Source: Gemmatimonadaceae bacterium
GTDB taxonomy: Bacteria; Gemmatimonadota; Gemmatimonadetes; Gemmatimonadales; Gemmatimonadaceae
Length of the DNA: 64,000 bases
Direction: 5' to 3'
Assembly (NCBI GenBank): GCA_013813715.1
Contig: JACCRF010000034.1
Span: 1-64,000 of the forward strand
Shown here: positions 1-64,000 of the stretch, piece after piece
How positions within the stretch are numbered: position 1 is the first letter of the stretch
Layout: each line of letters opens with the position of its first letter
Translations under genes and position numbers: made by a program
The notes under the pieces: model-generated
The model's input: only the letters and a program-made list of their open reading frames with translations
What the model was told of the DNA's origin: nothing
Database searches by the model: none

Positions 1-447
1 GGAAACCTCAAGAACTGGTGGAGTGCGGAAGATCTCGCGGCGTTCAAGCAGCGTACGATGCTCGTCCGGAATCAGTACGGTGAGTACAAGGTCCTCGACA
101 GCGTGCTGGTGAATGGAGAGCTGACGCTCGGGGAGAACATCGCCGACATCGGCGGGCTCTCGGTAGCGTACGCTGCGCTCCAGAAGGCGCTTGCGGGAAA
201 GCCGAGGCCGCCGCTGATCGACGGGTTTACGCCGGAGCAGCGATTCTTCCTCGCGTGGGCGCAAATCTGGCGGCAAAATATCACCGAGCCTGCGCAGCGC
301 CAGCGAATCATCACCGATTCGCACGCGCCGGGCAGGTGGCGAACGAACGGGCCCGTCTCGAACATGCCGGAATTCGCGCAGGCTTTCGGCTGCAAGCCCG
401 GCGATCCGATGGTCCGCTCGGATGCCGTCCGGGCGTCCATCTGGTGA
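1..447 (+). CDS. M13 family zinc metallopeptidase, C-terminal part
   Basis: The reading frame is open from base 1, so the gene begins upstream of the window; 148 residues are visible. The segment GENIADIGG (about visible residues 44-52) is the M13 (neprilysin/PepO) signature that supplies the third zinc ligand (Glu) and the nearby Asp; the first HExxH motif lies outside. The following residues, including FFLAWAQIWR and the GDPMVR segment near the end, are also typical of the M13 C-terminus. The family consists of secreted or periplasmic oligopeptidases. The export signal cannot be seen here. The closing residues are ASIW rather than the CxVW-type end of many members. Confidence 0.93.
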   Translation, partial: GNLKNWWSAEDLAAFKQRTMLVRNQYGEYKVLDSVLVNGELTLGENIADIGGLSVAYAALQKALAGKPRPPLIDGFTPEQRFFLAWAQIWRQNITEPAQRQRIITDSHAPGRWRTNGPVSNMPEFAQAFGCKPGDPMVRSDAVRASIW

Positions 448-509
448 CACTCGACGGCCTTCACGCCTGTGGCGTCCGCGGTAACGCGGGCGCCACGGCG
501 GAATGACAC

Positions 510-917
510 ATGGCGTCCGCTGCGTTCTACCACAGGGAATCCTTCGGGATTCGCGTCACGGTGAGGCCGATGTACCTCCGCGACCAATCGGAGCCGTCGG
601 CTCGCCATTACGTCTTTGCGTATTTCGTGAGGATCGAGAATGTGGGCGGAGTGGCCGCACGCCTTGTCTCGCGGCGGTGGCTGATTCACGACGCGTCCGG
701 CGAAGATACGGAGGTGAAGGGGGAAGGTGTCGTTGGCGAGCAACCGCTGATCGGACCGGGCCGGGTGCACGAATACCAGAGTTTCTGCATTCTGCAGTCG
801 GGGGAAGGATACATGGAGGGTCACTACAATTTTGTCGCCTCCGATTCGACTTCGTTCAGGGCCGAGATTCCGAGATTCATTCTCAGCGCGAGTGCTTCGA
901 CCAGCCTCCCATCGTGA
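510..917 (+). CDS. apaG: ApaG domain protein
   Basis: A 135-residue protein that is nearly all ApaG domain, a fibronectin-III-like beta sandwich of about 125 residues. Recognisable segments are FAYFVRIENVG, the SRRWLIHDASG strand-turn, GVVGEQPLIGPG, and YMEGHYNFV, which match the conserved core of the family. ApaG was linked genetically to Co2+/Mg2+ resistance in enterobacteria; its biochemical role is unsettled. It stands alone between the M13 peptidase and the cyclase-family gene, about 60 bases after the former. The start at ATG 510 leaves only a short N-terminal tail before the domain. Confidence 0.9.
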   Translation: MASAAFYHRESFGIRVTVRPMYLRDQSEPSARHYVFAYFVRIENVGGVAARLVSRRWLIHDASGEDTEVKGEGVVGEQPLIGPGRVHEYQSFCILQSGEGYMEGHYNFVASDSTSFRAEIPRFILSASASTSLPS

Positions 918-1011
918 TTTGCCGCGAGGGTCTGCCGATTCACCGGCTCATGGCGGGGCCGCGATTATCGCGGGTCGACGTACATGTGAAGAGGCACAGA
1001 GGAACGCAGGA

Positions 1012-1635
1012 ATGATTTACGACATCTCCGTGCCGGTACGCACTGGCGGCCTAGTGTATCCGGGAAACCCCGAGATCAGCATCGAGCCCCAGCAATCGAT
1101 ATCCAAAGGCGCGGGCGCAAATGTATCGTCGGTGAGTTTCGGATCGCACACCGGGACACATGTTGACGCCGCGAAGCATTTCTTCGACGACGGCCAGACT
1201 GTGGACGAGATGCGGCTCGACAAGCTGATCGGGCCCGCGCTGCTGATCGCGTTCGCGGACGATGTCATGTCGGTGGGCGCCGGTGAGCTGAGCGAGCACG
1301 ATCTCGCAGAGCACACGCGAGTGTTGCTCAAGACCAGAAACTCGGCTCTTCTCTCGCAGTCGGAGTTTGTCAGGGACTACACGTTCCTCGCGCCTGACGG
1401 CGCGGAGTATCTGATATCGCGGGGCGTCGAGCTCGTCGGCGTGGACTACCTCTCGATCGAACAGTTTCACTCCGGACATCATCGCACCCACCGTACGCTG
1501 CTCGAGCGCGACGTGGTCATCGTAGAGGGGCTCGATCTCAGCGCTCCGCCGCCCGGAGTCTACGAGCTGGTGTGTCTTCCATTGCGGCTCGAGGGTCTCG
1601 ACGGGGCGCCCGCCCGTGCCGTGCTCATCGGCTGA
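1012..1635 (+). CDS. Cyclase-family metal-dependent hydrolase (kynurenine formamidase-like)
   Basis: The 207-residue product carries the metal-binding HxGTHxD signature (His46, His50, Asp52) followed by a downstream AKHF, as in the cyclase/KynB family (PF04199). The family hydrolyses N-formylkynurenine or related amides, or acts on isatin or other cyclic substrates, so the substrate is open. No other tryptophan-degradation gene is near. I chose ATG 1012 because it follows an AGGA-type ribosome site, the protein then begins MIYDISVPV as in homologues, and the longer frame upstream only overlaps apaG. The next gene starts 3 bases after the stop, so the two are probably co-transcribed. Confidence 0.85.
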   Translation: MIYDISVPVRTGGLVYPGNPEISIEPQQSISKGAGANVSSVSFGSHTGTHVDAAKHFFDDGQTVDEMRLDKLIGPALLIAFADDVMSVGAGELSEHDLAEHTRVLLKTRNSALLSQSEFVRDYTFLAPDGAEYLISRGVELVGVDYLSIEQFHSGHHRTHRTLLERDVVIVEGLDLSAPPPGVYELVCLPLRLEGLDGAPARAVLIG

Positions 1636-1638
1636 CCG

Positions 1639-2262
1639 GTGGACATCACACATGTCTTCTTCGACATCGGTGGCGTGCTGGGCACCAATGGATGGGACCG
1701 CGAGCAGCGCGCGCGGGCCATCGAGCGCTTCGGCCTCGACAAGTCGGACTTCCAGTACCGGCACGAGACCACGGTTGGCGCACTGGAAGAGGGTCGCATC
1801 ACGCTCGACGAGTATCTTGATCTCACGGTCTTCTGCTCACCACGGGAGTTTTCCCGCGACGACTTCCGCAACTTCATGTTCGCCCAGAGCCACGCCGATT
1901 CTGAAGCCATAACAATCGCAAGGGCCGTCGCCGAACTCGGCCGCTACAGGATGATGACGCTCAACAACGAATCGGCCGAGCTCAACGCCCACCGCATCGC
2001 CGTGTTCGGGCTCGGCGACATGTTCGACGCCTTCCTGTCGTCGTGCTGGCTCCGCGTCAGCAAGCCGACGCGGATGTTCTACGACCTCGCGCTTTCTATC
2101 GCGCACGCAAACCCGTCCGCTTCGCTTTTCATCGACGACCGCGAGCAGAACCTCACGCCGGCGAAAGCACTGGGGATGCAGGTGATCCACTTCACGTCGG
2201 CGGATCTCTTACGCGGCCAGCTCGCGGCGGCAGGAATCAAACTCAACAGCGAGGGTACGTAA
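1639..2262 (+). CDS. HAD superfamily hydrolase (subfamily IA-like)
   Basis: A GTG-started protein of 207 residues. Motif I is FFDIGGVLG near the N-terminus, with the nucleophile Asp but Gly in place of the usual second Asp, a common variant in this subfamily. Motif III (SKPTRMFY) and motif IV (FIDDREQN) follow in order, and a helical cap sits between. This supports a phosphatase or phosphotransfer role on a small metabolite. It lies 3 bases upstream of gnd and in one run with zwf, so a sugar-phosphate substrate is possible, but nothing in the sequence fixes it. Confidence 0.85.
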   Translation: MDITHVFFDIGGVLGTNGWDREQRARAIERFGLDKSDFQYRHETTVGALEEGRITLDEYLDLTVFCSPREFSRDDFRNFMFAQSHADSEAITIARAVAELGRYRMMTLNNESAELNAHRIAVFGLGDMFDAFLSSCWLRVSKPTRMFYDLALSIAHANPSASLFIDDREQNLTPAKALGMQVIHFTSADLLRGQLAAAGIKLNSEGT

Positions 2263-2265
2263 CAG

Positions 2266-3165
2266 ATGCAACTCGCGATGATCGGTCTTGGAAAGATGGG
2301 CGGCAACATGTCCGAACGGCTGCTGCGCGGCGGCCACGAGCTTTTCGTCTTCGACCGTGCGCCCGACAAAGTCGCGCAGTATGTCGCGCTGGGCGCCACG
2401 GGAGCGGGCGATGCACCAGGGGTCGTCGCAAAGCTTACGGCGCCGCGTGTGGTCTGGATCATGGTTCCCGCGGGGAAGCCGGTCGACGACTCGATCGCCC
2501 AGCTCCTTCCCGGGATGAGCAGGGGGGACGTCATTATAGATGGCGGAAACTCCAACTTTCACGACACCATCCGCCGCGGCGCGGAGCTGCGTGAGAAGGG
2601 AATCGAGCTCGTCGACTCCGGAACGAGCGGTGGCATCTGGGGCCTGGAGAACGGGTACTGCCTTATGATCGGCGGATCGCCCGATGCGTTCGCGCTCTGC
2701 GAGCCGATCTTCACCACCCTCGCCCCGCCCGGCGGCTTTGCGCACATGGGCCCCACCGGCGCCGGGCACTACGTAAAAATGATTCACAACGGGATCGAGT
2801 ACGGGGTGCTTCAGGCATACGCGGAGGGCTATGAGATCCTGCACTCGTCGAAGGACTTCGATCTCGACTTGCACCGGATTGCGGCGGTCTGGAATCGGGG
2901 CAGCGTCGTGCGATCGTGGATCAACGAGCTCGCCGAGCGCGCCCTGGCAAAGGACGCGAATCTCGAGGGCCTCAAGGGATACGTCGAAGATTCAGGAGAG
3001 GGCAGGTGGACCGTACAGGAGGCAATCGACCTCGACGTGCCCGCACCGGTGATCACGCTGTCGCTGCTGGCGCGGCTCCGCTCGCGGCAGTCCGATTCAT
3101 TTTCCGCAAAGGTGATCGCCGCGCTTCGAAACGAGTTCGGCGGGCACGCCGTGAAGAAAACGTAG
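2266..3165 (+). CDS. gnd: 6-phosphogluconate dehydrogenase, decarboxylating (short, GndA/YqeC type)
   Basis: At 299 residues this is the short form of the enzyme, not the roughly 470-residue E. coli form. It oxidises and decarboxylates 6-phosphogluconate to ribulose 5-phosphate. Visible are the N-terminal nucleotide-binding GLGKMGGNM, the substrate segment [10 protein letters not shown], and the catalytic [15 protein letters not shown], which contains the Lys and the Asn next to it. Short forms often prefer NAD; whether this one does cannot be read with certainty. It ends 4 bases before zwf, giving two steps of the oxidative pentose phosphate pathway side by side. No lactonase gene is seen. 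Confidence 0.93.
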
Positions 3166-3169
3166 CCAA

Positions 3170-4744
3170 GTGACGATACCGCACGTTGCTGCTCTGCCGT
3201 CGGCGGTCATGAGAGGCACCCATCACGGCGGCCGCACCGAGCCGTGCACCGCCGTGATTCTGGGGGCGGGCGGCGATCTCATGCGGCGCAAGCTGATGCC
3301 AGCGCTATACTCGCTTGGCGAACACAACCTGCTGCCTGACGGATTCGCGCTCGTCGGCGTTGGGCGGGAGCCGATGGAGCACGGGGCGTTCGCCAACCTC
3401 ATGCGAAGGGCGCTCAACGAGTCCGACGAGTTGCGCGGCGTGAACGAAGAGACGTGGCAGTGGATGTGCAAGCGCATCCGCTACGCGCACGGCGATCTCA
3501 CGAGTGGTGGTGCGTATCAGTCGCTGCGCGGATGCCTCGAGGATATCGAGACCGGGCTTGGCGAGCGTGAGCGGAATCGTCTCTTCTACCTCGCCGTGCC
3601 GCCCAGCGTGTTTGAGCCGACGCTCGAGCATCTGTCAGCGAGCGGGCTGGCGCCGCGGATCGCCGATGCAGCTGAGCGGCCATGGGTCCGGGTGGTCATC
3701 GAGAAGCCATTCGGACGGGATTTGGCATCGGCCCAGGCTCTGAACTGCGTCGTGCTCGAGCGTTACGCCGAGCATCAGGTGTACCGCATCGACCATTACC
3801 TGGGTAAGGAAAGCGTTCAGAACCTCCTCGTATTTCGGTTCGCCAACCCGTTGTTCGAACCGCTCTGGAACCGTCAGTACATCAAGCAGGTGCAGATCAC
3901 GGTCGCGGAATCCGTGGGCGTCGAGTCGCGGGGCAAGTATTATGAGGAAGCGGGCGTGGTGAGGGACATGTTTCAGAACCACCTGCTCCAGCTTTTGACA
4001 CTGGCCGCGATGGAGCCGCCAATCGCGTTCCGAGCGGACGACGTTCGCGACGAGAAAGTGAAAGTGCTTCGCTCGCTGAGGCCGCTGCTCGGCGACGGCG
4101 TGCCACCGGCCGTTCTGGCTCAGTACGCCCCGGCCGATGTGGACGGCGAGAGCGTGCCGGGATATCGCCAGGAGAAGGACGTCGCCGCGGATTCGCGGAC
4201 TCCTACGTTCGCGGCGATCCGGTTTGCAATAGACAACTGGCGCTGGAAGCACGTGCCGTTCTATCTGCGGTCCGGAAAGAGACTCAAGGAGCGGATGTCG
4301 GAAATCGCCATTCAGTTCCGGTCGCCGCCGGTGTTGATGTTCGGACAGCGCGAACTCGAGGCGAACTATCCGAGCGTGCTGGTGATGCGCCTTCAGCCGG
4401 ACGAGGGAATCGCGCTCCGGTTCCAGGTCAAGACGCCAGGGGTGCCCAATCAGCTCACGCCCGAATTCGAGATCTCGCCGGTGGAGATGGATTTCTCCTA
4501 CAAGGAGGCCTTCGGGGAAGCGACACCGCCGGCGTACCAGACCTTGTTGCTCGACTGTATGCTGGGCGATGCGACGCTCTTCACGCGGAGCGACGAGGTC
4601 GAGGCGGCATGGCAGGTGATTGACCCTCTCCTTAGGAAGTGGGAAGAGCATCCCCCGTCGCGAATTCCATCGTATTCATCGGGGTCGTGGGGGCCTGCCG
4701 AGGCCGATGAGCTACTGGCTGGAGCAGGGAGCTCGTGGAGGTAG
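3170..4744 (+). CDS. zwf: Glucose-6-phosphate 1-dehydrogenase
   Basis: A 524-residue protein from a GTG start. It oxidises glucose 6-phosphate to the lactone and feeds gnd just upstream. The active-site block RIDHYLGKE is at about residues 206-214, with the catalytic His at 209; the EKPFG element precedes it. The N-terminal cofactor loop reads [11 protein letters not shown] instead of the common GASGDLAKRKL, so the usual Ser is Gly. The protein has a roughly 20-residue lead before that loop. The stop overlaps the start of the transglycosylase gene by 10 bases. Product and frame are secure. Confidence 0.95.
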
Positions 4745-6759
4745 GGACGGCTGCGCGCGCCGTTGCCGTAGTGCTGATTTCGACAGCCTGCTCAGACGGA
4801 ACCAGCGCAGGACTCGACGGCGCGCAACGCCTGTCGGCACAGTACCGTGACACGACGGAGGTCGCCGCGTCACTCGCTGCGGAGAAACAGATCGTTCTCC
4901 GCGCCCGTGCGTTCGACCGCGCAGACCAGCTCGACAGCGCGCGAATTCTCTACGAGGAGGCGGCCAGGCGGGTTCCATTTGTCGGCGACTGGCTGTACCT
5001 GCGAGCCGCTGGTGTCTCGCGAAGCGAATCGAATCGCGAGCGGTACTTCGACAAGCTCGACCTGAAAGTTGCGCTCGACCGCCGAGCGACTACGACCGCA
5101 ATCGCGATGGAGCGGGCGGGAGATGTTGACGGGGCAATCGCCGCCTACACGGAGGCCGGAGACAAGCTTTCCGCGCTTCGGATGCGGATGGCCCGGCCCG
5201 ACGACTCAGCGCGCGTGAGGGTCGCACGGCGCGAGCTCGTTCAGTATCTCTCGGGCAATCCCGGGCGAGAGAATCTCCGTGAAGCTGTCGCTCTATTCGA
5301 CAAGCTGTTCGTGGCGCCCGAGGCAGCCGAGCATTTAGCACTGGCCCGTGCCGCATTTTCTGCCGGACTCGCGAGCCGAGCCCTGACCGGATACTCGAGC
5401 GCGTTCGCCGCCAGTCTGGGAACCGGCCGCGATCGCTTCGATGCCGCGACGATGCTTGCGCGCCTGAACCGCGACGCCGACGCGGCGGCCGCATTTTCTC
5501 GCGTCACGTCGCCCGAGACGCTCGCCGCGGCGGCACGTTACCAGGGAGTTCGTGCGCTGCTGGCGATGGGACGGCGGGAGGAGGGGCGGCGAGCGCTTCG
5601 ACAGCTCACGACCGACTTTCCGCGCGACTCGAGCGCGGCGTCGGCTTTGCTTTTGCTCTCCGACCTGGCCACCGATGATCTCCGCGACGCCGACGCGCGC
5701 ACGACGCTCCTCACGATCGTCGACCGGTTTCCCCGCGCGCGCCATGCGCCGGTGGCGCTGTTCCGTGCCGGCTTGATTGCGTATGTCCAGGGTAACTATC
5801 GCGCCGCCGCGGCGGAGCTCGATTCAGTGGTGCGATTGTATCCGCGCAGCGACGAAGTGCTGGCCGCGGGCTACTGGAGCGGACGAGCCTGGAAACAGCG
5901 CGGAGACAGCGGCGCTGCCAACGCCCGCTGGCGGGCCGTGCTCGCCCGCGAAGGCGGATCGTACTACTCGGTGCAAAGTGCGAAGCGGCTCGGCGTGCCG
6001 CTGTTCAAGGATGCCCGCCGCACGAACAGCTATCCGTCATCCGCCCAAGTCGACGCGTCAATCCGGCGCATCGTGATCCTTCGCAATTTCGGGATGGATA
6101 CTGAAGCGAAGTTCGAGTACGACCGGCTCTTTCGTGACGCGGCGCTGACGCCCGAGCGGCTCGTTGCGACAGCGCACGCCCTCTCGGGAACCGACCAGGC
6201 CTCGCGGGCAATCGCGCTCGGCAGGCGGGCGGTCAACGAACTGGGGCCGACGGCGCAGAACTATCGCCTCATGTACCCGGTTGTCGAACGCAAGACGCTC
6301 ATCCAGGCGTCGCGCGCGAACGGACTCGATCCCGTTCTCGTAGCGGCGCTCATCAGACAGGAATCCAGCTTCAATCCGCTGGCGACTTCGCCCGTTGGCG
6401 CTCGGGGTCTCATGCAGCTCATGCCCGATGTCGGGCGTTCACTCGCGCGGTCGCGGAAGATTGCCGGCTATACCGACGAGAGTCTGTACGACGCGTCGGT
6501 CAACATCAGGCTGGGCACCCAGCATCTGTCGGGATTGCTTCGGCGAACGGCGCAGGTCGAGCGAGTGCTCGCCGCCTACAACGCTGGCGAGTCACGGGTG
6601 AGTCGATGGATTCGGAAGGCGGGGGCGGGAGACCCCGAGCTGTTTACCGAGCGGATCCCATTCGTTGAAACGCGAGATTACGTGCGGAGCGTTGTGCGCA
6701 ATCGGGCGATATACGGCCTTCTATACGACTGGGGGCCGCGAGGGTCGACGGGTCGCTGA
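4735..6759 (+). CDS. Lytic transglycosylase with TPR-like superhelix (Slt70-like)
   Basis: The 674-residue product begins with a short hydrophobic segment ending in a possible lipobox (ISTAC), so it is likely a periplasmic lipoprotein. Residues of about 40-500 are a long run of TPR-like helical repeats. The C-terminal SLT domain has the catalytic Glu at about residue 543 in IRQESSFNP, then [10 protein letters not shown] and the [10 protein letters not shown] segment, the hallmarks of GH23 transglycosylases that cleave peptidoglycan to 1,6-anhydro-muropeptides. Order and size match Slt70. The GTG start overlaps the end of zwf; a later start would remove the signal. Confidence 0.9.
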
Positions 6760-6777
6760 GCAGTCGTGCACGGGAAA

Positions 6778-6841
6778 AGCACACGCCCGCAGCGGGAGCC
6801 TTCTAGCTCAGGCTGCAAGGCTCCTGCTACAGGCGTGTGCT
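6778..6841. terminator. Large hairpin between convergent genes
   Basis: A 10-base outer arm at 6778-6787 pairs perfectly with 6832-6841, and an inner arm at 6792-6802 pairs with 6817-6827 with one G-T wobble. It lies just after the transglycosylase stop and covers the end of the small minus-strand gene, so it could end transcription from both sides. On the plus strand it is followed by a short T-rich stretch (CTTTTCT). Confidence 0.55.
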
Positions 6842-7015
6842 CTCGCTTTTCTCCCGCTTTCTCAATTGAAGCTTGTCGAGCAGCCACGTACCCGGAATGA
6901 TGAACAGCGGGGTGAGGAAAATCCCCAGCAGCGTATTCAGCCAGATGAGCGCCAGGTAGAAGCCGATGAGTCCGAGAGAGACCCACAGCGTGCCCAGCGG
7001 TCCGTGTGTTTCCAT
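6827..7015 (-). CDS. Small two-helix membrane protein, unknown function
   Basis: A 62-residue protein with a GGAG ribosome site 8 bases before its ATG. Two hydrophobic stretches (about residues 9-27 and 29-45) are joined by a very short turn, followed by a charged tail (LRKREKSE), which predicts a helical hairpin with the tail inside the cell. I do not recognise a family. It is divergent from tilS with about 40 bases between the two starts, and convergent with the transglycosylase. The good ribosome site and hydrophobic pattern argue that it is real despite its size. Confidence 0.6.
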   Translation of the reverse strand: METHGPLGTLWVSLGLIGFYLALIWLNTLLGIFLTPLFIIPGTWLLDKLQLRKREKSESTRL

Positions 7016-7054
7016 GCGTTACTCCGAGGCGGCAGTGGTTTAGATTAAGATACC

Positions 7055-8077
7055 ATGCCGATCCGCCGTGATGAAGGAGCGCCGCTGGTCGCGGAGGTCG
7101 CTTCGGCCGTGCGGCGCTGCGACCGCCTCGTCGTGGCCGTGTCGGGCGGAATCGATTCGATGGTATTGCTCGACATTGTCGCAGCCATTGCCTCCGCGAA
7201 ACGTCCTCCTCTGCTCGTGGCGACGTTCGACCATGGCACCGGCCCTCACTCGGCGCGTGCGGCAAACCTGGTGCAGCAAACCGCGGCACGTTTTGGCCTG
7301 GACTCTGTCGTTGGGCAATCGACCCGCCGTGGCGCTCGCGAAAGCGAATGGCGTGTAGAGAGGTGGGCCTTTCTCAGGGCGACCGCGCGAGCATTCGGCG
7401 GGTTCGTCGCCACTGCGCATACCCTCGATGATCACATCGAGACTGTCTTCATGCGCATCCTCCGCGAAGCCGGCCCACGCGGGCTCGCCGGCCTGCTCGC
7501 CGAGTCGGATGTAATCCGTCCGTTCGTCGGCACGAGACGCGCGCAGATTCAACAGTATGCGGACGCTAACGGCGTGCGTGTCGTCGAGGATCCCTCGAAC
7601 GACTCGAGAGAGCACCTCAGAAATCGTGTGCGTCTCGATCTGCTGCCGGCCATCACGCGCGTCCGAAGGTCATTTCCGGATGAGCTGCTGAATCTCTCCC
7701 GAACGGCCGCCGATTGGCGTGTCGGAATGCATGCCGCGGCGGATGCCGTAATGACAATTCCTGGGGGAGACGGCTCACTTCGTATTGCAAGGTCTGCCCT
7801 TGCCGGATATGATGCGGAGTCCCTGCGTTCCCTCTGGCCCGCGATCGCCGCACGGGCTCATGTCGTAATGGATCGTCGCGGAACTCACCGCCTCGCTGAG
7901 TTTACAATCAAGGGTCACACTGGTGGGTCGATTCAGCTCTCGGGAGGTATCGAAGTCCGGATGTTCCGCGATCACCTGCTGCTCAGAAAATGGGACGCCA
8001 GTCGCGTCGAGGTTGCCCGAAACGCCAGGATGCGCCTCGGCGGGCATCGCGAACCCGCGAGCGCGGGGCACGCGTGA
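7055..8077 (+). CDS. tilS: tRNA(Ile)-lysidine synthase
   Basis: A 340-residue protein with the PP-loop ATP-binding motif SGGIDS at residues 30-35 and the downstream TAHTLDDHIETVFMR block typical of TilS, then EDPSNDS and NRVRLDLLP. It modifies the wobble C34 of the AUA-decoding tRNA-Ile to lysidine, an essential step. It has the core and part of a C-terminal region but is shorter than the 430-residue E. coli enzyme. The stop overlaps the GTG of hpt, a pairing seen in many bacteria. Confidence 0.93.
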   Translation: MPIRRDEGAPLVAEVASAVRRCDRLVVAVSGGIDSMVLLDIVAAIASAKRPPLLVATFDHGTGPHSARAANLVQQTAARFGLDSVVGQSTRRGARESEWRVERWAFLRATARAFGGFVATAHTLDDHIETVFMRILREAGPRGLAGLLAESDVIRPFVGTRRAQIQQYADANGVRVVEDPSNDSREHLRNRVRLDLLPAITRVRRSFPDELLNLSRTAADWRVGMHAAADAVMTIPGGDGSLRIARSALAGYDAESLRSLWPAIAARAHVVMDRRGTHRLAEFTIKGHTGGSIQLSGGIEVRMFRDHLLLRKWDASRVEVARNARMRLGGHREPASAGHA

Positions 8078-8627
8078 CTGCCACCACGTCGGCCGATCCG
8101 CGGCTCTCGGGCCGGGCGCTGCGCAGAGTTGCGTTCGATGAAGAGACGATCGCGAGCCGAGTGGCCGAGCTGGGCGCCGAGATCACGAATGCATATCCGG
8201 ACGGCGAGCTGCTCGTCCTTGGATTACTGAAGGGAAGCTTCATTTTTCTGAGTGACCTCGTTCGCCACATCGTGCGTCCGATCCAGGTGGACTTTCTGGT
8301 TGCCGCGAGCTACGGAGACGCGACGGTCTCGAGCGGCACGGTGCGGCTCCTCTATGACCCGGAGACGACTCTGGAAGGAAAGCACATCCTGCTGGTAGAG
8401 GACATCGTTGATTCGGGGCGCACTCTCAACCGCCTGATGACCGTGCTCGAGGAGCGTGCTCCGCGCTCGCTCGAAATTTGCGCATTGCTCCACAAGCGAA
8501 TCGCGATCGAGCTGAATCACGACCCGAAATTCGTCGGATTCGATGCACCCCATGAGTTCCTTGTGGGGTATGGATTGGATCACGCGGAAAACTTCCGCCA
8601 CCTGCCTTACATAGCGAGTCTGCAGTA

Positions 8628-8628
<1 letters not shown>
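8074..8628 (+). CDS. hpt: Hypoxanthine phosphoribosyltransferase
   Basis: The 184-residue product has the PRPP-binding loop EDIVDSGRTL starting near residue 109, preceded by LVLGLLKGSFIFLSDL and followed by VGFDAPHEFLVGYGLD, the standard HPRT order. It salvages hypoxanthine and guanine to IMP and GMP. The GTG at 8074 overlaps the tilS stop by 4 bases and gives a normal length; an in-frame ATG further upstream would put 28 extra arginine-rich residues inside tilS and is less likely. The stop overlaps the ftsH start (TAATG). Confidence 0.93.
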
Positions 8629-10606
<1,978 letters not shown>

Positions 10607-10610
<4 letters not shown>

Positions 10611-11557
10611 CGCCCGACCGTGAGCCGTTCCCCGCCGCACCTCACCGTGTCTGGCGGGCCGGCTCGCGCGAGATGCTGCTCGACCACCCGATCATAGTGG
10701 GAATCCTCAACGTTACCCCAGACAGCTTCAGCGACGGGGGTAACTTTTTTTCGGTCGATGCTGCGTTGCTTCAGGCCGAGCGGCTGATCGATGGCGGCGC
10801 CGACATCCTGGACGTCGGTGGTGAGTCGACGCGGCCAGGCGCCGTTCCCGTGCAGGCCGCAGATGAGTCGACTCGCGTTGTGCCGGTGATTTCAGCGATT
10901 CGTGATCGCTGGCCGTCGCTTCCGATTTCGATCGACACGGTAAAGTCGGATGTCGCGGCGGCGGCACTCGAGGCAGGCGCCGACATCATCAACGACGTGT
11001 CGGCAATGCGCCTCGATCCCGGGATGCCCGGGCTGGCCGCGCGGTCGAATTGCGGAGTGATCCTGATGCATTCGCGTGGTGGCGTGTCGAACATGGCGAC
11101 CTATGAGTACGCGCAATATGACGACGTCGCTTCCGATGTACTGGCCGAGCTCGCATCACAACTGCTGCTCGCGGAAGAGGCGGGTGTCGACAGGAATGCC
11201 GTTGTCTTCGACCCTGGCTTCGGGTTCGCGAAGCGAAGTGAGCATTCAATGGCGCTGCTGCGCGAGCTGCGGCGCTTCGTCGCCTACGACGTTCCAGTGA
11301 TGGTGGGAGTTTCGCGGAAGCGGTTTGTTGCGGAGGCCATGGAAGGGGGAGAGCGCAGCAGGCTCAGAGACAACCGAAAGCTCGCGGGCGATTCTGAGAG
11401 AAGCGCGGCGTGGCTATTCGAAGACAAGGATGCCGCGACTGCTGCGGTCAACGTCATGGCGCTGGAGCGCGGCGCGATGCTCTTTCGGGTGCACGATGTG
11501 CGGATCAACCGACGGGCGCTCGACGCCGCGTGGTCGATTCTCACCTCAGCGCGGTGA
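10607..11557 (+). CDS. folP: Dihydropteroate synthase
   Basis: A 316-residue TIM-barrel enzyme that joins p-aminobenzoate to the pterin diphosphate in folate synthesis. The signature ILNVTPDSFSDGG appears near residues 31-43, followed by GADILDVGGESTRPGA, SIDTVKSDV, and VMVGVSRKRF. These are the pterin- and pABA-binding loops in normal order. The first 25 or so residues before the core are an extension. The GTG start overlaps the ftsH stop (GTGA), and the stop overlaps the next gene's start, so the five genes from tilS appear to be read as one unit. Confidence 0.95.
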
Positions 11558-13197
11558 GCGCATCGCGCGGCGTGTCACCTTCCGCGCACGACGATCGGCT
11601 TGCTTCCATCCGCGCCCCTCTGGCGGTTGCCGCGGCACTGCTCACCGCGTACGTGTTGACGCTGGCTCCAACGGTCACGTACTGGGATTCCGGGGAATTC
11701 ATTGCGGCCGCGAAAACGCTCGGTATTCCGCACCCGCCCGGAACGCCGCTGTACGTGATGATTGGAAACGTGTGGGCGAGACTGCTGGCGCCGCTGGTTG
11801 GGTACGGATACGCGATGAACCTGCTGTCCGCGGTGTCGACCGCGGCGGCCTGCGGAATATTCACCTGGCTGATGGCGAAATGGACGCGTGACAGGTGGGC
11901 GGCGGCCGCGGGAGGCCTCCTTGCCGGTCTCATGTCGAGCGTGTGGCTCAGCGCGAACGAGACTGAGGTATATGCGCCTGCACTTCTCGTATCGGGCTGC
12001 CTGCTCCTGGTTGCCGAGCTGGCGCGCGACAAGCGTGATCCGAAATGGGTGATCCTGATCGGGTACCTCTGCGGGCTTGGCTGGGCGCTGCAGCTATCGG
12101 CTCTTGTCGCCGCGCCGGCGGCGATCCTGCTCGCCGTTACCGGGGGACGCGCCGGCGATGGTGTTTCGTTCGCAGGCCGTGACGGTGGCTTCCGGCTAGG
12201 GGCGAGCACGCTCGCGATGGCCGCCCTCGGGGCGTCAGCCGTTCTCTTCATGCTAGTGCGAGCCCAGCACGATCCCGGCGTGAATCAAGGGGATCCACGC
12301 ACGTGGTACTCGCTTGTCGACGTGATCACAAGGGAACAGTATGGGCCGATGCCGATATTCCCGCGCCAGGCGCCGGTGCACATCCAGATCGGCAACCTTT
12401 TCGAGTACGCCGACTGGCAGCTAGCGCTTGGCCTCGCCCCAGATGCGCCACCGTCATGGCTGAGGACGCCGTTCACTGTCGCGTACGCGGTGCTCGGCGG
12501 TGTGGGATTCGTGTGGCATCGCCGGGCCCACAACCGGAGCTGGCGGGTGATGTCAGTGCTGTTCGTCTGCGCGACGCTCGGCGTGATAGCGTATCTCAAC
12601 ATGAAGGCAGGTCCTTCCTATGGGCACGGATTTCTACCTGAAGGCGCGAAGCACGAGGCGCGCGAGCGCGACTACTTCTTCGCTCTTGCTTTCGTCTGCT
12701 GGGGATTGTGGGCCGGTGCGGGGGCGATGCATGTCCTCTCCCGCATTGGCGGCGTCGGCAGAGTGGGGGCCATCGCGGTAGTGGCGCTGCCGGTTGTGCT
12801 CAACTGGTCCGCTGTCGATCGCAGCCGCGAGCCGCTTGCGTCAGCCGCTCGCGACAGCGCGATGAAAGTTCTGGGACCGGCGCCGCATCGCGCTGTCGTG
12901 TTCGCCTACGGGGACAATGACACGTATCCTGGCTGGTACTTGCAGCAGGTGGAGGGAAAGCGGCGCGACGTAACGCTGGTGACGGTTCCGCTCCTTGGCG
13001 CGCGATGGTATAGAGCCGAGCTGGCGCGGCGTGAGAAACTGCTTCCGCCCGAAATCGTGGAATCATGGCGCGGATTCGAGAAGACGATTGGAGCAATTTG
13101 TAAGTCGGCGGCCCGCTTCGGGCGTCCTGTGGTGGCTGTGCCCGTGAGGGAACGGCCGCCGATCCCTCAGGAATGCGAGGACGCGGGATCGGGGTAA
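11554..13197 (+). CDS. DUF2723 family polytopic membrane protein (putative GT-C glycosyltransferase)
   Basis: A 547-residue protein with about ten hydrophobic segments. The N-terminal loop has YWDSGEF followed by IPHPPGTPLY, the hallmark of DUF2723, which is related to the eukaryotic O-mannosyltransferase TMEM260; the Asp/Glu of WDSGEF is in the position of a GT-C catalytic acid. A soluble C-terminal part includes FAYGDNDTYPGWYLQ. Function in bacteria is inferred as transfer of a lipid-linked sugar outside the membrane. GTG 11554 overlaps the folP stop and places about 20 residues before the first membrane helix; the frame extends further upstream inside folP, which I reject. Confidence 0.85.
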   Translation: MSASRGVSPSAHDDRLASIRAPLAVAAALLTAYVLTLAPTVTYWDSGEFIAAAKTLGIPHPPGTPLYVMIGNVWARLLAPLVGYGYAMNLLSAVSTAAACGIFTWLMAKWTRDRWAAAAGGLLAGLMSSVWLSANETEVYAPALLVSGCLLLVAELARDKRDPKWVILIGYLCGLGWALQLSALVAAPAAILLAVTGGRAGDGVSFAGRDGGFRLGASTLAMAALGASAVLFMLVRAQHDPGVNQGDPRTWYSLVDVITREQYGPMPIFPRQAPVHIQIGNLFEYADWQLALGLAPDAPPSWLRTPFTVAYAVLGGVGFVWHRRAHNRSWRVMSVLFVCATLGVIAYLNMKAGPSYGHGFLPEGAKHEARERDYFFALAFVCWGLWAGAGAMHVLSRIGGVGRVGAIAVVALPVVLNWSAVDRSREPLASAARDSAMKVLGPAPHRAVVFAYGDNDTYPGWYLQQVEGKRRDVTLVTVPLLGARWYRAELARREKLLPPEIVESWRGFEKTIGAICKSAARFGRPVVAVPVRERPPIPQECEDAGSG

Positions 13198-13638
13198 GTC
13201 CAGTAAAGATCTGTCAGCGGTCAGCGCGCGGGAACCGGTCCGATATTACGCCGGCGCGGGCGCGCCTGTCTTCTGCCTGGATGACTGGAAGGATCATTCC
13301 AGAAAGGCGCTAGCGGCTGGCGATCTCGTGAGAATGAACCATCACCACTCGGGGACCAGCGCGGAATCTGCATGAAATCGTCGACGCCGTGAGGCACGCT
13401 GCCAACGTGACGCGTCGCATGACATTGTCCCCTGAATCCGCGACATCCGGATCGAGATAGACGGACCGATAAACACGGCGGGCAAGCGGGGTTGCGACTG
13501 AGGGTGGCGGCCCGAGCCCGCCCCACACTCATATACGACAAACCCAGCCCCGACCGGCTCATGGGCCGGTCTGGGCTGGGTTCACCTGTGATCAGGAAGC
13601 TGGGGCCGAAAAAGGAAAGGGGCCGCCTTACGTAAAGT
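13198..13638. other. Non-coding interval, 441 bases
   Basis: The interval separates the DUF2723 gene from the convergent ahcY. Frames here are short and arginine-rich with no recognisable domain. The only clear structure is the hairpin at 13541-13582, listed separately. I see no tRNA or known riboswitch form. Confidence 0.6.
13541..13582. terminator. Hairpin downstream of ahcY (and of the DUF2723 gene)
   Basis: An 18-base arm at 13541-13558 pairs with 13565-13582 with one mismatch, around a 6-base loop. It sits about 55 bases beyond the ahcY stop, in the convergent gap, so it is a probable terminator for the minus strand and perhaps both. Neither side has a long T run, which lowers certainty of intrinsic termination. 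Confidence 0.6.
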
Positions 13639-15153
13639 CTAATACCGGTAGTGTTCCGACTTGTACGGCCCGTCGATCGGCACGCCGAGGTAATCCGCCT
13701 GTGACTCGGTGAGCTTCGTCAGCTTCACGCCGAGCTTGTCTAGATGCAGCCGAGCCACCTTCTCGTCGAGGTGCTTGGGCAGCGTGTACACCTTGCACTC
13801 GTACTTCGACACGTTCCGGTGCAGCTCGATCTGCGCCATCACCTGGTTGGTGAAGCTGGCTGACATCACGAAGCTCGGATGTCCGGTCGCGCAACCGAGG
13901 TTCAGGAGCCGCCCCTCGGCCAGAATCATCACGCTGTGTCCGTCGGGGAACAGGTACTCGTCGTACTGAGGCTTGATGTTGATGCGTTTCACGCCCGTTG
14001 TCTTCTTGAGCCCGGCCATGTCGATCTCGTTGTCGAAGTGACCGATGTTGCCGACAATAGCCTTGTCCTTCATCCGCGACATCTGCCCGGCAGTGATGAT
14101 GTTCTTGTTGCCGGTCGCGGTGATGAAGATGTCGGCCGTCTCGACCACGTCCTCGAGCGTCGTAACCTGATAGCCTTCCATAGCCGCCTGGAGCGCGCAG
14201 ATAGGATCGATCTCGGTGATGATGACGCGCGCGCCCTGACCCTTGAGAGCCTGCGCGCAACCCTTTCCGACGTCGCCATAACCGCAGATGAGCGCGACCT
14301 TGCCGGCAAGCATCACGTCCGACGCGCGGAGAATTCCGTCGGTGAGTGAGTGACGGCAGCCGTAGAGATTGTCGAACTTCGACTTGGTGACCGAATCGTT
14401 GACGTTGATTGCGCAGAACAGGAGCTGCCCGGCCTCCATCATCTGATACAGGCGATGCACGCCCGTCGTCGTCTCCTCGGAAACGCCGCGAAGATCCTCC
14501 GCCATCGTGCGCCACCGATTCGGGTCCTTGGCGACCTCGCGGCGAAGGAGATTCAGAATCACGCCGTATTCCTCGGAGTCGCGCTCCTCGTCGAAATCGG
14601 GAACGACACCCGCCTTCTCGAATTCGACACCCTTGTGTACGAGCAGCGTCGCGTCGCCGCCGTCATCGAGCAGCAGGTTTGGGCCCGACCCGTCTGGCCA
14701 CACCAGCGCCTGATCCGTGCACCACCAGTATTCTTCGAGCGTCTCACCCTTCCAGGCGTACACCGGTGTGCCGCGTGGATTGTCGAGCGTACCTTCCTTG
14801 CCGACTACGACAGCCGCAGCAGCGTGATCCTGCGTCGAGAAGATGTTGCATGACACCCATCGCACGTCGGCGCCGAGCTCGACGAGCGTCTCGATGAGGA
14901 CGGCGGTCTGCACGGTCATGTGCAGCGATCCCATGATCTTTGCGCCGGCGAGCGGACGCTGGCCGCGATATTCGTCGCGAAGCGCCATCAGTCCTGGCAT
15001 CTCGTGCTCGGCCAGCCTGATCTCGTTCCGCCCGAACGCGGCGAGGGAGAGATCGGCAACCTTGAATGGAAGCCGGCCGGAGCCGACGGCAAACCGGTTG
15101 GGCTCCGGTGCGTCGGTGTCGGTCGCGATGGGAAGTTCAGCTACGCTGGTCAC
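13639..15153 (-). CDS. ahcY: S-adenosylhomocysteine hydrolase
   Basis: A 504-residue protein that splits S-adenosylhomocysteine (SAH) to adenosine and homocysteine, keeping SAH-inhibited methyltransferases active. Seen are [12 protein letters not shown] and [14 protein letters not shown] near the N-terminus, the NAD-binding [11 protein letters not shown], and the C-terminal PYKSEHYRY ending shared by the family. Length is on the long side, as in bacterial and plant forms carrying an insert. The GTG start follows a GAGGA ribosome site at 7 bases. It lies 38 bases after the ArsR-methyltransferase gene and is probably transcribed from the promoter at 16229-16257. Confidence 0.96.
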
Positions 15154-15191
15154 GGTGATGTCCTCTTTTGCTGATGGTTGGTGTTGTGCCG

Positions 15192-16211
15192 CTATGCGCT
15201 CAGATTGAGCGTTACTTCGCGGCGCGTTGCGCCGGCTTCGGCGTCGGCAATGGCTTCCCGCTGGGCATCATCGCGGCGGGCCACCGCCGCAAACAGGGTC
15301 GGCCCCTTCGCCGCTTCGTCCGCTGGCAAAGAGTGATAGCGGTTCGCGGTGAAGCCGGATGATTCGAAAAGTCCGCAGATACTCTTCTCGGAAAAACCGC
15401 GCCACACATGCCCCATTTCCTGGAGCAGGTCCTCGCGGTCATGCGGCATCATATCCACGATCAGAAGCCGTCCACCCGGCTTCAGCACGCGGAACGCCTC
15501 GGCGACCGCCTGCTGCGGCTCCGGCACATAATGGAGAACGAGAAATAGCAGTGCTGCATCCAGCGATCCGTCATCGATTGGCAGGGCCTCGAGGCGCCCA
15601 CTTCGCACGTCGACGTTCTGAATTGCACCGAGGCGCTTTCTCGCCGCCGAGAGCATCGCCGCGGAATCATCGACTGCGACGACTCTCGAAACGAAGGGCG
15701 CGACCGATTCGGACAGTTGTCCGGTCCCGCAGCCAAGGTCGCCGACTGTCCAGCGGTCGTCGAGCAGACCCATCAATCCGAGAAGGTCGGCGCGCTTTCC
15801 GAAAAGCTCCGTCCGGAGATGGTCCCATTGTGTCGCCGCCGACGAGAAAAAGCGTTGCGAGCGACTGCGGCGGTGAGCGAGCACCGTCTGCACCCGGCGC
15901 GCGTCGTGCGCAGCGGCCGGGGTCGCGACAATCTGTTCACGAACCAGGTGCCAGAGCCGCCGGCTCGAGGAATCGAGCTTGTCGGCGGCACGGTATCGGC
16001 GGCTCGTGCCTTCGGGGCTCGAGGCGACCCATTCATTATCGCCGAGCACCTTGAGGTGGCGGCTGACGGTTGACTGCGGGAGCTGAAGGACTGAACGGAG
16101 CTCGTTCACCGTTAGCTGGTGGCGCTCGAGCAGGAGCAGCAAGCGACTCCGGGTCGAGTCGGCAAGCGCCGTCATGCGGTCGAAGAGGGGAATGGGTCGG
16201 CTCAATTGCAT
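15192..16211 (-). CDS. ArsR-family regulator fused to a SAM-dependent methyltransferase domain (SahR-like)
   Basis: The 339-residue protein has an ArsR winged-helix in residues of about 1-90 ([11 protein letters not shown] then [10 protein letters not shown] as the recognition region) and a class I methyltransferase fold from about 130, with motif [11 protein letters not shown] and the downstream [12 protein letters not shown]. The same layout is known in SahR, a SAH-responsive repressor of methionine-cycle genes in Proteobacteria. Here it is directly upstream of ahcY, so I infer that the methyltransferase-like domain senses SAM or SAH and controls its own operon. The start lies 3 bases from a perfect palindrome. 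Whether the domain still methylates anything is not known. Confidence 0.88.
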
Positions 16212-16214
16212 CCG

Positions 16215-16228
16215 TATATCCGGATATA
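16215..16228. promoter_or_regulatory. Perfect palindrome, probable operator of the ArsR-type regulator
   Basis: TATATCCGGATATA is a perfect 14-base palindrome, of the size bound by ArsR dimers. It begins right at the inner edge of the minus-strand -10 box and ends 3 bases before the start codon of the regulator, so binding there would block initiation. Assignment as the operator is inference from position and symmetry. Confidence 0.7.
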
Positions 16229-16257
16229 ATGATACTTCTGGCCGCGACTGGAGTCAA
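16229..16257 (-). promoter_or_regulatory. Sigma-70-type promoter of the regulator-ahcY operon
   Basis: Read on the minus strand, TTGACT (16252-16257) is followed after exactly 17 bases by TATCAT (16229-16234). Transcription would start within the palindrome, leaving a leader of only some 10 bases before the ATG at 16211, so the mRNA is almost leaderless and has no clear ribosome site. Confidence 0.7.
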
Positions 16258-16261
16258 GTGC

Positions 16262-16430
16262 GTTTACCACTGATGACACAGATAAGCACAGATGACACTG
16301 ATGACATCGGACCACCGCAAGGCATTTGAGAAAACGACAGAACGTCGTTGCGCTTCCCCTTAAATCAGGTGTCGTGCCATTGCCTTTTCATCCCTGTCAT
16401 CGGTGTCCATCTGTGTCATCTGTGGTAAAC
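16262..16430. repeat. Inverted pair of a GATGACACAGAT-type intergenic repeat
   Basis: The segment 16262-16306 begins GTTTACCACTGATGACACAG, and 16394-16430 is its inverse with near-identical outer 22 bases (one mismatch) and a small length difference further in. Within each arm a short unit (GATGACAC, CAGAT) recurs. Between the arms is a small palindrome at 16333-16349 (AACGAC, 5 bases, GTCGTT). No reading frame fits. It occupies the gap between the regulator and xseB. Confidence 0.65.
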
Positions 16431-16501
16431 CCGCACTTGAGGCTTTCCCTTCTCACTATATTGAAGACATCGCCTCGGCGCGCCAAACCACCACCCCCAG
16501 A

Positions 16502-16714
16502 ATGTCATTCGAAACCAACCTCACCCGACTCGAGCAGATCGTGGGAAAGCTCGAGACCGACCGGCTCGACCTCGATGCCTCCCTCAAGCTCTTCGAGGAG
16601 GGAATCGAGCTGCTACGCCAGGCGTCGGTGGAGCTCAACGAGGCCGAATCGCGGGTTAAGGAACTGGTCGAGCGGGCGGACGGCGTCCTGGAGCTCCGCG
16701 ATTTCGCAGGGTAG
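16502..16714 (+). CDS. xseB: Exodeoxyribonuclease VII small subunit
   Basis: A 70-residue helical protein: SFETNLTRLEQIVGKLE, then LDLDASLKLFEEGIELLR, the defining XseB pattern. It joins with XseA to form the single-strand-specific nuclease; xseA is not in the window. The ATG at 16502 gives the usual family start (M-S-F-E); the frame runs 33 codons further upstream into the repeat and is not coding there. The end overlaps the proposed start of ispA. xseB before ispA and dxs is a widespread gene order. Confidence 0.9.
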   Translation: MSFETNLTRLEQIVGKLETDRLDLDASLKLFEEGIELLRQASVELNEAESRVKELVERADGVLELRDFAG

Positions 16715-17609
16715 CTCGTCGGCCGTAGTTTCCGGGCCGCCTGGCGATCGCGAGTCTGTCGAGCGTGCGATTCGCACCGTCCTTTCAGACGACGTCGCGC
16801 GGATTCAAGGTGCTGTCGGGGCGGCAATCGGCTACGCGCTGAGCGGAGGTGGGAAGCGGTTGCGGGGAATGCTCGTCCTTGCGGCGTACCGCGCTGCCGC
16901 CGGACGCGATGACGCGTCAGGCCTGGCGGCGGCTGTCGAAATCATTCACGGCTACTCCCTTGTCCACGACGACCTTCCGTGCATGGACGACGACGACATG
17001 CGGCGCGGCAGAATGACAGTGCATCGCGCGCATGGGCTGATCGCGGCGACTGCCGCGGGCGCAGCGATGATCCCGCTTGCGGCAAAAGTCGCACATCGGT
17101 CGGCGCGCGGGCTTCGGTTGCCCGGGCGCTCCTGCTGTACGATAGTTAAGATGCTGATGCAGGCAGCGGGCGCGGGAGGGATGATCGGGGGCCAGCTTCT
17201 CGATATCGAAGCGGAGGGAGTCGCGCTGACACGCGACGGACTCGATGCCGTTCACGCTGCCAAGACTGGTGCGCTCATCGCTGCCTCGGTTGGAATCGGT
17301 GCAATTGCGGCCGAGGCGAGTGGCGACCGGCTGCAGGCACTCGAAAGGTATGGTGCTCGCGTCGGCCTGGCGTTTCAGATCATGGACGATGTACTGGATG
17401 TCACAGCGTCGACTCGCGAGCTGGGCAAGACCGCAGGACGCGATGCACAGCGAGGAAAGAGTACTTATCCGGCTCTGCTCGGCATACGCGGAGCGCAGGC
17501 ACGGGCGGAGCGGCTCGTGAAGGAGGCCTGCGAAGGCCTGGAGGTGCAGGACGTGCTCACTCCGGAGCTCGACGGCCTCGCTTCGTTCATCGTTTCGCGC
17601 AGTCACTGA
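16701..17609 (+). CDS. ispA: Polyprenyl (farnesyl/geranyl) diphosphate synthase
   Basis: The enzyme condenses IPP with allylic diphosphates. The first Asp-rich motif HDDLPCMDDDDMRRGR and the second, FQIMDDVLD, are intact, as are GGGKRLRG and GGMIGGQLLDIE. The start is a problem: between the ATG at 16575, which lies deep in xseB and would add about 42 residues of out-of-frame xseB sequence, and the conserved core there is no in-frame ATG, GTG, TTG or CTG. An ATT at 16701 has GGAG at 7 bases and gives 302 residues, close to the 299 of E. coli IspA, so I choose it. The segment after the first motif (RMTVHRAHGLIAATAAGAAM) differs from the E. coli form but keeps the frame. Confidence 0.85.
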   Translation: MSQGSSSAVVSGPPGDRESVERAIRTVLSDDVARIQGAVGAAIGYALSGGGKRLRGMLVLAAYRAAAGRDDASGLAAAVEIIHGYSLVHDDLPCMDDDDMRRGRMTVHRAHGLIAATAAGAAMIPLAAKVAHRSARGLRLPGRSCCTIVKMLMQAAGAGGMIGGQLLDIEAEGVALTRDGLDAVHAAKTGALIAASVGIGAIAAEASGDRLQALERYGARVGLAFQIMDDVLDVTASTRELGKTAGRDAQRGKSTYPALLGIRGAQARAERLVKEACEGLEVQDVLTPELDGLASFIVSRSH

Positions 17610-17623
17610 CGTCCAATCAAATC

Positions 17624-19552
17624 ATGTCCATTCTTGCCGAACTGAAATCACCCGAGTCGCTGAGGGGCATGTCGCGCGACGAGCTCAAAGAGCTCGCGGC
17701 GGCAATACGCGTCCGACTGATCGAGGTTTGCTCGCGCACGGGCGGTCACATCGGCGCCGGACTTGGCGTGGTCGAACTGGCGGTGTCGATCCACGCGGCA
17801 TTCGACACGCCGCGCGACCAGCTTGTCTGGGATGTCGGTCATCAGGGCTATCCTCACAAGCTGCTCACGGGACGGAACGACAGGATGGAAACTCTCCGCC
17901 AGGAGAGGGGACTTTCCGGATTCCTCAAGCGTTCCGAGAGCGAGTATGACACCTTTGGCGCCGGACACGCTGCGACCGCGATTTCCGCCGCGCTTGGAAT
18001 GGCGACGGCGCGCGATCTCAACGGCGAACAGTTCAAGGTTGTCGCGGTGCTGGGCGACGGCGCACTGACGTGCGGACTGGCTTATGAAGGTCTGAACAAT
18101 GCTGGCGCTTCCGGCCGCGACTTCATCGTCATCCTCAACGACAACGAAATGTCCATCGCGCCGAATGTGGGCGCGATGTCCAAATATCTCACCTCGATTC
18201 AGCGCAACCCGCTCTACAATCGCTTTCGGTCGGCGATCGGAACGGTTATGGATTCGCCGCCAGCCAGGCGGGCTCGCATCGGCGCACTGGTACGGAAGTG
18301 GGAGGAGAGCATGAAGGCGTTTCTAACGCCCGGAGTGCTTTTCGAGGAGCTGGGGTTCAGATACTTCGGCCCCATCGACGGCCACGATATCGACGTTCTC
18401 ATGGACACGCTCGTCGCGGTGAGAGACTTCAGCGGACCGCGGCTCGTGCATGTCATTACGCAGAAAGGAAAGGGCTTTCCAGCGGGTGAGCACATCGAGA
18501 AGTGGCACGCGCTTCCTCCCGGTCATGATCCGGCTACCGGCAAGCAGCTCAAGGTGTCGGCGGCGAACGCGGCGTACACCGCTGTCTTCGGGAAAGGTCT
18601 GGCAGAACTTGCGGACGAGAACCCGAAGCTCGTCGCCATCACGGCGGCGATGCCGAGCGGAACGGGAACGGGATTGTTTGCCAGCGCGCATCCGGAGCGT
18701 TTTTTTGACGTCGGAATCGCGGAAGGACATGCGGTGACTTTCGCTGCCGGCCTGGCCACGCGGGGCGTGCGGCCCGTGTGCGTGATCTACTCTACGTTCC
18801 TCCAGCGAGCGTACGACAATGTAATACACGACGTCGCGATTCAGCATCTGCCGGTGGTATTCGCGATGGATCGCGCCGGCCTCGTAGGCGAGGACGGGCC
18901 GACGCACATGGGGCTATACGACATCGCCTACATGCTGGCAGTGCCGGGAATGACGGTCACTGCCCCGAAGAATGGCGCGGAAATGCTCGGTCTCCTACGC
19001 GCCGGACTGCTGCACGATACTGGTCCTTTCTGTATTCGCTATCCGCGTGATGCGGCGCCGGACATCGTTCCTCCGATCGCCGAGATCGACCCCGTTCCGT
19101 ACGGAACGTGGGAGATCGTGCGTAAGGGCGCGGGATCGCGCGACGCAGGCGGAGGCATTGCGATACTCGCCGTCGGAACGATGGTGCCACAGTCGCTCGC
19201 CGCCGCTGAGTTGCTTGCCGAGGAAGGGATAAATTCGACGGTCGTGAACTGCCGGTACCTCAAGCCCCATGACGCAAACACGCTCAAGGCGGTCGTTGCC
19301 GACCACCAGTCTTTGTTAGTGGTGGAGGAGGGAAGCGTCGTGAATGGCTTCGGCGCGCACATGGCATCCGTCGTCGCCGGGCTCGATGAGCGCGTGCGTG
19401 TCATCGCCCACGGCGTCCCGGACGAATTCGTGGAACAGGCGCCACGCGCGAAGCAGCTCGCGAGCGTCGGCCTCGATGCGGCGGGAATCGCGGCGCGTGT
19501 GAGAGAGATGCGACAAGGCGGAACGCGGAGCTCGCGGCTTCGCGCGGGCTGA
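17624..19552 (+). CDS. dxs: 1-deoxy-D-xylulose-5-phosphate synthase
   Basis: A 642-residue thiamine-diphosphate enzyme making the first intermediate of the MEP isoprenoid pathway from pyruvate and glyceraldehyde 3-phosphate. The N-terminal VWDVGHQGYPHKLLTGR, the cofactor motif GDGALTCG near residue 145 with LNDNEMSI beyond it, and the transketolase-type central block AMDRAGLVGEDGPTHMG are all present. It follows ispA by 14 bases and its stop overlaps the nadK start (TGATG), so precursor supply and chain building are co-expressed. Confidence 0.97.
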   Translation: MSILAELKSPESLRGMSRDELKELAAAIRVRLIEVCSRTGGHIGAGLGVVELAVSIHAAFDTPRDQLVWDVGHQGYPHKLLTGRNDRMETLRQERGLSGFLKRSESEYDTFGAGHAATAISAALGMATARDLNGEQFKVVAVLGDGALTCGLAYEGLNNAGASGRDFIVILNDNEMSIAPNVGAMSKYLTSIQRNPLYNRFRSAIGTVMDSPPARRARIGALVRKWEESMKAFLTPGVLFEELGFRYFGPIDGHDIDVLMDTLVAVRDFSGPRLVHVITQKGKGFPAGEHIEKWHALPPGHDPATGKQLKVSAANAAYTAVFGKGLAELADENPKLVAITAAMPSGTGTGLFASAHPERFFDVGIAEGHAVTFAAGLATRGVRPVCVIYSTFLQRAYDNVIHDVAIQHLPVVFAMDRAGLVGEDGPTHMGLYDIAYMLAVPGMTVTAPKNGAEMLGLLRAGLLHDTGPFCIRYPRDAAPDIVPPIAEIDPVPYGTWEIVRKGAGSRDAGGGIAILAVGTMVPQSLAAAELLAEEGINSTVVNCRYLKPHDANTLKAVVADHQSLLVVEEGSVVNGFGAHMASVVAGLDERVRVIAHGVPDEFVEQAPRAKQLASVGLDAAGIAARVREMRQGGTRSSRLRAG

Positions 19553-20424
19553 TGCGTCTCGGTGTAATAGGGCACACCGGGTACGACGATCTCCCGAAAA
19601 TCCTCGGCGGACTTCTCGAGGCGGCACCCCAGCTCGGATTGGAACTGGAGTTCGAGCGTGGGCTGCATGAAGTCGCGCGCGGCGGCGCCCGCCTGGACGC
19701 CCCGGATGGCCTCGACGCACTGATCACGCTCGGTGGCGACGGAACGTTGCTGCGCGGAGCGAGATTCCTCGCCGGCAGGGCGGCTCCGATACTAGGCGTC
19801 AATCTCGGACGGCTCGGATTTCTGACGACGTGCGGCAGTGACGAGCTCGAGTCGGCGCTCAGACTGCTGGCGGCAGGCAACTTCGTTTCGGAGGCGAGAA
19901 TGGCTCTCGCCGCGAGCGCCGTGGACGGGAATGGAGCCACCCGGCAGCAGTGGCTCGCACTCAACGACTTCGTTCTCCATAAGGGCGGCTTCGCCCGCGT
20001 GGTGCGGCTTGGCATTTCGGTGAACGGCGATTCCATCGGAACGTACGCGGCCGATGGCGTCATCGTGTCCACGCCGACGGGTTCTACTGCGTACAGTCTC
20101 TCGGCGGGGGGGCCAGTGGTGGTTCCGACTGTCGAGTCGATTGTCCTCACCGCCATATCGGCGCACACGCTTGCGGTGCGTCCACTGGTACTTCCCCCCG
20201 ACGCAGAGATCGCTATCTCGACCGCCGACGGCTCGGAGGAGCTCCTCGTGACCGTGGACGGACAGGTCGGAACGAAACTGGTCGCGGGCGAGAAGCTGAT
20301 GGTGCGGCGCGCGCCGAACCCGGTGCTGATCGTGCGCCTGCCCGGGACAAGCTTTTTCGAGCGCATGCGGGTGAAGCTCGGCTGGGGAGGACTGCCGGAC
20401 AGGGACGAGCAGCGGCAGTGCTGA
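19552..20424 (+). CDS. nadK: NAD kinase
   Basis: A 290-residue protein phosphorylating NAD to NADP. The GGDGTLLRGA motif is at about residues 61-70 and the ATP/NAD segment VSTPTGSTAYSLSAGGP follows near residue 173. The DGVI and LAVRPLVLPP segments are also in place. Length is typical. Start and stop overlap dxs (TGATG) and recN (7 bases). Confidence 0.95.
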   Translation: MRLGVIGHTGYDDLPKILGGLLEAAPQLGLELEFERGLHEVARGGARLDAPDGLDALITLGGDGTLLRGARFLAGRAAPILGVNLGRLGFLTTCGSDELESALRLLAAGNFVSEARMALAASAVDGNGATRQQWLALNDFVLHKGGFARVVRLGISVNGDSIGTYAADGVIVSTPTGSTAYSLSAGGPVVVPTVESIVLTAISAHTLAVRPLVLPPDAEIAISTADGSEELLVTVDGQVGTKLVAGEKLMVRRAPNPVLIVRLPGTSFFERMRVKLGWGGLPDRDEQRQC

Positions 20425-22088
20425 CCGAGCTGCGGATAAGAAATTTTGCGATCATCGAGTCGCTCACGCTGCCGCTCGCAGGCGGCTTCAACGTTCTTTC
20501 AGGCGAGACCGGCGCCGGCAAATCCATTATTGTCGGGGCGCTCGGTTTCCTGCTCGGCGAGCGCGGGAGCTCTGACCTCATCAGGACCGGAACCGATAAA
20601 GCGACGGTCGAGGGAGTGTTCGAGCTGGGCGATTCACGCGCCGTCGCGAGTCTGATCGACGAGCGCGGGATTGACGCGGACGAAGGGAGAATCCTGCTAA
20701 AGCGCGAGATCTCTTCAAACGGCCGGGGACGCGCGTGGGCGAACGGATCACCGGTGACGGCTGCCGTGCTGGGCGAGATCGGGCGCGCACTCGTGAATCT
20801 TCACGGACAGCACGAGGCTCAGGCGCTGCTGGATGGTGAATCGCAGCGGCAGATACTCGATGCGTTTGGCGGATCGCTGCCGCAGGCGTCCGCCGTGCGG
20901 ACCGCACACGCCGACCTTGCTGAGACGCGGCGCGAGATGGGAGCGCTGAAATCACGGCGCGCGGATGCGGAGCGGCGCTCGGATTATCTCCGCCACGCAG
21001 TTCGGGAGATCGAAGTCGCAATGCTGACTGCGGGCGAGGACACGCGGCTGGAGGACGAAGCCCGCGTACTCGAGAATGCGGACGAGTTGCGGACGCTGGC
21101 CGAGGGCGTAGGCGCTGCACTCTCCGCCGACGAAGGGGGTGTCATGGAGCGGCTCGCCTCCGTAAGCCGGACACTCGGGAGTGTGAAGAAGGTTGATCCG
21201 GCTGGGGCGCGGCTGCAGGAGCTCTTCGATACCGGGTACTACGCACTCGACGAGCTGACTCGGGCGGTAGAGGAGTATGCACGGTCAGTGGACCTCGATC
21301 CCGAGCGACTCATCGCGGTGCGCCGGCGGCGCGAGGCGATCTACTCGCTTGTCAAAAAGTATGGCCCCACGCTCGATGACGTGATCGAGATGGGACGGCG
21401 CTCGCGTGCGGAGCTCGATCTGATCGATTCGGCGTCGTTCGACCTCGCCCAGCTCGAGACGCGCGAACTTGCGGCGGCTGTTCGCCTCGAGGGGGAAGCG
21501 GCGCGGCTTTCAGCGATGCGCACTGTGGCAGCGAAGAAGCTGGCGAAGTCGGTGGACGGAATTCTTCCAGAGCTTGGCATGAACGGAGGAAAGTTCACAG
21601 TGAATCTCGAGCTGAGGCCGGTTCCCGACGAGGACGGAGCCGAGAGTATCGAGTTCCGCGTCGCGCTCAACGTCGGCCATGATGCGCGGCCGCTCGCGAG
21701 GGTTGCTTCGGGTGGGGAGCTGTCGCGCGTGATGCTCGCTCTGAAGACGATACTCGCGCGGGCGGATCAGGTGCCGACGCTCGTGTTCGATGAAGTGGAC
21801 GCCGGCATTGGAGGAAAAGTCGGGCTGCAAGTGGGTGACACGCTGCGCAGGGTCGCGGAGCATCACCAGGTGTTCGCGATCTCGCATCTGCCGCAGATCG
21901 CGGCCCGCGCTCACAATCACATCGTAGTCGCCAAGGCGGCGAAGGGTGGGGTGACGACGGCCGATGTCTCGGTTCTCGAGGGGACGACGCGTATCGTCGA
22001 GATCGCGCGCATGCTGGGTGGTGATCCGGATAGCAAGGTTAGCCGCGCTCACGCGCGCGAGCTGCTCGAGACGGCGACGACTTCGTGA
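20418..22088 (+). CDS. recN: DNA repair protein RecN
   Basis: A 556-residue SMC-like ATPase acting in double-strand-break repair. Walker A GETGAGKS is near residue 31, a long coiled-coil region with a central break fills residues of about 150-370, and the C-terminal half has the ABC signature ASGGELSRVMLALK followed by Walker B LVFDEVDAGIGG near residue 456. Head-coil-head layout and size match RecN. The GTG start is inside the end of nadK and the stop overlaps the GTG of the next gene. Confidence 0.95.
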   Translation: MLTELRIRNFAIIESLTLPLAGGFNVLSGETGAGKSIIVGALGFLLGERGSSDLIRTGTDKATVEGVFELGDSRAVASLIDERGIDADEGRILLKREISSNGRGRAWANGSPVTAAVLGEIGRALVNLHGQHEAQALLDGESQRQILDAFGGSLPQASAVRTAHADLAETRREMGALKSRRADAERRSDYLRHAVREIEVAMLTAGEDTRLEDEARVLENADELRTLAEGVGAALSADEGGVMERLASVSRTLGSVKKVDPAGARLQELFDTGYYALDELTRAVEEYARSVDLDPERLIAVRRRREAIYSLVKKYGPTLDDVIEMGRRSRAELDLIDSASFDLAQLETRELAAAVRLEGEAARLSAMRTVAAKKLAKSVDGILPELGMNGGKFTVNLELRPVPDEDGAESIEFRVALNVGHDARPLARVASGGELSRVMLALKTILARADQVPTLVFDEVDAGIGGKVGLQVGDTLRRVAEHHQVFAISHLPQIAARAHNHIVVAKAAKGGVTTADVSVLEGTTRIVEIARMLGGDPDSKVSRAHARELLETATTS

Positions 22089-23869
22089 TTCTCCCCCTGC
22101 CGGCGGTGCCGTGGCAGGTCACGGGGAACCACTGGGTGACGTTGCCGTGCATTCATCCGGGTGATGCGTCGATCCACGTGCTCGGCGTCATTCACGCCAG
22201 GTCGCGGTCGGCGATCGAGTTCGCCGGGAGCGCGGAGTTCGCGGGGGGGGGAGGTGCGCCGCTAGCTCGTCTCGCGGTGTCCATCGACGGCCGTCGAGAG
22301 ACCCTTGGCGCGGAGGGTATTGCGTGGGAGCGCGAGGTTGGTTGGGTGCCGTCATTCAGTTGCCGTATCGGAGATCTCGCGCTTCGGGGGACCATCTGCG
22401 CGCCGCATGGAAAAAACGCCGACGTTGCGGGAGCCGTGATCGCGGTCGCGATCGAGAATCGCGGCGATGCAACGGCCAACGTTCGGCTTGGCCTCGAGGG
22501 TACGCTCGGCCACCGCCAGATGCGCGTCCGCACGGCGAGCGCTTTCACGGATGGGAACCGGATCGCTCGCGTCGAGGATTCGGTCGTTCTCGACGGGAAC
22601 AGCGCGCCGGCTCATCTCGCACTCGCAATCGGGTCGGCCGAGGCGGCAGAGATCACGATTCGCGAAGATGCCGAACCGTCGTGGGAGGTCACGACGCAGG
22701 TGGTGATAGAACCGGGAAAGATTGTCGAGCAGGCGTTCCTGATCGCGGCAGGTCCGGAGCGCGATGGTGCGGTGGCAACTCTCGCGGTGATGCGCCGTCG
22801 CGGATGGCGCGCGCTCCTTGCTGCAACCCGCACATCGCTGCGGGAAATGGAGCCCGCGACTGGCGTCGCGGCAGCCGACCGGCTCATCGCGCGCAACCTG
22901 TTCTTCACGTATTTCTGCAGCGTCGCGCGCGCTCTCGATGACGCGCATGTGTACGTCGTGCGAAGCCGGCTCCCGTGGAATGGTCGCGGCGTGACAATTC
23001 GCGATTGGGAGGCGTTGATGTGGGTGTTGCCGGCGGTGCAGCTCGCCGATGCCGCGCTGGCGCGAGAAGTACTGCTTCGCGTGTGCGAGCTCCACGGTTA
23101 TGCTCCCGGCGGCGGCGTACACTATCTGGACGGATCGCTGTTCGAGGCCGGGTTCTCGCTCGAGGGCGCGGCGGCGTATCCGATTGCGGTTGATTCGTAC
23201 ATCGTCCAGACCGGGGATGACAGAATCGTCGAGGAAGGGCTGCTCGCCGACTCGCTTTATGGCGCTCACGAGGACATCGAAGCGCGGCGGCATCCCACTT
23301 TGCCGCTGTATGCAACCGAGGTGAATCCCGACGGCGGAGTGCCGTCGCACGCCTACACGGCGCACGGCAACGCGATTGCAGCGCTGGCGTTCGAGGTGTT
23401 GCGAAGAACTCTCGACGAAAAGACGTCAGAGAAGGTCGAGGATGCAACCGTCGTGCGGGCTGCGCTGCTCCGTCATTTCGGCACCGATTCCGCGGGAGGG
23501 AAGCAGACGATCGCGAGTGCGTCCGATCTCGCTGGGAATGCATCGAGCGAAGACGAGCCGGCCGCGTCGTTGTACTGGCTTCCGTATTTCGATTTCATCG
23601 GCCGTGACGATTCGATCTATCGCCGCAGTGTGAAGCCGCTCGAGGCCGTCGCGCCGACCGAGCTTCTCGTTCGGTGCGCGCGGCTCATCGGACCGGCGAG
23701 CTCGGACGCGCTCGACTGGATGCGTCGCGCGCCGCTGGATGGTGGACGCGCCGCCGAGCGCGTGGATGCGGAAGGGCGCGCCACAGGAAACGGAGGGGAT
23801 GCCGCGCTGTCCGGTCTCCTCGCGTATCTCGCGTGGTATTCAGTTCACGCGCTTGGCGCAAAGGCTTAG
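22085..23869 (+). CDS. Six-hairpin glycosidase-like protein, unknown substrate
   Basis: The 594-residue product, without a signal peptide, has an N-terminal beta-rich half (about 1-250) and a helical C-terminal half. Segments such as RLPWNGRGVTIRDWEALMW, GGVHYLDGSLFEAGFSLEGA and VDSYIVQTGDD resemble the loops of alpha/alpha-toroid enzymes such as GH15, GH63 or debranching-type glucosidases. I cannot name a family or identify the catalytic acids with certainty. The GTG overlaps the recN stop (GTGA), so it is translated with a repair protein, which may only be an operon convenience. A cytoplasmic role in glycan or storage-polymer turnover is a guess. Confidence 0.75.
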   Translation: MILPLPAVPWQVTGNHWVTLPCIHPGDASIHVLGVIHARSRSAIEFAGSAEFAGGGGAPLARLAVSIDGRRETLGAEGIAWEREVGWVPSFSCRIGDLALRGTICAPHGKNADVAGAVIAVAIENRGDATANVRLGLEGTLGHRQMRVRTASAFTDGNRIARVEDSVVLDGNSAPAHLALAIGSAEAAEITIREDAEPSWEVTTQVVIEPGKIVEQAFLIAAGPERDGAVATLAVMRRRGWRALLAATRTSLREMEPATGVAAADRLIARNLFFTYFCSVARALDDAHVYVVRSRLPWNGRGVTIRDWEALMWVLPAVQLADAALAREVLLRVCELHGYAPGGGVHYLDGSLFEAGFSLEGAAAYPIAVDSYIVQTGDDRIVEEGLLADSLYGAHEDIEARRHPTLPLYATEVNPDGGVPSHAYTAHGNAIAALAFEVLRRTLDEKTSEKVEDATVVRAALLRHFGTDSAGGKQTIASASDLAGNASSEDEPAASLYWLPYFDFIGRDDSIYRRSVKPLEAVAPTELLVRCARLIGPASSDALDWMRRAPLDGGRAAERVDAEGRATGNGGDAALSGLLAYLAWYSVHALGAKA

Positions 23870-23915
23870 CGCTCGTAGCTTTGCGAAACTGGCTGCGATC
23901 GGCATTGCGGCCAGC

Positions 23916-23999
23916 GCTCGGGTGGCGAAACCGGTAGACGCGAGGGACTTAAAATCCCTTGGGCCAAAGCCCATGCGGGTTCGATCCCCGCCCCGAGCA
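23916..23999 (+). tRNA. tRNA-Leu (anticodon TAA)
   Basis: Acceptor arm GCTCGGG at 23916-23922 pairs with CCCGAGC at 23992-23998, followed by discriminator A. The anticodon stem AGGGA/TCCCT encloses CTTAAAA, giving anticodon TAA. A long variable arm (GGGC/GCCC) as in class II tRNAs and the T loop TTCGATC are present. CCA is not encoded. It reads UUA codons, which are rare in this GC-rich window. Confidence 0.95.
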
Positions 24000-24057
24000 C
24001 ATATCAGCAGGTCACACTCGAAGGGAGATACTGTCGAGGCCGCTGCAATCGACGTCG

Positions 24058-24816
24058 TCACAGTACTGGCGGCGTTGTAAGTGCGACGCCGAGCGTCCAC
24101 CCCGCACCTTGGCCTGAATTAAGGAGCACGCCGCCGTAGCTGAGGTCCAGCTGGACCCTGCCCGGGCGTCCCCATGCCCGGACGCCGATCTGATATTCGG
24201 CATCGCTGCCCGCCGAATCAAAGATTTCGCCTACGACTACGAAGTATTTGCGCAGCGACACCTCCGCCCGGTTCGCCGTAGTCAGCCACTGGTGGTCGTT
24301 ATCGTCTCCCCTCCGGTGGTCGTACACGGAGCCGATATTGGTGTGCAGCATCAGGCGTTCGCCGAAAAACGAGACGGTGACGGGGACATATGCATAGATG
24401 TTCGTACCGACACTCCGGATCCCCGACAGTCCAGGGTCCCGACCCGTGCCAAGAACCAGCCCGACCCCCCACCGGCGATTTGTCCTGGGGATGAGGACAG
24501 ACTTGAGCTGCGCCACGTATTCAGGATGCCCGTCACCCTCGTCTTTCCAGACGGCGATCAGCCCAAAGGACATTTCCAGGTTTCGAAATGGCGTGCACAC
24601 GGGTAGTGCCCATGACGAGCGTTGCCCATGCCACACCTGGATCTGGCACGCACGGAACTCTGTGATCGCGGCATCGTCCGTTATGTATTGCTGACCTGCC
24701 GACGCAGACGGTGAGGCGAGAACCACGAGCCCGGAAATGGCCAGACGCGCCCAAGCCTCCGGGAGTACACCGGGCTTGCTGAAGACTTTTCGCGTGCGAA
24801 CTGCTAATCTCGACAC
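24058..24816 (-). CDS. Exported protein, possibly outer-membrane beta-barrel, unknown function
   Basis: From the GTG at 24816 the product has 252 residues with a signal peptide of about 40 residues ending in ASA before GQQYITDD. The mature part is rich in alternating hydrophobic and polar stretches (for example SVLIPRTNRRWGVGLVLGTG, then IYAYVPVTVSFFGERLML) and ends in LGVALTTPPVL, a pattern of beta strands like outer-membrane barrels. I do not recognise a family. The frame stays open upstream, but that part is antisense to the coiled-coil gene. It is divergent from the GTPase operon with about 195 bases between. Confidence 0.65.
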   Translation of the reverse strand: MSRLAVRTRKVFSKPGVLPEAWARLAISGLVVLASPSASAGQQYITDDAAITEFRACQIQVWHGQRSSWALPVCTPFRNLEMSFGLIAVWKDEGDGHPEYVAQLKSVLIPRTNRRWGVGLVLGTGRDPGLSGIRSVGTNIYAYVPVTVSFFGERLMLHTNIGSVYDHRRGDDNDHQWLTTANRAEVSLRKYFVVVGEIFDSAGSDAEYQIGVRAWGRPGRVQLDLSYGGVLLNSGQGAGWTLGVALTTPPVL

Positions 24817-25011
24817 GTCATAAGAGGCAGCAGACTGTATTGATCGGTCAGGGAGAAAAGGAATCCCTGAGCCAAACCCTCGCGCCGAACCGCGATTCGC
24901 ATTACCGGCGGACACAATGGAGTTAGCGTAACGGGCTGGCAAGATGTGGCCGACGCCGCGCTTTCGCTGTAATTTTTCCTGCGCTCTTCCCGATAATCGA
25001 GAGGCCCGACA

Positions 25012-25632
25012 ATGGCCAGGACTGCTGGGCAGAAAACGAAAGCGGCTAACGGCCCGACCACCGACCCGCCAGCCGAAAGCATCGACCAGGTCCGCGACCT
25101 CCTCTTCGGCGGCCAGATGCGCATGGTTGATGCGAGACTCCAGGGCCTCGAACAGCGAATGCAGAACGAGAACGCCGCGGTACGCGCGGAGCTCGACCGG
25201 CAAGTCGCGACACTGGATGATTCCATCAGAAAGGAGCTCGCGCGACACGCCGAGCGCCTCGCGAGCGAGCGCACGAAACGCGGCGAAGATCTGAAGGCGC
25301 TCGGCGCCGATCTCAAGGAGGCGCTGAAAAACCTCGAACGCCGTCATCAGAGTCTCGAAGAAACCGCCGGGCTCGCCGACGCGGAATTGCGCGATCACCT
25401 TCTCAAGCAGAGCGCCGCGTTTTCAGGCGAGCTCGCCCGGACGGCTGAACGACTGTCGGGAGAGCTCGATCGAATCGCTACCGAGCTTCAGTCCGAGAAG
25501 CTCGACTCGGCGGCGCTTGTCGCGGGGCTCACGGATCTGGCCGGAAAACTCGCCGGCGGCGGTCGTTCAGCCACCAGTTCATCCAGCAGTTCATCCGCAC
25601 CTGCATCGGGCAAGCGAGCGTCGCGCGCCTGA
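25012..25632 (+). CDS. Coiled-coil protein, first gene of the GTPase/phosphatase operon
   Basis: The 206-residue protein has no signal or membrane segment. Residues of about 25-165 are charged heptad-like helix (runs of Glu, Lys, Arg, Leu, Ala), and the tail has a run of seven serines followed by a basic end. The name of the family is unknown to me. It precedes the OmpA-domain gene by 27 bases and is probably co-transcribed with it, the GTPase and the phosphatase, so it may be a scaffold or an effector of the set. Confidence 0.75.
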   Translation: MARTAGQKTKAANGPTTDPPAESIDQVRDLLFGGQMRMVDARLQGLEQRMQNENAAVRAELDRQVATLDDSIRKELARHAERLASERTKRGEDLKALGADLKEALKNLERRHQSLEETAGLADAELRDHLLKQSAAFSGELARTAERLSGELDRIATELQSEKLDSAALVAGLTDLAGKLAGGGRSATSSSSSSSAPASGKRASRA

Positions 25633-25659
25633 TCGGTAAATACGGACCCGATCCGTGAC

Positions 25660-27438
25660 TTGCGAGCGACCGTGACGTTGGACCCGCACGAGAATGTCGC
25701 AAACGGCGAGAAGCCCGTAGCCGAATTTGCTGCTCTGCGGCGGCTGCTCGTCGGGCCCGAGCAGCGCCGGCTCCAGGAGCTATCCGAGGAGATCGAAGCC
25801 AGAGAGCTCACTGCGGCTGAGCTCGCCGACCACCTTCCCGAGGCAATCGCGCTCCGGGGAAGCCGCGACCGGCAACTTGGTCGCGCACTCGGACCCACGA
25901 TAGAAACGGCGCTGCGCGAATCCATTCGCCGGAACCCGCGCGAAATGGCCACCGCCATCTTCCCGATATTGGGCCCAGCGATACGAAAAGCGATTGCCGA
26001 GGCGATGGCGGGGCTCGTGCGCTCGATCAACAACGCCGTCGATCAGAGTCTGTCCGTGAGAGGACTGAAGTGGCGCGTCGAGGCATGGCGCACAGGAGTG
26101 CCGTATCCCGACATCGTGATCAAGCACGCGCTCGTCTATCGAGTGGAACAGGTCTTTCTCGTGCATGCGGAGACTGGTTTGCTTCTCGAGCATGTGTCTG
26201 CACCCGATCTCAGCGTACCGGACGCGGACCTTATCTCGGGAATGCTCACCGCGATTCAGGATTTCGTGCGCGACTCCTTCCGTCCTGCAGAAGGTGCAAT
26301 GCTGCGCACGTTCAGCGTTGGCGAGCACACGGTTCAAGTCGAAGCGGGACCTCAGGCGCTGCTGGCGATAGTAGTGCGCGGCCAGGCGCCCGATACACTC
26401 CTTCGGCGCCAGCAGGACACACTCGAGACAGTCCATCTCGAGTTCGCGAGCCAGCTCACCAATTTTTCAGGCGAGGCGTTGCCCTTCGAGCCGGCGCGGC
26501 CACTGCTCGAGGGTTGTCTGGAGACCGTGCTGACGACCACGCAGCCCGGCGCGCCCCGTCGCCTGAGGTGGCTGCGCTGGGCCGTGCCCCTTTTTCTGAT
26601 CGTCGCGGTGATTGGCGGACTGTATGTGCGATCGGCGCTGCGGTGGGGCCGCGCGCTGGCTACGCTCAGGGCGGAGCCCGGCGTGGTCGTCGTGGATGCG
26701 TCGCGCGGATGGCGGCGCTGGAGCATCTCCGGAATGAAGGACCCAGTGGCCCGTGAGCCCAGCGCGGTTCTGGCAGCGGCGGGTCTCTCTTCCCGCGCGC
26801 TCTCCGGTACATGGGAATCGTATCTCTCGCTCGATTCGGCGATCGTGATAGCGCGGGCCACTCGGTCGCTCGGACTGACTTCGACAGCTGCCGTATCATT
26901 GCGCTCGGACACGCTGTTTGTCTCTGGCGTCGTGCCGTTAGAGGCGTTCGCACGCGCTCGCCAGGGCGGATTGCCGCCGGGCATTGCAGGGGTGGACCTC
27001 CGCTCGGCGAGTCCAGTACTGCCCGCCGCGCTCGAATCACTTCGGCAATCCATCGATGCAGAACTCGTGCAATTCGAACCGGGATCCTCGGAACTTCCTC
27101 AGGCCTCGATGACTCGATTAACAACGTTCGCTTCGCGGCTCCGTCAGCTCAACGACGGCGTGGCGGCGCTCGGCGCTTCAACCCGCCTCGTGCTTACCGG
27201 CCGTACCGATCCGACTGGCGCGGACGAAACGAACACCGCGCTTGCCCAGCGACGGGTTGATCGGGTAGCCGGTTTGCTTGCATTGTCCGGCGTCGACACA
27301 TCGCGGCTAATCCTGGACGCCGTCGCCACCGCGAGGCCTCTGCCCGCGGACGATCCGGCCGAGCGCGCGAGGATCAATCGGAGCGTATCATTTGCGGTGA
27401 CGGTGTCGGCCGATCATCGGACGGCCAGGGGGCAATGA
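25660..27438 (+). CDS. Single-span membrane protein with C-terminal OmpA domain and large cytoplasmic N-domain
   Basis: The protein has up to 592 residues. Residues 1 to about 300 are predicted cytoplasmic; one membrane helix lies near 307-327 (AVPLFLIVAVIGGLYV); the periplasmic remainder ends with an OmpA-type peptidoglycan-binding domain, with VLTGRTDPTGADETN and AQRRVDRVAGLL as its conserved core. The start could be TTG 25660, GTG 25672 or TTG 25678; all are in frame. The layout (cytosolic domain, helix, wall-binding domain) would let a cytoplasmic GTPase act at a point fixed to the wall. The N-domain is unassigned. The stop overlaps the GTPase start (ATGA). Confidence 0.85.
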   Translation: MRATVTLDPHENVANGEKPVAEFAALRRLLVGPEQRRLQELSEEIEARELTAAELADHLPEAIALRGSRDRQLGRALGPTIETALRESIRRNPREMATAIFPILGPAIRKAIAEAMAGLVRSINNAVDQSLSVRGLKWRVEAWRTGVPYPDIVIKHALVYRVEQVFLVHAETGLLLEHVSAPDLSVPDADLISGMLTAIQDFVRDSFRPAEGAMLRTFSVGEHTVQVEAGPQALLAIVVRGQAPDTLLRRQQDTLETVHLEFASQLTNFSGEALPFEPARPLLEGCLETVLTTTQPGAPRRLRWLRWAVPLFLIVAVIGGLYVRSALRWGRALATLRAEPGVVVVDASRGWRRWSISGMKDPVAREPSAVLAAAGLSSRALSGTWESYLSLDSAIVIARATRSLGLTSTAAVSLRSDTLFVSGVVPLEAFARARQGGLPPGIAGVDLRSASPVLPAALESLRQSIDAELVQFEPGSSELPQASMTRLTTFASRLRQLNDGVAALGASTRLVLTGRTDPTGADETNTALAQRRVDRVAGLLALSGVDTSRLILDAVATARPLPADDPAERARINRSVSFAVTVSADHRTARGQ

Positions 27439-27944
27439 TGCTTCAGAAGAAGATCTGCATGGTGGGCGTGTTTGGCACTGGCAAGACATGCCTCGTGCAG
27501 CAGTACGTCCACTCAATCTTTTCGGTGAAGTACCTGAGTACTGTCGGGGTCAAGATCGACAAGAAGGAGGTGCAGGTTGGCGATCAGCCGGTAACCCTTA
27601 TGCTCTGGGATCTCGAGGGCCGCGACAGCAACCGCGATGTCAACGGCAGTTACGTTCGCGGCGCCCATGGCCTCATCTACGTTGCTGACGGAACGCGCCG
27701 CGAGACGGTCGAGCAGCTGAGCGAAATCCAGGACATGGTAACAGGAGTAGTCGGCGAGATTCCATCAGTGATGGCGCTCAACAAGATCGACCTCACCGAT
27801 GAATGGCAGCTCGGCTCGTCTGATGAGAACCCGCCTGGGCCCAACGGTGTGCATCGAATCAGGACCAGCGCGAAGACAGGGGAAGGGGTCGAAGCGACGT
27901 TTCAGTGGCTCGCCGAGGCAACGATGAGGAATCCAGTAACGTGA
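27435..27944 (+). CDS. Ras/Rab-like small GTPase
   Basis: A 169-residue single-domain G protein: G1 GVFGTGKT (residues 10-17), G2 Thr in STVGVKI, G3 WDLEGRD, G4 NKID, G5 TSAKTGEG. This is the order of the Ras-superfamily members found in bacteria (the Rup families of prokaryotic Ras-like proteins). In G3 the catalytic Gln of DxxGQ is Arg, so own GTP hydrolysis is likely slow unless a partner supplies a residue. No lipidation signal is seen at the C-terminus. It overlaps both the OmpA gene and the PP2C gene by 4 bases, so the products are probably made in fixed ratio. Confidence 0.93.
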   Translation: MMLQKKICMVGVFGTGKTCLVQQYVHSIFSVKYLSTVGVKIDKKEVQVGDQPVTLMLWDLEGRDSNRDVNGSYVRGAHGLIYVADGTRRETVEQLSEIQDMVTGVVGEIPSVMALNKIDLTDEWQLGSSDENPPGPNGVHRIRTSAKTGEGVEATFQWLAEATMRNPVT

Positions 27945-28789
27945 CGATGCCTGCTGCCGCCGGACGCCCGATAACGGTCGACTGCTTCGGGCTCACGGAC
28001 AAAGGTCATGTGCGAGAGTCGAACCAGGACAATTTCCTGATCGTCGCCATCCGCAGGGCGGTAGACGTTCGCCACTCAAGTCTTTCTGCGGAAGCACTGG
28101 CCAACAAATTCGGAGCCGCTGACGCGCACCTTTTCGTCGTTGCCGATGGTGTGGGAGGCGGTCCGGAAGGAGACCACGCGAGTGAAAGCGTTGTTGCGGC
28201 GCTGCTCGCCTACGTGGCGGGCGCAGCGGGGTGTTATCAGAAGCTCACGACATCCGGTGAGCATGAGCTGTTTGAGCGGCTCGAGCAAACCGTGAGAGAG
28301 GTGCACCAAAAGCTGATTTCCCATCCAGGCAGCCGGCGCAGCCAGGCGCCCGCAACGACCCTCACGATGGTGCTGCTCGCGTGGCCGCGCGCGTACTTCA
28401 TTCACGTGGGAGATAGCCGGGCCTACGTCCGGCGCCGTGGCCGGCTTCAGCGTCTTACGCGCGACCAGACCGTTGGCGAGTACATGGTATCTCTTGGTGC
28501 GTGGACAGAAGAGCAGGCTGCCGGCTCGAGACCCGCCGCAACGCTCTCGAGCGCCGTCGGCGGACCGGACCTCTCTCCAGCGGTGGGACTCGTGGATCTC
28601 GAGCCAGGCGACAGCATCCTGCTCTGCACCGACGGACTGACCAGGCACCTCGAGGATGATCGCATTGCTGCGGTGCTCGATCAGCCCGACGGCGCCGAGA
28701 GCGTGACCCGCCAACTGGTGGATGAGGCGCTCACCGCCGGCGGCAGGGACAACGTGGCCGTGATCGTGGTGAGGGCGGTGGCGGCATGA
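27941..28789 (+). CDS. PP2C-family serine/threonine protein phosphatase
   Basis: The 282-residue product is a lone PP2C domain. Metal-binding motifs are complete: RESNQDN near the start, VVADGVGG, GDSRAY, CTDGLT and GGRDNVAV at the end. It would remove phosphate from Ser/Thr of target proteins in the cytoplasm. The GTG at 27941 overlaps the GTPase stop; ATG 27947 two codons later is also possible. No kinase gene is adjacent, so the substrate kinase is elsewhere. Confidence 0.93.
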   Translation: MTMPAAAGRPITVDCFGLTDKGHVRESNQDNFLIVAIRRAVDVRHSSLSAEALANKFGAADAHLFVVADGVGGGPEGDHASESVVAALLAYVAGAAGCYQKLTTSGEHELFERLEQTVREVHQKLISHPGSRRSQAPATTLTMVLLAWPRAYFIHVGDSRAYVRRRGRLQRLTRDQTVGEYMVSLGAWTEEQAAGSRPAATLSSAVGGPDLSPAVGLVDLEPGDSILLCTDGLTRHLEDDRIAAVLDQPDGAESVTRQLVDEALTAGGRDNVAVIVVRAVAA

Positions 28790-29014
28790 CCACGTTGCCC
28801 GTTGGCCGTTGCGTTCGAGTGAGAGTGTAACCGGAACAAACTGCACCGTTTCGACCTGCCTGCGGCGTTGTTGCGCCCGTGACCGCACGGAATGAATCCG
28901 ATCATTCGTTACGAGACGTATGCTTGACAGACCCAGCAATTAGCCGGGCGTGGCCCATTGTATGCAATGCTCGACAGTGAGCAAGCCCAAACATTCCATT
29001 CGCAGGAGACGCTT
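28790..29014. promoter_or_regulatory. Leader region upstream of the DUF4331 genes
   Basis: This 225-base gap has a short inverted repeat GAATGA/TCATTC at 28890-28907, a TTGACA at 28924-28929 without a matching -10 box at normal spacing, and CATTG/CAATG around 28956-28969. One of these could be part of a promoter or operator, but I cannot fix a start of transcription. An AGGAGA site stands 6 bases before ATG 29015. Confidence 0.35.
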
Positions 29015-29794
29015 ATGAAGAGATGGATTTCCCGGCGCGAAGTACTCGTGCCAATCATCGCCCTTGGGGCCGTGGCTGCCGCAGTCACCGCCGGGTCAGT
29101 CATCGTGAGGGCCTCGGATCACCAGCAGACGGTCTTCACCGAGACAAACCAGCGGTTCGACATCACCGATGTGTACGCCTTTCCAGCCGCGACGGCGGGC
29201 CGTATCGCCCTCGTGCTGGCCACCGGGTCGCCGCTCACACCGGCTCAGACCCCGAGCCACGTTTTTGGCAACATCAGTGAGGAGCTGTATCAGATCAAGA
29301 TCGATCGGACCGGAGATGCGGTCGAGGATCTGGTGTTCCAGATCAGCTTCACGGGCCCGAACAACGCGCAGATCGTCACCGTGCGCGGACCCGCCGTACC
29401 GGCCAGCACGGGGACGAGCAATACGCTGCTGGCAGCAGGCGGTCTTGTCGTCACCGGCCCGACGAACACAATCCTTGGCAGCCCGACCGAGATGCAGGTC
29501 TTCGCGGGTCCGCGCGACGATCCGTTCTGGATCGATCTCGAGCAGTTCTTCAGGATTATCCCCGATCGCAAGCCCGCGTTCGGACCCTTGTCGCAACTGC
29601 CGGATACACCCACGGCCAGCTCGTTCCGTCCGGTTGGCGAGGCAGTGGACTTTCTCAAGGGCATCAACGCGCAGGTCATCGTGATCGAGCTGCCGACCGC
29701 GATGCTGACCGGCGATGGCGTCCACGGTCACGCCTCCTTCCCGAGGTTCGGCGTCTGGGCGACAACCAGTCGCATTAACGCGGGTCTCCTCTAA
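29015..29794 (+). CDS. DUF4331 protein, N-terminal half, exported
   Basis: A 259-residue protein with a signal segment (about residues 10-30). The mature start FTETNQRFDITDVYAF followed by RIALVLATGS and LYQIKIDRTGD is the opening half of DUF4331, whose members usually run to about 450-550 residues in one chain. The function of the family is unknown. The rest of the domain is encoded separately by the next gene, 40 bases on. I take ATG 29015, not an upstream one, because of the AGGAGA site and the signal peptide. Confidence 0.8.
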   Translation: MKRWISRREVLVPIIALGAVAAAVTAGSVIVRASDHQQTVFTETNQRFDITDVYAFPAATAGRIALVLATGSPLTPAQTPSHVFGNISEELYQIKIDRTGDAVEDLVFQISFTGPNNAQIVTVRGPAVPASTGTSNTLLAAGGLVVTGPTNTILGSPTEMQVFAGPRDDPFWIDLEQFFRIIPDRKPAFGPLSQLPDTPTASSFRPVGEAVDFLKGINAQVIVIELPTAMLTGDGVHGHASFPRFGVWATTSRINAGLL

Positions 29795-29834
29795 AGCCAC
29801 CTTCCCCGACATCACTAACAGGAGAGAATTGCAT

Positions 29835-30419
29835 ATGTTGAACATGAAGAACCGGGCCGGAGCGGCGGCGGTCGCGCTTGCTTTCGCGGCACTGGGATGC
29901 AACGAAGGCGGCAGTACGCAGAGCATCGCCAGCCCTGAGGGCGCCAGTCAGCTGCAACAGCAGGTCACCTACGTACAGGTCGAGGAACTCGGCAACCCAC
30001 TCGTGAGCGAGGTTACGATCGTGAAGGCGAATCATGTCCTTTATGATGCGACCCAGCCGTACAACACGGCCACGTTCAGGCCGGAAACCGAGGCGTTCAT
30101 CACGGGCGTCGCGGGAAGGCCACAATCGCTTGCGACGCTGCTCGGCAGCGTGCTTTACCCCGACATCCTGATCGTCGACACCAGCAAGAGTCCGGCGACC
30201 GCAGGCTGGCTCTCGTGGGCGCTCGCGGGAGGGTGGGGTGGGCGGAAGCTTCAGGACGACGTAGTCGATATCGGACTGACAGCGATCTTCAGCACGCTGC
30301 TCGCGACGGAGGGACATAGTTGCGCGCCGTTCCAGCTTCCCCTCTGTACCGACAATGTACCTTTCAATGACAAGCCGTTCCTGGGCGTCTTCCCATACGT
30401 GGCGGCGCCGCACGTCTAG
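29835..30419 (+). CDS. DUF4331 C-terminal half, lipoprotein
   Basis: The 194-residue product has a lipoprotein signal ending AALGC (Cys near residue 20 from the ATG at 29835), and AGGAGAG lies 8 bases before that ATG. The mature part starts its conserved region with ELGNPLVSEVTIVKA and ends with GGRKLQDDVVDI, which are in the second half of full-length DUF4331 proteins. It therefore seems to be the partner of the gene before it. Both have export signals, so the halves could pair outside the inner membrane. Confidence 0.75.
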   Translation: MLNMKNRAGAAAVALAFAALGCNEGGSTQSIASPEGASQLQQQVTYVQVEELGNPLVSEVTIVKANHVLYDATQPYNTATFRPETEAFITGVAGRPQSLATLLGSVLYPDILIVDTSKSPATAGWLSWALAGGWGGRKLQDDVVDIGLTAIFSTLLATEGHSCAPFQLPLCTDNVPFNDKPFLGVFPYVAAPHV

Positions 30420-30461
30420 AGGCGGTGTTGCAGGGTGTGGCATGATGAACGGGTACTGGTG

Positions 30462-30500
30462 GCGCCGGCTGATCTTTCAACTTGAGAGATCAGCCGGCGC
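30462..30500 (+). terminator. Long hairpin after the DUF4331 pair
   Basis: Bases 30462-30475 pair perfectly with 30487-30500 (GCGCCGGCTGATCT and its complement), and pairing continues inward with one mismatch. It follows the stop by about 40 bases and precedes the TPR gene. No T run follows, so termination may depend on another factor. Confidence 0.55.
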
Positions 30501-30524
30501 AGTCACATCCGCTCGCATTTCGAT

Positions 30525-31847
30525 ATGAGTCGGTGGCGCTGGGGAGTCCTGCTCCTTGGTGTCGCGGTTGTCGTTGCGGCGGCGTGGTTCGGAAACCGCG
30601 CCCGCAGCGCGACGCAGCGAAATCGAGCAACGGCGGCGGCCGATTCTGCGGCAGCTGATGAGCATTCCCGGCGCGACCGGGACATCGTGTTCTACGAACG
30701 GCGTGCCGCCGCCGACCCGATCAGTGCAGGCGACCGCGCGCAACTCGCCGCTCTTTACCTCCGACGCGCACGCGAGGGCGGCGACTACGGCGACGTCCTG
30801 CGCGCCGAAGAGCTCGCGCGGGAATCGCTGACACTTCGATCAACGCACAACGCCGACGTAAACGCGACTCTCATATTGAGCCTGATGGAGCAGCACCGCT
30901 TCGCCGAGGCCCGCGACGTTGGCCGCAGGCTCGTGGCGGAGAATCCGTCGAACACGGGCTATCGCGCGCTCCTTGGCGAAGTCAGTCTCGAGGTCGGTGA
31001 CTACGCGGGGGCACGTGCAGCGTTCGATTCACTGCCGCTCGATTCGCGCACGAGCTTCAACATCGCGCCACGGCTCGCGCGATGGCTCGAAATACTGGGA
31101 AACAATCGCGGTGCGCGGCGGATCCTTTATCGAGCAATGGCGGCCGCCGATTCGAGCCCCGACCTTTCGCGCGAGCAGGTGGCGTGGTTTCATCTTCGGG
31201 TTGGCGACATCGAGATGCGGAACGGTCGTCTGCGTGGCGCCGAAAGCGCGTTGAGGTCGGGGCGCGACGTGATGCCCCAGGACTACCGGCTGATGGCGGC
31301 GCAGGCGCGACTCGCGGCGTTGAAAGGCGATTGGCGGCGAGCGATCTCGCTGGGCGACAGCTCGATCGCGATCTCGCTCGATCCGGGTACACTCGGCTTG
31401 ATTGGAGACGCGTACCTGGCGCTGGGAGACAGTGTCAAGGCGCGCGAGTACATGAAGACGATGGAGGTCGCGATTGCCGCGGAGCCCGGAGCGTACCATC
31501 GAGCCTCCGGTCTGCATCTTCTCGACCGCGGCGAACAGGTGGACGAGGTCGCGGCCAGGGCACGCGAAGAGATCGCGACACGCAAGGACATCTACGGCTT
31601 CGATCTGCTGGCGTGGGCGCTCCACAAGCAGGGCAGGCACCGCGAGGCGCTCCAGGCGATGACCCAGGCGCTTCGACTCGGCACGCGCGACGCGAGCCTC
31701 TTCTATCACGCGGGGATGATTCATCGCGCGCTCGGAAGCGACGCGAACGCGGCGACCTATCTGAAGGCTGCGCTCGACGTCAATCCGTTCTTCGACCCGC
31801 GACATCCGCGGACGGCACGAGCGGTACTCGATTCCCTCGAACGATAG
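30525..31847 (+). CDS. Membrane-anchored TPR protein
   Basis: The 440-residue protein has one N-terminal membrane helix (about residues 5-22, WGVLLLGVAVVVAAAWF) and then helical repeats of TPR type through to the end; a clear example is AYLALGDSVKAREYMKTME and another is LAWALHKQGRHREALQAM. Such proteins serve as scaffolds. It follows the DUF4331 pair with a hairpin between, so co-regulation is possible but not shown. No enzyme domain is seen. Confidence 0.85.
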   Translation: MSRWRWGVLLLGVAVVVAAAWFGNRARSATQRNRATAAADSAAADEHSRRDRDIVFYERRAAADPISAGDRAQLAALYLRRAREGGDYGDVLRAEELARESLTLRSTHNADVNATLILSLMEQHRFAEARDVGRRLVAENPSNTGYRALLGEVSLEVGDYAGARAAFDSLPLDSRTSFNIAPRLARWLEILGNNRGARRILYRAMAAADSSPDLSREQVAWFHLRVGDIEMRNGRLRGAESALRSGRDVMPQDYRLMAAQARLAALKGDWRRAISLGDSSIAISLDPGTLGLIGDAYLALGDSVKAREYMKTMEVAIAAEPGAYHRASGLHLLDRGEQVDEVAARAREEIATRKDIYGFDLLAWALHKQGRHREALQAMTQALRLGTRDASLFYHAGMIHRALGSDANAATYLKAALDVNPFFDPRHPRTARAVLDSLER

Positions 31848-32080
31848 CGGGTACCCACGGAGCCTCGCAACACAGTGCATGCCCCCCCAAGGCACGTCAA
31901 GGACTTTTCGTCACGATCAGGGAACAGGCTCTCGCCCGCCTTACCGGACTTCGCCGCGGAGCGCTGCATGCGCCCCCAGCGACCTCAAGTCAGACCCGCC
32001 TGGCTGGCCTGCGTTGTGCGACGAGGAGGTTCGACCCCGCGGCTGCCGCGGGGCGCGTACTCAACAAATGGAGCGTAGTC

Positions 32081-32596
32081 ATGGATCGCGGACTCGATTT
32101 TCTGAAAAGCCAGGTCAACAACGCTGTAATGCAGCATCAGGCCTTCCTGCAGGCGCTGGAGGATCACGAAACCCAGGCAGAAGACAGCCGCTTTCGCGAC
32201 CTCTGCAGCCGTCACATACCGAAGGTGCGCGAGCATCAGCGGATGCTGGAGGATTACCAGCAGGTGCTCGGGGCAGAAGCTGGCGCCGGCAAGAAGTTTC
32301 TTGGCTCAATGCTCGGCAAGGCCCGCGATCTCGCCGACGCGGCGCGCGAAAGCGACTTCCTGCGGCTGGTGGGCGACATAGTCATGTCAAGGCAGGCCGA
32401 AGATACGTTCAAGACCTTTCGCGACGGTGGCCGCGCCCTCGCCAACGCACAGCTCGCCGAACTCGGTGAAGTGGGCGAGCGTCACCATGACGAGTACAAC
32501 CGCGAGGCCAACCGCCTCGTGCAGCAGATGTTCGTAGAGCACGTTCGCGGCGTCGAGCCGGGGCTTGCCGAGACAGCCAGCGACGCGCGTTCCTGA
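32081..32596 (+). CDS. All-helical protein, unknown function (ferritin-like length)
   Basis: A 171-residue protein, nearly all helix, with His and Glu spread over four predicted helices (for example AFLQALEDHETQAED, RHIPKVREHQRMLEDY, and near the end GERHHDEYNREA). The spacing recalls four-helix bundles of the ferritin or DUF892 type, yet I cannot place an ExxH set with confidence. The ATG at 32081 is preceded by GGAGCG; the frame extends further upstream antisense-like with arginine-rich sequence, which I reject. It stands alone, followed by a small hairpin. Confidence 0.65.
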   Translation: MDRGLDFLKSQVNNAVMQHQAFLQALEDHETQAEDSRFRDLCSRHIPKVREHQRMLEDYQQVLGAEAGAGKKFLGSMLGKARDLADAARESDFLRLVGDIVMSRQAEDTFKTFRDGGRALANAQLAELGEVGERHHDEYNREANRLVQQMFVEHVRGVEPGLAETASDARS

Positions 32597-32613
32597 GCAC
32601 CTGGTTCGTGGCT

Positions 32614-32646
32614 GACACGGCGAGCGCTCCAGGGCCCCGCCGTGTC
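32614..32646 (+). terminator. Hairpin between the helical-protein gene and dapE
   Basis: GACACGGCG at 32614-32622 pairs with CGCCGTGTC at 32638-32646 around a 15-base loop, followed by CCTTCTTG. It lies 18 bases after the stop and 34 bases before dapE, so it may end the upstream transcript. Confidence 0.4.
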
Positions 32647-32679
32647 GCCCGCACCTTCTTGCCGGTGTAACTTCACGCC

Positions 32680-33675
32680 ATGACCGACGTGGTTGCTCTC
32701 GCCGCTGAGCTGCTGGCCATACCGTCACTGGCGCCAAGCGAAAGCGCGGTGGTGGAATTCGTCTCCCGGTGGCTGATTGCACGTGGCTGGAACGTGACGA
32801 TTCAGGAAGTGACGAAGAACCGCGGCAACGTGTGGGCGTCGCGCGCTGGCCGCGGAGTCACTTTTTCCACGCACCTTGACACCGTGCCACCGCACATCCC
32901 TCCGCGACTCGAAGGAAACCGGCTTTACGGGCGCGGCGCATGCGACGCGAAGGGAATTGCCGCAGCGATGCTCGCCGCCGCTGACCGGCTCGCCGACGCC
33001 GGTGAGGAGCGCATCGACCTCCTTTTCGTAGTGGGCGAAGAGCAGGGCTCGGACGGCGCGCGCGCGGCGAACAATCTTTCGGCGACCAGCCGGTTCCTCG
33101 TCAACGGAGAGCCGACGGAGAGCAGTCTCGCGAGCGGCGCAAAGGGCTCATTGCGGGCAACCGTCCGCACACGGGGCCGCGAGGCTCATTCTGCATATCC
33201 TCACCTCGGCGAATCGGCCATTGAGCCGCTGCTTGCGCTGCTGCCGACGCTCAAGGATCTCCCGCTCCCCTCCGACGCCGTGCTCGGCGAAACGACCGTC
33301 AACGTCGGCACGATTCGCGGAGGCACCGCGGCCAACATTATTCCTGCGCACGCCGAAGCGGAGATGATGATCCGCCTCGTGAGCGATGTTGAGCCAATGA
33401 AGAAGATGATAGAGGACTGGGCTGCGGGTCGCGCGGAAGTTGAGTTCGGCTCATACATCCCGGCACAACATTTCCACACGGTGCCCGGCTTCGAGACAGC
33501 GCCCATGGCATATACGTCCGACATTCCATTGCTGACGCGCTGGGGAAAACCGCTCCTGTTCGGACCCGGGTCGATCCATGTGGCGCACACCCCTGACGAA
33601 TACATAGCCGTCGATGAACTGCGCTCGAGCGTCGACGCATACGAGCGGATCGCCCGCCACCTCCTCTCCGCATGA
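32680..33675 (+). CDS. dapE: M20 peptidase, probable succinyl-diaminopimelate desuccinylase
   Basis: A 331-residue di-zinc hydrolase of the ArgE/DapE/CPG2 group: STHLDTVPPH gives the first His-x-Asp pair, GRGACDAKG the bridging Asp, and VVGEEQGSDG the catalytic Glu pair. Because it heads a run of lysine/DAP genes with dapD (succinyl branch), I read it as DapE, which frees succinate from N-succinyl-LL-DAP; sequence alone would also allow other M20 substrates. The ATG at 32680 leaves no N-terminal extension. The stop overlaps the asd start (ATGA). Confidence 0.85.
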   Translation: MTDVVALAAELLAIPSLAPSESAVVEFVSRWLIARGWNVTIQEVTKNRGNVWASRAGRGVTFSTHLDTVPPHIPPRLEGNRLYGRGACDAKGIAAAMLAAADRLADAGEERIDLLFVVGEEQGSDGARAANNLSATSRFLVNGEPTESSLASGAKGSLRATVRTRGREAHSAYPHLGESAIEPLLALLPTLKDLPLPSDAVLGETTVNVGTIRGGTAANIIPAHAEAEMMIRLVSDVEPMKKMIEDWAAGRAEVEFGSYIPAQHFHTVPGFETAPMAYTSDIPLLTRWGKPLLFGPGSIHVAHTPDEYIAVDELRSSVDAYERIARHLLSA

Positions 33676-34751
33676 CCTCCGGATTACCTCGCGGCGGAAG
33701 GCGCTGGCGAGTCGCAATACTGGGCGCGACCGGAGCCGTCGGCCAGACGTTCATCCGGCTGCTTGCGAATCATCCGTGGTTCGATGTAGTGGAGGTTGCA
33801 GCATCCGAGCGCAGTGAAGGGAAGCGTTATGCGGATGCGGCCCGGTGGCTCGAAGGCGAGATGCCGCAACGCATCGCGGGAATGACAGTGCTTCCCACTG
33901 ATGCCGGCCGTGTGACGGCGCCCATCGTTTTTTCCGCCCTCGATTCGTCTGTCGCCGGCGACGTCGAGAGAGCGTTCGCGGCAGCCGGCAAATTCGTGCT
34001 CAGCAACGCGAAGAATTTCCGGATGGAGGATGACGTGCCACTCGTGATTCCCGAGGTGAACGCAGGACATCTCGCGCTTCTCGACCGGCAACGTCGCGAG
34101 CGAGGGTGGAGCGGCGCAATCGTCACGAATGCAAACTGCGCCGCGACGGTCGCGGCAATGGCGCTGGCGCCGCTGCACGAGCGATTCGAGCTCGACACCC
34201 TGTTTCTGATGACGATGCAGGCTGTGTCGGGAGCCGGGTACCCCGGCGTCGCGTCTCTCGACATTCTCGGAAACGTGATTCCGTTCATCGCGGACGAGGA
34301 GCCGAAGCTCGAGCGGGAAATGTGCAAGCTGCTGGGCCGCTTCGATGACGGTGCGGTCACTCCTGCAGCGATGCGGGTGAGCGCACAGACAAACCGTGTG
34401 GCCGTCGAGCACGGCCACACAGTTTGCATCGCCGCATCGTTCCGTGACCGGCCGACCGCTTCGCTCGCGATCAATGCCCTTCGCGAATGGAAAGGCGCGG
34501 AAGAAACATGGAACCTTCCAAGCCGGCCGGAATTTCCCCTCACTGTCACCGAAGAAGTTAACAGGCCGCAACCGCGTCGAGACGTTGCCGCTGGAGGGGG
34601 CATGACAGTCACCGTCGGGCGCGTGCGGGACGATCCGGTGCTTCATCTCAGAATGGTGGCGCTGGGGCACAACACGATCCGTGGTGCGGCCGGCGGCTCG
34701 GTCATGAACGCCGAGCTGCTCGCCTCCACCGGCCGCCTTGGCGCCGCGTGA
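33672..34751 (+). CDS. asd: Aspartate-semialdehyde dehydrogenase, archaeal/fungal-like form
   Basis: The 359-residue enzyme reduces aspartyl phosphate to the semialdehyde. The nucleotide-binding GATGAVGQ is near the start, and TNANCAATVAAMALAPL holds the active-site Cys; the wording of this block fits the archaeal/fungal branch of the family better than the E. coli one. The C-terminal region with VSAQTNRVAVEHGHTV holds the catalytic His. It lies between dapE and lysC with 4-base overlaps on both sides. Confidence 0.92.
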   Translation: MTSGLPRGGRRWRVAILGATGAVGQTFIRLLANHPWFDVVEVAASERSEGKRYADAARWLEGEMPQRIAGMTVLPTDAGRVTAPIVFSALDSSVAGDVERAFAAAGKFVLSNAKNFRMEDDVPLVIPEVNAGHLALLDRQRRERGWSGAIVTNANCAATVAAMALAPLHERFELDTLFLMTMQAVSGAGYPGVASLDILGNVIPFIADEEPKLEREMCKLLGRFDDGAVTPAAMRVSAQTNRVAVEHGHTVCIAASFRDRPTASLAINALREWKGAEETWNLPSRPEFPLTVTEEVNRPQPRRDVAAGGGMTVTVGRVRDDPVLHLRMVALGHNTIRGAAGGSVMNAELLASTGRLGAA

Positions 34752-36106
34752 TCGTCGTCAAGTTCGGCGGCACGTCCGTGGGCGATGCTGCCGCGATCGC
34801 GCGCGCGGCGGCGATCGTCACGAGCCGGCTGCCGCGCCGGCCAATCGTCGTGGTGTCGGCGCTCGGTGGCGCGACCAACGCTCTGCTCGCGGTGGGAGAA
34901 CAGTCGGCGAAAGGTCACCTGATTGGTGCCCTTCGTGGCGTGGAGACCCTTCGCGAGCGGCATCTCCGCGAATGCGAGACACTGCTTGGAGGTACCGATG
35001 CCGCGGACGACGTTGCGGGCGAGCTGAGCGCGATGTTCGACGAGCTTGCGCATCTGGCGGAGGCGTTGTCGACACTGGGTCACGTTACGCCGCGCTCCCT
35101 GGACGCGATCGCTTCTTTCGGTGAGCAGCTATCCTCGAGTCTGGTGACGGCTTATTTCAAAGAGAGCGGTATCGATGCCGAGTACGTTGACGCCCGGGAC
35201 GTCATGATCACCGATGACAGGTTCACCGAAGCCGAGCCGCTGAGTGAGGTGATCGCCGAGCGCGCGCGGGAGATCATCCAGCCACTCGTGCGTCAGGGGA
35301 AGGTTCCGGTGATGGGAGGCTTCATCGGTGCGACATCGGGCGGCATCACGACCACACTCGGGCGCGGCGGATCTGACTACAGCGCATCGCTTGTCGGCGC
35401 GGCACTCCACGCCGAATCCATAGAGATCTGGACCGACGTGGACGGAATGCTGACGGCCGATCCACGAGTTGTAGACGACGCACGGCTCATCGAGCAGATA
35501 CGATTTGACGAGGCGTCGGAGCTCGCATCGTTCGGCGCCAAGGTCTTGCATCCCAACACGATCGCGCCCGCGGTTCGGCTCGGTATCCCGGTGTTCATTT
35601 ACAACTCGCGTCGCCCCGAAGGCACGGGAACGAGGATCACCTTCGATGCGCCGCACCGGCCGGTCAGTGCGATTGCGGGCAAGAGCGGCGTTACCTTAGT
35701 GAAGGTGACCGCGCCGCGTATGCTCCTCGCGCACGGTTTCCTGAGGCGGGTGTTCGAGATCTTTGAGCGGCATGAAACATCGGTGGACGTCGTGGCGACG
35801 TCGGAGGTGTCGGTGTCGGTGACGATCGATGATCCCGGCCGGCTCGAGGAGTTGCTGCTGGATCTGCGCGCGCTTGGCGACGTCTCGATCGAACGGGATC
35901 GCGGAATCGTGGCGATCGTTGGAGCGGGCATTTGCGACACGGCGGGGGCGATGGGCCGGGCGCTGATGGCGCTCGGGAGCGTGCGGATCCACATGATGTC
36001 GCTCAGTGCGACTGGCATCAATCTCACGGTGATCGTGGACGGGGCGAGCGTCACACCCGCGATTCAGCGACTGCACACCGAATTCTTTGGAGGTGTCAAC
36101 GCATGA
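34748..36106 (+). CDS. lysC: Aspartate kinase, monofunctional
   Basis: The 452-residue protein starts VIVVKFGGTSV, the kinase opening motif, and has GGFIGATSGGITTTLGRGGSDYS as the nucleotide/aspartate region; two ACT domains follow from about residue 305 (LLAHGFLRRVFEIFERHETS, then VAIVGAGICD). It phosphorylates aspartate as the first step toward lysine, DAP, threonine and methionine. ACT domains imply feedback control, likely by lysine. No homoserine dehydrogenase is fused. GTG start overlapping asd; stop overlapping dapB. Confidence 0.95.
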   Translation: MIVVKFGGTSVGDAAAIARAAAIVTSRLPRRPIVVVSALGGATNALLAVGEQSAKGHLIGALRGVETLRERHLRECETLLGGTDAADDVAGELSAMFDELAHLAEALSTLGHVTPRSLDAIASFGEQLSSSLVTAYFKESGIDAEYVDARDVMITDDRFTEAEPLSEVIAERAREIIQPLVRQGKVPVMGGFIGATSGGITTTLGRGGSDYSASLVGAALHAESIEIWTDVDGMLTADPRVVDDARLIEQIRFDEASELASFGAKVLHPNTIAPAVRLGIPVFIYNSRRPEGTGTRITFDAPHRPVSAIAGKSGVTLVKVTAPRMLLAHGFLRRVFEIFERHETSVDVVATSEVSVSVTIDDPGRLEELLLDLRALGDVSIERDRGIVAIVGAGICDTAGAMGRALMALGSVRIHMMSLSATGINLTVIVDGASVTPAIQRLHTEFFGGVNA

Positions 36107-36828
36107 GCACACCGGCGATCGCGGTCATCGGGGACGGGAAGATGGGACGCGCGATCGCCCAGCTTGTCCAGGAGCGCGGCTGGCATCTTACTGCAATGGT
36201 AGGAGCGGCGCAGAACCGCGACGGAGCAGGAATTACCCGGCGCGCACTCGGCGATCCCGACGTCGCGATCGAGTTCACAGAGCCACACGCGGCCGTACCG
36301 AACATCGTCGCCTGCGTACGCGAGGGCCTTCCCGTAGTGGTCGGGACGACCGGATGGTACGATTCCCTTGCGACGATAACGGCGGCTGCCCACGAAGCCG
36401 GAGCATCACTGCTCTGGGCGCCGAATTTCTCCATCGGCGTGACGCTGTTCGTCGAGCTCGCACACGAAGCAGCGCGGATCATGGCGAAGGTTCCCGAGTT
36501 CTCGGCTCACATGGTAGAGACGCATCATTCACTGAAGAAGGATGCTCCGTCCGGAACGGCCATGGCAATTTCCGGGGCGATGGAGGATTTGCTCGGCAGA
36601 CCGCTGCCGGTTACCAGCGTGCGCACTGGGTCAGTGCCTGGGACGCACGAGATTCTCTTCGATGCACCATTCGAACAGATCAGCATGCGTCACGACGCGC
36701 GTGACAGGCGCGTATTCGCGGACGGGGCGTTGCGTGCGGCCGAGTGGCTCATCGGAAAAAAGGGAGTCTTCACCATGCGCGATGTGCTCGGTTTTGCCGG
36801 CGACGACCAGAGTGGGAGGTGGCGGTGA
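36103..36828 (+). CDS. dapB: 4-hydroxy-tetrahydrodipicolinate reductase
   Basis: A 241-residue enzyme. VIGDGKMGRAI near the start binds the pyridine nucleotide, VVVGTTGW is the conserved turn, and ETHHSLKKDAPSGTAM is the family signature with catalytic His and Lys. ATG 36103 overlaps the lysC stop by 4 bases and starts the protein just before the Rossmann strand; a longer frame within lysC is not coding. The next gene, dapA, overlaps its stop. Confidence 0.95.
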   Translation: MSTPAIAVIGDGKMGRAIAQLVQERGWHLTAMVGAAQNRDGAGITRRALGDPDVAIEFTEPHAAVPNIVACVREGLPVVVGTTGWYDSLATITAAAHEAGASLLWAPNFSIGVTLFVELAHEAARIMAKVPEFSAHMVETHHSLKKDAPSGTAMAISGAMEDLLGRPLPVTSVRTGSVPGTHEILFDAPFEQISMRHDARDRRVFADGALRAAEWLIGKKGVFTMRDVLGFAGDDQSGRWR

Positions 36829-37748
36829 TCCGGATGCCTTCAGATTCAAGGGCGAGGCCCCTGTTGCGCGGCTGCGGGACGGCTCTCGTCACACCGTTCA
36901 CGCGCAGCGGTGAGATCGACGAGCCCGCGCTGCGCTCGCTCGTCGAGTGGCAGATCGAGGAAGGGATTCACTTCGTCGTTCCTTGCGGCTCGACCGGAGA
37001 GGCGGCGACGATGACCCTGGCCGAACACCGGCGCGTTGTCGAGATAACGGTCGAGCAGGTGAACGGGCGCTTGCCGGTGGCTGCGGGCGCTGGTTCCAAC
37101 GACACGAAGAAGGCGATCTCCCTCTCAAAAGACATGCGAGCGGCGGGCGCGACGCATCTGCTGCATACGTCGCCGATGTACAACAAGCCGCCGCAGCGCG
37201 GGATTACAGCGCATTTCCGCGCGATCGCCGACGCCGTCGACCTTCCGCTCATCGTATACAACGTTCCAGGCCGCACGGGAAGCAACGTCGAGGCCGCAAC
37301 TACACTCGGGCTGGCGGAGCACGAGAACATAACGGCGGTGAAGGAAGCGTCGGGCAGCCTCGGGCAAATCGCTGAGATAATCCGGAACAGACCGGAGAAC
37401 TTTTCCGTGCTCTCGGGTGACGATGCCCTGACGGTCGCAGTGATGGCGGAAGGCGGCGACGGCGTGATATCGGTGACGTCGAATGTCATCCCGCGGCTGG
37501 CGGCCCGGCTGACCGAGCTCTTCGACGCTGGCGACGTTGCCGGTGTGCGGGAGATTTCCCGGAGCGTGGCTTTGTTTACCGCGGCGGCGTTCGTAGAATC
37601 GAACCCGATACCGACGAAGGCCGCTCTGGCGATGATGGGAAGGATCGAGAATGTGCTGCGGCTTCCTCTGGTGGCGATGAACGAATCGTACACTCTTCTG
37701 CTCCGCGAGGCTCTTCAGGCGGCGGGTGTCAAGGTGAGGTCAGCATGA
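36825..37748 (+). CDS. dapA: 4-hydroxy-tetrahydrodipicolinate synthase
   Basis: A 307-residue class I aldolase that joins pyruvate and aspartate semialdehyde. [13 protein letters not shown] is the substrate loop, [11 protein letters not shown] holds the catalytic Tyr, and TAVKEASG has the Schiff-base Lys. From the GTG at 36825, which overlaps the dapB stop, the protein has about 15 residues before the barrel; the ATG at 36834 is an alternative start. Note that dapB precedes dapA, with both overlapping, and dapD follows. Confidence 0.95.
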
Positions 37749-38626
37749 CAATTGATGCCGGATCATTGAGGTCGGCAGTCGAGCATGCCGTCGCGCGCGC
37801 ATCTGAGGGCGGCGCCACGAATACGCGGTTGATCGTCGACGCGCTACTGGGCGCTCTCGAGCGCGGCGATGTGAGGGCCGCAAAACGCGGCGCCAATGGC
37901 GTGTGGAGCGCGGTCTCGTGGGTGAAACAGGGCATTCTTCTCGGATTTCAGGCTGGGGTTCTCGTCGACATGTCGCCGGCCGAGCCGCCGCGCGCAGACG
38001 GCAGGGAGGCTGTCGCGGGCATGCGGTTTTTCGACAAGGATACGTATCCTCTTCGGCGGCTGGAGCTCGACGATGGAATCCGTGTCGTGCCGGGCGGGTC
38101 GTCGATCCGGCGTGGTGCGTTCGTCGCACCCGGCGTCGTATGCATGCCTCCGATGTACATCAACGTCGGGGCTCATGTGGGCGCCGGAACGATGGTCGAC
38201 TCGCACGCTCTCGTCGGCTCCTGCGCGCAGGTGGGAGAGCGGGTGCATTTGAGCGCCGCCGCGCAGATCGGCGGCGTGCTCGAGCCGGTGAACGCATCGC
38301 CTGTCGTCATCGAGGACGACGTGGTCGTAGGAGGCAACTGCGGCATCTACGAGGGTACTGTCGTACGGGCTCGCGCGGTGATCGCGGCCGGCGTCGTCCT
38401 CACCCGCGGCACGCCCGTGTTCGACCTCGTGCGCGAGACGATCCACCGCGGGAACGCCGAGAGGCCGCTGGAGATTCCGGAGGATGCAGTTGTCGTTCCG
38501 GGCGCGCGGCGAGTGACGTCTGCGTGGGGCGAGAGCCAGGGGCTCTCGATTCAGACCCCTGTCATCGTGAAGTACCGCGACGACAAAACCGACAATGCAA
38601 CCGCGCTCGAGACCTGGCTGAGATGA
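37745..38626 (+). CDS. dapD: Tetrahydrodipicolinate N-succinyltransferase
   Basis: The 293-residue enzyme adds succinyl from succinyl-CoA, fixing the pathway as the succinylase branch. The C-terminal half is a left-handed beta helix of hexapeptide repeats ([47 protein letters not shown]). It is slightly longer than the 274-residue E. coli enzyme. The stop overlaps aroA (ATGA). No gene for the aminotransferase step (dapC/argD) is near. Confidence 0.94.
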
Positions 38627-39882
38627 AAGCGCGCGGAACGATCCGCGTGCCTGGCGACAAATCCATTTCACATCGAGCGCTGATTCTCGGGGCGCTTGCG
38701 CCGAGTGACTGCCGAATCCGCGGCATTCTCGAGTCGGACGACGTGCGGTCGACCGCGACCGTGCTCCGGGCGCTGGGCGCGGTTGTTCCGACGCTTTCGG
38801 ATGACGTTGTGGTACGCGGGCACGGACTCAGCGGGCTCACCCGGTCTCACTCGCCGCTCCAATGCGGCAACAGCGGCACTACTGCCCGGCTGATGGCAGG
38901 CGTGGCGGCGGCTTCGCCGTTCATCTCGCGATTCGAGGGAGACTCGAGCTTGAGTCGCCGACCGATGGCCCGCGTCGCCGAGCCTTTGTCGGCAATGGGG
39001 GCGAAATTCGAGTTCGACCGCGGAGACGGACTGCCGATGACGGTGCACGGCGGCCGACTTTCCGGAATCGCCTGGGATACGCGAGCCGCGAGCGCGCAGA
39101 CGAAAAGCGCAATCCTGCTTGCGGCGCTCGTCGGCGGCGTTCACGTCTCCGTGCGCGAGTCTCGGCGCTCACGCGACCATACCGAACGGCTGCTGCGCCA
39201 CCTCGGCGTTCCAGTGACGAGCACCGACATTCGGATTCAGCTCAGTCCCGTAGAATCTCTGGATGCCTTCGACGTGACTATTCCGGGCGATCCATCTTCG
39301 GCCGCATACCTCCTCGCCTACGCGTCGCTGGCCCGTGTCGTCGTCGCGCTGCCGGGAGTGTGCGTGAATCCGACGCGCATGGGGTTTATCGAGGCGTTGA
39401 GAAGAATGGGCGCCGACATTCGATATGAGGACGCGGCCGCGAACGCTGGGGAGGACGTGGCGACTATCGTCAGCAGACCGGCGCGACTCGGCGGAATTCG
39501 GATCGGCGAAGCGGAGGTACCATCACTGATCGATGAGTTGCCGCTGCTCGCGTGTGTCGCGGCAGCCGCGAGGGTCGAGGTAGAGGTGTCGGGCGCAGCG
39601 GAGCTGCGGGTCAAGGAAAGCGATCGCATCGCCGCGGTCGTGTCGAACTTGCGGTCCGTTGGAGCGGACGCGGTGGAGATGCCCGACGGCTTTCGTGTGT
39701 CGGTCTCGTCATCGCGCACGCTCTCGGGGCGAATCGCGACACGCGGTGATCATCGGGTGGCAATGGCGTTCGGAGTTCTCGGAGCGCTGCCGGGAAACGA
39801 GATCGAGATTGACGATCGCGACTGTGTGAGTGTTTCGTACCCCGGGTTCTGGGAGGATCTCGACAGTCTCCGGAAAAATTGA
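38623..39882 (+). CDS. aroA: 3-phosphoshikimate 1-carboxyvinyltransferase (EPSP synthase)
   Basis: A 419-residue enzyme of aromatic amino-acid synthesis. [11 protein letters not shown] (shikimate phosphate site), [13 protein letters not shown] (phosphoenolpyruvate site) and KESDRI and GDHRVAMAF near the C-terminus are all intact. The ATG overlaps dapD by 4 bases, attaching aromatic synthesis to the end of the DAP genes; the longer frame upstream lies inside dapD. cmk follows after 51 bases. With NSGTTARL at the glyphosate contact region it resembles class I; resistance cannot be told. Confidence 0.95.
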
Positions 39883-39933
39883 AGCTCCGGCGCTTGAGCA
39901 CGTGGCGATCGATGAAGCAACTATATTGGGCGG

Positions 39934-40611
39934 ATGCCAGGACCCAGAATGGCCATCGCGATCGATGGTCCGGCAGCATCCGGAAAATCTTCGACCGCCA
40001 AGGCGATTGCCCGCGAGCTCGGCTTTCGTCATGTGGACTCGGGGGCGCTCTATCGGGCTGCGACCGCGGCTCGTGTGCGGCAGGGAGGGGATGCGGAGAG
40101 CTGGACAGAGGAGTCCGTTCTCGCGGCGGCCCGAATGGTGACCCTCGTGCCGACCGAGCTGGGCTTCACGCCGCTGCTCGACGGCGAGACCGCCGAGGAC
40201 GAGATGCGAGGCGAAGAAGTGACTCGGCACGTTTCGCTGGTGGCGAGAATGCCGGCGATGCGCGAGTGGGTGAACGCGCAGGTGCGGAAGGCGGCGCACG
40301 AGCACGACGTCGTGGTTGACGGACGGGATATCGGAACCGTTGTGCTTCCGTCCGCGCGGCCGAAGATCTTTCTCGTCGCGTCGCCCGGTGAGCGTGCGAA
40401 GCGGCGTCTGCTCGAGCGCCATGCTGGCGCTCCGAGCGACGGCGAGATCGCCGAGGAAACTGGAAGGATCGTGCTGCGCGACGATATGGACGCGGCGCAG
40501 AGCGTTCGCGCCGCAGATGCGATTGTGATCGATACGACTCACCTCGCGCAGGCGGAGCAGATTGCGCGGATTGTCGCGCTCGTGCGGGCGGGCGGCTGGG
40601 AGGTTCAGTAA
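39934..40611 (+). CDS. cmk: Cytidylate kinase
   Basis: A 225-residue P-loop kinase of CMP and dCMP. The loop AIDGPAASGKSS is near residue 8, the HVDSGALYRAAT substrate block follows, and DGRDIGTVVLP is the family hallmark; the LID region has GRIVLRDDMD. An ATG at 39949 is a possible later start. cmk before rpsA is a widespread order, and here it closes the lysine/aromatic run. Confidence 0.95.
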   Translation: MPGPRMAIAIDGPAASGKSSTAKAIARELGFRHVDSGALYRAATAARVRQGGDAESWTEESVLAAARMVTLVPTELGFTPLLDGETAEDEMRGEEVTRHVSLVARMPAMREWVNAQVRKAAHEHDVVVDGRDIGTVVLPSARPKIFLVASPGERAKRRLLERHAGAPSDGEIAEETGRIVLRDDMDAAQSVRAADAIVIDTTHLAQAEQIARIVALVRAGGWEVQ

Positions 40612-40667
40612 CCAGCCTTTCCGCCGTGACATTTCTATCCGTGCTGGACACAATGTCCTTGCGCCAA

Positions 40668-40696
40668 TTGAACTTGCATCGTTCATCGCCTATACT
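40668..40696 (+). promoter_or_regulatory. Promoter of rpsA
   Basis: TTGAAC at 40668-40673 and TATACT at 40691-40696 with a 17-base spacer, in the gap between cmk and rpsA. Transcription would start near 40703, leaving about 35 bases of leader to the ATG at 40739. This gives rpsA its own high output apart from the upstream operon. Confidence 0.7.
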
Positions 40697-40738
40697 TGAA
40701 GGCTGCCCCGCAACGGGCCATTTCACCCTTTTCCCAGT

Positions 40739-42553
40739 ATGATGCCCGACCTCGAAATCCCACCCACCCTTACCGGCACGGCGCTGACCGCGCGCGAGAA
40801 GCGCGACCTGCAAAAAGCGCAGCTGCGCCCGCTTGCCAACCTCCGCCCCGAACTCTACGACGAGGACGATTACTCGGCCGACGAGCTCGAATCCATGATG
40901 GCCATGTACAACGGCACTATGGCTTCGATCGAAGAAGGCGAAATAGTCAAATCGCGGGTGCTTGACATCCGCGACAACATGGTCGTGCTCGACATCGGCT
41001 TCAAATCCGAGGGCACCATTCCTCTCGAGGAGTTCAAGGATCTCCCCGACCTGAAGCCGGGCGATGAAGTAGAAGTGCTCCTCGAGCACCTCGAGGACAT
41101 GGAAGGCTCTGTCGTCCTGTCCAAAAAGAAAGCCGACTTCATGCGCGTGTGGGAGCGCATCCGCGTCGCCTACGAGAGCGATCAGCCTGTCACCGGAACC
41201 CTGGTCAAGAAGATCAAGGGCGGTGTCGTCGTCGATCTCATGGGAGTCGACGCATTCCTCCCTGGCTCGCAGATCGCTCTTCGACGCGTCCCTAACGTCG
41301 ACGAGCTCCTCGGCCAGTCGTTCGACTTCAAGATCATCAAGCTCAACAAGCGTCGGCGGAACATCGTCGTATCGCGGCGCGTGATTCTCGAGCAGGAAAG
41401 AGCCGGCAAGCGCGACAAGTTGATGAAGGATCTCCAGAAGGATCAGGTTCGAAAGGGCGTCGTCAAGAACATCACCGACTTCGGTGCATTCATCGACCTC
41501 GGCGGAGTAGACGGATTGCTCCACATCACTGACATGTCGTACGGCCGCATCCAGCACCCGTCGGAGATGGTTCAGATCGGGCAGGAGCTCGAGGTCAAGG
41601 TTCTCGATATCGACTGGGAGAGAGAGCGGATATCACTCGGCCTCAAGCAGCTCCAGAGCTACCCGTGGAAGGACGTCGCCGAGAAGTATCCGGTGGGCAC
41701 GCGGGTGTCGGGGAAGGTTGTCTCGATCACCAACTACGGTGCGTTCATCGAGCTCGAGCCAGGCATCGAGGGCCTGGTGCACATCAGCGAGATGAGCTGG
41801 ACTCGCAACGTCCGGCACCCGTCGAAGCTCGTTTCAATCGGGGAAGCGATCGAAGCGGTGGTGCTCAAGGTCGACCCGAACGAGGAAAAGATCTCGCTCG
41901 GCATGAAGCAGACTGAGCAGGATCCATGGATGATGCTGCCGCAGAAGTATCCGGTTGGCACTCGTCTCAATGGCAAGGTTCGCAACCTCACGAGCTTCGG
42001 TGCGTTCGTGGAGATCGAGCCCGGCATCGACGGTCTGATTCACATCTCCGACATGTCGTGGACCAAGCGCGTTCAGCATCCCTCGGAGGTCGTGAAGAAG
42101 GGAGACGCGGTGGACGTCGTGATTCTCAACATCGACGGCGACAACAAGCGCATCTCACTCGGCCTTAAGCAGGCGCAGGACGATCCATGGCTGAGGATTG
42201 GCGAGACCTACCCAGTCGGCACGGAGCTCGACGGCACGGTGGTTCGCTTGATGGACAAGGGCGTCGTTGTCGATATCGGCAACGACATCGAAGGCTTCGT
42301 TCCGGTGAGCCAGCTGAACTTCGGCAACCCGGTGGACAGCCCGGCCGACATCGCGTGGGAGACCATGAGGATCGGCGTGCGGGTGCTGGAGGTTGATCCC
42401 ATCCAGCGCCGAATCGTGCTGGCGGTGACGAACATTCCTGACGGCCAGGAGCGTCCTGAAACGCCGAGCAAGGTGATTCCGATGGAGTCGGACGATTACA
42501 ACATGACCGACCCGATTCCGCTTCCCCCCGTGTTCGACGAGGTCGAAGGATAG
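40739..42553 (+). CDS. rpsA: 30S ribosomal protein S1
   Basis: The 604-residue protein has six S1 RNA-binding repeats; the last four begin near residues 240, 325, 410 and 495 (for example GAFIDLGGVDGLLHITDMSY, GAFIELEPGIEGLVHISEMS and GAFVEIEPGIDGLIHISDMS), the first two being more divergent. It holds mRNA on the ribosome. The start is one of two adjacent ATGs at 40739 and 40742; no Shine-Dalgarno stands upstream (TTTTCCCAGT), as in several bacteria where S1 makes its own translation independent of one. A hairpin terminator follows. Confidence 0.96.
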   Translation: MMPDLEIPPTLTGTALTAREKRDLQKAQLRPLANLRPELYDEDDYSADELESMMAMYNGTMASIEEGEIVKSRVLDIRDNMVVLDIGFKSEGTIPLEEFKDLPDLKPGDEVEVLLEHLEDMEGSVVLSKKKADFMRVWERIRVAYESDQPVTGTLVKKIKGGVVVDLMGVDAFLPGSQIALRRVPNVDELLGQSFDFKIIKLNKRRRNIVVSRRVILEQERAGKRDKLMKDLQKDQVRKGVVKNITDFGAFIDLGGVDGLLHITDMSYGRIQHPSEMVQIGQELEVKVLDIDWERERISLGLKQLQSYPWKDVAEKYPVGTRVSGKVVSITNYGAFIELEPGIEGLVHISEMSWTRNVRHPSKLVSIGEAIEAVVLKVDPNEEKISLGMKQTEQDPWMMLPQKYPVGTRLNGKVRNLTSFGAFVEIEPGIDGLIHISDMSWTKRVQHPSEVVKKGDAVDVVILNIDGDNKRISLGLKQAQDDPWLRIGETYPVGTELDGTVVRLMDKGVVVDIGNDIEGFVPVSQLNFGNPVDSPADIAWETMRIGVRVLEVDPIQRRIVLAVTNIPDGQERPETPSKVIPMESDDYNMTDPIPLPPVFDEVEG

Positions 42554-42586
42554 GCGCTCATTCCACAAGGTAGAAGCAGGGCAGCC

Positions 42587-42614
42587 GCGGCCCACTCAGA
42601 AATGAGTGGGCCGC
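42587..42614 (+). terminator. Intrinsic-type terminator after rpsA
   Basis: A perfect 12-base stem GCGGCCCACTCA/TGAGTGGGCCGC closes on a GAAA tetraloop, 34 bases after the rpsA stop. The T tract is weak (TTCAG). Confidence 0.75.
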
Positions 42615-42722
42615 TTCAGTGCGAGCCTGCGTACCTCGCGAGATGATTCTACCAGCCCCGCGAGAGCGGGAGAGAAAAGCGGTAGGCCCGCTCTTCATCC
42701 CGCCGTTCATGCGAATGGCGAG

Positions 42723-43505
42723 CTATTGTGCGGCGGTCACCGCAAAGCCGCTGATGTGCACGTCAAGGTTGTGGTTCACACGGATACCAGCGATCCCGGC
42801 CGTTCCGGAGTTCGGACCGCCTGGGTCCGCAACAGCGCGGGGCAGAGTGTGCACCTCGGTGCCGTTGACGCGGAAACTCACCTTGTCGGTGTCGAGCACA
42901 ATCGCGAGCGAATTCGTCGCCTTGCCGCTCGCGTCGATTGCCTTGATCGCCGGGTGCGCGGTCCAGTCCACCATCTTGTGAATGACGGTGTCACTCGCGC
43001 GATGATTGATGAGGAACTTTCCGTCCTGCCTCACCAGGAAGTAGCCGTAGCTCTGGTTGGGCGCCTCCAGGTTGGTGCCGCCCATGAAGACGCCGTACCC
43101 TTCCGGGTGGGTTGAAGCCTTGGTCTGCGTAAACGTCGCCTGCACTGTGTAGTTCCCGCGGGCTGTGTTCGCGGGGTTCCAGTACGTCGCTGCCGGGCCG
43201 GCCGTGATGTGGAAGCCATCCCCCATGCCAATGAATTTCGTGTCGGCGAGAGTGCGGCCGGAGGCGGCGGCACGCGGATCGAGCCGTCCGGTCCACCCCG
43301 GTACTTTTATTCCCCCGTCGGCTATGACCTTATCGGGGTCGGCTGACGTGTTCGCCGCCGCGGTCGGCATCGGGGTTGCGGTCGAGGTAGTTGCCGGCAC
43401 TGAGGCCTGCGGTGACGGGGCCGGGGCCGGGGCCTGCGGGTTCGGCGCCGCGCAGGCGGCAGTGGCGACGCTGAGTAGTGCGGCCGAAAGAAGCGGGTTA
43501 CGCAT
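42723..43505 (-). CDS. Lipoprotein with a concanavalin-like (laminin/DUF1080-type) beta-sandwich
   Basis: A 260-residue product. A short signal ends in TAACA; a Pro/Ala/Thr-rich linker of about 40 residues follows. The domain from about 60 has GWTGRLDP, GRTLADTKF, NYTVQATFTQ, GYGVFMGG and FLVRQDGKFLI, and further on VSFRVNGTEVHTL, the strand pattern of sugar-binding sandwich domains. I propose glycan or polymer binding at the cell surface, which is inference. The ribosome site GGAGGACAA precedes the ATG. A broken relative is at 51184-51458. Confidence 0.75.
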   Translation of the reverse strand: MRNPLLSAALLSVATAACAAPNPQAPAPAPSPQASVPATTSTATPMPTAAANTSADPDKVIADGGIKVPGWTGRLDPRAAASGRTLADTKFIGMGDGFHITAGPAATYWNPANTARGNYTVQATFTQTKASTHPEGYGVFMGGTNLEAPNQSYGYFLVRQDGKFLINHRASDTVIHKMVDWTAHPAIKAIDASGKATNSLAIVLDTDKVSFRVNGTEVHTLPRAVADPGGPNSGTAGIAGIRVNHNLDVHISGFAVTAAQ

Positions 43506-43644
43506 TTGTCCTCCAGAGGACGGGCAGCATTTCTTGGGGTTGGGTGAGGGCTTTCATAATTAGCGCCCCGAATGGGCGCGCCGCCAGCGCCATCCTCCGC
43601 GATGGCCTCAGGGTTAACCTATGGAAGCTTTTTTTGCAATACCC

Positions 43645-44328
43645 TCAGCCGGTTCGCGCTCCCGAGTGCCAAAGCACCGCGAAGAAGTGACAGGTGCTTC
43701 CGGCCAGAACGAACAGGTGCCATACGGCATGCCCGTAACGAACGCGCTTGTCGGTAGCGTAGAACACGACGCCCGCCGTGTAGCAGAGCCCGCCGGCGAC
43801 GAGCCACGCGACTCCCCTGGGTCCGACGTGCGTCATCAGCGGCTGAATCGCCAATGCGCCCAGCCAGCCCATTGCTATGTACAGCGCCGTCGAGAGCCAT
43901 CGCCTTCCGAATCCGCGCGTCAACTTCAGCGCCATGCCGAGGAATGCCAGCGCCCATATCACGATGAGGAGGTACCTGGCCCACGTTGCGCGCAGCGGGC
44001 CGAGCGCGAACGGGGTGTAGGTCCCGGCAATCAGCAGGTAGATGGCCGAGTGGTCAATGACGCGAAAAATTCGCGTCGCGGCGGAAGCTGGAAATGAGTG
44101 GTAGATCGTGGACGCGCCGTACAGCAATACCAGCGAAATGCCGAAGACGAGCGCACCGACAACGTGCAGTGCATCGCCGCTCCCGGCGGCCGCGAGCGTC
44201 ACTACCGGCAGCGCGATGAGGCTCGCGAGCAACCCAACTCCGTGCGTCACACTGTTGGCGATCGTTTCCCCGGGGCGCGCTGTCTGGCTTCTTTCCATCG
44301 GTTCGGATTCCATGCTCCTGTTCTGCAC
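43645..44328 (-). CDS. Hemolysin III / PAQR-family membrane protein
   Basis: A 227-residue protein with seven membrane helices. Family marks are SVTHGVG in the first helix, YHSFPAS at the second (with IYHS-type His), FRVIDHSAIYLLIAGTYTPF in the third region, and HLFVLAGSTCHFFAVL in the last; the His and Asp residues form the likely metal site of the PAQR ceramidase-like fold. The function in bacteria is unclear and hemolysis is not established for most. The start may be the GTG at 44328, or ATG at 44313 or 44298. Confidence 0.9.
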   Translation of the reverse strand: MQNRSMESEPMERSQTARPGETIANSVTHGVGLLASLIALPVVTLAAAGSGDALHVVGALVFGISLVLLYGASTIYHSFPASAATRIFRVIDHSAIYLLIAGTYTPFALGPLRATWARYLLIVIWALAFLGMALKLTRGFGRRWLSTALYIAMGWLGALAIQPLMTHVGPRGVAWLVAGGLCYTAGVVFYATDKRVRYGHAVWHLFVLAGSTCHFFAVLWHSGARTG

Positions 44329-44650
44329 TGGTGATGCCCTGAACCTATCCGGGCAACTGAGGGCCGTGTATCAGAAGTCTATCCTCACGCGTCTGTTTGT
44401 GCCGGGACTGGAGAAAGCGGTGCGCCGGTGCATATCTGAGACTCGCCCACGAACAGGAGATTCGAACGTGAGCGCATCGGCTGCTGTCGCTGAACGGTCG
44501 TGCCGCGCGCGGGGATGAGCCAGGACTGCACGTCATCGAGAACGGCAAGATCGAAGCGCTCGCGGTGTCCTCGCGGTAACTTTTCCTCGATTGCGAGCCG
44601 GGCGCGCGCACGCCACGCACAGATTTCGCTTTTCAGGGAGAGACGCCGAC
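44329..44650. other. Divergent intergenic region, with a possible fragment of a lost gene
   Basis: The 322 bases between the hemolysin III gene and the first Cys-rich gene hold no complete gene. In one frame ending at TAA 44577-44579 the translation is protein-like over its last 20 residues (GLHVIENGKIEALAVSSR), without a start, so it may be the tail of a gene that has decayed. An AGGGAGAG ribosome site at 44635-44642 belongs to the next gene. No firm promoter was found. Confidence 0.3.
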
Positions 44651-45934
44651 GTGAAAAAAGTGCTTGCGATCGCTTCGGCTGTCGCATTGCTGGTAGCGAT
44701 CGCGTGCGGCCGAGCCGGCGGGCTGGCGCCTGCGGCATCCATCGCAACGTCCCTGCCGACGTGGATCGCCGCGGGAGACTCTTTTTCCATCGCGCGCGCC
44801 GCACATGCCGAGTGCCCGCGCGCTCCGGTGCGATCGGCGTGCTACGAGAAGTTGATGGTCTCGATCGCCGACTCGGGGAAGGTCGGGCTCGCTATGGGAA
44901 GCCTCAACCGCCTTGGCGACCTGGACGAGGATGTTCGGCGCGACGGGCATGTATACGCACACGCGATCGGAATCGCCGCGGGCAAATCGGGCGGCGACGT
45001 GGCGTCTGCGTTCACGCCGTGCACCGAGACCTATCAATCGGGTTGTTATCACGGCGTCATCCAGGCCCGGTTATCCTCGATGGCCAGCGTCGGCTCGAAA
45101 GTAGCCAACGCTCTCTGCGAGCCGTTCCGTTCCAACCCGTCCGACCGATGGATCCGTTTTCAGTGCGTGCATGGGATGGGTCACGGATTGACGACGATGT
45201 ACGAGCACGATTTACCCCGTGCGCTCGAGAGTTGCGACCTGCTCAGAGACCCTTGGGACCGGCATTCTTGCTACGGCGGCGCATTCATGGAGAACGTCGT
45301 CAACGTGACCCAGCCGCACCACCCGACGAAGGCACTTACGCGCACGGAGAAAACTTCGCGCGAACATCACGAGCACAGCGGTATCGCCCGCTACAAGGCA
45401 ATCGATTCCACCGACGCGCTCTATCCATGCTCGGCGATGGCGAGCCGCTATCTCGAGTCATGCTACGAGATGCAGACCTCGGTGATCCTCTATCTCAACA
45501 AAGGCGACATAGGCGCCGCCGCGAAGACGTGCGACACCGCCCCGCTGGCGATGCGCCCAGTGTGCTACAGGAGCCTCGGGCGCGACATCAGCTCATACTC
45601 GGCTCAAAACCACGCCGAGGGGATCAGAATGTGTTCCCTGGGTACGGCGAGGTACCAACGCTGGTGCTTCATCGGCCTCGTCAAAAATCTCATCGATTTG
45701 AACGCGCGACCCGAAGACGGAATTGCGCTCTGCAGGAAGATCCCAGGTGCGCCGGAAAAGGCCACCTGCTATATGGCGGTTGGGGAACAGGTCACCGTTC
45801 TGAAAACGAGCGAGGACGATCGCCGCGCGTCTTGCCGCACTGCGGAGGAAGAGCACCGCCCCGCGTGCCTGTACGGTGCGGGGGTGATCAGGGAAGCCCC
45901 TGCCATTCTGGTCGAACGCCTGGATTCGCGGTAG
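44651..45934 (+). CDS. Secreted Cys-pair repeat lipoprotein, paralogue A, unknown function
   Basis: The GTG at 44651, 8 bases after GGGAGAG, opens a 427-residue product with a signal ending AIACG, a plausible lipobox. The mature chain has 18 cysteines in nine ordered pairs, each C-x(7-17)-C followed mostly by Y/F/V and often Gly (SGCYHGV, FQCVHGMGHGL, SCYEMQ, VCYRSLG, WCFIGL). This looks like a helical repeat held by disulfides, as in Sel1-type Hcp proteins, though the sequence is not theirs. Conserved His elements (YAHAIGIAAG, CYHG, HGMGHG) suggest a metal or ligand site; there is no CxxCH heme motif. Its twin follows after 136 bases. I recognise no described family. Confidence 0.85.
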   Translation: MKKVLAIASAVALLVAIACGRAGGLAPAASIATSLPTWIAAGDSFSIARAAHAECPRAPVRSACYEKLMVSIADSGKVGLAMGSLNRLGDLDEDVRRDGHVYAHAIGIAAGKSGGDVASAFTPCTETYQSGCYHGVIQARLSSMASVGSKVANALCEPFRSNPSDRWIRFQCVHGMGHGLTTMYEHDLPRALESCDLLRDPWDRHSCYGGAFMENVVNVTQPHHPTKALTRTEKTSREHHEHSGIARYKAIDSTDALYPCSAMASRYLESCYEMQTSVILYLNKGDIGAAAKTCDTAPLAMRPVCYRSLGRDISSYSAQNHAEGIRMCSLGTARYQRWCFIGLVKNLIDLNARPEDGIALCRKIPGAPEKATCYMAVGEQVTVLKTSEDDRRASCRTAEEEHRPACLYGAGVIREAPAILVERLDSR

Positions 45935-46070
45935 CCCGATCGAATCCGGAGCCCGCGTGCTTTCACAATCAAGACTTTCACAACCACAAGTTGCGTGACC
46001 GCCTGAACGTTACGACCTTAGGGCGACCCCGGAGCGTGTCCCACCGGCGCCCCGAAAGTCCCCATACCTC

Positions 46071-47396
46071 GTGCCCGTTGATCCAATGAACGCATCCAAG
46101 CGAAAGCTGGTCTGGCCAGCGTTACTCATTTTCGTCGTGGCTCTTGTCGCTGGCAGCTATGCGATGGGGCGCAATAAGGTCAGCCCCATGGACATGCTGA
46201 GGCGAGCGATTGCGCCGGAGGATTCGAGTGCCGTCGCCGTGGCGATGCATAACCGCTGCGGGACGCTCGGGGGTGACGCCAAAACCAAATGCTATTCATC
46301 CGGGCTTGATTCAATGGCCACTCGGGGCGAAGTGCGGATGGCGATGGTCACGCTGGCCCGGCTGTCGGTGCTCGACGGCGACGCAGGCCGCAACGGACAC
46401 GTGTTCGCACATGGGATCGGGATGGCAGCCGGGAGAGGCGGCGGCGACATCGCCAGGATGTTCTCCCAGTGCGACGAGAGCAACCAGTCGGGCTGCTATC
46501 ACGGTGTTCTTCAGTCGTATCTCACAGCGGCGAAGAAACTCGGGCCCGCCGAAGTCAACGCTGCCTGCCAATCATTTCGAGGTCCGAAGGCTGATCGCTG
46601 GATACTGTTCCAGTGCGTTCACGGCATGGGGCACGGGTTGACGATGTACTATGGGCACGACGTGCCCCGGGCGTTGCAGGACTGTGATTACCTGACCGGT
46701 GGCTGGGACAAGCGATCGTGTTACGCCGGGGTGTTCATGGAGAACATCGTCAACGCCCAGATGCCAAAGAACATGTCCCACGGCGACGGACACGAAGGGA
46801 TGCACATGGAAGGCGCGGCGCCGGGGCGCGTATCCAAATGGAAGGCCCTCGATAGCACCGATCTGCTCTACCCTTGCTCGATCATGAAGTCGCAGTACCT
46901 AGGGGCGTGCTATGAAATGCAAACCGCGGCAATTCTCTTCCTGAATCACGGCAACATCCAGGCGGCTGCAAAGACCTGCGATACGGCGCCAGCGGCGATG
47001 CGCCTCGTTTGCTATCAGAGCCTGGGGCGCGACATCAGTGCCTTCGCCCTTCAGGATCACGCCAAAGCCACCGAAATGTGCGCGCTGGGCACACCGAAAT
47101 ACCAGCCGTGGTGCTACTTCGGCTTGGTAAAGAGCTTCGTGAATATGAACGCCCGCGCCGACGATGGCCTGACGTACTGCAAAGGCCTCAAAGGCGAGGC
47201 GAACAAGCTGAAATGCTATGAAGCCGTTGGCGAGCAGATCGGCACGCTCCGAAACGAAAACACCGAGCGGGCAGCGCTTTGCGAGCCTTCCGAACCGGCC
47301 TATCGGCCCGCGTGTCTGTTTGGCGCCCGGGTGACGACCCTCCGGCCGCCAGGTCTGGACACGATCGATATCGCGGGGGCTCTGACACCCGGTTGA
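46071..47396 (+). CDS. Secreted Cys-pair repeat protein, paralogue B, unknown function
   Basis: A 441-residue protein (436 from ATG 46086) anchored by one N-terminal membrane helix (about residues 14-31) instead of a lipobox. It follows paralogue A through its length with the same 18 cysteines in nine pairs and the same motifs: FAHGIGMAAG, SGCYHGVLQ, FQCVHGMGHGL, GVFMENIVN, ACYEMQTAAILFLN, VCYQSLGRDIS. The loop after FMENIVN is His/Met-rich here (HGDGHEGMHMEG), where A has HH/EHHEH, so both carry metal-friendly residues at this point. The start has no clear ribosome site. The glycosyltransferase begins right after its stop. Confidence 0.85.
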   Translation: MPVDPMNASKRKLVWPALLIFVVALVAGSYAMGRNKVSPMDMLRRAIAPEDSSAVAVAMHNRCGTLGGDAKTKCYSSGLDSMATRGEVRMAMVTLARLSVLDGDAGRNGHVFAHGIGMAAGRGGGDIARMFSQCDESNQSGCYHGVLQSYLTAAKKLGPAEVNAACQSFRGPKADRWILFQCVHGMGHGLTMYYGHDVPRALQDCDYLTGGWDKRSCYAGVFMENIVNAQMPKNMSHGDGHEGMHMEGAAPGRVSKWKALDSTDLLYPCSIMKSQYLGACYEMQTAAILFLNHGNIQAAAKTCDTAPAAMRLVCYQSLGRDISAFALQDHAKATEMCALGTPKYQPWCYFGLVKSFVNMNARADDGLTYCKGLKGEANKLKCYEAVGEQIGTLRNENTERAALCEPSEPAYRPACLFGARVTTLRPPGLDTIDIAGALTPG

Positions 47397-47397
47397 C

Positions 47398-49209
47398 GTG
47401 AAGGTGCGTTGGCGGACACTCTCGGGAATTTCCGGTCTTGTAGCGGCGCTCGGCGTCAGCGTTGTTTACGCGTACTCGGGCTTCAGGCCGGCGATGCCTC
47501 ATCTCCTGATCGCTGGTGTCGCCGCCATTGCCTTCTTTTTTCAACGGCCACCCCTATCCGTCCGATCGGCAGCACCCAGCCGTAGCGACATGCTCGCTGT
47601 CGCATTTCTGCTGCTTGCCATGGCGCCGCTCTACTGGTGGCGTTTGTACTCGACGCCGTGGCAGATAAACAGCGACGAAATCACGGTCATGCTCGTCGCC
47701 AAGCGGCTGATCGCCGCACCGGATACCGACCTCCTCGGCATTGGCTCCATTTTCGGATTTCCATCAGCCGTGTTCGTATTCGTTGGCCGGCTCGCTGAGG
47801 GTCTCGGAGGCATCGATCTCTACCACTCACGCCTCGTTCACAGCACGCTGGGCGTGGGCTGCGTCATACTGGCATACGGCCTCTTTCGTCAGTTCCTCGA
47901 ACCGCTGCGGGCCGGCACGCTGGCCGTCATTCTTGGGGCTAACCACGCCCTGTTCGCGATAAGCCGGATGGCGATGCGGGAGAACACCGGCCTGTTTCTC
48001 GAGATTCTCGCGCTATGGCTCCTTGCGCGCGGGCTGCAGCGACGATCGAGAGCCGAAGTATTCCTCGGAGGGGCGACCACCGGCGTCGCATTCTACGCCT
48101 ACTTCCCGGCCCGGATAGCGCTGGTGGTCGTGGTCGCTCTGCTCTTCAGTATTCCCCTACTCAATGCCAGGCGTGAAGTACTGAAGGTCATGGGCGGGTA
48201 CACAGCGATTTTTCTGATCGGATGGGCGCTGGTAGCGGCGCCCGTTATGATCGCCAGCCGTGCGAATTCGACGCTGGCTTTCGCTTACACTCGCCAGCAG
48301 TTCCTCATCTTTCCGGAAGGGCGAAAGCTCGAGCAGGACTGGACCGGCGAAAAAACGCCAGCGGGCGCCTGGAAGGCGAACATCCGGAACGGCATGACCA
48401 TGTTCAATTCACGGATGCACGATCAGGGATACATCTATCCGAACTACAAGCATGGATTCGTCGATCCGATTACGGGGATTCTGCTCTGGCTCGGATTCAT
48501 CGTTGCAGGTGCACGGCTGCTGCGCAACCGAACTGAGCTCCTTTCCGACACGGAAAAGGGCGCAACTGCGCTCGGCGACCTGATTGCCCTGGTCGGATTC
48601 CTCACGATATACCTGTCTTCCGCTCTTGTCATCACGAAGGCGCCAAACTACACGAGGCTCCTCGTGGTGCTGCCTTTCGTGAGCTACCTGGCCGGCATTG
48701 CACTTTGGAAAATGGCGGACTGGCTGACACGCGGCCTGGCCGATGCTGTGGGGCGCGCCCGGCAGACGATGCGAGGAGCCGCAGTATGTACCGGGGTTGC
48801 CCTGGTTGCCCTGTGGAACATCAGCATTTTCAACGACTTCGTCGCCGTCGGTCGCGGCTCGGGGAATGACGTCGGCAGTACGGGACGATATGTGGAAGCC
48901 AGGAAGAATGCCGCGGGATACACGTGGGTGCTCGCGGCGGATAAGGCTAACCCATACTTCAGTTGGGGAGAGGTGTGGCAGTGGAGGGATTGGGTGGGAT
49001 TTTTCGCCGGCCCTAATCAGAATATGCTCGTTTCTCCGCTGGCCGGGCTGTCATCGCTCAACGTGACCGGAGGCTTTACGGTCTTCATTACCAACGCTGC
49101 GTGGCAATCGGTGGAGGCCCAGTTCCGACTGCGGCATCCGCTGTACGAGGTGAGCTGGCTTACGCCGGATTCACGGCTGCTGGCGGTCGACGTCCGCGGG
49201 CCAAGATAG
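47398..49209 (+). CDS. GT39/PMT-like polytopic glycosyltransferase
   Basis: The 603-residue GTG-started protein has about eleven membrane helices. An acidic loop NSDEITVM after the second or third helix corresponds to the catalytic DE-type motif of PMT/ArnT enzymes, and RMAMRENTGLFLEILALWLL is the typical conserved helix region. A soluble C-terminal part follows. Such enzymes move a sugar from a lipid-linked donor onto protein or lipid A outside the membrane. It starts 1 base after the stop of paralogue B, and a methyltransferase follows within 16 bases, so A, B and the sugar enzymes may be one unit. Confidence 0.85.
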   Translation: MKVRWRTLSGISGLVAALGVSVVYAYSGFRPAMPHLLIAGVAAIAFFFQRPPLSVRSAAPSRSDMLAVAFLLLAMAPLYWWRLYSTPWQINSDEITVMLVAKRLIAAPDTDLLGIGSIFGFPSAVFVFVGRLAEGLGGIDLYHSRLVHSTLGVGCVILAYGLFRQFLEPLRAGTLAVILGANHALFAISRMAMRENTGLFLEILALWLLARGLQRRSRAEVFLGGATTGVAFYAYFPARIALVVVVALLFSIPLLNARREVLKVMGGYTAIFLIGWALVAAPVMIASRANSTLAFAYTRQQFLIFPEGRKLEQDWTGEKTPAGAWKANIRNGMTMFNSRMHDQGYIYPNYKHGFVDPITGILLWLGFIVAGARLLRNRTELLSDTEKGATALGDLIALVGFLTIYLSSALVITKAPNYTRLLVVLPFVSYLAGIALWKMADWLTRGLADAVGRARQTMRGAAVCTGVALVALWNISIFNDFVAVGRGSGNDVGSTGRYVEARKNAAGYTWVLAADKANPYFSWGEVWQWRDWVGFFAGPNQNMLVSPLAGLSSLNVTGGFTVFITNAAWQSVEAQFRLRHPLYEVSWLTPDSRLLAVDVRGPR

Positions 49210-49224
49210 CCACCGGGATAACCG

Positions 49225-50022
49225 ATGCGAGAGTCATTCTTCGCGACACACGCGGCGATGGAGGATGCTCATTGGTGGTTCCTGGCAAGGCGCGACATTC
49301 TGGAAGTCATCCTCGCCGAGTGCGCGCGACGTGGATCGACGGGTACCGTGCTCGACATCGGCTGTGGAACGGGGGGCAACACCGCGCGTTTTGCGCTGCG
49401 CCATCGGGCCATCGGCGTGGAGCCATCACCCGAAGCGGTGAGACTTGCCCGCCAGCGGTTTCCTTCTCTCACGTTCGTCGAGGGATACGCGCCTGATGTG
49501 GTTCTCCGCGAAGCTTCGCTGGCCGATGTCTTCGTTCTTACCGACGTTTTGGAGCATGTCGAGAAAGACATTGCGCTGGTACGAAGGCTGGTTGAAGTCG
49601 CGAAGCCAGGAGCGTTTTTCATTGTCACCGTTCCGGCGAACGAGAAACTCTGGACTGAACATGACGTGTCGCACGGGCATTATCGTCGTTACTCGAAGGA
49701 ATCCTTCACAACCCTGTGGGCAGGGGCTGGGGTTGAAACGACGCTGATGTCTTTCTTCAACACGAGATTGCTGCCCCTGGTTTACGTCGTTCGGCAGTGG
49801 GAGCGATGGAAGGGCAAAGCATCGGGTGAGGCCGGCACCGACCTCAGCCTGCCCCGGCGGCCGCTCAATTCCCTCCTTCGCAAGATCTTCGCGGGGGAGT
49901 CCGCGGCGCTGCGCCGCCAGTTCGGGAAGCCCGGGTTCGCATATCGAAATGGTGTCAGTCTGATCGGTGTATTCCAGAAGCACCATAGAGAACGTGCTCG
50001 AGCTCATTCGCCGGATGACTAG
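49225..50022 (+). CDS. Class I SAM-dependent methyltransferase
   Basis: A 265-residue protein. Motif I is VLDIGCGTGGNT at about residue 36, and VLTDVLEHVEKD and PGAFFIVTVPANEKLW follow as later motifs, with the HGHYRRYSKE segment seen in methyltransferases of glycan or ubiquinone type. No membrane helix. Placed between a PMT-like and a GT2 enzyme, it may methylate a sugar or a lipid carrier; the substrate is not decided by sequence. Confidence 0.9.
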   Translation: MRESFFATHAAMEDAHWWFLARRDILEVILAECARRGSTGTVLDIGCGTGGNTARFALRHRAIGVEPSPEAVRLARQRFPSLTFVEGYAPDVVLREASLADVFVLTDVLEHVEKDIALVRRLVEVAKPGAFFIVTVPANEKLWTEHDVSHGHYRRYSKESFTTLWAGAGVETTLMSFFNTRLLPLVYVVRQWERWKGKASGEAGTDLSLPRRPLNSLLRKIFAGESAALRRQFGKPGFAYRNGVSLIGVFQKHHRERARAHSPDD

Positions 50023-50100
50023 CCCCACGTCGTTGTTCCATGCAAGCTTCTCCTCCGCCAGATACCCTCGTGCCCGATCTTTTTTCCACGACAGACACGC

Positions 50101-50883
50101 ATGCTCAGTGTTGTGATCCCAGCGTTCAATGAGGCTGCACGACTGCCCGCCACCCTCAGGATGACGCTCGACTATTTCCGAAGCACCGGCGCCGATTTTG
50201 AGGTCATTGTCGTTGACGATGGGAGCAGCGACGACACTGCGGAGAGAGTACGCGAAATCTCTGTTCATTCGAGTCAGGTCCGCCTGATTCGGCTCCCGCA
50301 GAATTTCGGAAAGGGCTTTGCCGTCCGCAGCGGCATCATAAACGCGGAAGGCCAGCGGGTGCTGTTCATGGATGCGGATGGAGCCACTCCGCTCACTGAA
50401 TTGGCCGTACTCGAAGCTGCCATGAACGAAACGGCGGCGGAAATCGTGATTGGCTCGCGCTCGCACCTGCCTGGCAGCGAGACCGTCGTCGAGGCCCGCT
50501 GGTTCCGGCACGTCGCGGGCCGGACGTTTCACCAGTTTGTCCGGCTATTGGGAGTGTCGGGGATCTCCGACACTCAGTGCGGTTTCAAGCTGTTTTCGCG
50601 CGAGGCCGCGATCGCAATCGCAGTCCGGATGAAGATGCGAGGCTTCAGCTTCGACGTGGAAATGCTCAGAATCGGGCGGGAGCTGGGGTATTCGATCCGT
50701 GAGGTGCCGGTGAACTGGACGCACATGGCAGGCTCGAAGGTCAATGTGGTTCGAGATGGCATGCTCATGGTAGCCGACCTTATCCGTATCCGACAGAACT
50801 CTCTGCGGGGAGCGTACCAGCCTGGCCGCATATCGACACCGAGCATCGAGAGCCCGCCGGTTCACGCTGAAGCCCGGGAGTGA
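50101..50883 (+). CDS. GT2 glycosyltransferase, dolichyl/polyprenyl-phosphate sugar synthase type
   Basis: The 260-residue enzyme has the GT-A marks VVIPAFNEAARL, VVDDGSSDDT, FMDADGATP (DxD-like) and DTQCGFKLFSREAA, the last being typical of polyprenyl-phosphate glucose/mannose synthases. It lacks C-terminal membrane helices. It would load a sugar from a nucleotide donor onto a polyprenyl phosphate in the cytoplasm, which the PMT-like enzyme upstream could then use. That pairing is an inference from the family roles and the short distance. Confidence 0.92.
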   Translation: MLSVVIPAFNEAARLPATLRMTLDYFRSTGADFEVIVVDDGSSDDTAERVREISVHSSQVRLIRLPQNFGKGFAVRSGIINAEGQRVLFMDADGATPLTELAVLEAAMNETAAEIVIGSRSHLPGSETVVEARWFRHVAGRTFHQFVRLLGVSGISDTQCGFKLFSREAAIAIAVRMKMRGFSFDVEMLRIGRELGYSIREVPVNWTHMAGSKVNVVRDGMLMVADLIRIRQNSLRGAYQPGRISTPSIESPPVHAEARE

Positions 50884-50923
50884 TGCACCCAGGCTTTGAG
50901 GCCGCCGTGCCGTCGCGGCAGGC

Positions 50924-51190
50924 CTATCCAGCTCCGCTGTCGCTTTCGTCCGGCGCGCTCGATCGCGGGGTCAGCAGTCGCTGGGTGAATCGTTGAGCGT
51001 CATCCAGTCGCCTTATCTCGTTAGCGGCCGCAACTGCACTCTGTTCGAGCTCGTCGACCCGCGCCATGAGGTCGGAAATCTGCTTGTCGGAGGCCCCGAT
51101 GGGTTGGCGTCTGCTCTGGAGATAGACTCCCGCGCCGACCCCCATCACTACGACGAAGACCAGTAGCAGGACGAATAGCAGGCTCAACAT
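50924..51190 (-). CDS. Small membrane-anchored coiled-coil protein
   Basis: From ATG 51190 the product is 88 residues: a membrane helix (LLFVLLLVFVVVMGVGAGVYL) and a short heptad helix DLMARVDELEQSAVAAANE, then DAQRFTQRLL. A longer frame begins at a TTG at 51232 but runs through the remains of the neighbouring pseudogene. The end resembles the end of the 52982-53638 protein (GQRFLTRLF), so the two may belong to one family. No ribosome site is clear; expression is uncertain. Confidence 0.5.
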   Translation of the reverse strand: MLSLLFVLLLVFVVVMGVGAGVYLQSRRQPIGASDKQISDLMARVDELEQSAVAAANEIRRLDDAQRFTQRLLTPRSSAPDESDSGAG

Positions 51191-51458
51191 TGGACGGTGT
51201 AATTTCCCCGGATGGTATTCTTCGGGTTCCAATAGATCGCGGCCAGCCCAGCCGTCACATGAATTCCGCGGCCCATCGCGTAGAACTTCGTGTCGGCCAG
51301 CGTGCGGCCGGCAGCCGCCGGACAGGGATCAAGGCGGCCGGTCCAGCCCTCGACCTTTACCCCGCCGTCAGCCACGATCTTGTCGGGATCCTGGCCTGGC
51401 CGGATAGCGTCGTTACACCAAGGCAGAGCAGGGCAGCGGAAAGAATCGAGATTCGCAT
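51184..51458 (-). pseudogene. Broken copy of the concanavalin-like lipoprotein gene
   Basis: The signal peptide (MRISILSAALLCLGVTTLSG) starts at 51458 after a CTGGAGACAA site like that of the gene at 43505. The domain start (DPDKIVADGG, GWTGRLDP, GRTLADTKF, NYTVQ) lies in another frame, so one frameshift separates them, and the sequence stops at NYTVQC where the intact relative continues for another 130 residues. Two lesions and similarity to 42723-43505 indicate a decayed paralogue. Confidence 0.8.
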
Positions 51459-51653
51459 TTGTCTCCAGCGGGACTTCAAGAATGAGGGTGGGTCGAAGCA
51501 TTCAACATAGTGTATGGTAGCGGGGCAAACATGCGTCAATTGCGGGCGTATTTCCAGTTATAGGCCCCGATTCCGTGGCGGATGGGGAAGGGCGGGATTC
51601 TTGCTTGGAAAGCGTGGGACAGCGAATGCTGAAAAAGACCGAAGGAGGAGCGC

Positions 51654-52487
51654 ATGCGGTGGACGCCAGGCGGTAGAAGCAAGAATCTGGAGGACCGCCG
51701 GTCAGGCGGCGGCCTTGGGCGTGGTCTCGGCATCGGTGGAACGGTGGTCGTTCTCGCTCTCAGCCTCATAACCGGCCGAAATCTCTTTAGTGACCTGGGT
51801 GTCGAGCCCGGAATCGGCGGCGCGGGTGCGCCGATGTCTGCCCAGGACTCGGCGAAACAGGAAACGCAGGTGCAGTTCGTGTCGTTCGTTCTCGACGACG
51901 CGGAGACTACGTGGTCGCGCATTCTAGCCGCGAACAATGCGACGTTCCAGGCTCCGAAGCTCGTGCTGTTCAGAAACTCGACTCAGTCTGCATGCGGCGT
52001 TGGCCAGTCCGCGATGGGCCCGTTCTATTGCCCGCTCGACCAGAAGCTCTACATAGATCTTGGCTTCTACGACGAGCTCAGCTCGCGCTACGGGGCATCC
52101 GGCGATTTCGCCCAGGCGTACGTACTTGCGCACGAGATCGGTCATCACGTCCAGCACCTCGTCGGAACGGATGCCGAGATGCGCCAGGCCCAGCAGTCCA
52201 ATCCCGGACAGGCGAACGAGCTTTCAGTGAGGCTCGAGCTTCAGGCGGACTGCTATGCGGGCGTATGGGCGCACTCCACTCAAAAGAGAAATCTTCTTTC
52301 GGAGGGAGATGTCGAAGAAGCGCTCACCGCTGCGTCGGCTGTTGGCGACGACAGAATTCAGGAGCGTACAACGGGTCGTGTGAATGTGGACGCATTCACC
52401 CACGGATCGGCGGCGCAGCGGACGCAGTGGTTCCGGCGCGGATTTCAGTCGGGCGATCCGCGGCAGTGCGACACGTTCAGAGGATAG
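51654..52487 (+). CDS. Neutral zinc metallopeptidase (YpfJ family)
   Basis: A 277-residue protein of the PF04228 type: a Gly-rich cytoplasmic N-terminus (RRSGGGLGRGLGIGG), one membrane helix (about residues 28-42), then an outer domain with FYCPLDQKLYIDLGFYDEL, the HEIGHHVQ zinc motif, and LELQADCYAGVWAH carrying the third ligand. The order and the RTTGRVNVDAFTHGSAAQR ending fit the family. A GGAGGAGC site precedes the ATG. The physiological substrate is not known. Confidence 0.93.
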   Translation: MRWTPGGRSKNLEDRRSGGGLGRGLGIGGTVVVLALSLITGRNLFSDLGVEPGIGGAGAPMSAQDSAKQETQVQFVSFVLDDAETTWSRILAANNATFQAPKLVLFRNSTQSACGVGQSAMGPFYCPLDQKLYIDLGFYDELSSRYGASGDFAQAYVLAHEIGHHVQHLVGTDAEMRQAQQSNPGQANELSVRLELQADCYAGVWAHSTQKRNLLSEGDVEEALTAASAVGDDRIQERTTGRVNVDAFTHGSAAQRTQWFRRGFQSGDPRQCDTFRG

Positions 52488-52508
52488 AAACCTACGAACT
52501 ACGGAAAA

Positions 52509-52576
52509 TAGAACTACCAGGCCTCCGGCCGCCGGCTCGGTAGTGCGCTGCCGGCCGCCGGCTCAAACGGAACGAC
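52509..52576 (+). repeat. Single copy of a dispersed GC-rich repeat
   Basis: Between the metallopeptidase and the next gene, 52509-52576 (beginning TAGAACTACCAGGC, with GGCCGCCGGCTC occurring twice) matches at about four in five positions both arms of the palindrome at 60656-60817. Confidence 0.7.
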
Positions 52577-52585
52577 GGGTCCCGG

Positions 52586-52966
52586 CTAGGACTGTACCGG
52601 CCCGATGAGAATCCCGACAATCGCGTATCCCGTGCCGATAAGCGCGGTGGTACCGATCGCGGCGATGAACCACTGTCCGATCACCATTGCCAGTCGCTGT
52701 GCGGAAGGGAGGGAATCTCCGCGCCAAGCCAGGTAATGCGCCGATAGCCCCCAGGCGCCGAGTGACGCGCCCGCCACAAAAGGAAACGCGACTTCCCACC
52801 AGCCCGGTCGCATCACTATCACAGCGGTTAGCACAACGACTCCGGTTATCGTCGCCGCCCACAACGCACCGTCCGATAGCTCGCGCGCCCTCGCCGAGAG
52901 CACCTCGTAAAGGCCGGGTGGCTCCTCATTCTCCTGCCTCGCAGGGCTCGGTTGTGCGATCATCAT
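52586..52966 (-). CDS. Membrane protein with three helices, unknown function
   Basis: A 126-residue protein with a polar N-terminus of about 30 residues and three or four hydrophobic helices (ITGVVVLTAVIVM, VAFPFVAGASLGAWGL, VIGQWFIAAIGTTALIG, YAIVGILIG). I recognise no family. It begins 15 bases downstream of the 52982-53638 gene on the minus strand, so the two are probably one operon. Confidence 0.65.
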   Translation of the reverse strand: MMIAQPSPARQENEEPPGLYEVLSARARELSDGALWAATITGVVVLTAVIVMRPGWWEVAFPFVAGASLGAWGLSAHYLAWRGDSLPSAQRLAMVIGQWFIAAIGTTALIGTGYAIVGILIGPVQS

Positions 52967-52981
52967 AGCTCCGGAAAAAAA

Positions 52982-53638
52982 TCAGGGAAACTGGGGCTGC
53001 CTCAACTCGACGGCGTCCTTTGATGACGGCGCGATCGCGCGAACTCCTCCTTCGGTGAAGAGCCGCGTGAGGAACCGCTGGCCCTCGCCGATCCGCTCGA
53101 CCTCCACCGCTGTCGACTCGACTGCCTGCTCAACTCGTATGAGTCGTTCACCGAGTTCTTTGGGAATGTTCGTTACAATGGTTGAGCTGCGCCGCCATAT
53201 CCTGCGGGCGTAGGCGATAGTGAGCGGAAGCAAAACCACCACCATGAAGATGCCGCTCAGCACGAAGACTTCCTCGGGCGGTCCCGAGCGAACCTCCGGT
53301 GGCCGCTCCACGATCGCACCAGGTATCGCCGCGGCGCGCGATACCTGAATATCGCTCATCGCGATCTGCTTGTCGACGTCGGCGATCCGCTGGTCAATAT
53401 CCGCGATGCGTTGTTCCAGGCCGCTGCGGTTGGTCCCGGAGACAGAAGCGTCTGAGAGACGCGACGACAGGACGCTGCGCCGGCTCTCGAGCGATTCCAT
53501 TTGATCCTGGAGCACTTCCCTTTGCGCTTGCGCCGCCTCATACATTTGCGCCGCCGTCGGTGCCGCACGCGCCTCGGCGGCCGGTCCAGCCGGGGCGATT
53601 GCAGGAACGGGCGACACCTCGGGAATCTGCGGCTGCAT
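52982..53638 (-). CDS. Coiled-coil protein with one membrane helix, unknown function
   Basis: The 218-residue product starts with a Pro/Ala-rich stretch, then heptad helix (SLESRRSVLSSRL, QRIADIDQRIADVDKQIAM) to about residue 95, one membrane helix (VLSGIFMVVVLLPLTIAY), and a second helix with ESTAVEVERIGEGQRFLTRLF. A GAGGAA site lies 6 bases before the ATG. The same helix-then-RFLTRL ending appears in the small protein at 50924-51190. Function is not known. Confidence 0.7.
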   Translation of the reverse strand: MQPQIPEVSPVPAIAPAGPAAEARAAPTAAQMYEAAQAQREVLQDQMESLESRRSVLSSRLSDASVSGTNRSGLEQRIADIDQRIADVDKQIAMSDIQVSRAAAIPGAIVERPPEVRSGPPEEVFVLSGIFMVVVLLPLTIAYARRIWRRSSTIVTNIPKELGERLIRVEQAVESTAVEVERIGEGQRFLTRLFTEGGVRAIAPSSKDAVELRQPQFP

Positions 53639-53706
53639 CAGGAATTCCTCAAAGACGGCGGTTCGCTAATATGCACAACGCCTCTCTCGACGCGATACGC
53701 GCCAGT

Positions 53707-54279
53707 CTATTTGCGGTTATTGAGGTCCACGAAGCGAAGCTGGCTGAGTAGATGCTCGAGGTGGTGTCTCCCGAGCCGGGACCAGACATTGTAGAGGCAC
53801 TGCTGGCCGCGAACCTCGAGGTACGCCAACTCGTTCGGTCCAGTGCCGCCTTCGGGGCCGTACCCCACATTGCTGCCGTCGGCCCACCGCAGATCATATG
53901 GCCATTTCCAGGAACCACGATCGGCGGCCTTAGTGGCTGTACCCGCCACGCCGAAGGCGCTTCGAGTCTCACCCTTGTCGTAGGCAACGGCCCAGCCACC
54001 GCTGAATGTCGCCGCGCGCGGAGTCGCGCCCATTCCGGCGCCAAGAGCAGCAGGCGCGAGCAGCGCACATGTGATTCGATTGTCGGCCTTCCCCCATTCA
54101 ATGACATAGACCGCGGGAATGCTGCCGCGCGAAAGGGTTGGGTTTCTCCACGGCGCCGGGTTAACAGGTTCGGACTCGTTCGTTGCGGCTCTTTTCCTGG
54201 CGGCGGGCGCACAGGCGCTGAACGACACGAGTGTGAAGAGCGCTCCACCCGCAATCAGGATGATGCTCCGATGCGTCAT
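53707..54279 (-). CDS. Lipoprotein of unknown function
   Basis: From the ATG at 54279 the product has 190 residues, with a signal ending SFSAC (lipobox). The mature part has four Trp in short spacing (WGKADNRITC, WAVAYDKGE, WKWPYDLRWADGS) and two further Cys that could bond. I recognise no domain. A GTG two codons upstream is the alternative start. It is isolated by gaps on both sides. Confidence 0.6.
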   Translation of the reverse strand: MTHRSIILIAGGALFTLVSFSACAPAARKRAATNESEPVNPAPWRNPTLSRGSIPAVYVIEWGKADNRITCALLAPAALGAGMGATPRAATFSGGWAVAYDKGETRSAFGVAGTATKAADRGSWKWPYDLRWADGSNVGYGPEGGTGPNELAYLEVRGQQCLYNVWSRLGRHHLEHLLSQLRFVDLNNRK

Positions 54280-54316
54280 TCTCACAATGTATCAAGACCG
54301 AATTTCGCGATAAGCC

Positions 54317-54745
54317 TTACTTTGGTCTCGAGAATCCATCGCAGCTCTGCCACGCGCCCGGTCCGGCCGCGGCGCGTAACCGCTCCGCTTCCGCCGTTGC
54401 TCCCAGTTCGGCAAGCGCACAGGCCCGGTAGCCGGTTGAAGATCTGTCCCGTGAGTCGAGGCTCATGGATAGCGCGAGGTACCGGTCGGCTTCGACGAGG
54501 TCCGCGTTCGACTCGATCTCGCCGGCCGGGAGGCGATGCGATCGCTGCGCTCGCGTGAGGTAATAGACACCGAGCTCGCGGTGCGCTATCGCGCTCTCGG
54601 GATCACGCGCCACAGCTGTTTTCAGATGCTCCCCCGCCTTCTCGAGATCACCGGCATCCATGCTCATGCGCGCGAGATATAGCAGGGCGACGGCCGAGCG
54701 CGGATACGAGCTCGCTGCCTTGCGATTCGGACACACATCACGCAC
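54317..54745 (-). CDS. TPR-repeat fragment, probably truncated
   Basis: The 142-residue frame holds three TPR-like units (AVALLYLARMSMDAGDLEKA, then DPESAIAHRELGVYYLTRA, and ALSMSLDSRDRSSTGYRACA). The first 20 residues are not TPR-like, and another minus-strand frame just upstream has protein-like sequence, so a frameshift or a lost start is possible. It may be the end of a larger decayed gene. There is no signal or ribosome site. Confidence 0.45.
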   Translation of the reverse strand: MRDVCPNRKAASSYPRSAVALLYLARMSMDAGDLEKAGEHLKTAVARDPESAIAHRELGVYYLTRAQRSHRLPAGEIESNADLVEADRYLALSMSLDSRDRSSTGYRACALAELGATAEAERLRAAAGPGAWQSCDGFSRPK

Positions 54746-54884
54746 GATTCGTGCGCCTCCAGGCCGGTAAGATCGTACCTGGACTGCGCCCGCGCTACGA
54801 CAGCGCTACGTGCGTAGAGGCGCTCGAGCAACGCGCGTGATAGAAACCTGCAAGTGCGACACGTCCCCGCATAAGTGCCACGAT

Positions 54885-55904
54885 ATGCCAGCATGGAAAG
54901 ACGCTACCAAGACTGTCAGAGACGATTCGATCGGCGCGCGGATTGTCGATCGCCAGCCGCTCCTCTATTACCACGGTGCGGACAAAACTCTCGACCGCCC
55001 GGCACATGTTCGCGCGGGCTCGGGTCTCGCGTGGACGCCCGGGGGAATCGCGGTGGTACAGGACGACGCGAACTTCATCGCCCTCGTTGATCCAGTGAGT
55101 GGGATGGTGCACTCCACCGTGCTGCCGGCGGGGGAGGGAGGATTGCGGCAGTTCGACGATATCCGGGGGAATAAGCACGACAAGCTCGATCTCGAGGCAT
55201 GCGTTGCCGCCAGAAATGGCTCGGGAGTGATACTCGTGGCTTTTGGCTCGGGCTCGACGATGCGTCGCGAGCGTGTCGCGATCGTAACCGGCTGGGATAG
55301 TCCACGAAACACCGCTTCTGTTACCCCTGCGCCGGCGCTGTACGAAGCGCTGCGCCGTGTCCCGGAGCTTGCAGGCAGCCAGCTCAACGTCGAGGGCGCC
55401 GCAATCACCGGCGACGACATTCGCTTCTTCCTGCGGGGAAATGGTGCGACGCTGGACGGAGTGCGGCCTTTCAACGGCACATGCGACATGAATTGGCGCG
55501 TGCTCCTCTCGTACCTGCTTTCGCCTCACGGAGAGCACTCGCTCACCGCCCGAAACGCGGTGCGATACGACCTCGGCAATCTGGACGGGGTGCCGCTTGG
55601 ATTCACAGACGCCACCGAGTGGCAGAACAAACTGCTCTATTCGGCGGTTGCGGAGGACACTGCTGATGCCGTGCTTGACGGTCGCGTGACTGGCTCGGTG
55701 ATAGGCGTACTCGAGAGTCGCGGGGCTCCACGCTGGGCTCCGGTAACAGATTCAGCGGGAAACCTTTTCTGCGCGAAGGTAGAGGGACTCGTGCCGGAGC
55801 CTCGCAGCGCAACCAGGCTCTACGCCGTCGTCGATTCCGACAATCCGCATGCGCCGTCCGAGCTTTGCACGGTTGAGCTCCTGGGGCGATGGAAGAGCGA
55901 CTGA
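54885..55904 (+). CDS. Beta-propeller-like protein, possibly DUF6929
   Basis: A 339-residue protein with repeated strand-turn units: GLAWTPGGIAVVQDDANFIALVD, VILVAFGSGSTMRRERVAIV, and LNVEGAAITGDDIRFFLRGN. The combination of LDLEACV, SQLNVEGA and RFFLRGNG is like a family of soluble predicted propellers (I recall DUF6929 but could not check). No signal peptide. The ATG at 54885 is chosen as the frame before it is out of character; it is convergent with the SIMPL gene, whose stop is adjacent. Confidence 0.65.
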   Translation: MPAWKDATKTVRDDSIGARIVDRQPLLYYHGADKTLDRPAHVRAGSGLAWTPGGIAVVQDDANFIALVDPVSGMVHSTVLPAGEGGLRQFDDIRGNKHDKLDLEACVAARNGSGVILVAFGSGSTMRRERVAIVTGWDSPRNTASVTPAPALYEALRRVPELAGSQLNVEGAAITGDDIRFFLRGNGATLDGVRPFNGTCDMNWRVLLSYLLSPHGEHSLTARNAVRYDLGNLDGVPLGFTDATEWQNKLLYSAVAEDTADAVLDGRVTGSVIGVLESRGAPRWAPVTDSAGNLFCAKVEGLVPEPRSATRLYAVVDSDNPHAPSELCTVELLGRWKSD

Positions 55905-56639
55905 CTACCGGTCGAGAAGATACTCTACAGTGGTTACCACCCGGACGTTTTTCACGACCTGGCTCGCTTCGGTGATTCCCTGCGCCTGATCGCGCGGCAG
56001 AATCTCGAAAACGCCCTGGTTCGCCCGCCGAATCCCGCCGAGGTCGCTTTGTGCGTCGCGGGCGAACTGTTGCGCCGCTTCGCGTGCTCGTGCCGTCGCC
56101 TCCGCGATCATTTCCGGCTTCAGCTTATTGAGTCCGGTAAAGATGAATGTCGGGCCGCCGTTTCCGTATTCGCCACCCGATGACAGAACGACGCCGGCAC
56201 TAACCAGCTCAGCGACCCGCTGGCTCGCCGCCAGTACCAGATCCGGGCGGGTTGAACGAACGACGATCGTTTGATGGATCACGTACCGGCTGCTGACGTT
56301 CTGTGCCGCGCCGTACTGGTTCGTGAAGGCGTCCTGAACCGAAAAATCCTGAAGCTCCGATTGCAGCGTATCGATTCGCTGGTTTGCCAGGAACTGCCTG
56401 GTTCTGGCGACATTGGCCTGGAGCTGGGCATGCGCCCGGGAGAGATCGTTGTCGGCGGCGACGAGCCGCAATGGCCAGATGGCGAGATCGGCGCGCGCCT
56501 CTCGCTCGGAAATGCCCTTCACGGTGACGAAGCGATCGGAATCACGCACTCGCGCGATTCCGTTGCCGGCGAGAAAACCTCCGATGGCGATTCCGGCGGC
56601 GATCATCAGGGGACCGCCCAGGGCGCGATCAAAAGTCAT
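55905..56639 (-). CDS. SIMPL (DUF541) domain protein
   Basis: A 244-residue protein with an N-terminal hydrophobic segment (LMIAAGIAIGGFLAGNGIA), then VTVKGISEREARADLAIWPL and IVVRSTRPDLVLAASQRVAEL, the SIMPL core, and KPEMIAEATARAREAAQQFA near the end. These proteins are periplasmic or outer-membrane associated with unclear roles. Its start overlaps the stop of the FKBP fragment upstream, a sign that it was once translated together with an intact FKBP gene. Confidence 0.9.
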   Translation of the reverse strand: MTFDRALGGPLMIAAGIAIGGFLAGNGIARVRDSDRFVTVKGISEREARADLAIWPLRLVAADNDLSRAHAQLQANVARTRQFLANQRIDTLQSELQDFSVQDAFTNQYGAAQNVSSRYVIHQTIVVRSTRPDLVLAASQRVAELVSAGVVLSSGGEYGNGGPTFIFTGLNKLKPEMIAEATARAREAAQQFARDAQSDLGGIRRANQGVFEILPRDQAQGITEASQVVKNVRVVTTVEYLLDR

Positions 56640-56824
56640 CGCGCGCTTACCATCTCGATCCTGAATACGAGTATCGCGTTCCCGGGGATCGGACCGAAGC
56701 CGCTGGCTCCGTATCCCATTCGTGGCGGAATCACGAGTTGGCGGACGCCAGCAACGGGCCGCGCAGGCTGAGGATACGAATCATGGATATGAGATTGGTG
56801 AGAGGTAGGAAATGAAGCTACCAC
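56636..56824 (-). pseudogene. C-terminal remnant of an FKBP-type peptidyl-prolyl isomerase
   Basis: The last 35 or so residues (GVRQLVIPPRMGYGASG then NAILVFRIEMV) are the final strands of an FKBP, whose full domain needs about 105 residues. The preceding 28 residues have no FKBP character, and no other part of the domain is found within 200 bases in any minus-strand frame. The 5' two-thirds have been lost. The stop overlaps the SIMPL start. Confidence 0.8.
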
Positions 56825-56993
56825 AGTGCAGCAGATACGGGCACTTCCGCGTAATCAATGATGACGGCGTTTTCACACACGCTGCAAAGCTCCCGTTACG
56901 ACCAGGTGCGTTTTCCTGTGATCGTGTTGAAGAACGCCCCTGGCCGCCGAACACGGTCGGTTGAAAGTGACCCAATACGAGTGTGGAGGACTG

Positions 56994-57713
56994 ATGTCTT
57001 TTGGCAAGTGTGATGTGAGATTGGCCGTCACGATAGCGGCGGCACTGATGGGAAGCGTGAGCGCGTGTTTTCGCGGCGATGCTGATGCAGGATTCATCCG
57101 CGCGGCAGAAGCATCGCAGGTCGGTTCGCTCGCCCGGGCTAATTCGATCCCGGTCGATGTAGAGACCGCGGCTGCCCTACGATACGAAGTCGCGCCAACT
57201 GGCAATGAGGTCCGCTACCGAATCCGCGAGCAGCTCGCCCGAATCCCGCTTCCGAACGATGCGATCGGCAGGACCGGACAGATCACTGGCGGGATTTCGG
57301 TGGCCACCGATGGAGCCATCGTGGTCGCCGAATCGAAATTCGTAGTCGGTACCGGTTCGCTCGCAAGCGACAGCGACCGGCGTGACGGCTTCGTCAAGCG
57401 GAGAGTTCTCGAGACAGATCAGTTTCCAACGGTCGAATTCGTCCCCAGTGGAGCGAGAGGCCTTCCGCGCGGCTTGCCGACCACCGGGACGCACGGGTTC
57501 GAGCTGATTGGGAACCTTACCGTTCGTGGAGTAACCCGGCCGACACGCTGGCGAGTGAACGCGACAGTTGCCGGGGGATCGGTGAAGGGGAGGGCGTCTA
57601 CCGCGTTCACCTTTGCCGATTTCAACATCGCGCAACCTCGCGTGCCGGTGGTTCTGAGCGTCGCCGACACGATCAGGCTCGAGTACGACTTCAGCCTCGT
57701 TGCGAAGCGTTGA
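56994..57713 (+). CDS. YceI-family secreted protein
   Basis: From ATG 56994, with GGAGGA 3 bases before it, the product has 239 residues and an N-terminal export signal ending near SVSACF, a possible lipobox. The beta-rich YceI fold is seen in TGGISVATDGAIVVAESKFVV, RRVLETDQFPTVEFVPS, LIGNLTVRGVTRPTRW and ASTAFTFADFNIAQPRVPV. Family members bind polyisoprenoid-like molecules in a barrel. The gene is convergent with the cfa-like gene, the two stops being a few bases apart. Confidence 0.85.
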   Translation: MSFGKCDVRLAVTIAAALMGSVSACFRGDADAGFIRAAEASQVGSLARANSIPVDVETAAALRYEVAPTGNEVRYRIREQLARIPLPNDAIGRTGQITGGISVATDGAIVVAESKFVVGTGSLASDSDRRDGFVKRRVLETDQFPTVEFVPSGARGLPRGLPTTGTHGFELIGNLTVRGVTRPTRWRVNATVAGGSVKGRASTAFTFADFNIAQPRVPVVLSVADTIRLEYDFSLVAKR

Positions 57714-57716
57714 GCG

Positions 57717-58874
57717 TCAGGCCGTTGCGGGAAGGCCCAGCACGACGCGGTAGGCCTGTAGGTCGTCGCGCGAGAACCCGTCGTAGCAGCCCCAGAGGTA
57801 CAGCCGGAACTTCCTGAATTGCGCGAGGCCCCAGCGCCGCTCGACCTCGGCCCGCGCACGGTCGAAACGGTCGGCCCAGTGCCACGCGGTAAGCGCGTAG
57901 CTGTGACGGTCGTCGTGAACGGACTCCAGCCTGAAAGGTGACGCAGCGACTGCCCTCAGATAATCGTGCAGGCACATCAGCGACCCGTTGCCGGGATAGA
58001 TGTGCTTGAGCAGGAAGCTCGACCCCTCATATTTCCTGCGCTTTGCGCTGGCGTCGAGGTAAACCTTGCCACCTGGTTTGAGCAGCGAACGGTATTTCGC
58101 GAGGGACCGATCGTAGTCGGGCAGATGCTCGGTGACGCCAAGAATCACGATCGCGTCATATTTCTCATCGGGACGATGATCGTAGAGGTGCTCGCGCCTC
58201 ACCTCGCACGGCAGTTGCTCACGGTGAACGAGATCGTTGAGATACTTCTCGGACGCCCTGGAGATCGTCAGCGACGTCACGTGCATTCCCTTGCGGCCCG
58301 CGTATTGTGTGAATGCGCCCCAGCCGGCGCCGATGTCCAGAATCCGGTCGCCGGGCTTCGCGTTCACGGCATTCAGAGAGAAGTCGAGCTTCCTCGTGAT
58401 CGCATCCTCGAGCGACTCGTCGTCGCTCTCGAAGATCGCCTGCGAATAACACCGATGCCGCGTGTCGAGAAAGCTCAAAAAGAAATCCGCCTCGATGTCG
58501 TAGTGGTGGGATATCCACATCGCGTCACTCTTCGTCTGTCCCGATATTTTCGGCTGGAGGAAATGCCACGCCCTCAGCAGGGGATGCGAGTCGATGAAGA
58601 AATTCCGGTGCGCGAGAAGGGTCTCGAGGTTGCCGATCACGTCCAGCCGGCCGGCGAGATAGGACTCGGCAATAACGAGGCGGTCGAGGCTTCGCAGCGC
58701 CCTGAGCGCGTGGGCGTCGAGCGCAGCAAGAGTGAACAGGGGCTCGCCACTGCCGAACAGATGCTGTGCGCCATCGGGGCCGCTGATGGCGAAAGGCGGA
58801 CCACCGGCGGAGCCGAAGTAAGCCGAGTAGCGCCTCTCGAATGCCGTGACGACGCTGCCCAGTGCGGAACCCAT
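57717..58874 (-). CDS. Cyclopropane-fatty-acyl-phospholipid synthase-type methyltransferase
   Basis: A 385-residue protein with an N-terminal extension of about 120 residues and a methyltransferase domain: ISHHYDIEADFFLSFLDTR, YSQAIFESDDESL, ILDIGAGWGAFTQYAG (motif I) and VTSLTISRASEKYLNDL. The domain order fits CFA synthases and close mycolic-type relatives, which add a methylene to unsaturated acyl chains of membrane lipids. A GGAGGAA site precedes the ATG. I give no symbol as related methyltransferases act on other lipids. Confidence 0.85.
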   Translation of the reverse strand: MGSALGSVVTAFERRYSAYFGSAGGPPFAISGPDGAQHLFGSGEPLFTLAALDAHALRALRSLDRLVIAESYLAGRLDVIGNLETLLAHRNFFIDSHPLLRAWHFLQPKISGQTKSDAMWISHHYDIEADFFLSFLDTRHRCYSQAIFESDDESLEDAITRKLDFSLNAVNAKPGDRILDIGAGWGAFTQYAGRKGMHVTSLTISRASEKYLNDLVHREQLPCEVRREHLYDHRPDEKYDAIVILGVTEHLPDYDRSLAKYRSLLKPGGKVYLDASAKRRKYEGSSFLLKHIYPGNGSLMCLHDYLRAVAASPFRLESVHDDRHSYALTAWHWADRFDRARAEVERRWGLAQFRKFRLYLWGCYDGFSRDDLQAYRVVLGLPATA

Positions 58875-58973
58875 CGGCTGTTCCTCCGCAGACTGAATAC
58901 GTTTCGCCGCTCGCTGCCCAACGCCCGCACCAGCAAGGGGCCGCAGCCTCCGCGGCGACCCTAATCTAAGCCC

Positions 58974-60279
58974 CTATACCGCGTCCGAAAGAGACGTGAA
59001 GTTGAAATCCCTGACTCGCAGGCTCGGCATGATCTGACCGGCAGATGTCCGCTCGGCCCGTCCGATCTCGTCGATCTTGTTGAGCATGAAGAGGGGGCTT
59101 TCGTTCCACCGGAAATTCTTGAGACTCCGCGTGACTTTGCCATTCTCGATGAGGAAGGTACCATCGCGAGTGAGGCCGGTCAGCATCACGGTTCGCTGGT
59201 CGAGCGAGCGGATGTAGAAGAAGTGCGTAACGAGGACGCCCCGTTGGGTGCCGGCAATGAGATCGTCGGTGGCCTTCGTGCCGCCCACCATCTTGAGTCC
59301 GCCCGGCAGGCCCCCGCCGAATCCACCGCCACCGCCGCCGCGCCCCCACCTCCGCCGCCCGTGGGCTGCGCTCCCTGCCGCTGAGCCCAGTAGCGCGAGT
59401 AGGTGAGGTTTTTCAGGTTGCCGTCCTCGATCCACACCCGCCGCTGAAGCGGCAGCCCCTCGCCATCGAAGGGCTGCGCGAGCAGGTCAGCGTCCCATGG
59501 ATCCGAGTAAAGCGTTACTCTCGGATCGGCGATCTTCTGGCCGAGCTTGGTTCCACCGCCGCGAACCGAAAACGGCCCGCGTCCTTCTTGCGCCGCCCGC
59601 GCATTGAACGCCCCGCCGAGCTGGGGAATCAGGTCGGCCACCGCTTGGGGCTCGAGCACTACCGTGTACATGCCGGGCTCGATGCCCTGCGGGTTTCGCG
59701 ATGCCACCGCTTTCCGCGCGGCGCGTGCGCCAAGTGCCGCGGCGTCGATCGAAGCCCAGTCGCGGGCGCCGGCAGAAGCCCATCCGGATCCGGTTCCATC
59801 CGGCGTCCGCACCGTTGTCGACAGATCCGCCGAAGTCGCTCGATGATGAGCGAAAAGCCCGCTGCTGTTGGCGATCGCGTTCACGCCCGCCTCGGCCTCG
59901 AGATATCCAGCGACGAACACGTCGCCGGCCGGCCGCCCCGCGGCGACCGCACTCGACACGACTCTGCCAACGGCTGCGGCGCGTGCTTCCGGGCCGAGGT
60001 CCGCCGTACGTTCGATGAATCCGCTTACCGGGATGTACGACTGCGGCCCCAGCTCGGGCATGATCTCCGGATCCTCGGGAGAGAGCTTCGCGAGGCGCTC
60101 GGCAAGGTCCACCGTTCGCTTCAGCGACGCGTCGTCGAGGATGTTCGTCGAAGCCGAGGCACGTCGCTTCCCGATCGTGCTGGTAACCGTCACCGTGTTG
60201 TCGGAAGTCTCGCCCGAAGTCGTGATCTCACCGCCCGCAAAGCGCGAGTTGCCACTCCAGTCGCTGGAGATGCTGACGC
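58974..60279 (-). pseudogene. PmbA/TldD-like protease subunit gene, 5' truncated and frameshifted
   Basis: Protein similarity runs from near 60279 (SDWSGNSRFAGGEITT, then VTVTSTIGKRRASAS, NILDDASLKR and the LGPQSYIPVSGF region) to about 59350, and continues from about 59340 in another frame to the stop at 58974 (VGGTKATDDLIAG, VMLTGLTRDGTFLIENG). The change sits in a Gly-coding G-rich stretch at a run of five C (plus strand) at 59343-59347. No HExxxH motif occurs, as in PmbA-like partners. The expected first 20 or so residues are missing because the gene is joined to a tldD start. Confidence 0.75.
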
Positions 60280-60552
60280 GCCGTACGACTCTGAATCGCT
60301 GACGCCGGTTATCTGCCGCTCTCGCGTGCCGATGGACTGGCGCCGGTAGCGACCAACTCTCACGTCGGCGTAGCTCGCGCCCGCGCTCTTTGCGGCGTTG
60401 AGCGCCTCGAGCGCGAGGTCATTCACAAACGGATCCGATGTCGATTCAGCGAGCGTCGGGCCGGTTAGAGGCTGGCCGAGTGCGGCACGGGTGCCGAGGA
60501 GCGCTGCGGCGGCAGCGGAGGTCTTCACGAAATCTCGACGATTGGTGGACAT
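60280..60552 (-). pseudogene. 5' fragment of a tldD-like gene with Tat signal
   Basis: The first 91 residues from ATG 60552 are the start of a TldD-type protein: a Tat-like signal (NRRDFVK then SAAAAALLG), followed by DVRVGRYRRQSIGTRERQI and SDSESYG. After that Gly the sequence changes abruptly into the PmbA-like gene in another frame, so the catalytic half with HExxxH is absent. It was probably made by a deletion between two neighbouring genes. Confidence 0.75.
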
Positions 60553-60655
60553 CTGGAGAGGGAAAGGGATCGTTTAGCCTACTGACCGGCGCAAGGGCGT
60601 GTCAATGAGGATGATGGAACATCGTGTTTCAGGCCAGCGTTACGAAAGGCAAAGG

Positions 60656-60817
60656 CAACACAGAATATCAGGCTGCCGGCTCCCGGCGTTTGAGGCGCTC
60701 CCGGCCACCGGCTCAACCAGAGCGACGGAAGGGTGTCTGGTTCCGCTGTTCCGCTTGAGCCCGTAGCAGGCAGCGCCTCACCGAGCCGGCGGCCGGGAGC
60801 CTCGTAGTTCTGTGTTG
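60656..60817. repeat. Imperfect 162-base palindrome made of two inverted repeat units
   Basis: The ends CAACACAGAA (60656-60665) and TTCTGTGTTG (60808-60817) are exact complements, and pairing continues with gaps across the arms (GGCTCAA and TTGAGCC near the centre). Both arms resemble the unit at 52509-52576. The gap of 307 bases between the tldD fragment and the receptor gene contains nothing else that I can identify. Confidence 0.75.
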
Positions 60818-60859
60818 ATCCGTACTCATCACCGCGCGCTGTTGCCAAGAACTCAGCCT

Positions 60860-63841
60860 CTAGAACTCGACCCTCGCGCCTACCTGTAGTGCCCTCGGCG
60901 TAACGCGCTGCCGCGGCGCGGCAAAGGTGGACGTCGGGTCGGTCGAAATCTGATCGTTGATGGTGAGGTTTCGCTCGACGATCGCATCGGAGCCGACGAG
61001 GTTGAACACATCGGCGGTGGCGATCCAGGCGAACTCTGGTCCGGCAAACCTGCGCTCGAGGCGCAGGTCAATGTTCGTCCGGGCCTGATACTTCCTGCTG
61101 CCGCGGTCCTCGAGCAGCAGTGTCTGACCCCTCACTCCATCGAACAGCTCGTCCGGAAGCAGCGAACCGTCCGACGCCTGGAACCGGAACCGCGGCGTGA
61201 TCTGGAACACCGGCGTGAAATATTCGCCAAGTGACCAGGTGGCGAACATGCCACCATGAAATCCGTACGGAAGCCGGCCACTCAGCCACACCTTGGTCTC
61301 GACTGCCGGGACATTCGGCAGGTCTCCTTCATACAGCAGTGCCTCGTTGGGCCGCACTGCGGGGCCGGCGGTGAACGTCGTGCCATTTGCTCCGAACCCG
61401 GTCAGCCCAGGGACATTTCCGTCAAGGCGCGTCGCGGTAACCGATGCGAGACCGTTCCAATCGTGTTGTTCGGTACGAACCGAGAGCGAAAGCTGATCGA
61501 ACCGGCGGCGAGCGCTTTCCACAGTTGTCAGAACCATGTCGCGGCTGAAAGCGAGTCGGTTGATGTCGTCAAAGGAGTACCCCGGCACTGGGGGAATGGG
61601 CACTCGGCTGTCGCGGCGTCTGATCAGTTCGCGGCGCAGGTCGGCGTTCGAGACCCACATGACGGGAAGCACGAGATTGTCGCCGTGCTGATCGTAGACG
61701 GGCCCGAATGCCACGCGTTGCCGCACCCTGACGTCGGCAAGCTGGCTGTAGTTGCCAGCGAGGTTCCGGTCGACGAGGCCGGCGATGTCCTTGTTGGTAC
61801 GCCTCGTGTAGACAAGCTCCGTTTTCCATCTCGGGCCGAACGTTTTTTCTAATCCCACCACGCTCTGGTCTATGTACGGCTGACGATAGTTCTCGACGAA
61901 GCCCGCCTCGTTGAGAATGGACTCGAGGAACGTCGGGGAGAAACCGCTGAAAGTGTCGAGCATCGCATCGCGTTCTTCCGGCGTGAAAACCCGACGCGTG
62001 TCAGTAAGGCCGGGGCCCTGGAAGTAGAAGCGCTGGTTGCTGTAGACTCCGCCCCCCGTTGCGCGATCGAAGAACAGCGAGCTCATGGCCTGATGGTAGC
62101 GTCCCCAGTGCGCCTTCAGAACGAGCGAGTTCATTCCTGAAACATCCCAGACGACACCAATGCGCGGATCGAATGCCTGATGACGCGCGGAGAGAAAACG
62201 CTCTGCGCTGTCGGCGGCCGGCGTGAGCCACCCGGCCCAGCCGCTGTACCGCACCCCTGGAGTTATCGTGAGAGCGGGAATGGGACTGAAGTAGTCCTGA
62301 ACAAAAAAAGCTCCCTCCTCGATGTCCGACTGGAGACGTATCTCTCCGCCCCATTCGCTGGCGACGTCGGGCCACGTCTGCGCCCGCGTCACATCGATCA
62401 GCTGAGTTGCAGGATCGGGATATGGAAACCAGGTGAGGCCGCCGTTGCGCGTGCGCTCGTTGCGCCACCAGCCGCGCGTGTAGTCGCCTCCCACGGAGAT
62501 TCTATTCTCTCCGCCAAACAACGCGTGCTGCGTCTTCCATGTCGCGTTGCCGCTGATGCTGCGCGGCTCGAGCCTCTCGTTGAATACGGAGTTTTGATAG
62601 ACGGGCTGCCGGCCAACGCTGAATACCTGAATCGCTGGAACGTCTGCGCCTCCGTAGCCGCGCCGCGTTTCGCGCGCATTGAATCCCGCCACGCGCGCGT
62701 CGAACGAGGTCGCGCTTCCGGTGCGCGTCCAACTCAGAGAGTAGAATGTTGCGGGAGACTCAATTCGTCGCGCCGCGGCCGGGTCGTTGATTCCGTTCAG
62801 CTCGGCGCGCTCGACATCGCTTCCACTGAAGCCGATTAGAGCGTCAACACGGTCTCGCAATGCCGGAATCAGCGTGAACTTCGCGATGCCGCGCGCGTCG
62901 CGGAAATCCTGAATCTCCGCGCGTACGTCGGTTTCAGCCGGCGTCGTCAGGTTGGGCACATGGACGTTTCGATCCACGACCTGTCCAGCGACGAAATAGA
63001 AGAGACGGTCACGCAAGATCGGGCCCCGCAACTCCGCGCTCAACTCGCGCCGCATCGTCTGTTCTGTGCCCTCCTCGCTGGGACGGATGTTGGTGGCAGT
63101 GAGCGAGGGCGAGACGTAGTTGGCGCGAAGCGTCCCCTGCCAGTCGTTCGTGCCCGTCAGAGTGATCGCGTTGATGATGCCGCCCTGAAAACTTCCATAC
63201 TCGGCGCCAGCGCCAAGCCCCCGCACCTCGAGGGCTTCGATCCAGTCTATGCTCGGCGCGAGGAAATCGCCGCCGACACCAGGGTGATTCACGCTCGCGC
63301 CATCGAGCTGATAGTTGTTGGCCGCATCGCCCGCGCCGCCCCACACGAAACCCTTTCGCGCACCCGGTACGAGATCGACCAGGCCCCCTGCCTCGCGAGC
63401 CATCGGGACCAGCCTTACGTCATTGACGGTGATTCGTCGAGTGAGCTCGGCCGAGGAGGCATCGATGGAAGTCGGCGATACGGTTACCGTGACAGTCGAG
63501 AGCTGGGTCGGCGAGGCCGACAGCGTTACACGAATGGTCGCGGGCTGCCCGGCGATGACTCGGAGGAATGGCAGCCGCGCTTCGCGGAATCCGATCCGCC
63601 TCGCCATGACCCCGTACAGGCCGGGAGCAAGCGATGGTAGCGTGAAGGCGCCGTTATCGGCGCTGATTGCCTCAAACGCGGTTACGGTCTCCGCGCGGCC
63701 GAGCCTCACCGTTGCGCCGGCCAGCGGTGCGCCGGTTTCGCTGACGACGATGCCAGTCACCGCGCCCGTTGCTGGGCGTTGCTGGGCTGAAAGCGGCGCG
63801 ACAAGAAAAAGTGCGGCGATTGCGACTACGAGACGGGGCAT
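60860..63841 (-). CDS. TonB-dependent-receptor-like outer membrane protein with carboxypeptidase-regulatory domain
   Basis: From the ATG at 63841 the product has 993 residues with a signal peptide (VVAIAALFLVAPLSAQQ). Residues of about 25-105 form a carboxypeptidase-regulatory-like Ig fold (TGIVVSETGAPLAGATV, FTLPSLAPGLYGV), then a plug (GGAGDAANNYQLDGASV, IEALEVRGLGAGAEYGSFQGG) and a large beta barrel that ends LQVGARVEF with the terminal Phe of outer membrane barrels. Such SusC/Oar-like proteins import bulky substrates or act at the surface; the ligand is unknown. A GTG at 63916 gives a longer, less likely start. Confidence 0.88.
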   Translation of the reverse strand: MPRLVVAIAALFLVAPLSAQQRPATGAVTGIVVSETGAPLAGATVRLGRAETVTAFEAISADNGAFTLPSLAPGLYGVMARRIGFREARLPFLRVIAGQPATIRVTLSASPTQLSTVTVTVSPTSIDASSAELTRRITVNDVRLVPMAREAGGLVDLVPGARKGFVWGGAGDAANNYQLDGASVNHPGVGGDFLAPSIDWIEALEVRGLGAGAEYGSFQGGIINAITLTGTNDWQGTLRANYVSPSLTATNIRPSEEGTEQTMRRELSAELRGPILRDRLFYFVAGQVVDRNVHVPNLTTPAETDVRAEIQDFRDARGIAKFTLIPALRDRVDALIGFSGSDVERAELNGINDPAAARRIESPATFYSLSWTRTGSATSFDARVAGFNARETRRGYGGADVPAIQVFSVGRQPVYQNSVFNERLEPRSISGNATWKTQHALFGGENRISVGGDYTRGWWRNERTRNGGLTWFPYPDPATQLIDVTRAQTWPDVASEWGGEIRLQSDIEEGAFFVQDYFSPIPALTITPGVRYSGWAGWLTPAADSAERFLSARHQAFDPRIGVVWDVSGMNSLVLKAHWGRYHQAMSSLFFDRATGGGVYSNQRFYFQGPGLTDTRRVFTPEERDAMLDTFSGFSPTFLESILNEAGFVENYRQPYIDQSVVGLEKTFGPRWKTELVYTRRTNKDIAGLVDRNLAGNYSQLADVRVRQRVAFGPVYDQHGDNLVLPVMWVSNADLRRELIRRRDSRVPIPPVPGYSFDDINRLAFSRDMVLTTVESARRRFDQLSLSVRTEQHDWNGLASVTATRLDGNVPGLTGFGANGTTFTAGPAVRPNEALLYEGDLPNVPAVETKVWLSGRLPYGFHGGMFATWSLGEYFTPVFQITPRFRFQASDGSLLPDELFDGVRGQTLLLEDRGSRKYQARTNIDLRLERRFAGPEFAWIATADVFNLVGSDAIVERNLTINDQISTDPTSTFAAPRQRVTPRALQVGARVEF

Positions 63842-64000
63842 CCGGCCAGAACGTAGGGCCGGGAATTTGGGGGCGCAATGATGAGACAGCGCCGTTGGGG
63901 TAGTACGCGTTGCCACCGATTCACAGATGGATCGCCGATGCGCATTGGTGTAAAACGGAACTGCAAAACGACTGGGGGTAACGACAGAACGACTTTGCGT

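Follow-up and report, generated by a model that had tools for sequence, protein, structure and literature searches.

Two adjacent genes, A and B, in a 64,000-nucleotide stretch of DNA from a Gemmatimonadaceae bacterium (here called the window) encode related proteins rich in cysteine and histidine. What kind of proteins are these, and what might they do outside the cytoplasm?

Genes A and B encode exported members of an undescribed family

The preliminary description placed A at 44651-45934 and B at 46071-47396, both on the + strand, and both frames were confirmed (Table 1). Gene A starts at GTG 44651, with GGGAGAG upstream, and stops at 45934. The frame of gene B is open from GTG 46071, and ATG 46086 is the likelier start (giving 436 aa) because homologues begin at that point. 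The two proteins are tandem paralogues, 48% identical over 421 residues. An N-terminal hydrophobic segment of the kind expected for an export signal or membrane anchor was found in 79 of 83 readable family members. In the AlphaFold2 model of B this region is a predicted helix, residues 8-31, in agreement with the earlier view of B as helix-anchored; A, which had been called a lipoprotein, has just the weak lipobox VAIAC. A membrane difference between A and B is therefore not established, and the suggestion that they face different membranes found no support.

A quick tree placed B with the orthologues of its genus and A as a branch just outside them, both inside one supported group of eight (98%). 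The pair thus appears to predate the genus-level split, and recent duplication as the origin of A and B is disfavoured. The locus is common to the genus, as an rpsA-like gene, a family gene and an HlyIII gene also occur together in L046.

Table 1. Genes, candidate site motifs and nearby glycosyltransferase genes in the window
Feature	Position	Strand	Description	Basis
Gene A	44651..45934	+	427 aa, ten predicted hairpin repeats, nine Cys pairs, exported, weak lipobox VAIA-C19	ORF, RBS-like GGGAGAG, Cys count
A: H100xxxH104	44948..44962	+	repeat 2, Cys-free	aligned to B H110/H114
A: C132-Y-H134	45044..45052	+	repeat 3	conservation, register
A: C172-V-H174-G-M-G-H178	45164..45184	+	repeat 4	conservation, register
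A: F-M-E, residues 212-214	45284..45292	+	repeat 5	alignment, conservation
Gene B	46071..47396	+	441 aa from GTG, helix-anchored, ten predicted hairpin repeats, nine Cys pairs	ORF, AF2 model
B: H110xxxH114	46398..46412	+	long helix of repeat 2 (helix 109-122)	both His in 85/85
B: C142-Y-H144	46494..46502	+	long helix of repeat 3	H in 84/84 non-gap members
B: C182-V-H184-G-M-G-H188	46614..46634	+	long helix of repeat 4	H184 83/85, H188 85/85
B: F222-M223-E224	46734..46742	+	long helix of repeat 5	M 83/84, E 80/84
B: His/Met-rich linker (HGDGHEGMHMEG)	46752..46856	+	between repeats 5 and 6	pLDDT ~40-52 at residues 231-250
PMT_2-type polytopic glycosyltransferase	47398..49209	+		PF13231 4e-06
GT2, polyprenyl-phosphate-sugar-synthase type	50101..50883	+		PF00535

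Pfam, NCBIfam, PADLOC and PDB were searched by sequence with A, B, alignments and distant homologues, and no family match was returned. The Sel1 profile (PF08238) did not match A or B up to E 10, or any of 36 homologues up to E 1. No TPR family matched A or B, and one weak TPR_1 match (E 0.078) was found among the 36 homologues. The PADLOC models of anti-phage defence gave no matches at E 0.1. Foldseek comparison of two models with the PDB yielded nothing at E ≤ 0.001 (best E 0.05-0.13, TM ~0.2), and a full-text literature search of partial coverage found no description of the family. The claim that no described family has this arrangement thus agrees with the Pfam, NCBIfam, PADLOC and PDB sequence searches, and the profile search against PF08238 and other families that had been proposed as a check produced no named family with known function. 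A and B are exported, membrane-tethered members of an undescribed family that is absent from family libraries.

Members were found in 92 of 395 sampled Gemmatimonadota genomes (23%), the count being the same with a single-sequence query or a broad profile. They were also present in 26 of 246 sampled genomes from the phylum that includes Nitrospira defluvii, and in the Binatota sample in 1 of 148 genomes, that of the query lineage only. A distant member with all five histidines and FMQ is carried on a plasmid of Kitasatospora purpeofusca (AP028456.1, KPHV_86690). No relative was detected in the phages and viral contigs searched, so these are not phage genes. Two records deserve comment. A complete Binatia chromosome (OX638322.1) carries an identical copy near each end, the flanks matching as well (L109 and L111), possibly because the assembly was left untrimmed at the overlap of the circle. 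L057 (JAICXS010000027.1) is labelled Nitrospiraceae, yet its family member branches within the Gemmatimonadota part of the tree; misbinning or transfer are possible.

The cysteines behave as pairs

Protein A contains 19 cysteines, namely C19, where the signal ends, and 18 more, and protein B contains 18. In both, the 18 cysteines past the N-terminal segment form nine close pairs, as first counted. The gaps within pairs are 8, 7, 15, 11, 10, 10, 10, 11 and 10 residues in A and 10, 7, 15, 11, 10, 10, 10, 11 and 10 in B, so the spacing originally given as C-x(7-17)-C narrows to C-x(7-15)-C. All gaps between neighbouring pairs are at least 21 residues in both proteins. When 18 cysteines were placed at random in the mature chain, strict alternation of short and long gaps arose in 6 of 200,000 trials.

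Conservation was assessed in 85 non-redundant family members (<85% identity). For six of the nine pairs, both cysteines are present in at least 82 of the 85; the first pair is the most variable, being complete in 69 and lost on both sides in 11. Where a cysteine was lost, its partner was also gone in 32 of 35 cases, and a non-partner in 28 of 605 (raw counts over the 85 members that ignore shared ancestry). This large contrast, together with the structure prediction, supports disulfide pairing within repeats. Cysteines that do not pair, the outcome that would have spoken against the preliminary description, were not what these counts revealed. Its remarks on the residues that follow the cysteines also held: tyrosine is the commonest residue at C+1 in repeats 1, 3, 5, 6, 7, 8 and 9, and glycine at C+3 in repeats 3, 4, 5, 8 and 10.

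Predicted fold

With the second cysteine of each pair taken as position 0 of the register, B resolves into ten repeats of ~34 residues, nine of which carry a cysteine pair. The register positions are 74, 108, 142, 182, 217, 280, 314, 348, 382 and 415, giving a spacing of ~33-35 residues, with 40 once and 63 across a linker of ~28 residues that separates repeats 5 and 6. Nine repeats had been proposed; nine cysteine pairs are indeed present, and the tenth repeat is repeat 2 (approximately residues 92-125 in B), which holds H110xxxH114 and is without cysteine in both A and B.

The AlphaFold2 model of B, made from a 36-sequence input, is all helix (pLDDT 89.3, pTM 0.84), and that of a distant Nitrospirota homologue, ~20% identical, consists of all-helical hairpins (pLDDT 85.9, pTM 0.83). 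The order of helices around the histidine motifs is the same in the two models. Regular repeats of B have a helix of ~8 residues followed by one of ~18 residues; the short helix ends at or just before the first cysteine, and the second falls within the opening turns of the long helix that comes next. Repeat 6, beside the linker, is irregular and split, and is an exception to this placement. Both models thus agree with the helical-hairpin repeat with one cysteine pair per hairpin that was originally envisaged. The models and the alignment suggest that A and B are each a solenoid of ten short-long hairpins in which a disulfide staples all but one, a construction that suits a location outside the cytoplasm.

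A conserved set of histidine, methionine and glutamate residues

The histidine motifs had been singled out as invariant, and few features of the 85 members are better conserved. H110, H114, H144, H184, H188, M223 and, in most members, E224 rank among the most conserved residues, and all are in repeats 2-5 (Table 1). The exceptions at E224 among 84 members are Q or D, and a partial, divergent member (L040) is behind several of the exceptions overall. In the register, these residues occupy C+2 and C+6 in repeats 2 and 4, C+2 only in repeat 3, and C+6/C+7 in repeat 5. Recurrence of histidine at C+2/C+6 is confined to repeats 2, 3 and 4; in the other repeats these positions are free, or R, K or E. 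As the core residues are confined to a few repeats, they are not required by the repeat fold itself. The five histidines, the methionine and mostly the glutamate are kept in the Nitrospirota and Kitasatospora homologues at ~20% identity, and are fixed even in Nitrospirota homologues that have lost other features.

In both models, B and the distant homologue, the candidate ligand residues are on consecutive long helices. Five histidines, a methionine and a glutamate so arranged are a typical ligand set, and on the strength of this conservation they most likely form a functional site, the likeliest kind being a metal site in which the histidines would lie close in space.

A natural variant of the site was also seen. 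In L005:1468-2793 (-), an otherwise normal close relative of B, R replaces the near-invariant H184 (QCVRGTGHG), and C stands in place of W212 (GDCDRRSC).

Over the 85 members, the linker between repeats 5 and 6, a low-confidence and apparently disordered loop in the model of B, is enriched in His (13.0%, elsewhere 3.2%) and Met (4.8%, elsewhere 2.5%). It has at least three histidines in 70 of the 85, some with repeats of the DHAAMGH type, and the enrichment first noticed in the two proteins of the window is therefore borne out. Stretches rich in histidine and methionine are a typical trait of copper proteins outside the cytoplasm. The loop belongs to the main branch of the family and is absent from the most distant one, so it appears to be accessory and not essential.

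Comparison with known repeat proteins

The Sel1/Hcp proteins of Helicobacter (HcpB, 1KLX; HcpC, 1OUV) are likewise exported tandem arrays of helical hairpins; each of their repeats has a disulfide, as is predicted for nine of the ten repeats here. We know of no Hcp protein with the five-histidine set or the His/Met loop. The Sel1-like repeat has 36-38 residues, and in Hcp each repeat is tethered at its end by a disulfide to the beginning of the following one (PMC3851747); the cysteines at helix ends in the model of B fit such a tethering position. In contrast to Sel1/Hcp, the new family has a period of ~34 residues, pairs a short with a long helix and does not match PF08238, and its models gave no significant PDB fold match that would place them with the Sel1/Hcp superhelix. 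Despite the similar plan, it is therefore not filed under Sel1/Hcp, as it fails the profile, period and fold tests.

A second comparison is with deoxyhypusine hydroxylase, in which four His-Glu dyads on HEAT repeats form a dinuclear site (PMC9117371). This HEAT-repeat diiron enzyme (4D4Z) is also a hairpin solenoid with ligands at equivalent positions of several repeats. The model of the distant homologue matched 4D4Z with a Foldseek probability of 0.60, the highest among the matches listed, at E 0.29 and TM 0.24-0.28, values that make the enzyme a precedent and carry no claim of homology. The new family differs from it in having HxxxH/H/HxxxH/ME without the four HE dyads, and in being exported and cysteine-rich.

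Copper genes near distant members

No universal neighbour gene was found among the family loci, and most members stand alone. A Pfam tally of 85 adjacent genes showed no enriched function, and when neighbouring ORFs were clustered by Blast, antisense shadow ORFs dominated and no universal partner emerged. On the Kitasatospora plasmid, a Caa3_CtaG gene (PF09678, 7e-74) lies 106 nt downstream of the family homologue, followed by genes for an M56-like peptidase, a BlaI-type repressor, CcsB and a CopC-CopD fusion (2e-24), the last two within 10 kb. CtaG has tentatively been assigned a role in Cu-B assembly (PMC9145763). CtaG, CopC and CopD act in extracytoplasmic copper handling, but the new family is unrelated to them in sequence and fold, and the adjacency is in one record only. 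A plastocyanin-type cupredoxin is encoded two genes upstream of one Nitrospirota member. Queries with copper genes over all loci matched at the Kitasatospora locus and one Nitrospirota locus only.

Proposed function

On balance we favour the reading that A and B are exported, disulfide-stapled repeat metalloproteins with a putative His/Met/Glu site on repeats 2-5, for which copper would be the likeliest metal. The anchored, disulfide-stiffened repeat scaffold would sit outside the cytoplasm, and the long helices of repeats 2-5 would present H110, H114, H144, H184, H188, M223 and E224 on one face, where they could form a mono- or dinuclear transition-metal site; deoxyhypusine hydroxylase provides the precedent for a His/Glu metal site on a rigid helical-repeat scaffold. 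Copper is the likeliest metal because of the methionine, the extracytoplasmic location, the His/Met-rich loop, and the copper genes that neighbour the homologue from Kitasatospora. Against copper, such genes adjoin that homologue alone, with one cupredoxin nearby in another genome. The loop-less distant branch and the R at H184 in L005 also speak against the metalloprotein reading. In many members the loop may capture or load the metal. The role could be copper delivery or storage, or that of a copper- or iron-dependent enzyme oxidising a surface substrate. Metal binding, the identity of the metal as copper, and catalysis or storage by the family are what we infer from these features.

There is a real chance that this family of helical-hairpin repeat proteins is a new metalloprotein class. 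In its fullest form the proposal would make the family a novel class of metalloenzyme or copper protein working outside the cytoplasm, a stapled solenoid with a dinuclear HxxxH/H/HxxxH/Met-Glu centre spread over four repeats, loaded by the loop and present in at least four phyla; this we advance tentatively, as possible rather than probable.

The family is common, occurring in nearly a quarter of sampled Gemmatimonadota and in Nitrospira, including Nitrospira defluvii, yet it is without a Pfam or NCBIfam model. Nitrospira are major nitrite oxidisers. No solved relative was found by sequence or fold, and a first function would be useful to know for many soil and water bacteria. The most conserved residues offer a clean and testable candidate ligand set. 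If the family binds copper, it would add a new scaffold to the bacterial copper proteins and suggest a candidate metal-handling or oxidation role in organisms that are hard to culture. The design of one disulfide per hairpin may interest engineers of repeat proteins.

Alternative readings and the glycosyltransferase neighbours

The chief rival is a disulfide-stiffened protein-binding scaffold in the style of Sel1 or TPR adaptors, whose concave face would bind a peptide or partner protein, with the histidines and the C-terminal R, K and E as contacts. Helical-hairpin repeats usually bind proteins, and the R, K and E conserved at C+6 of repeats 7-9 would give a polar groove. TPR proteins share the ~34-residue period and the helix pairs, but A and B match no TPR Pfam profile and the helices of the new family are unequal in length. 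Contact residues are, moreover, rarely fixed at 20% identity without a shared partner gene, and no conserved operon partner was found, whereas five histidines and a methionine are typical ligands. We therefore regard the scaffold reading as unlikely.

The neighbours of B in the window suggest another role, in extracytoplasmic glycosylation: with the GT2 and PMT-like enzymes, the family proteins could be a substrate, a helper or a metal-dependent sugar-modifying enzyme. The PMT_2-type gene starts 1 nt past the stop of B and is followed by a methyltransferase gene and then GT2, and a PMT-like gene is again beside a B orthologue in L045, a genome from a different family within the order. Among 81 searched Gemmatimonadota genomes that hold the family, a GT2 orthologue was present in five, in three of them less than 3 kb from a family gene. 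Such linkage in two of the four non-window genomes would occur by chance with a probability of roughly 2e-5 (our own estimate, from ~0.2% per genome), for a link that was looked for after it had been seen in the window. Further GT2, GT-C-like and sulfatase genes neighbour family genes in L032, L038 and L164. The other 76 of the 81 genomes, however, are without this GT2, so the GT2 link is a lineage trait. Nitrospira members lie in divergent orientation to a gene that we take, from the start of its sequence and without a profile, to be glnS, and Binatota members stand behind presumed methylmalonyl-CoA mutase/MeaB-like genes (mcm/meaB), named in the same way; these are unrelated neighbours. Given the rarity of GT2 and these unrelated neighbours, glycosylation cannot be the core function of the family, and a part in it, as described, is improbable.

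Least probable is a role in thiol-disulfide redox chemistry or as a chaperone, with some of the cysteine pairs cycling and histidines tuning thiol pKa: there are 18 cysteines and two disulfides adjoin a conserved histidine at C+2, but there is no CxxC motif, the cysteine spacing looks structural, pairs are lost without loss of the histidines, and repeat 2 has histidines and no pair.

Several observations concern the genes around family members. The PMT_2-type, methyltransferase and GT2 segment at 47398-50883 (+) appears to be an insertion relative to L046, where HlyIII follows the family gene. At L032:884-4296 (-), a family gene, two GT2 genes and a gene for a 535-aa polytopic membrane protein without a Pfam match form an operon-like surface-glycan cluster. 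Elsewhere in the window, a 105-aa frame at 51184-51501 (-) is probably a gene remnant: it is a truncated paralogue, with 60% identity across 91 aa, of an exported 260-aa protein without a Pfam match encoded at 42723-43505 (-).
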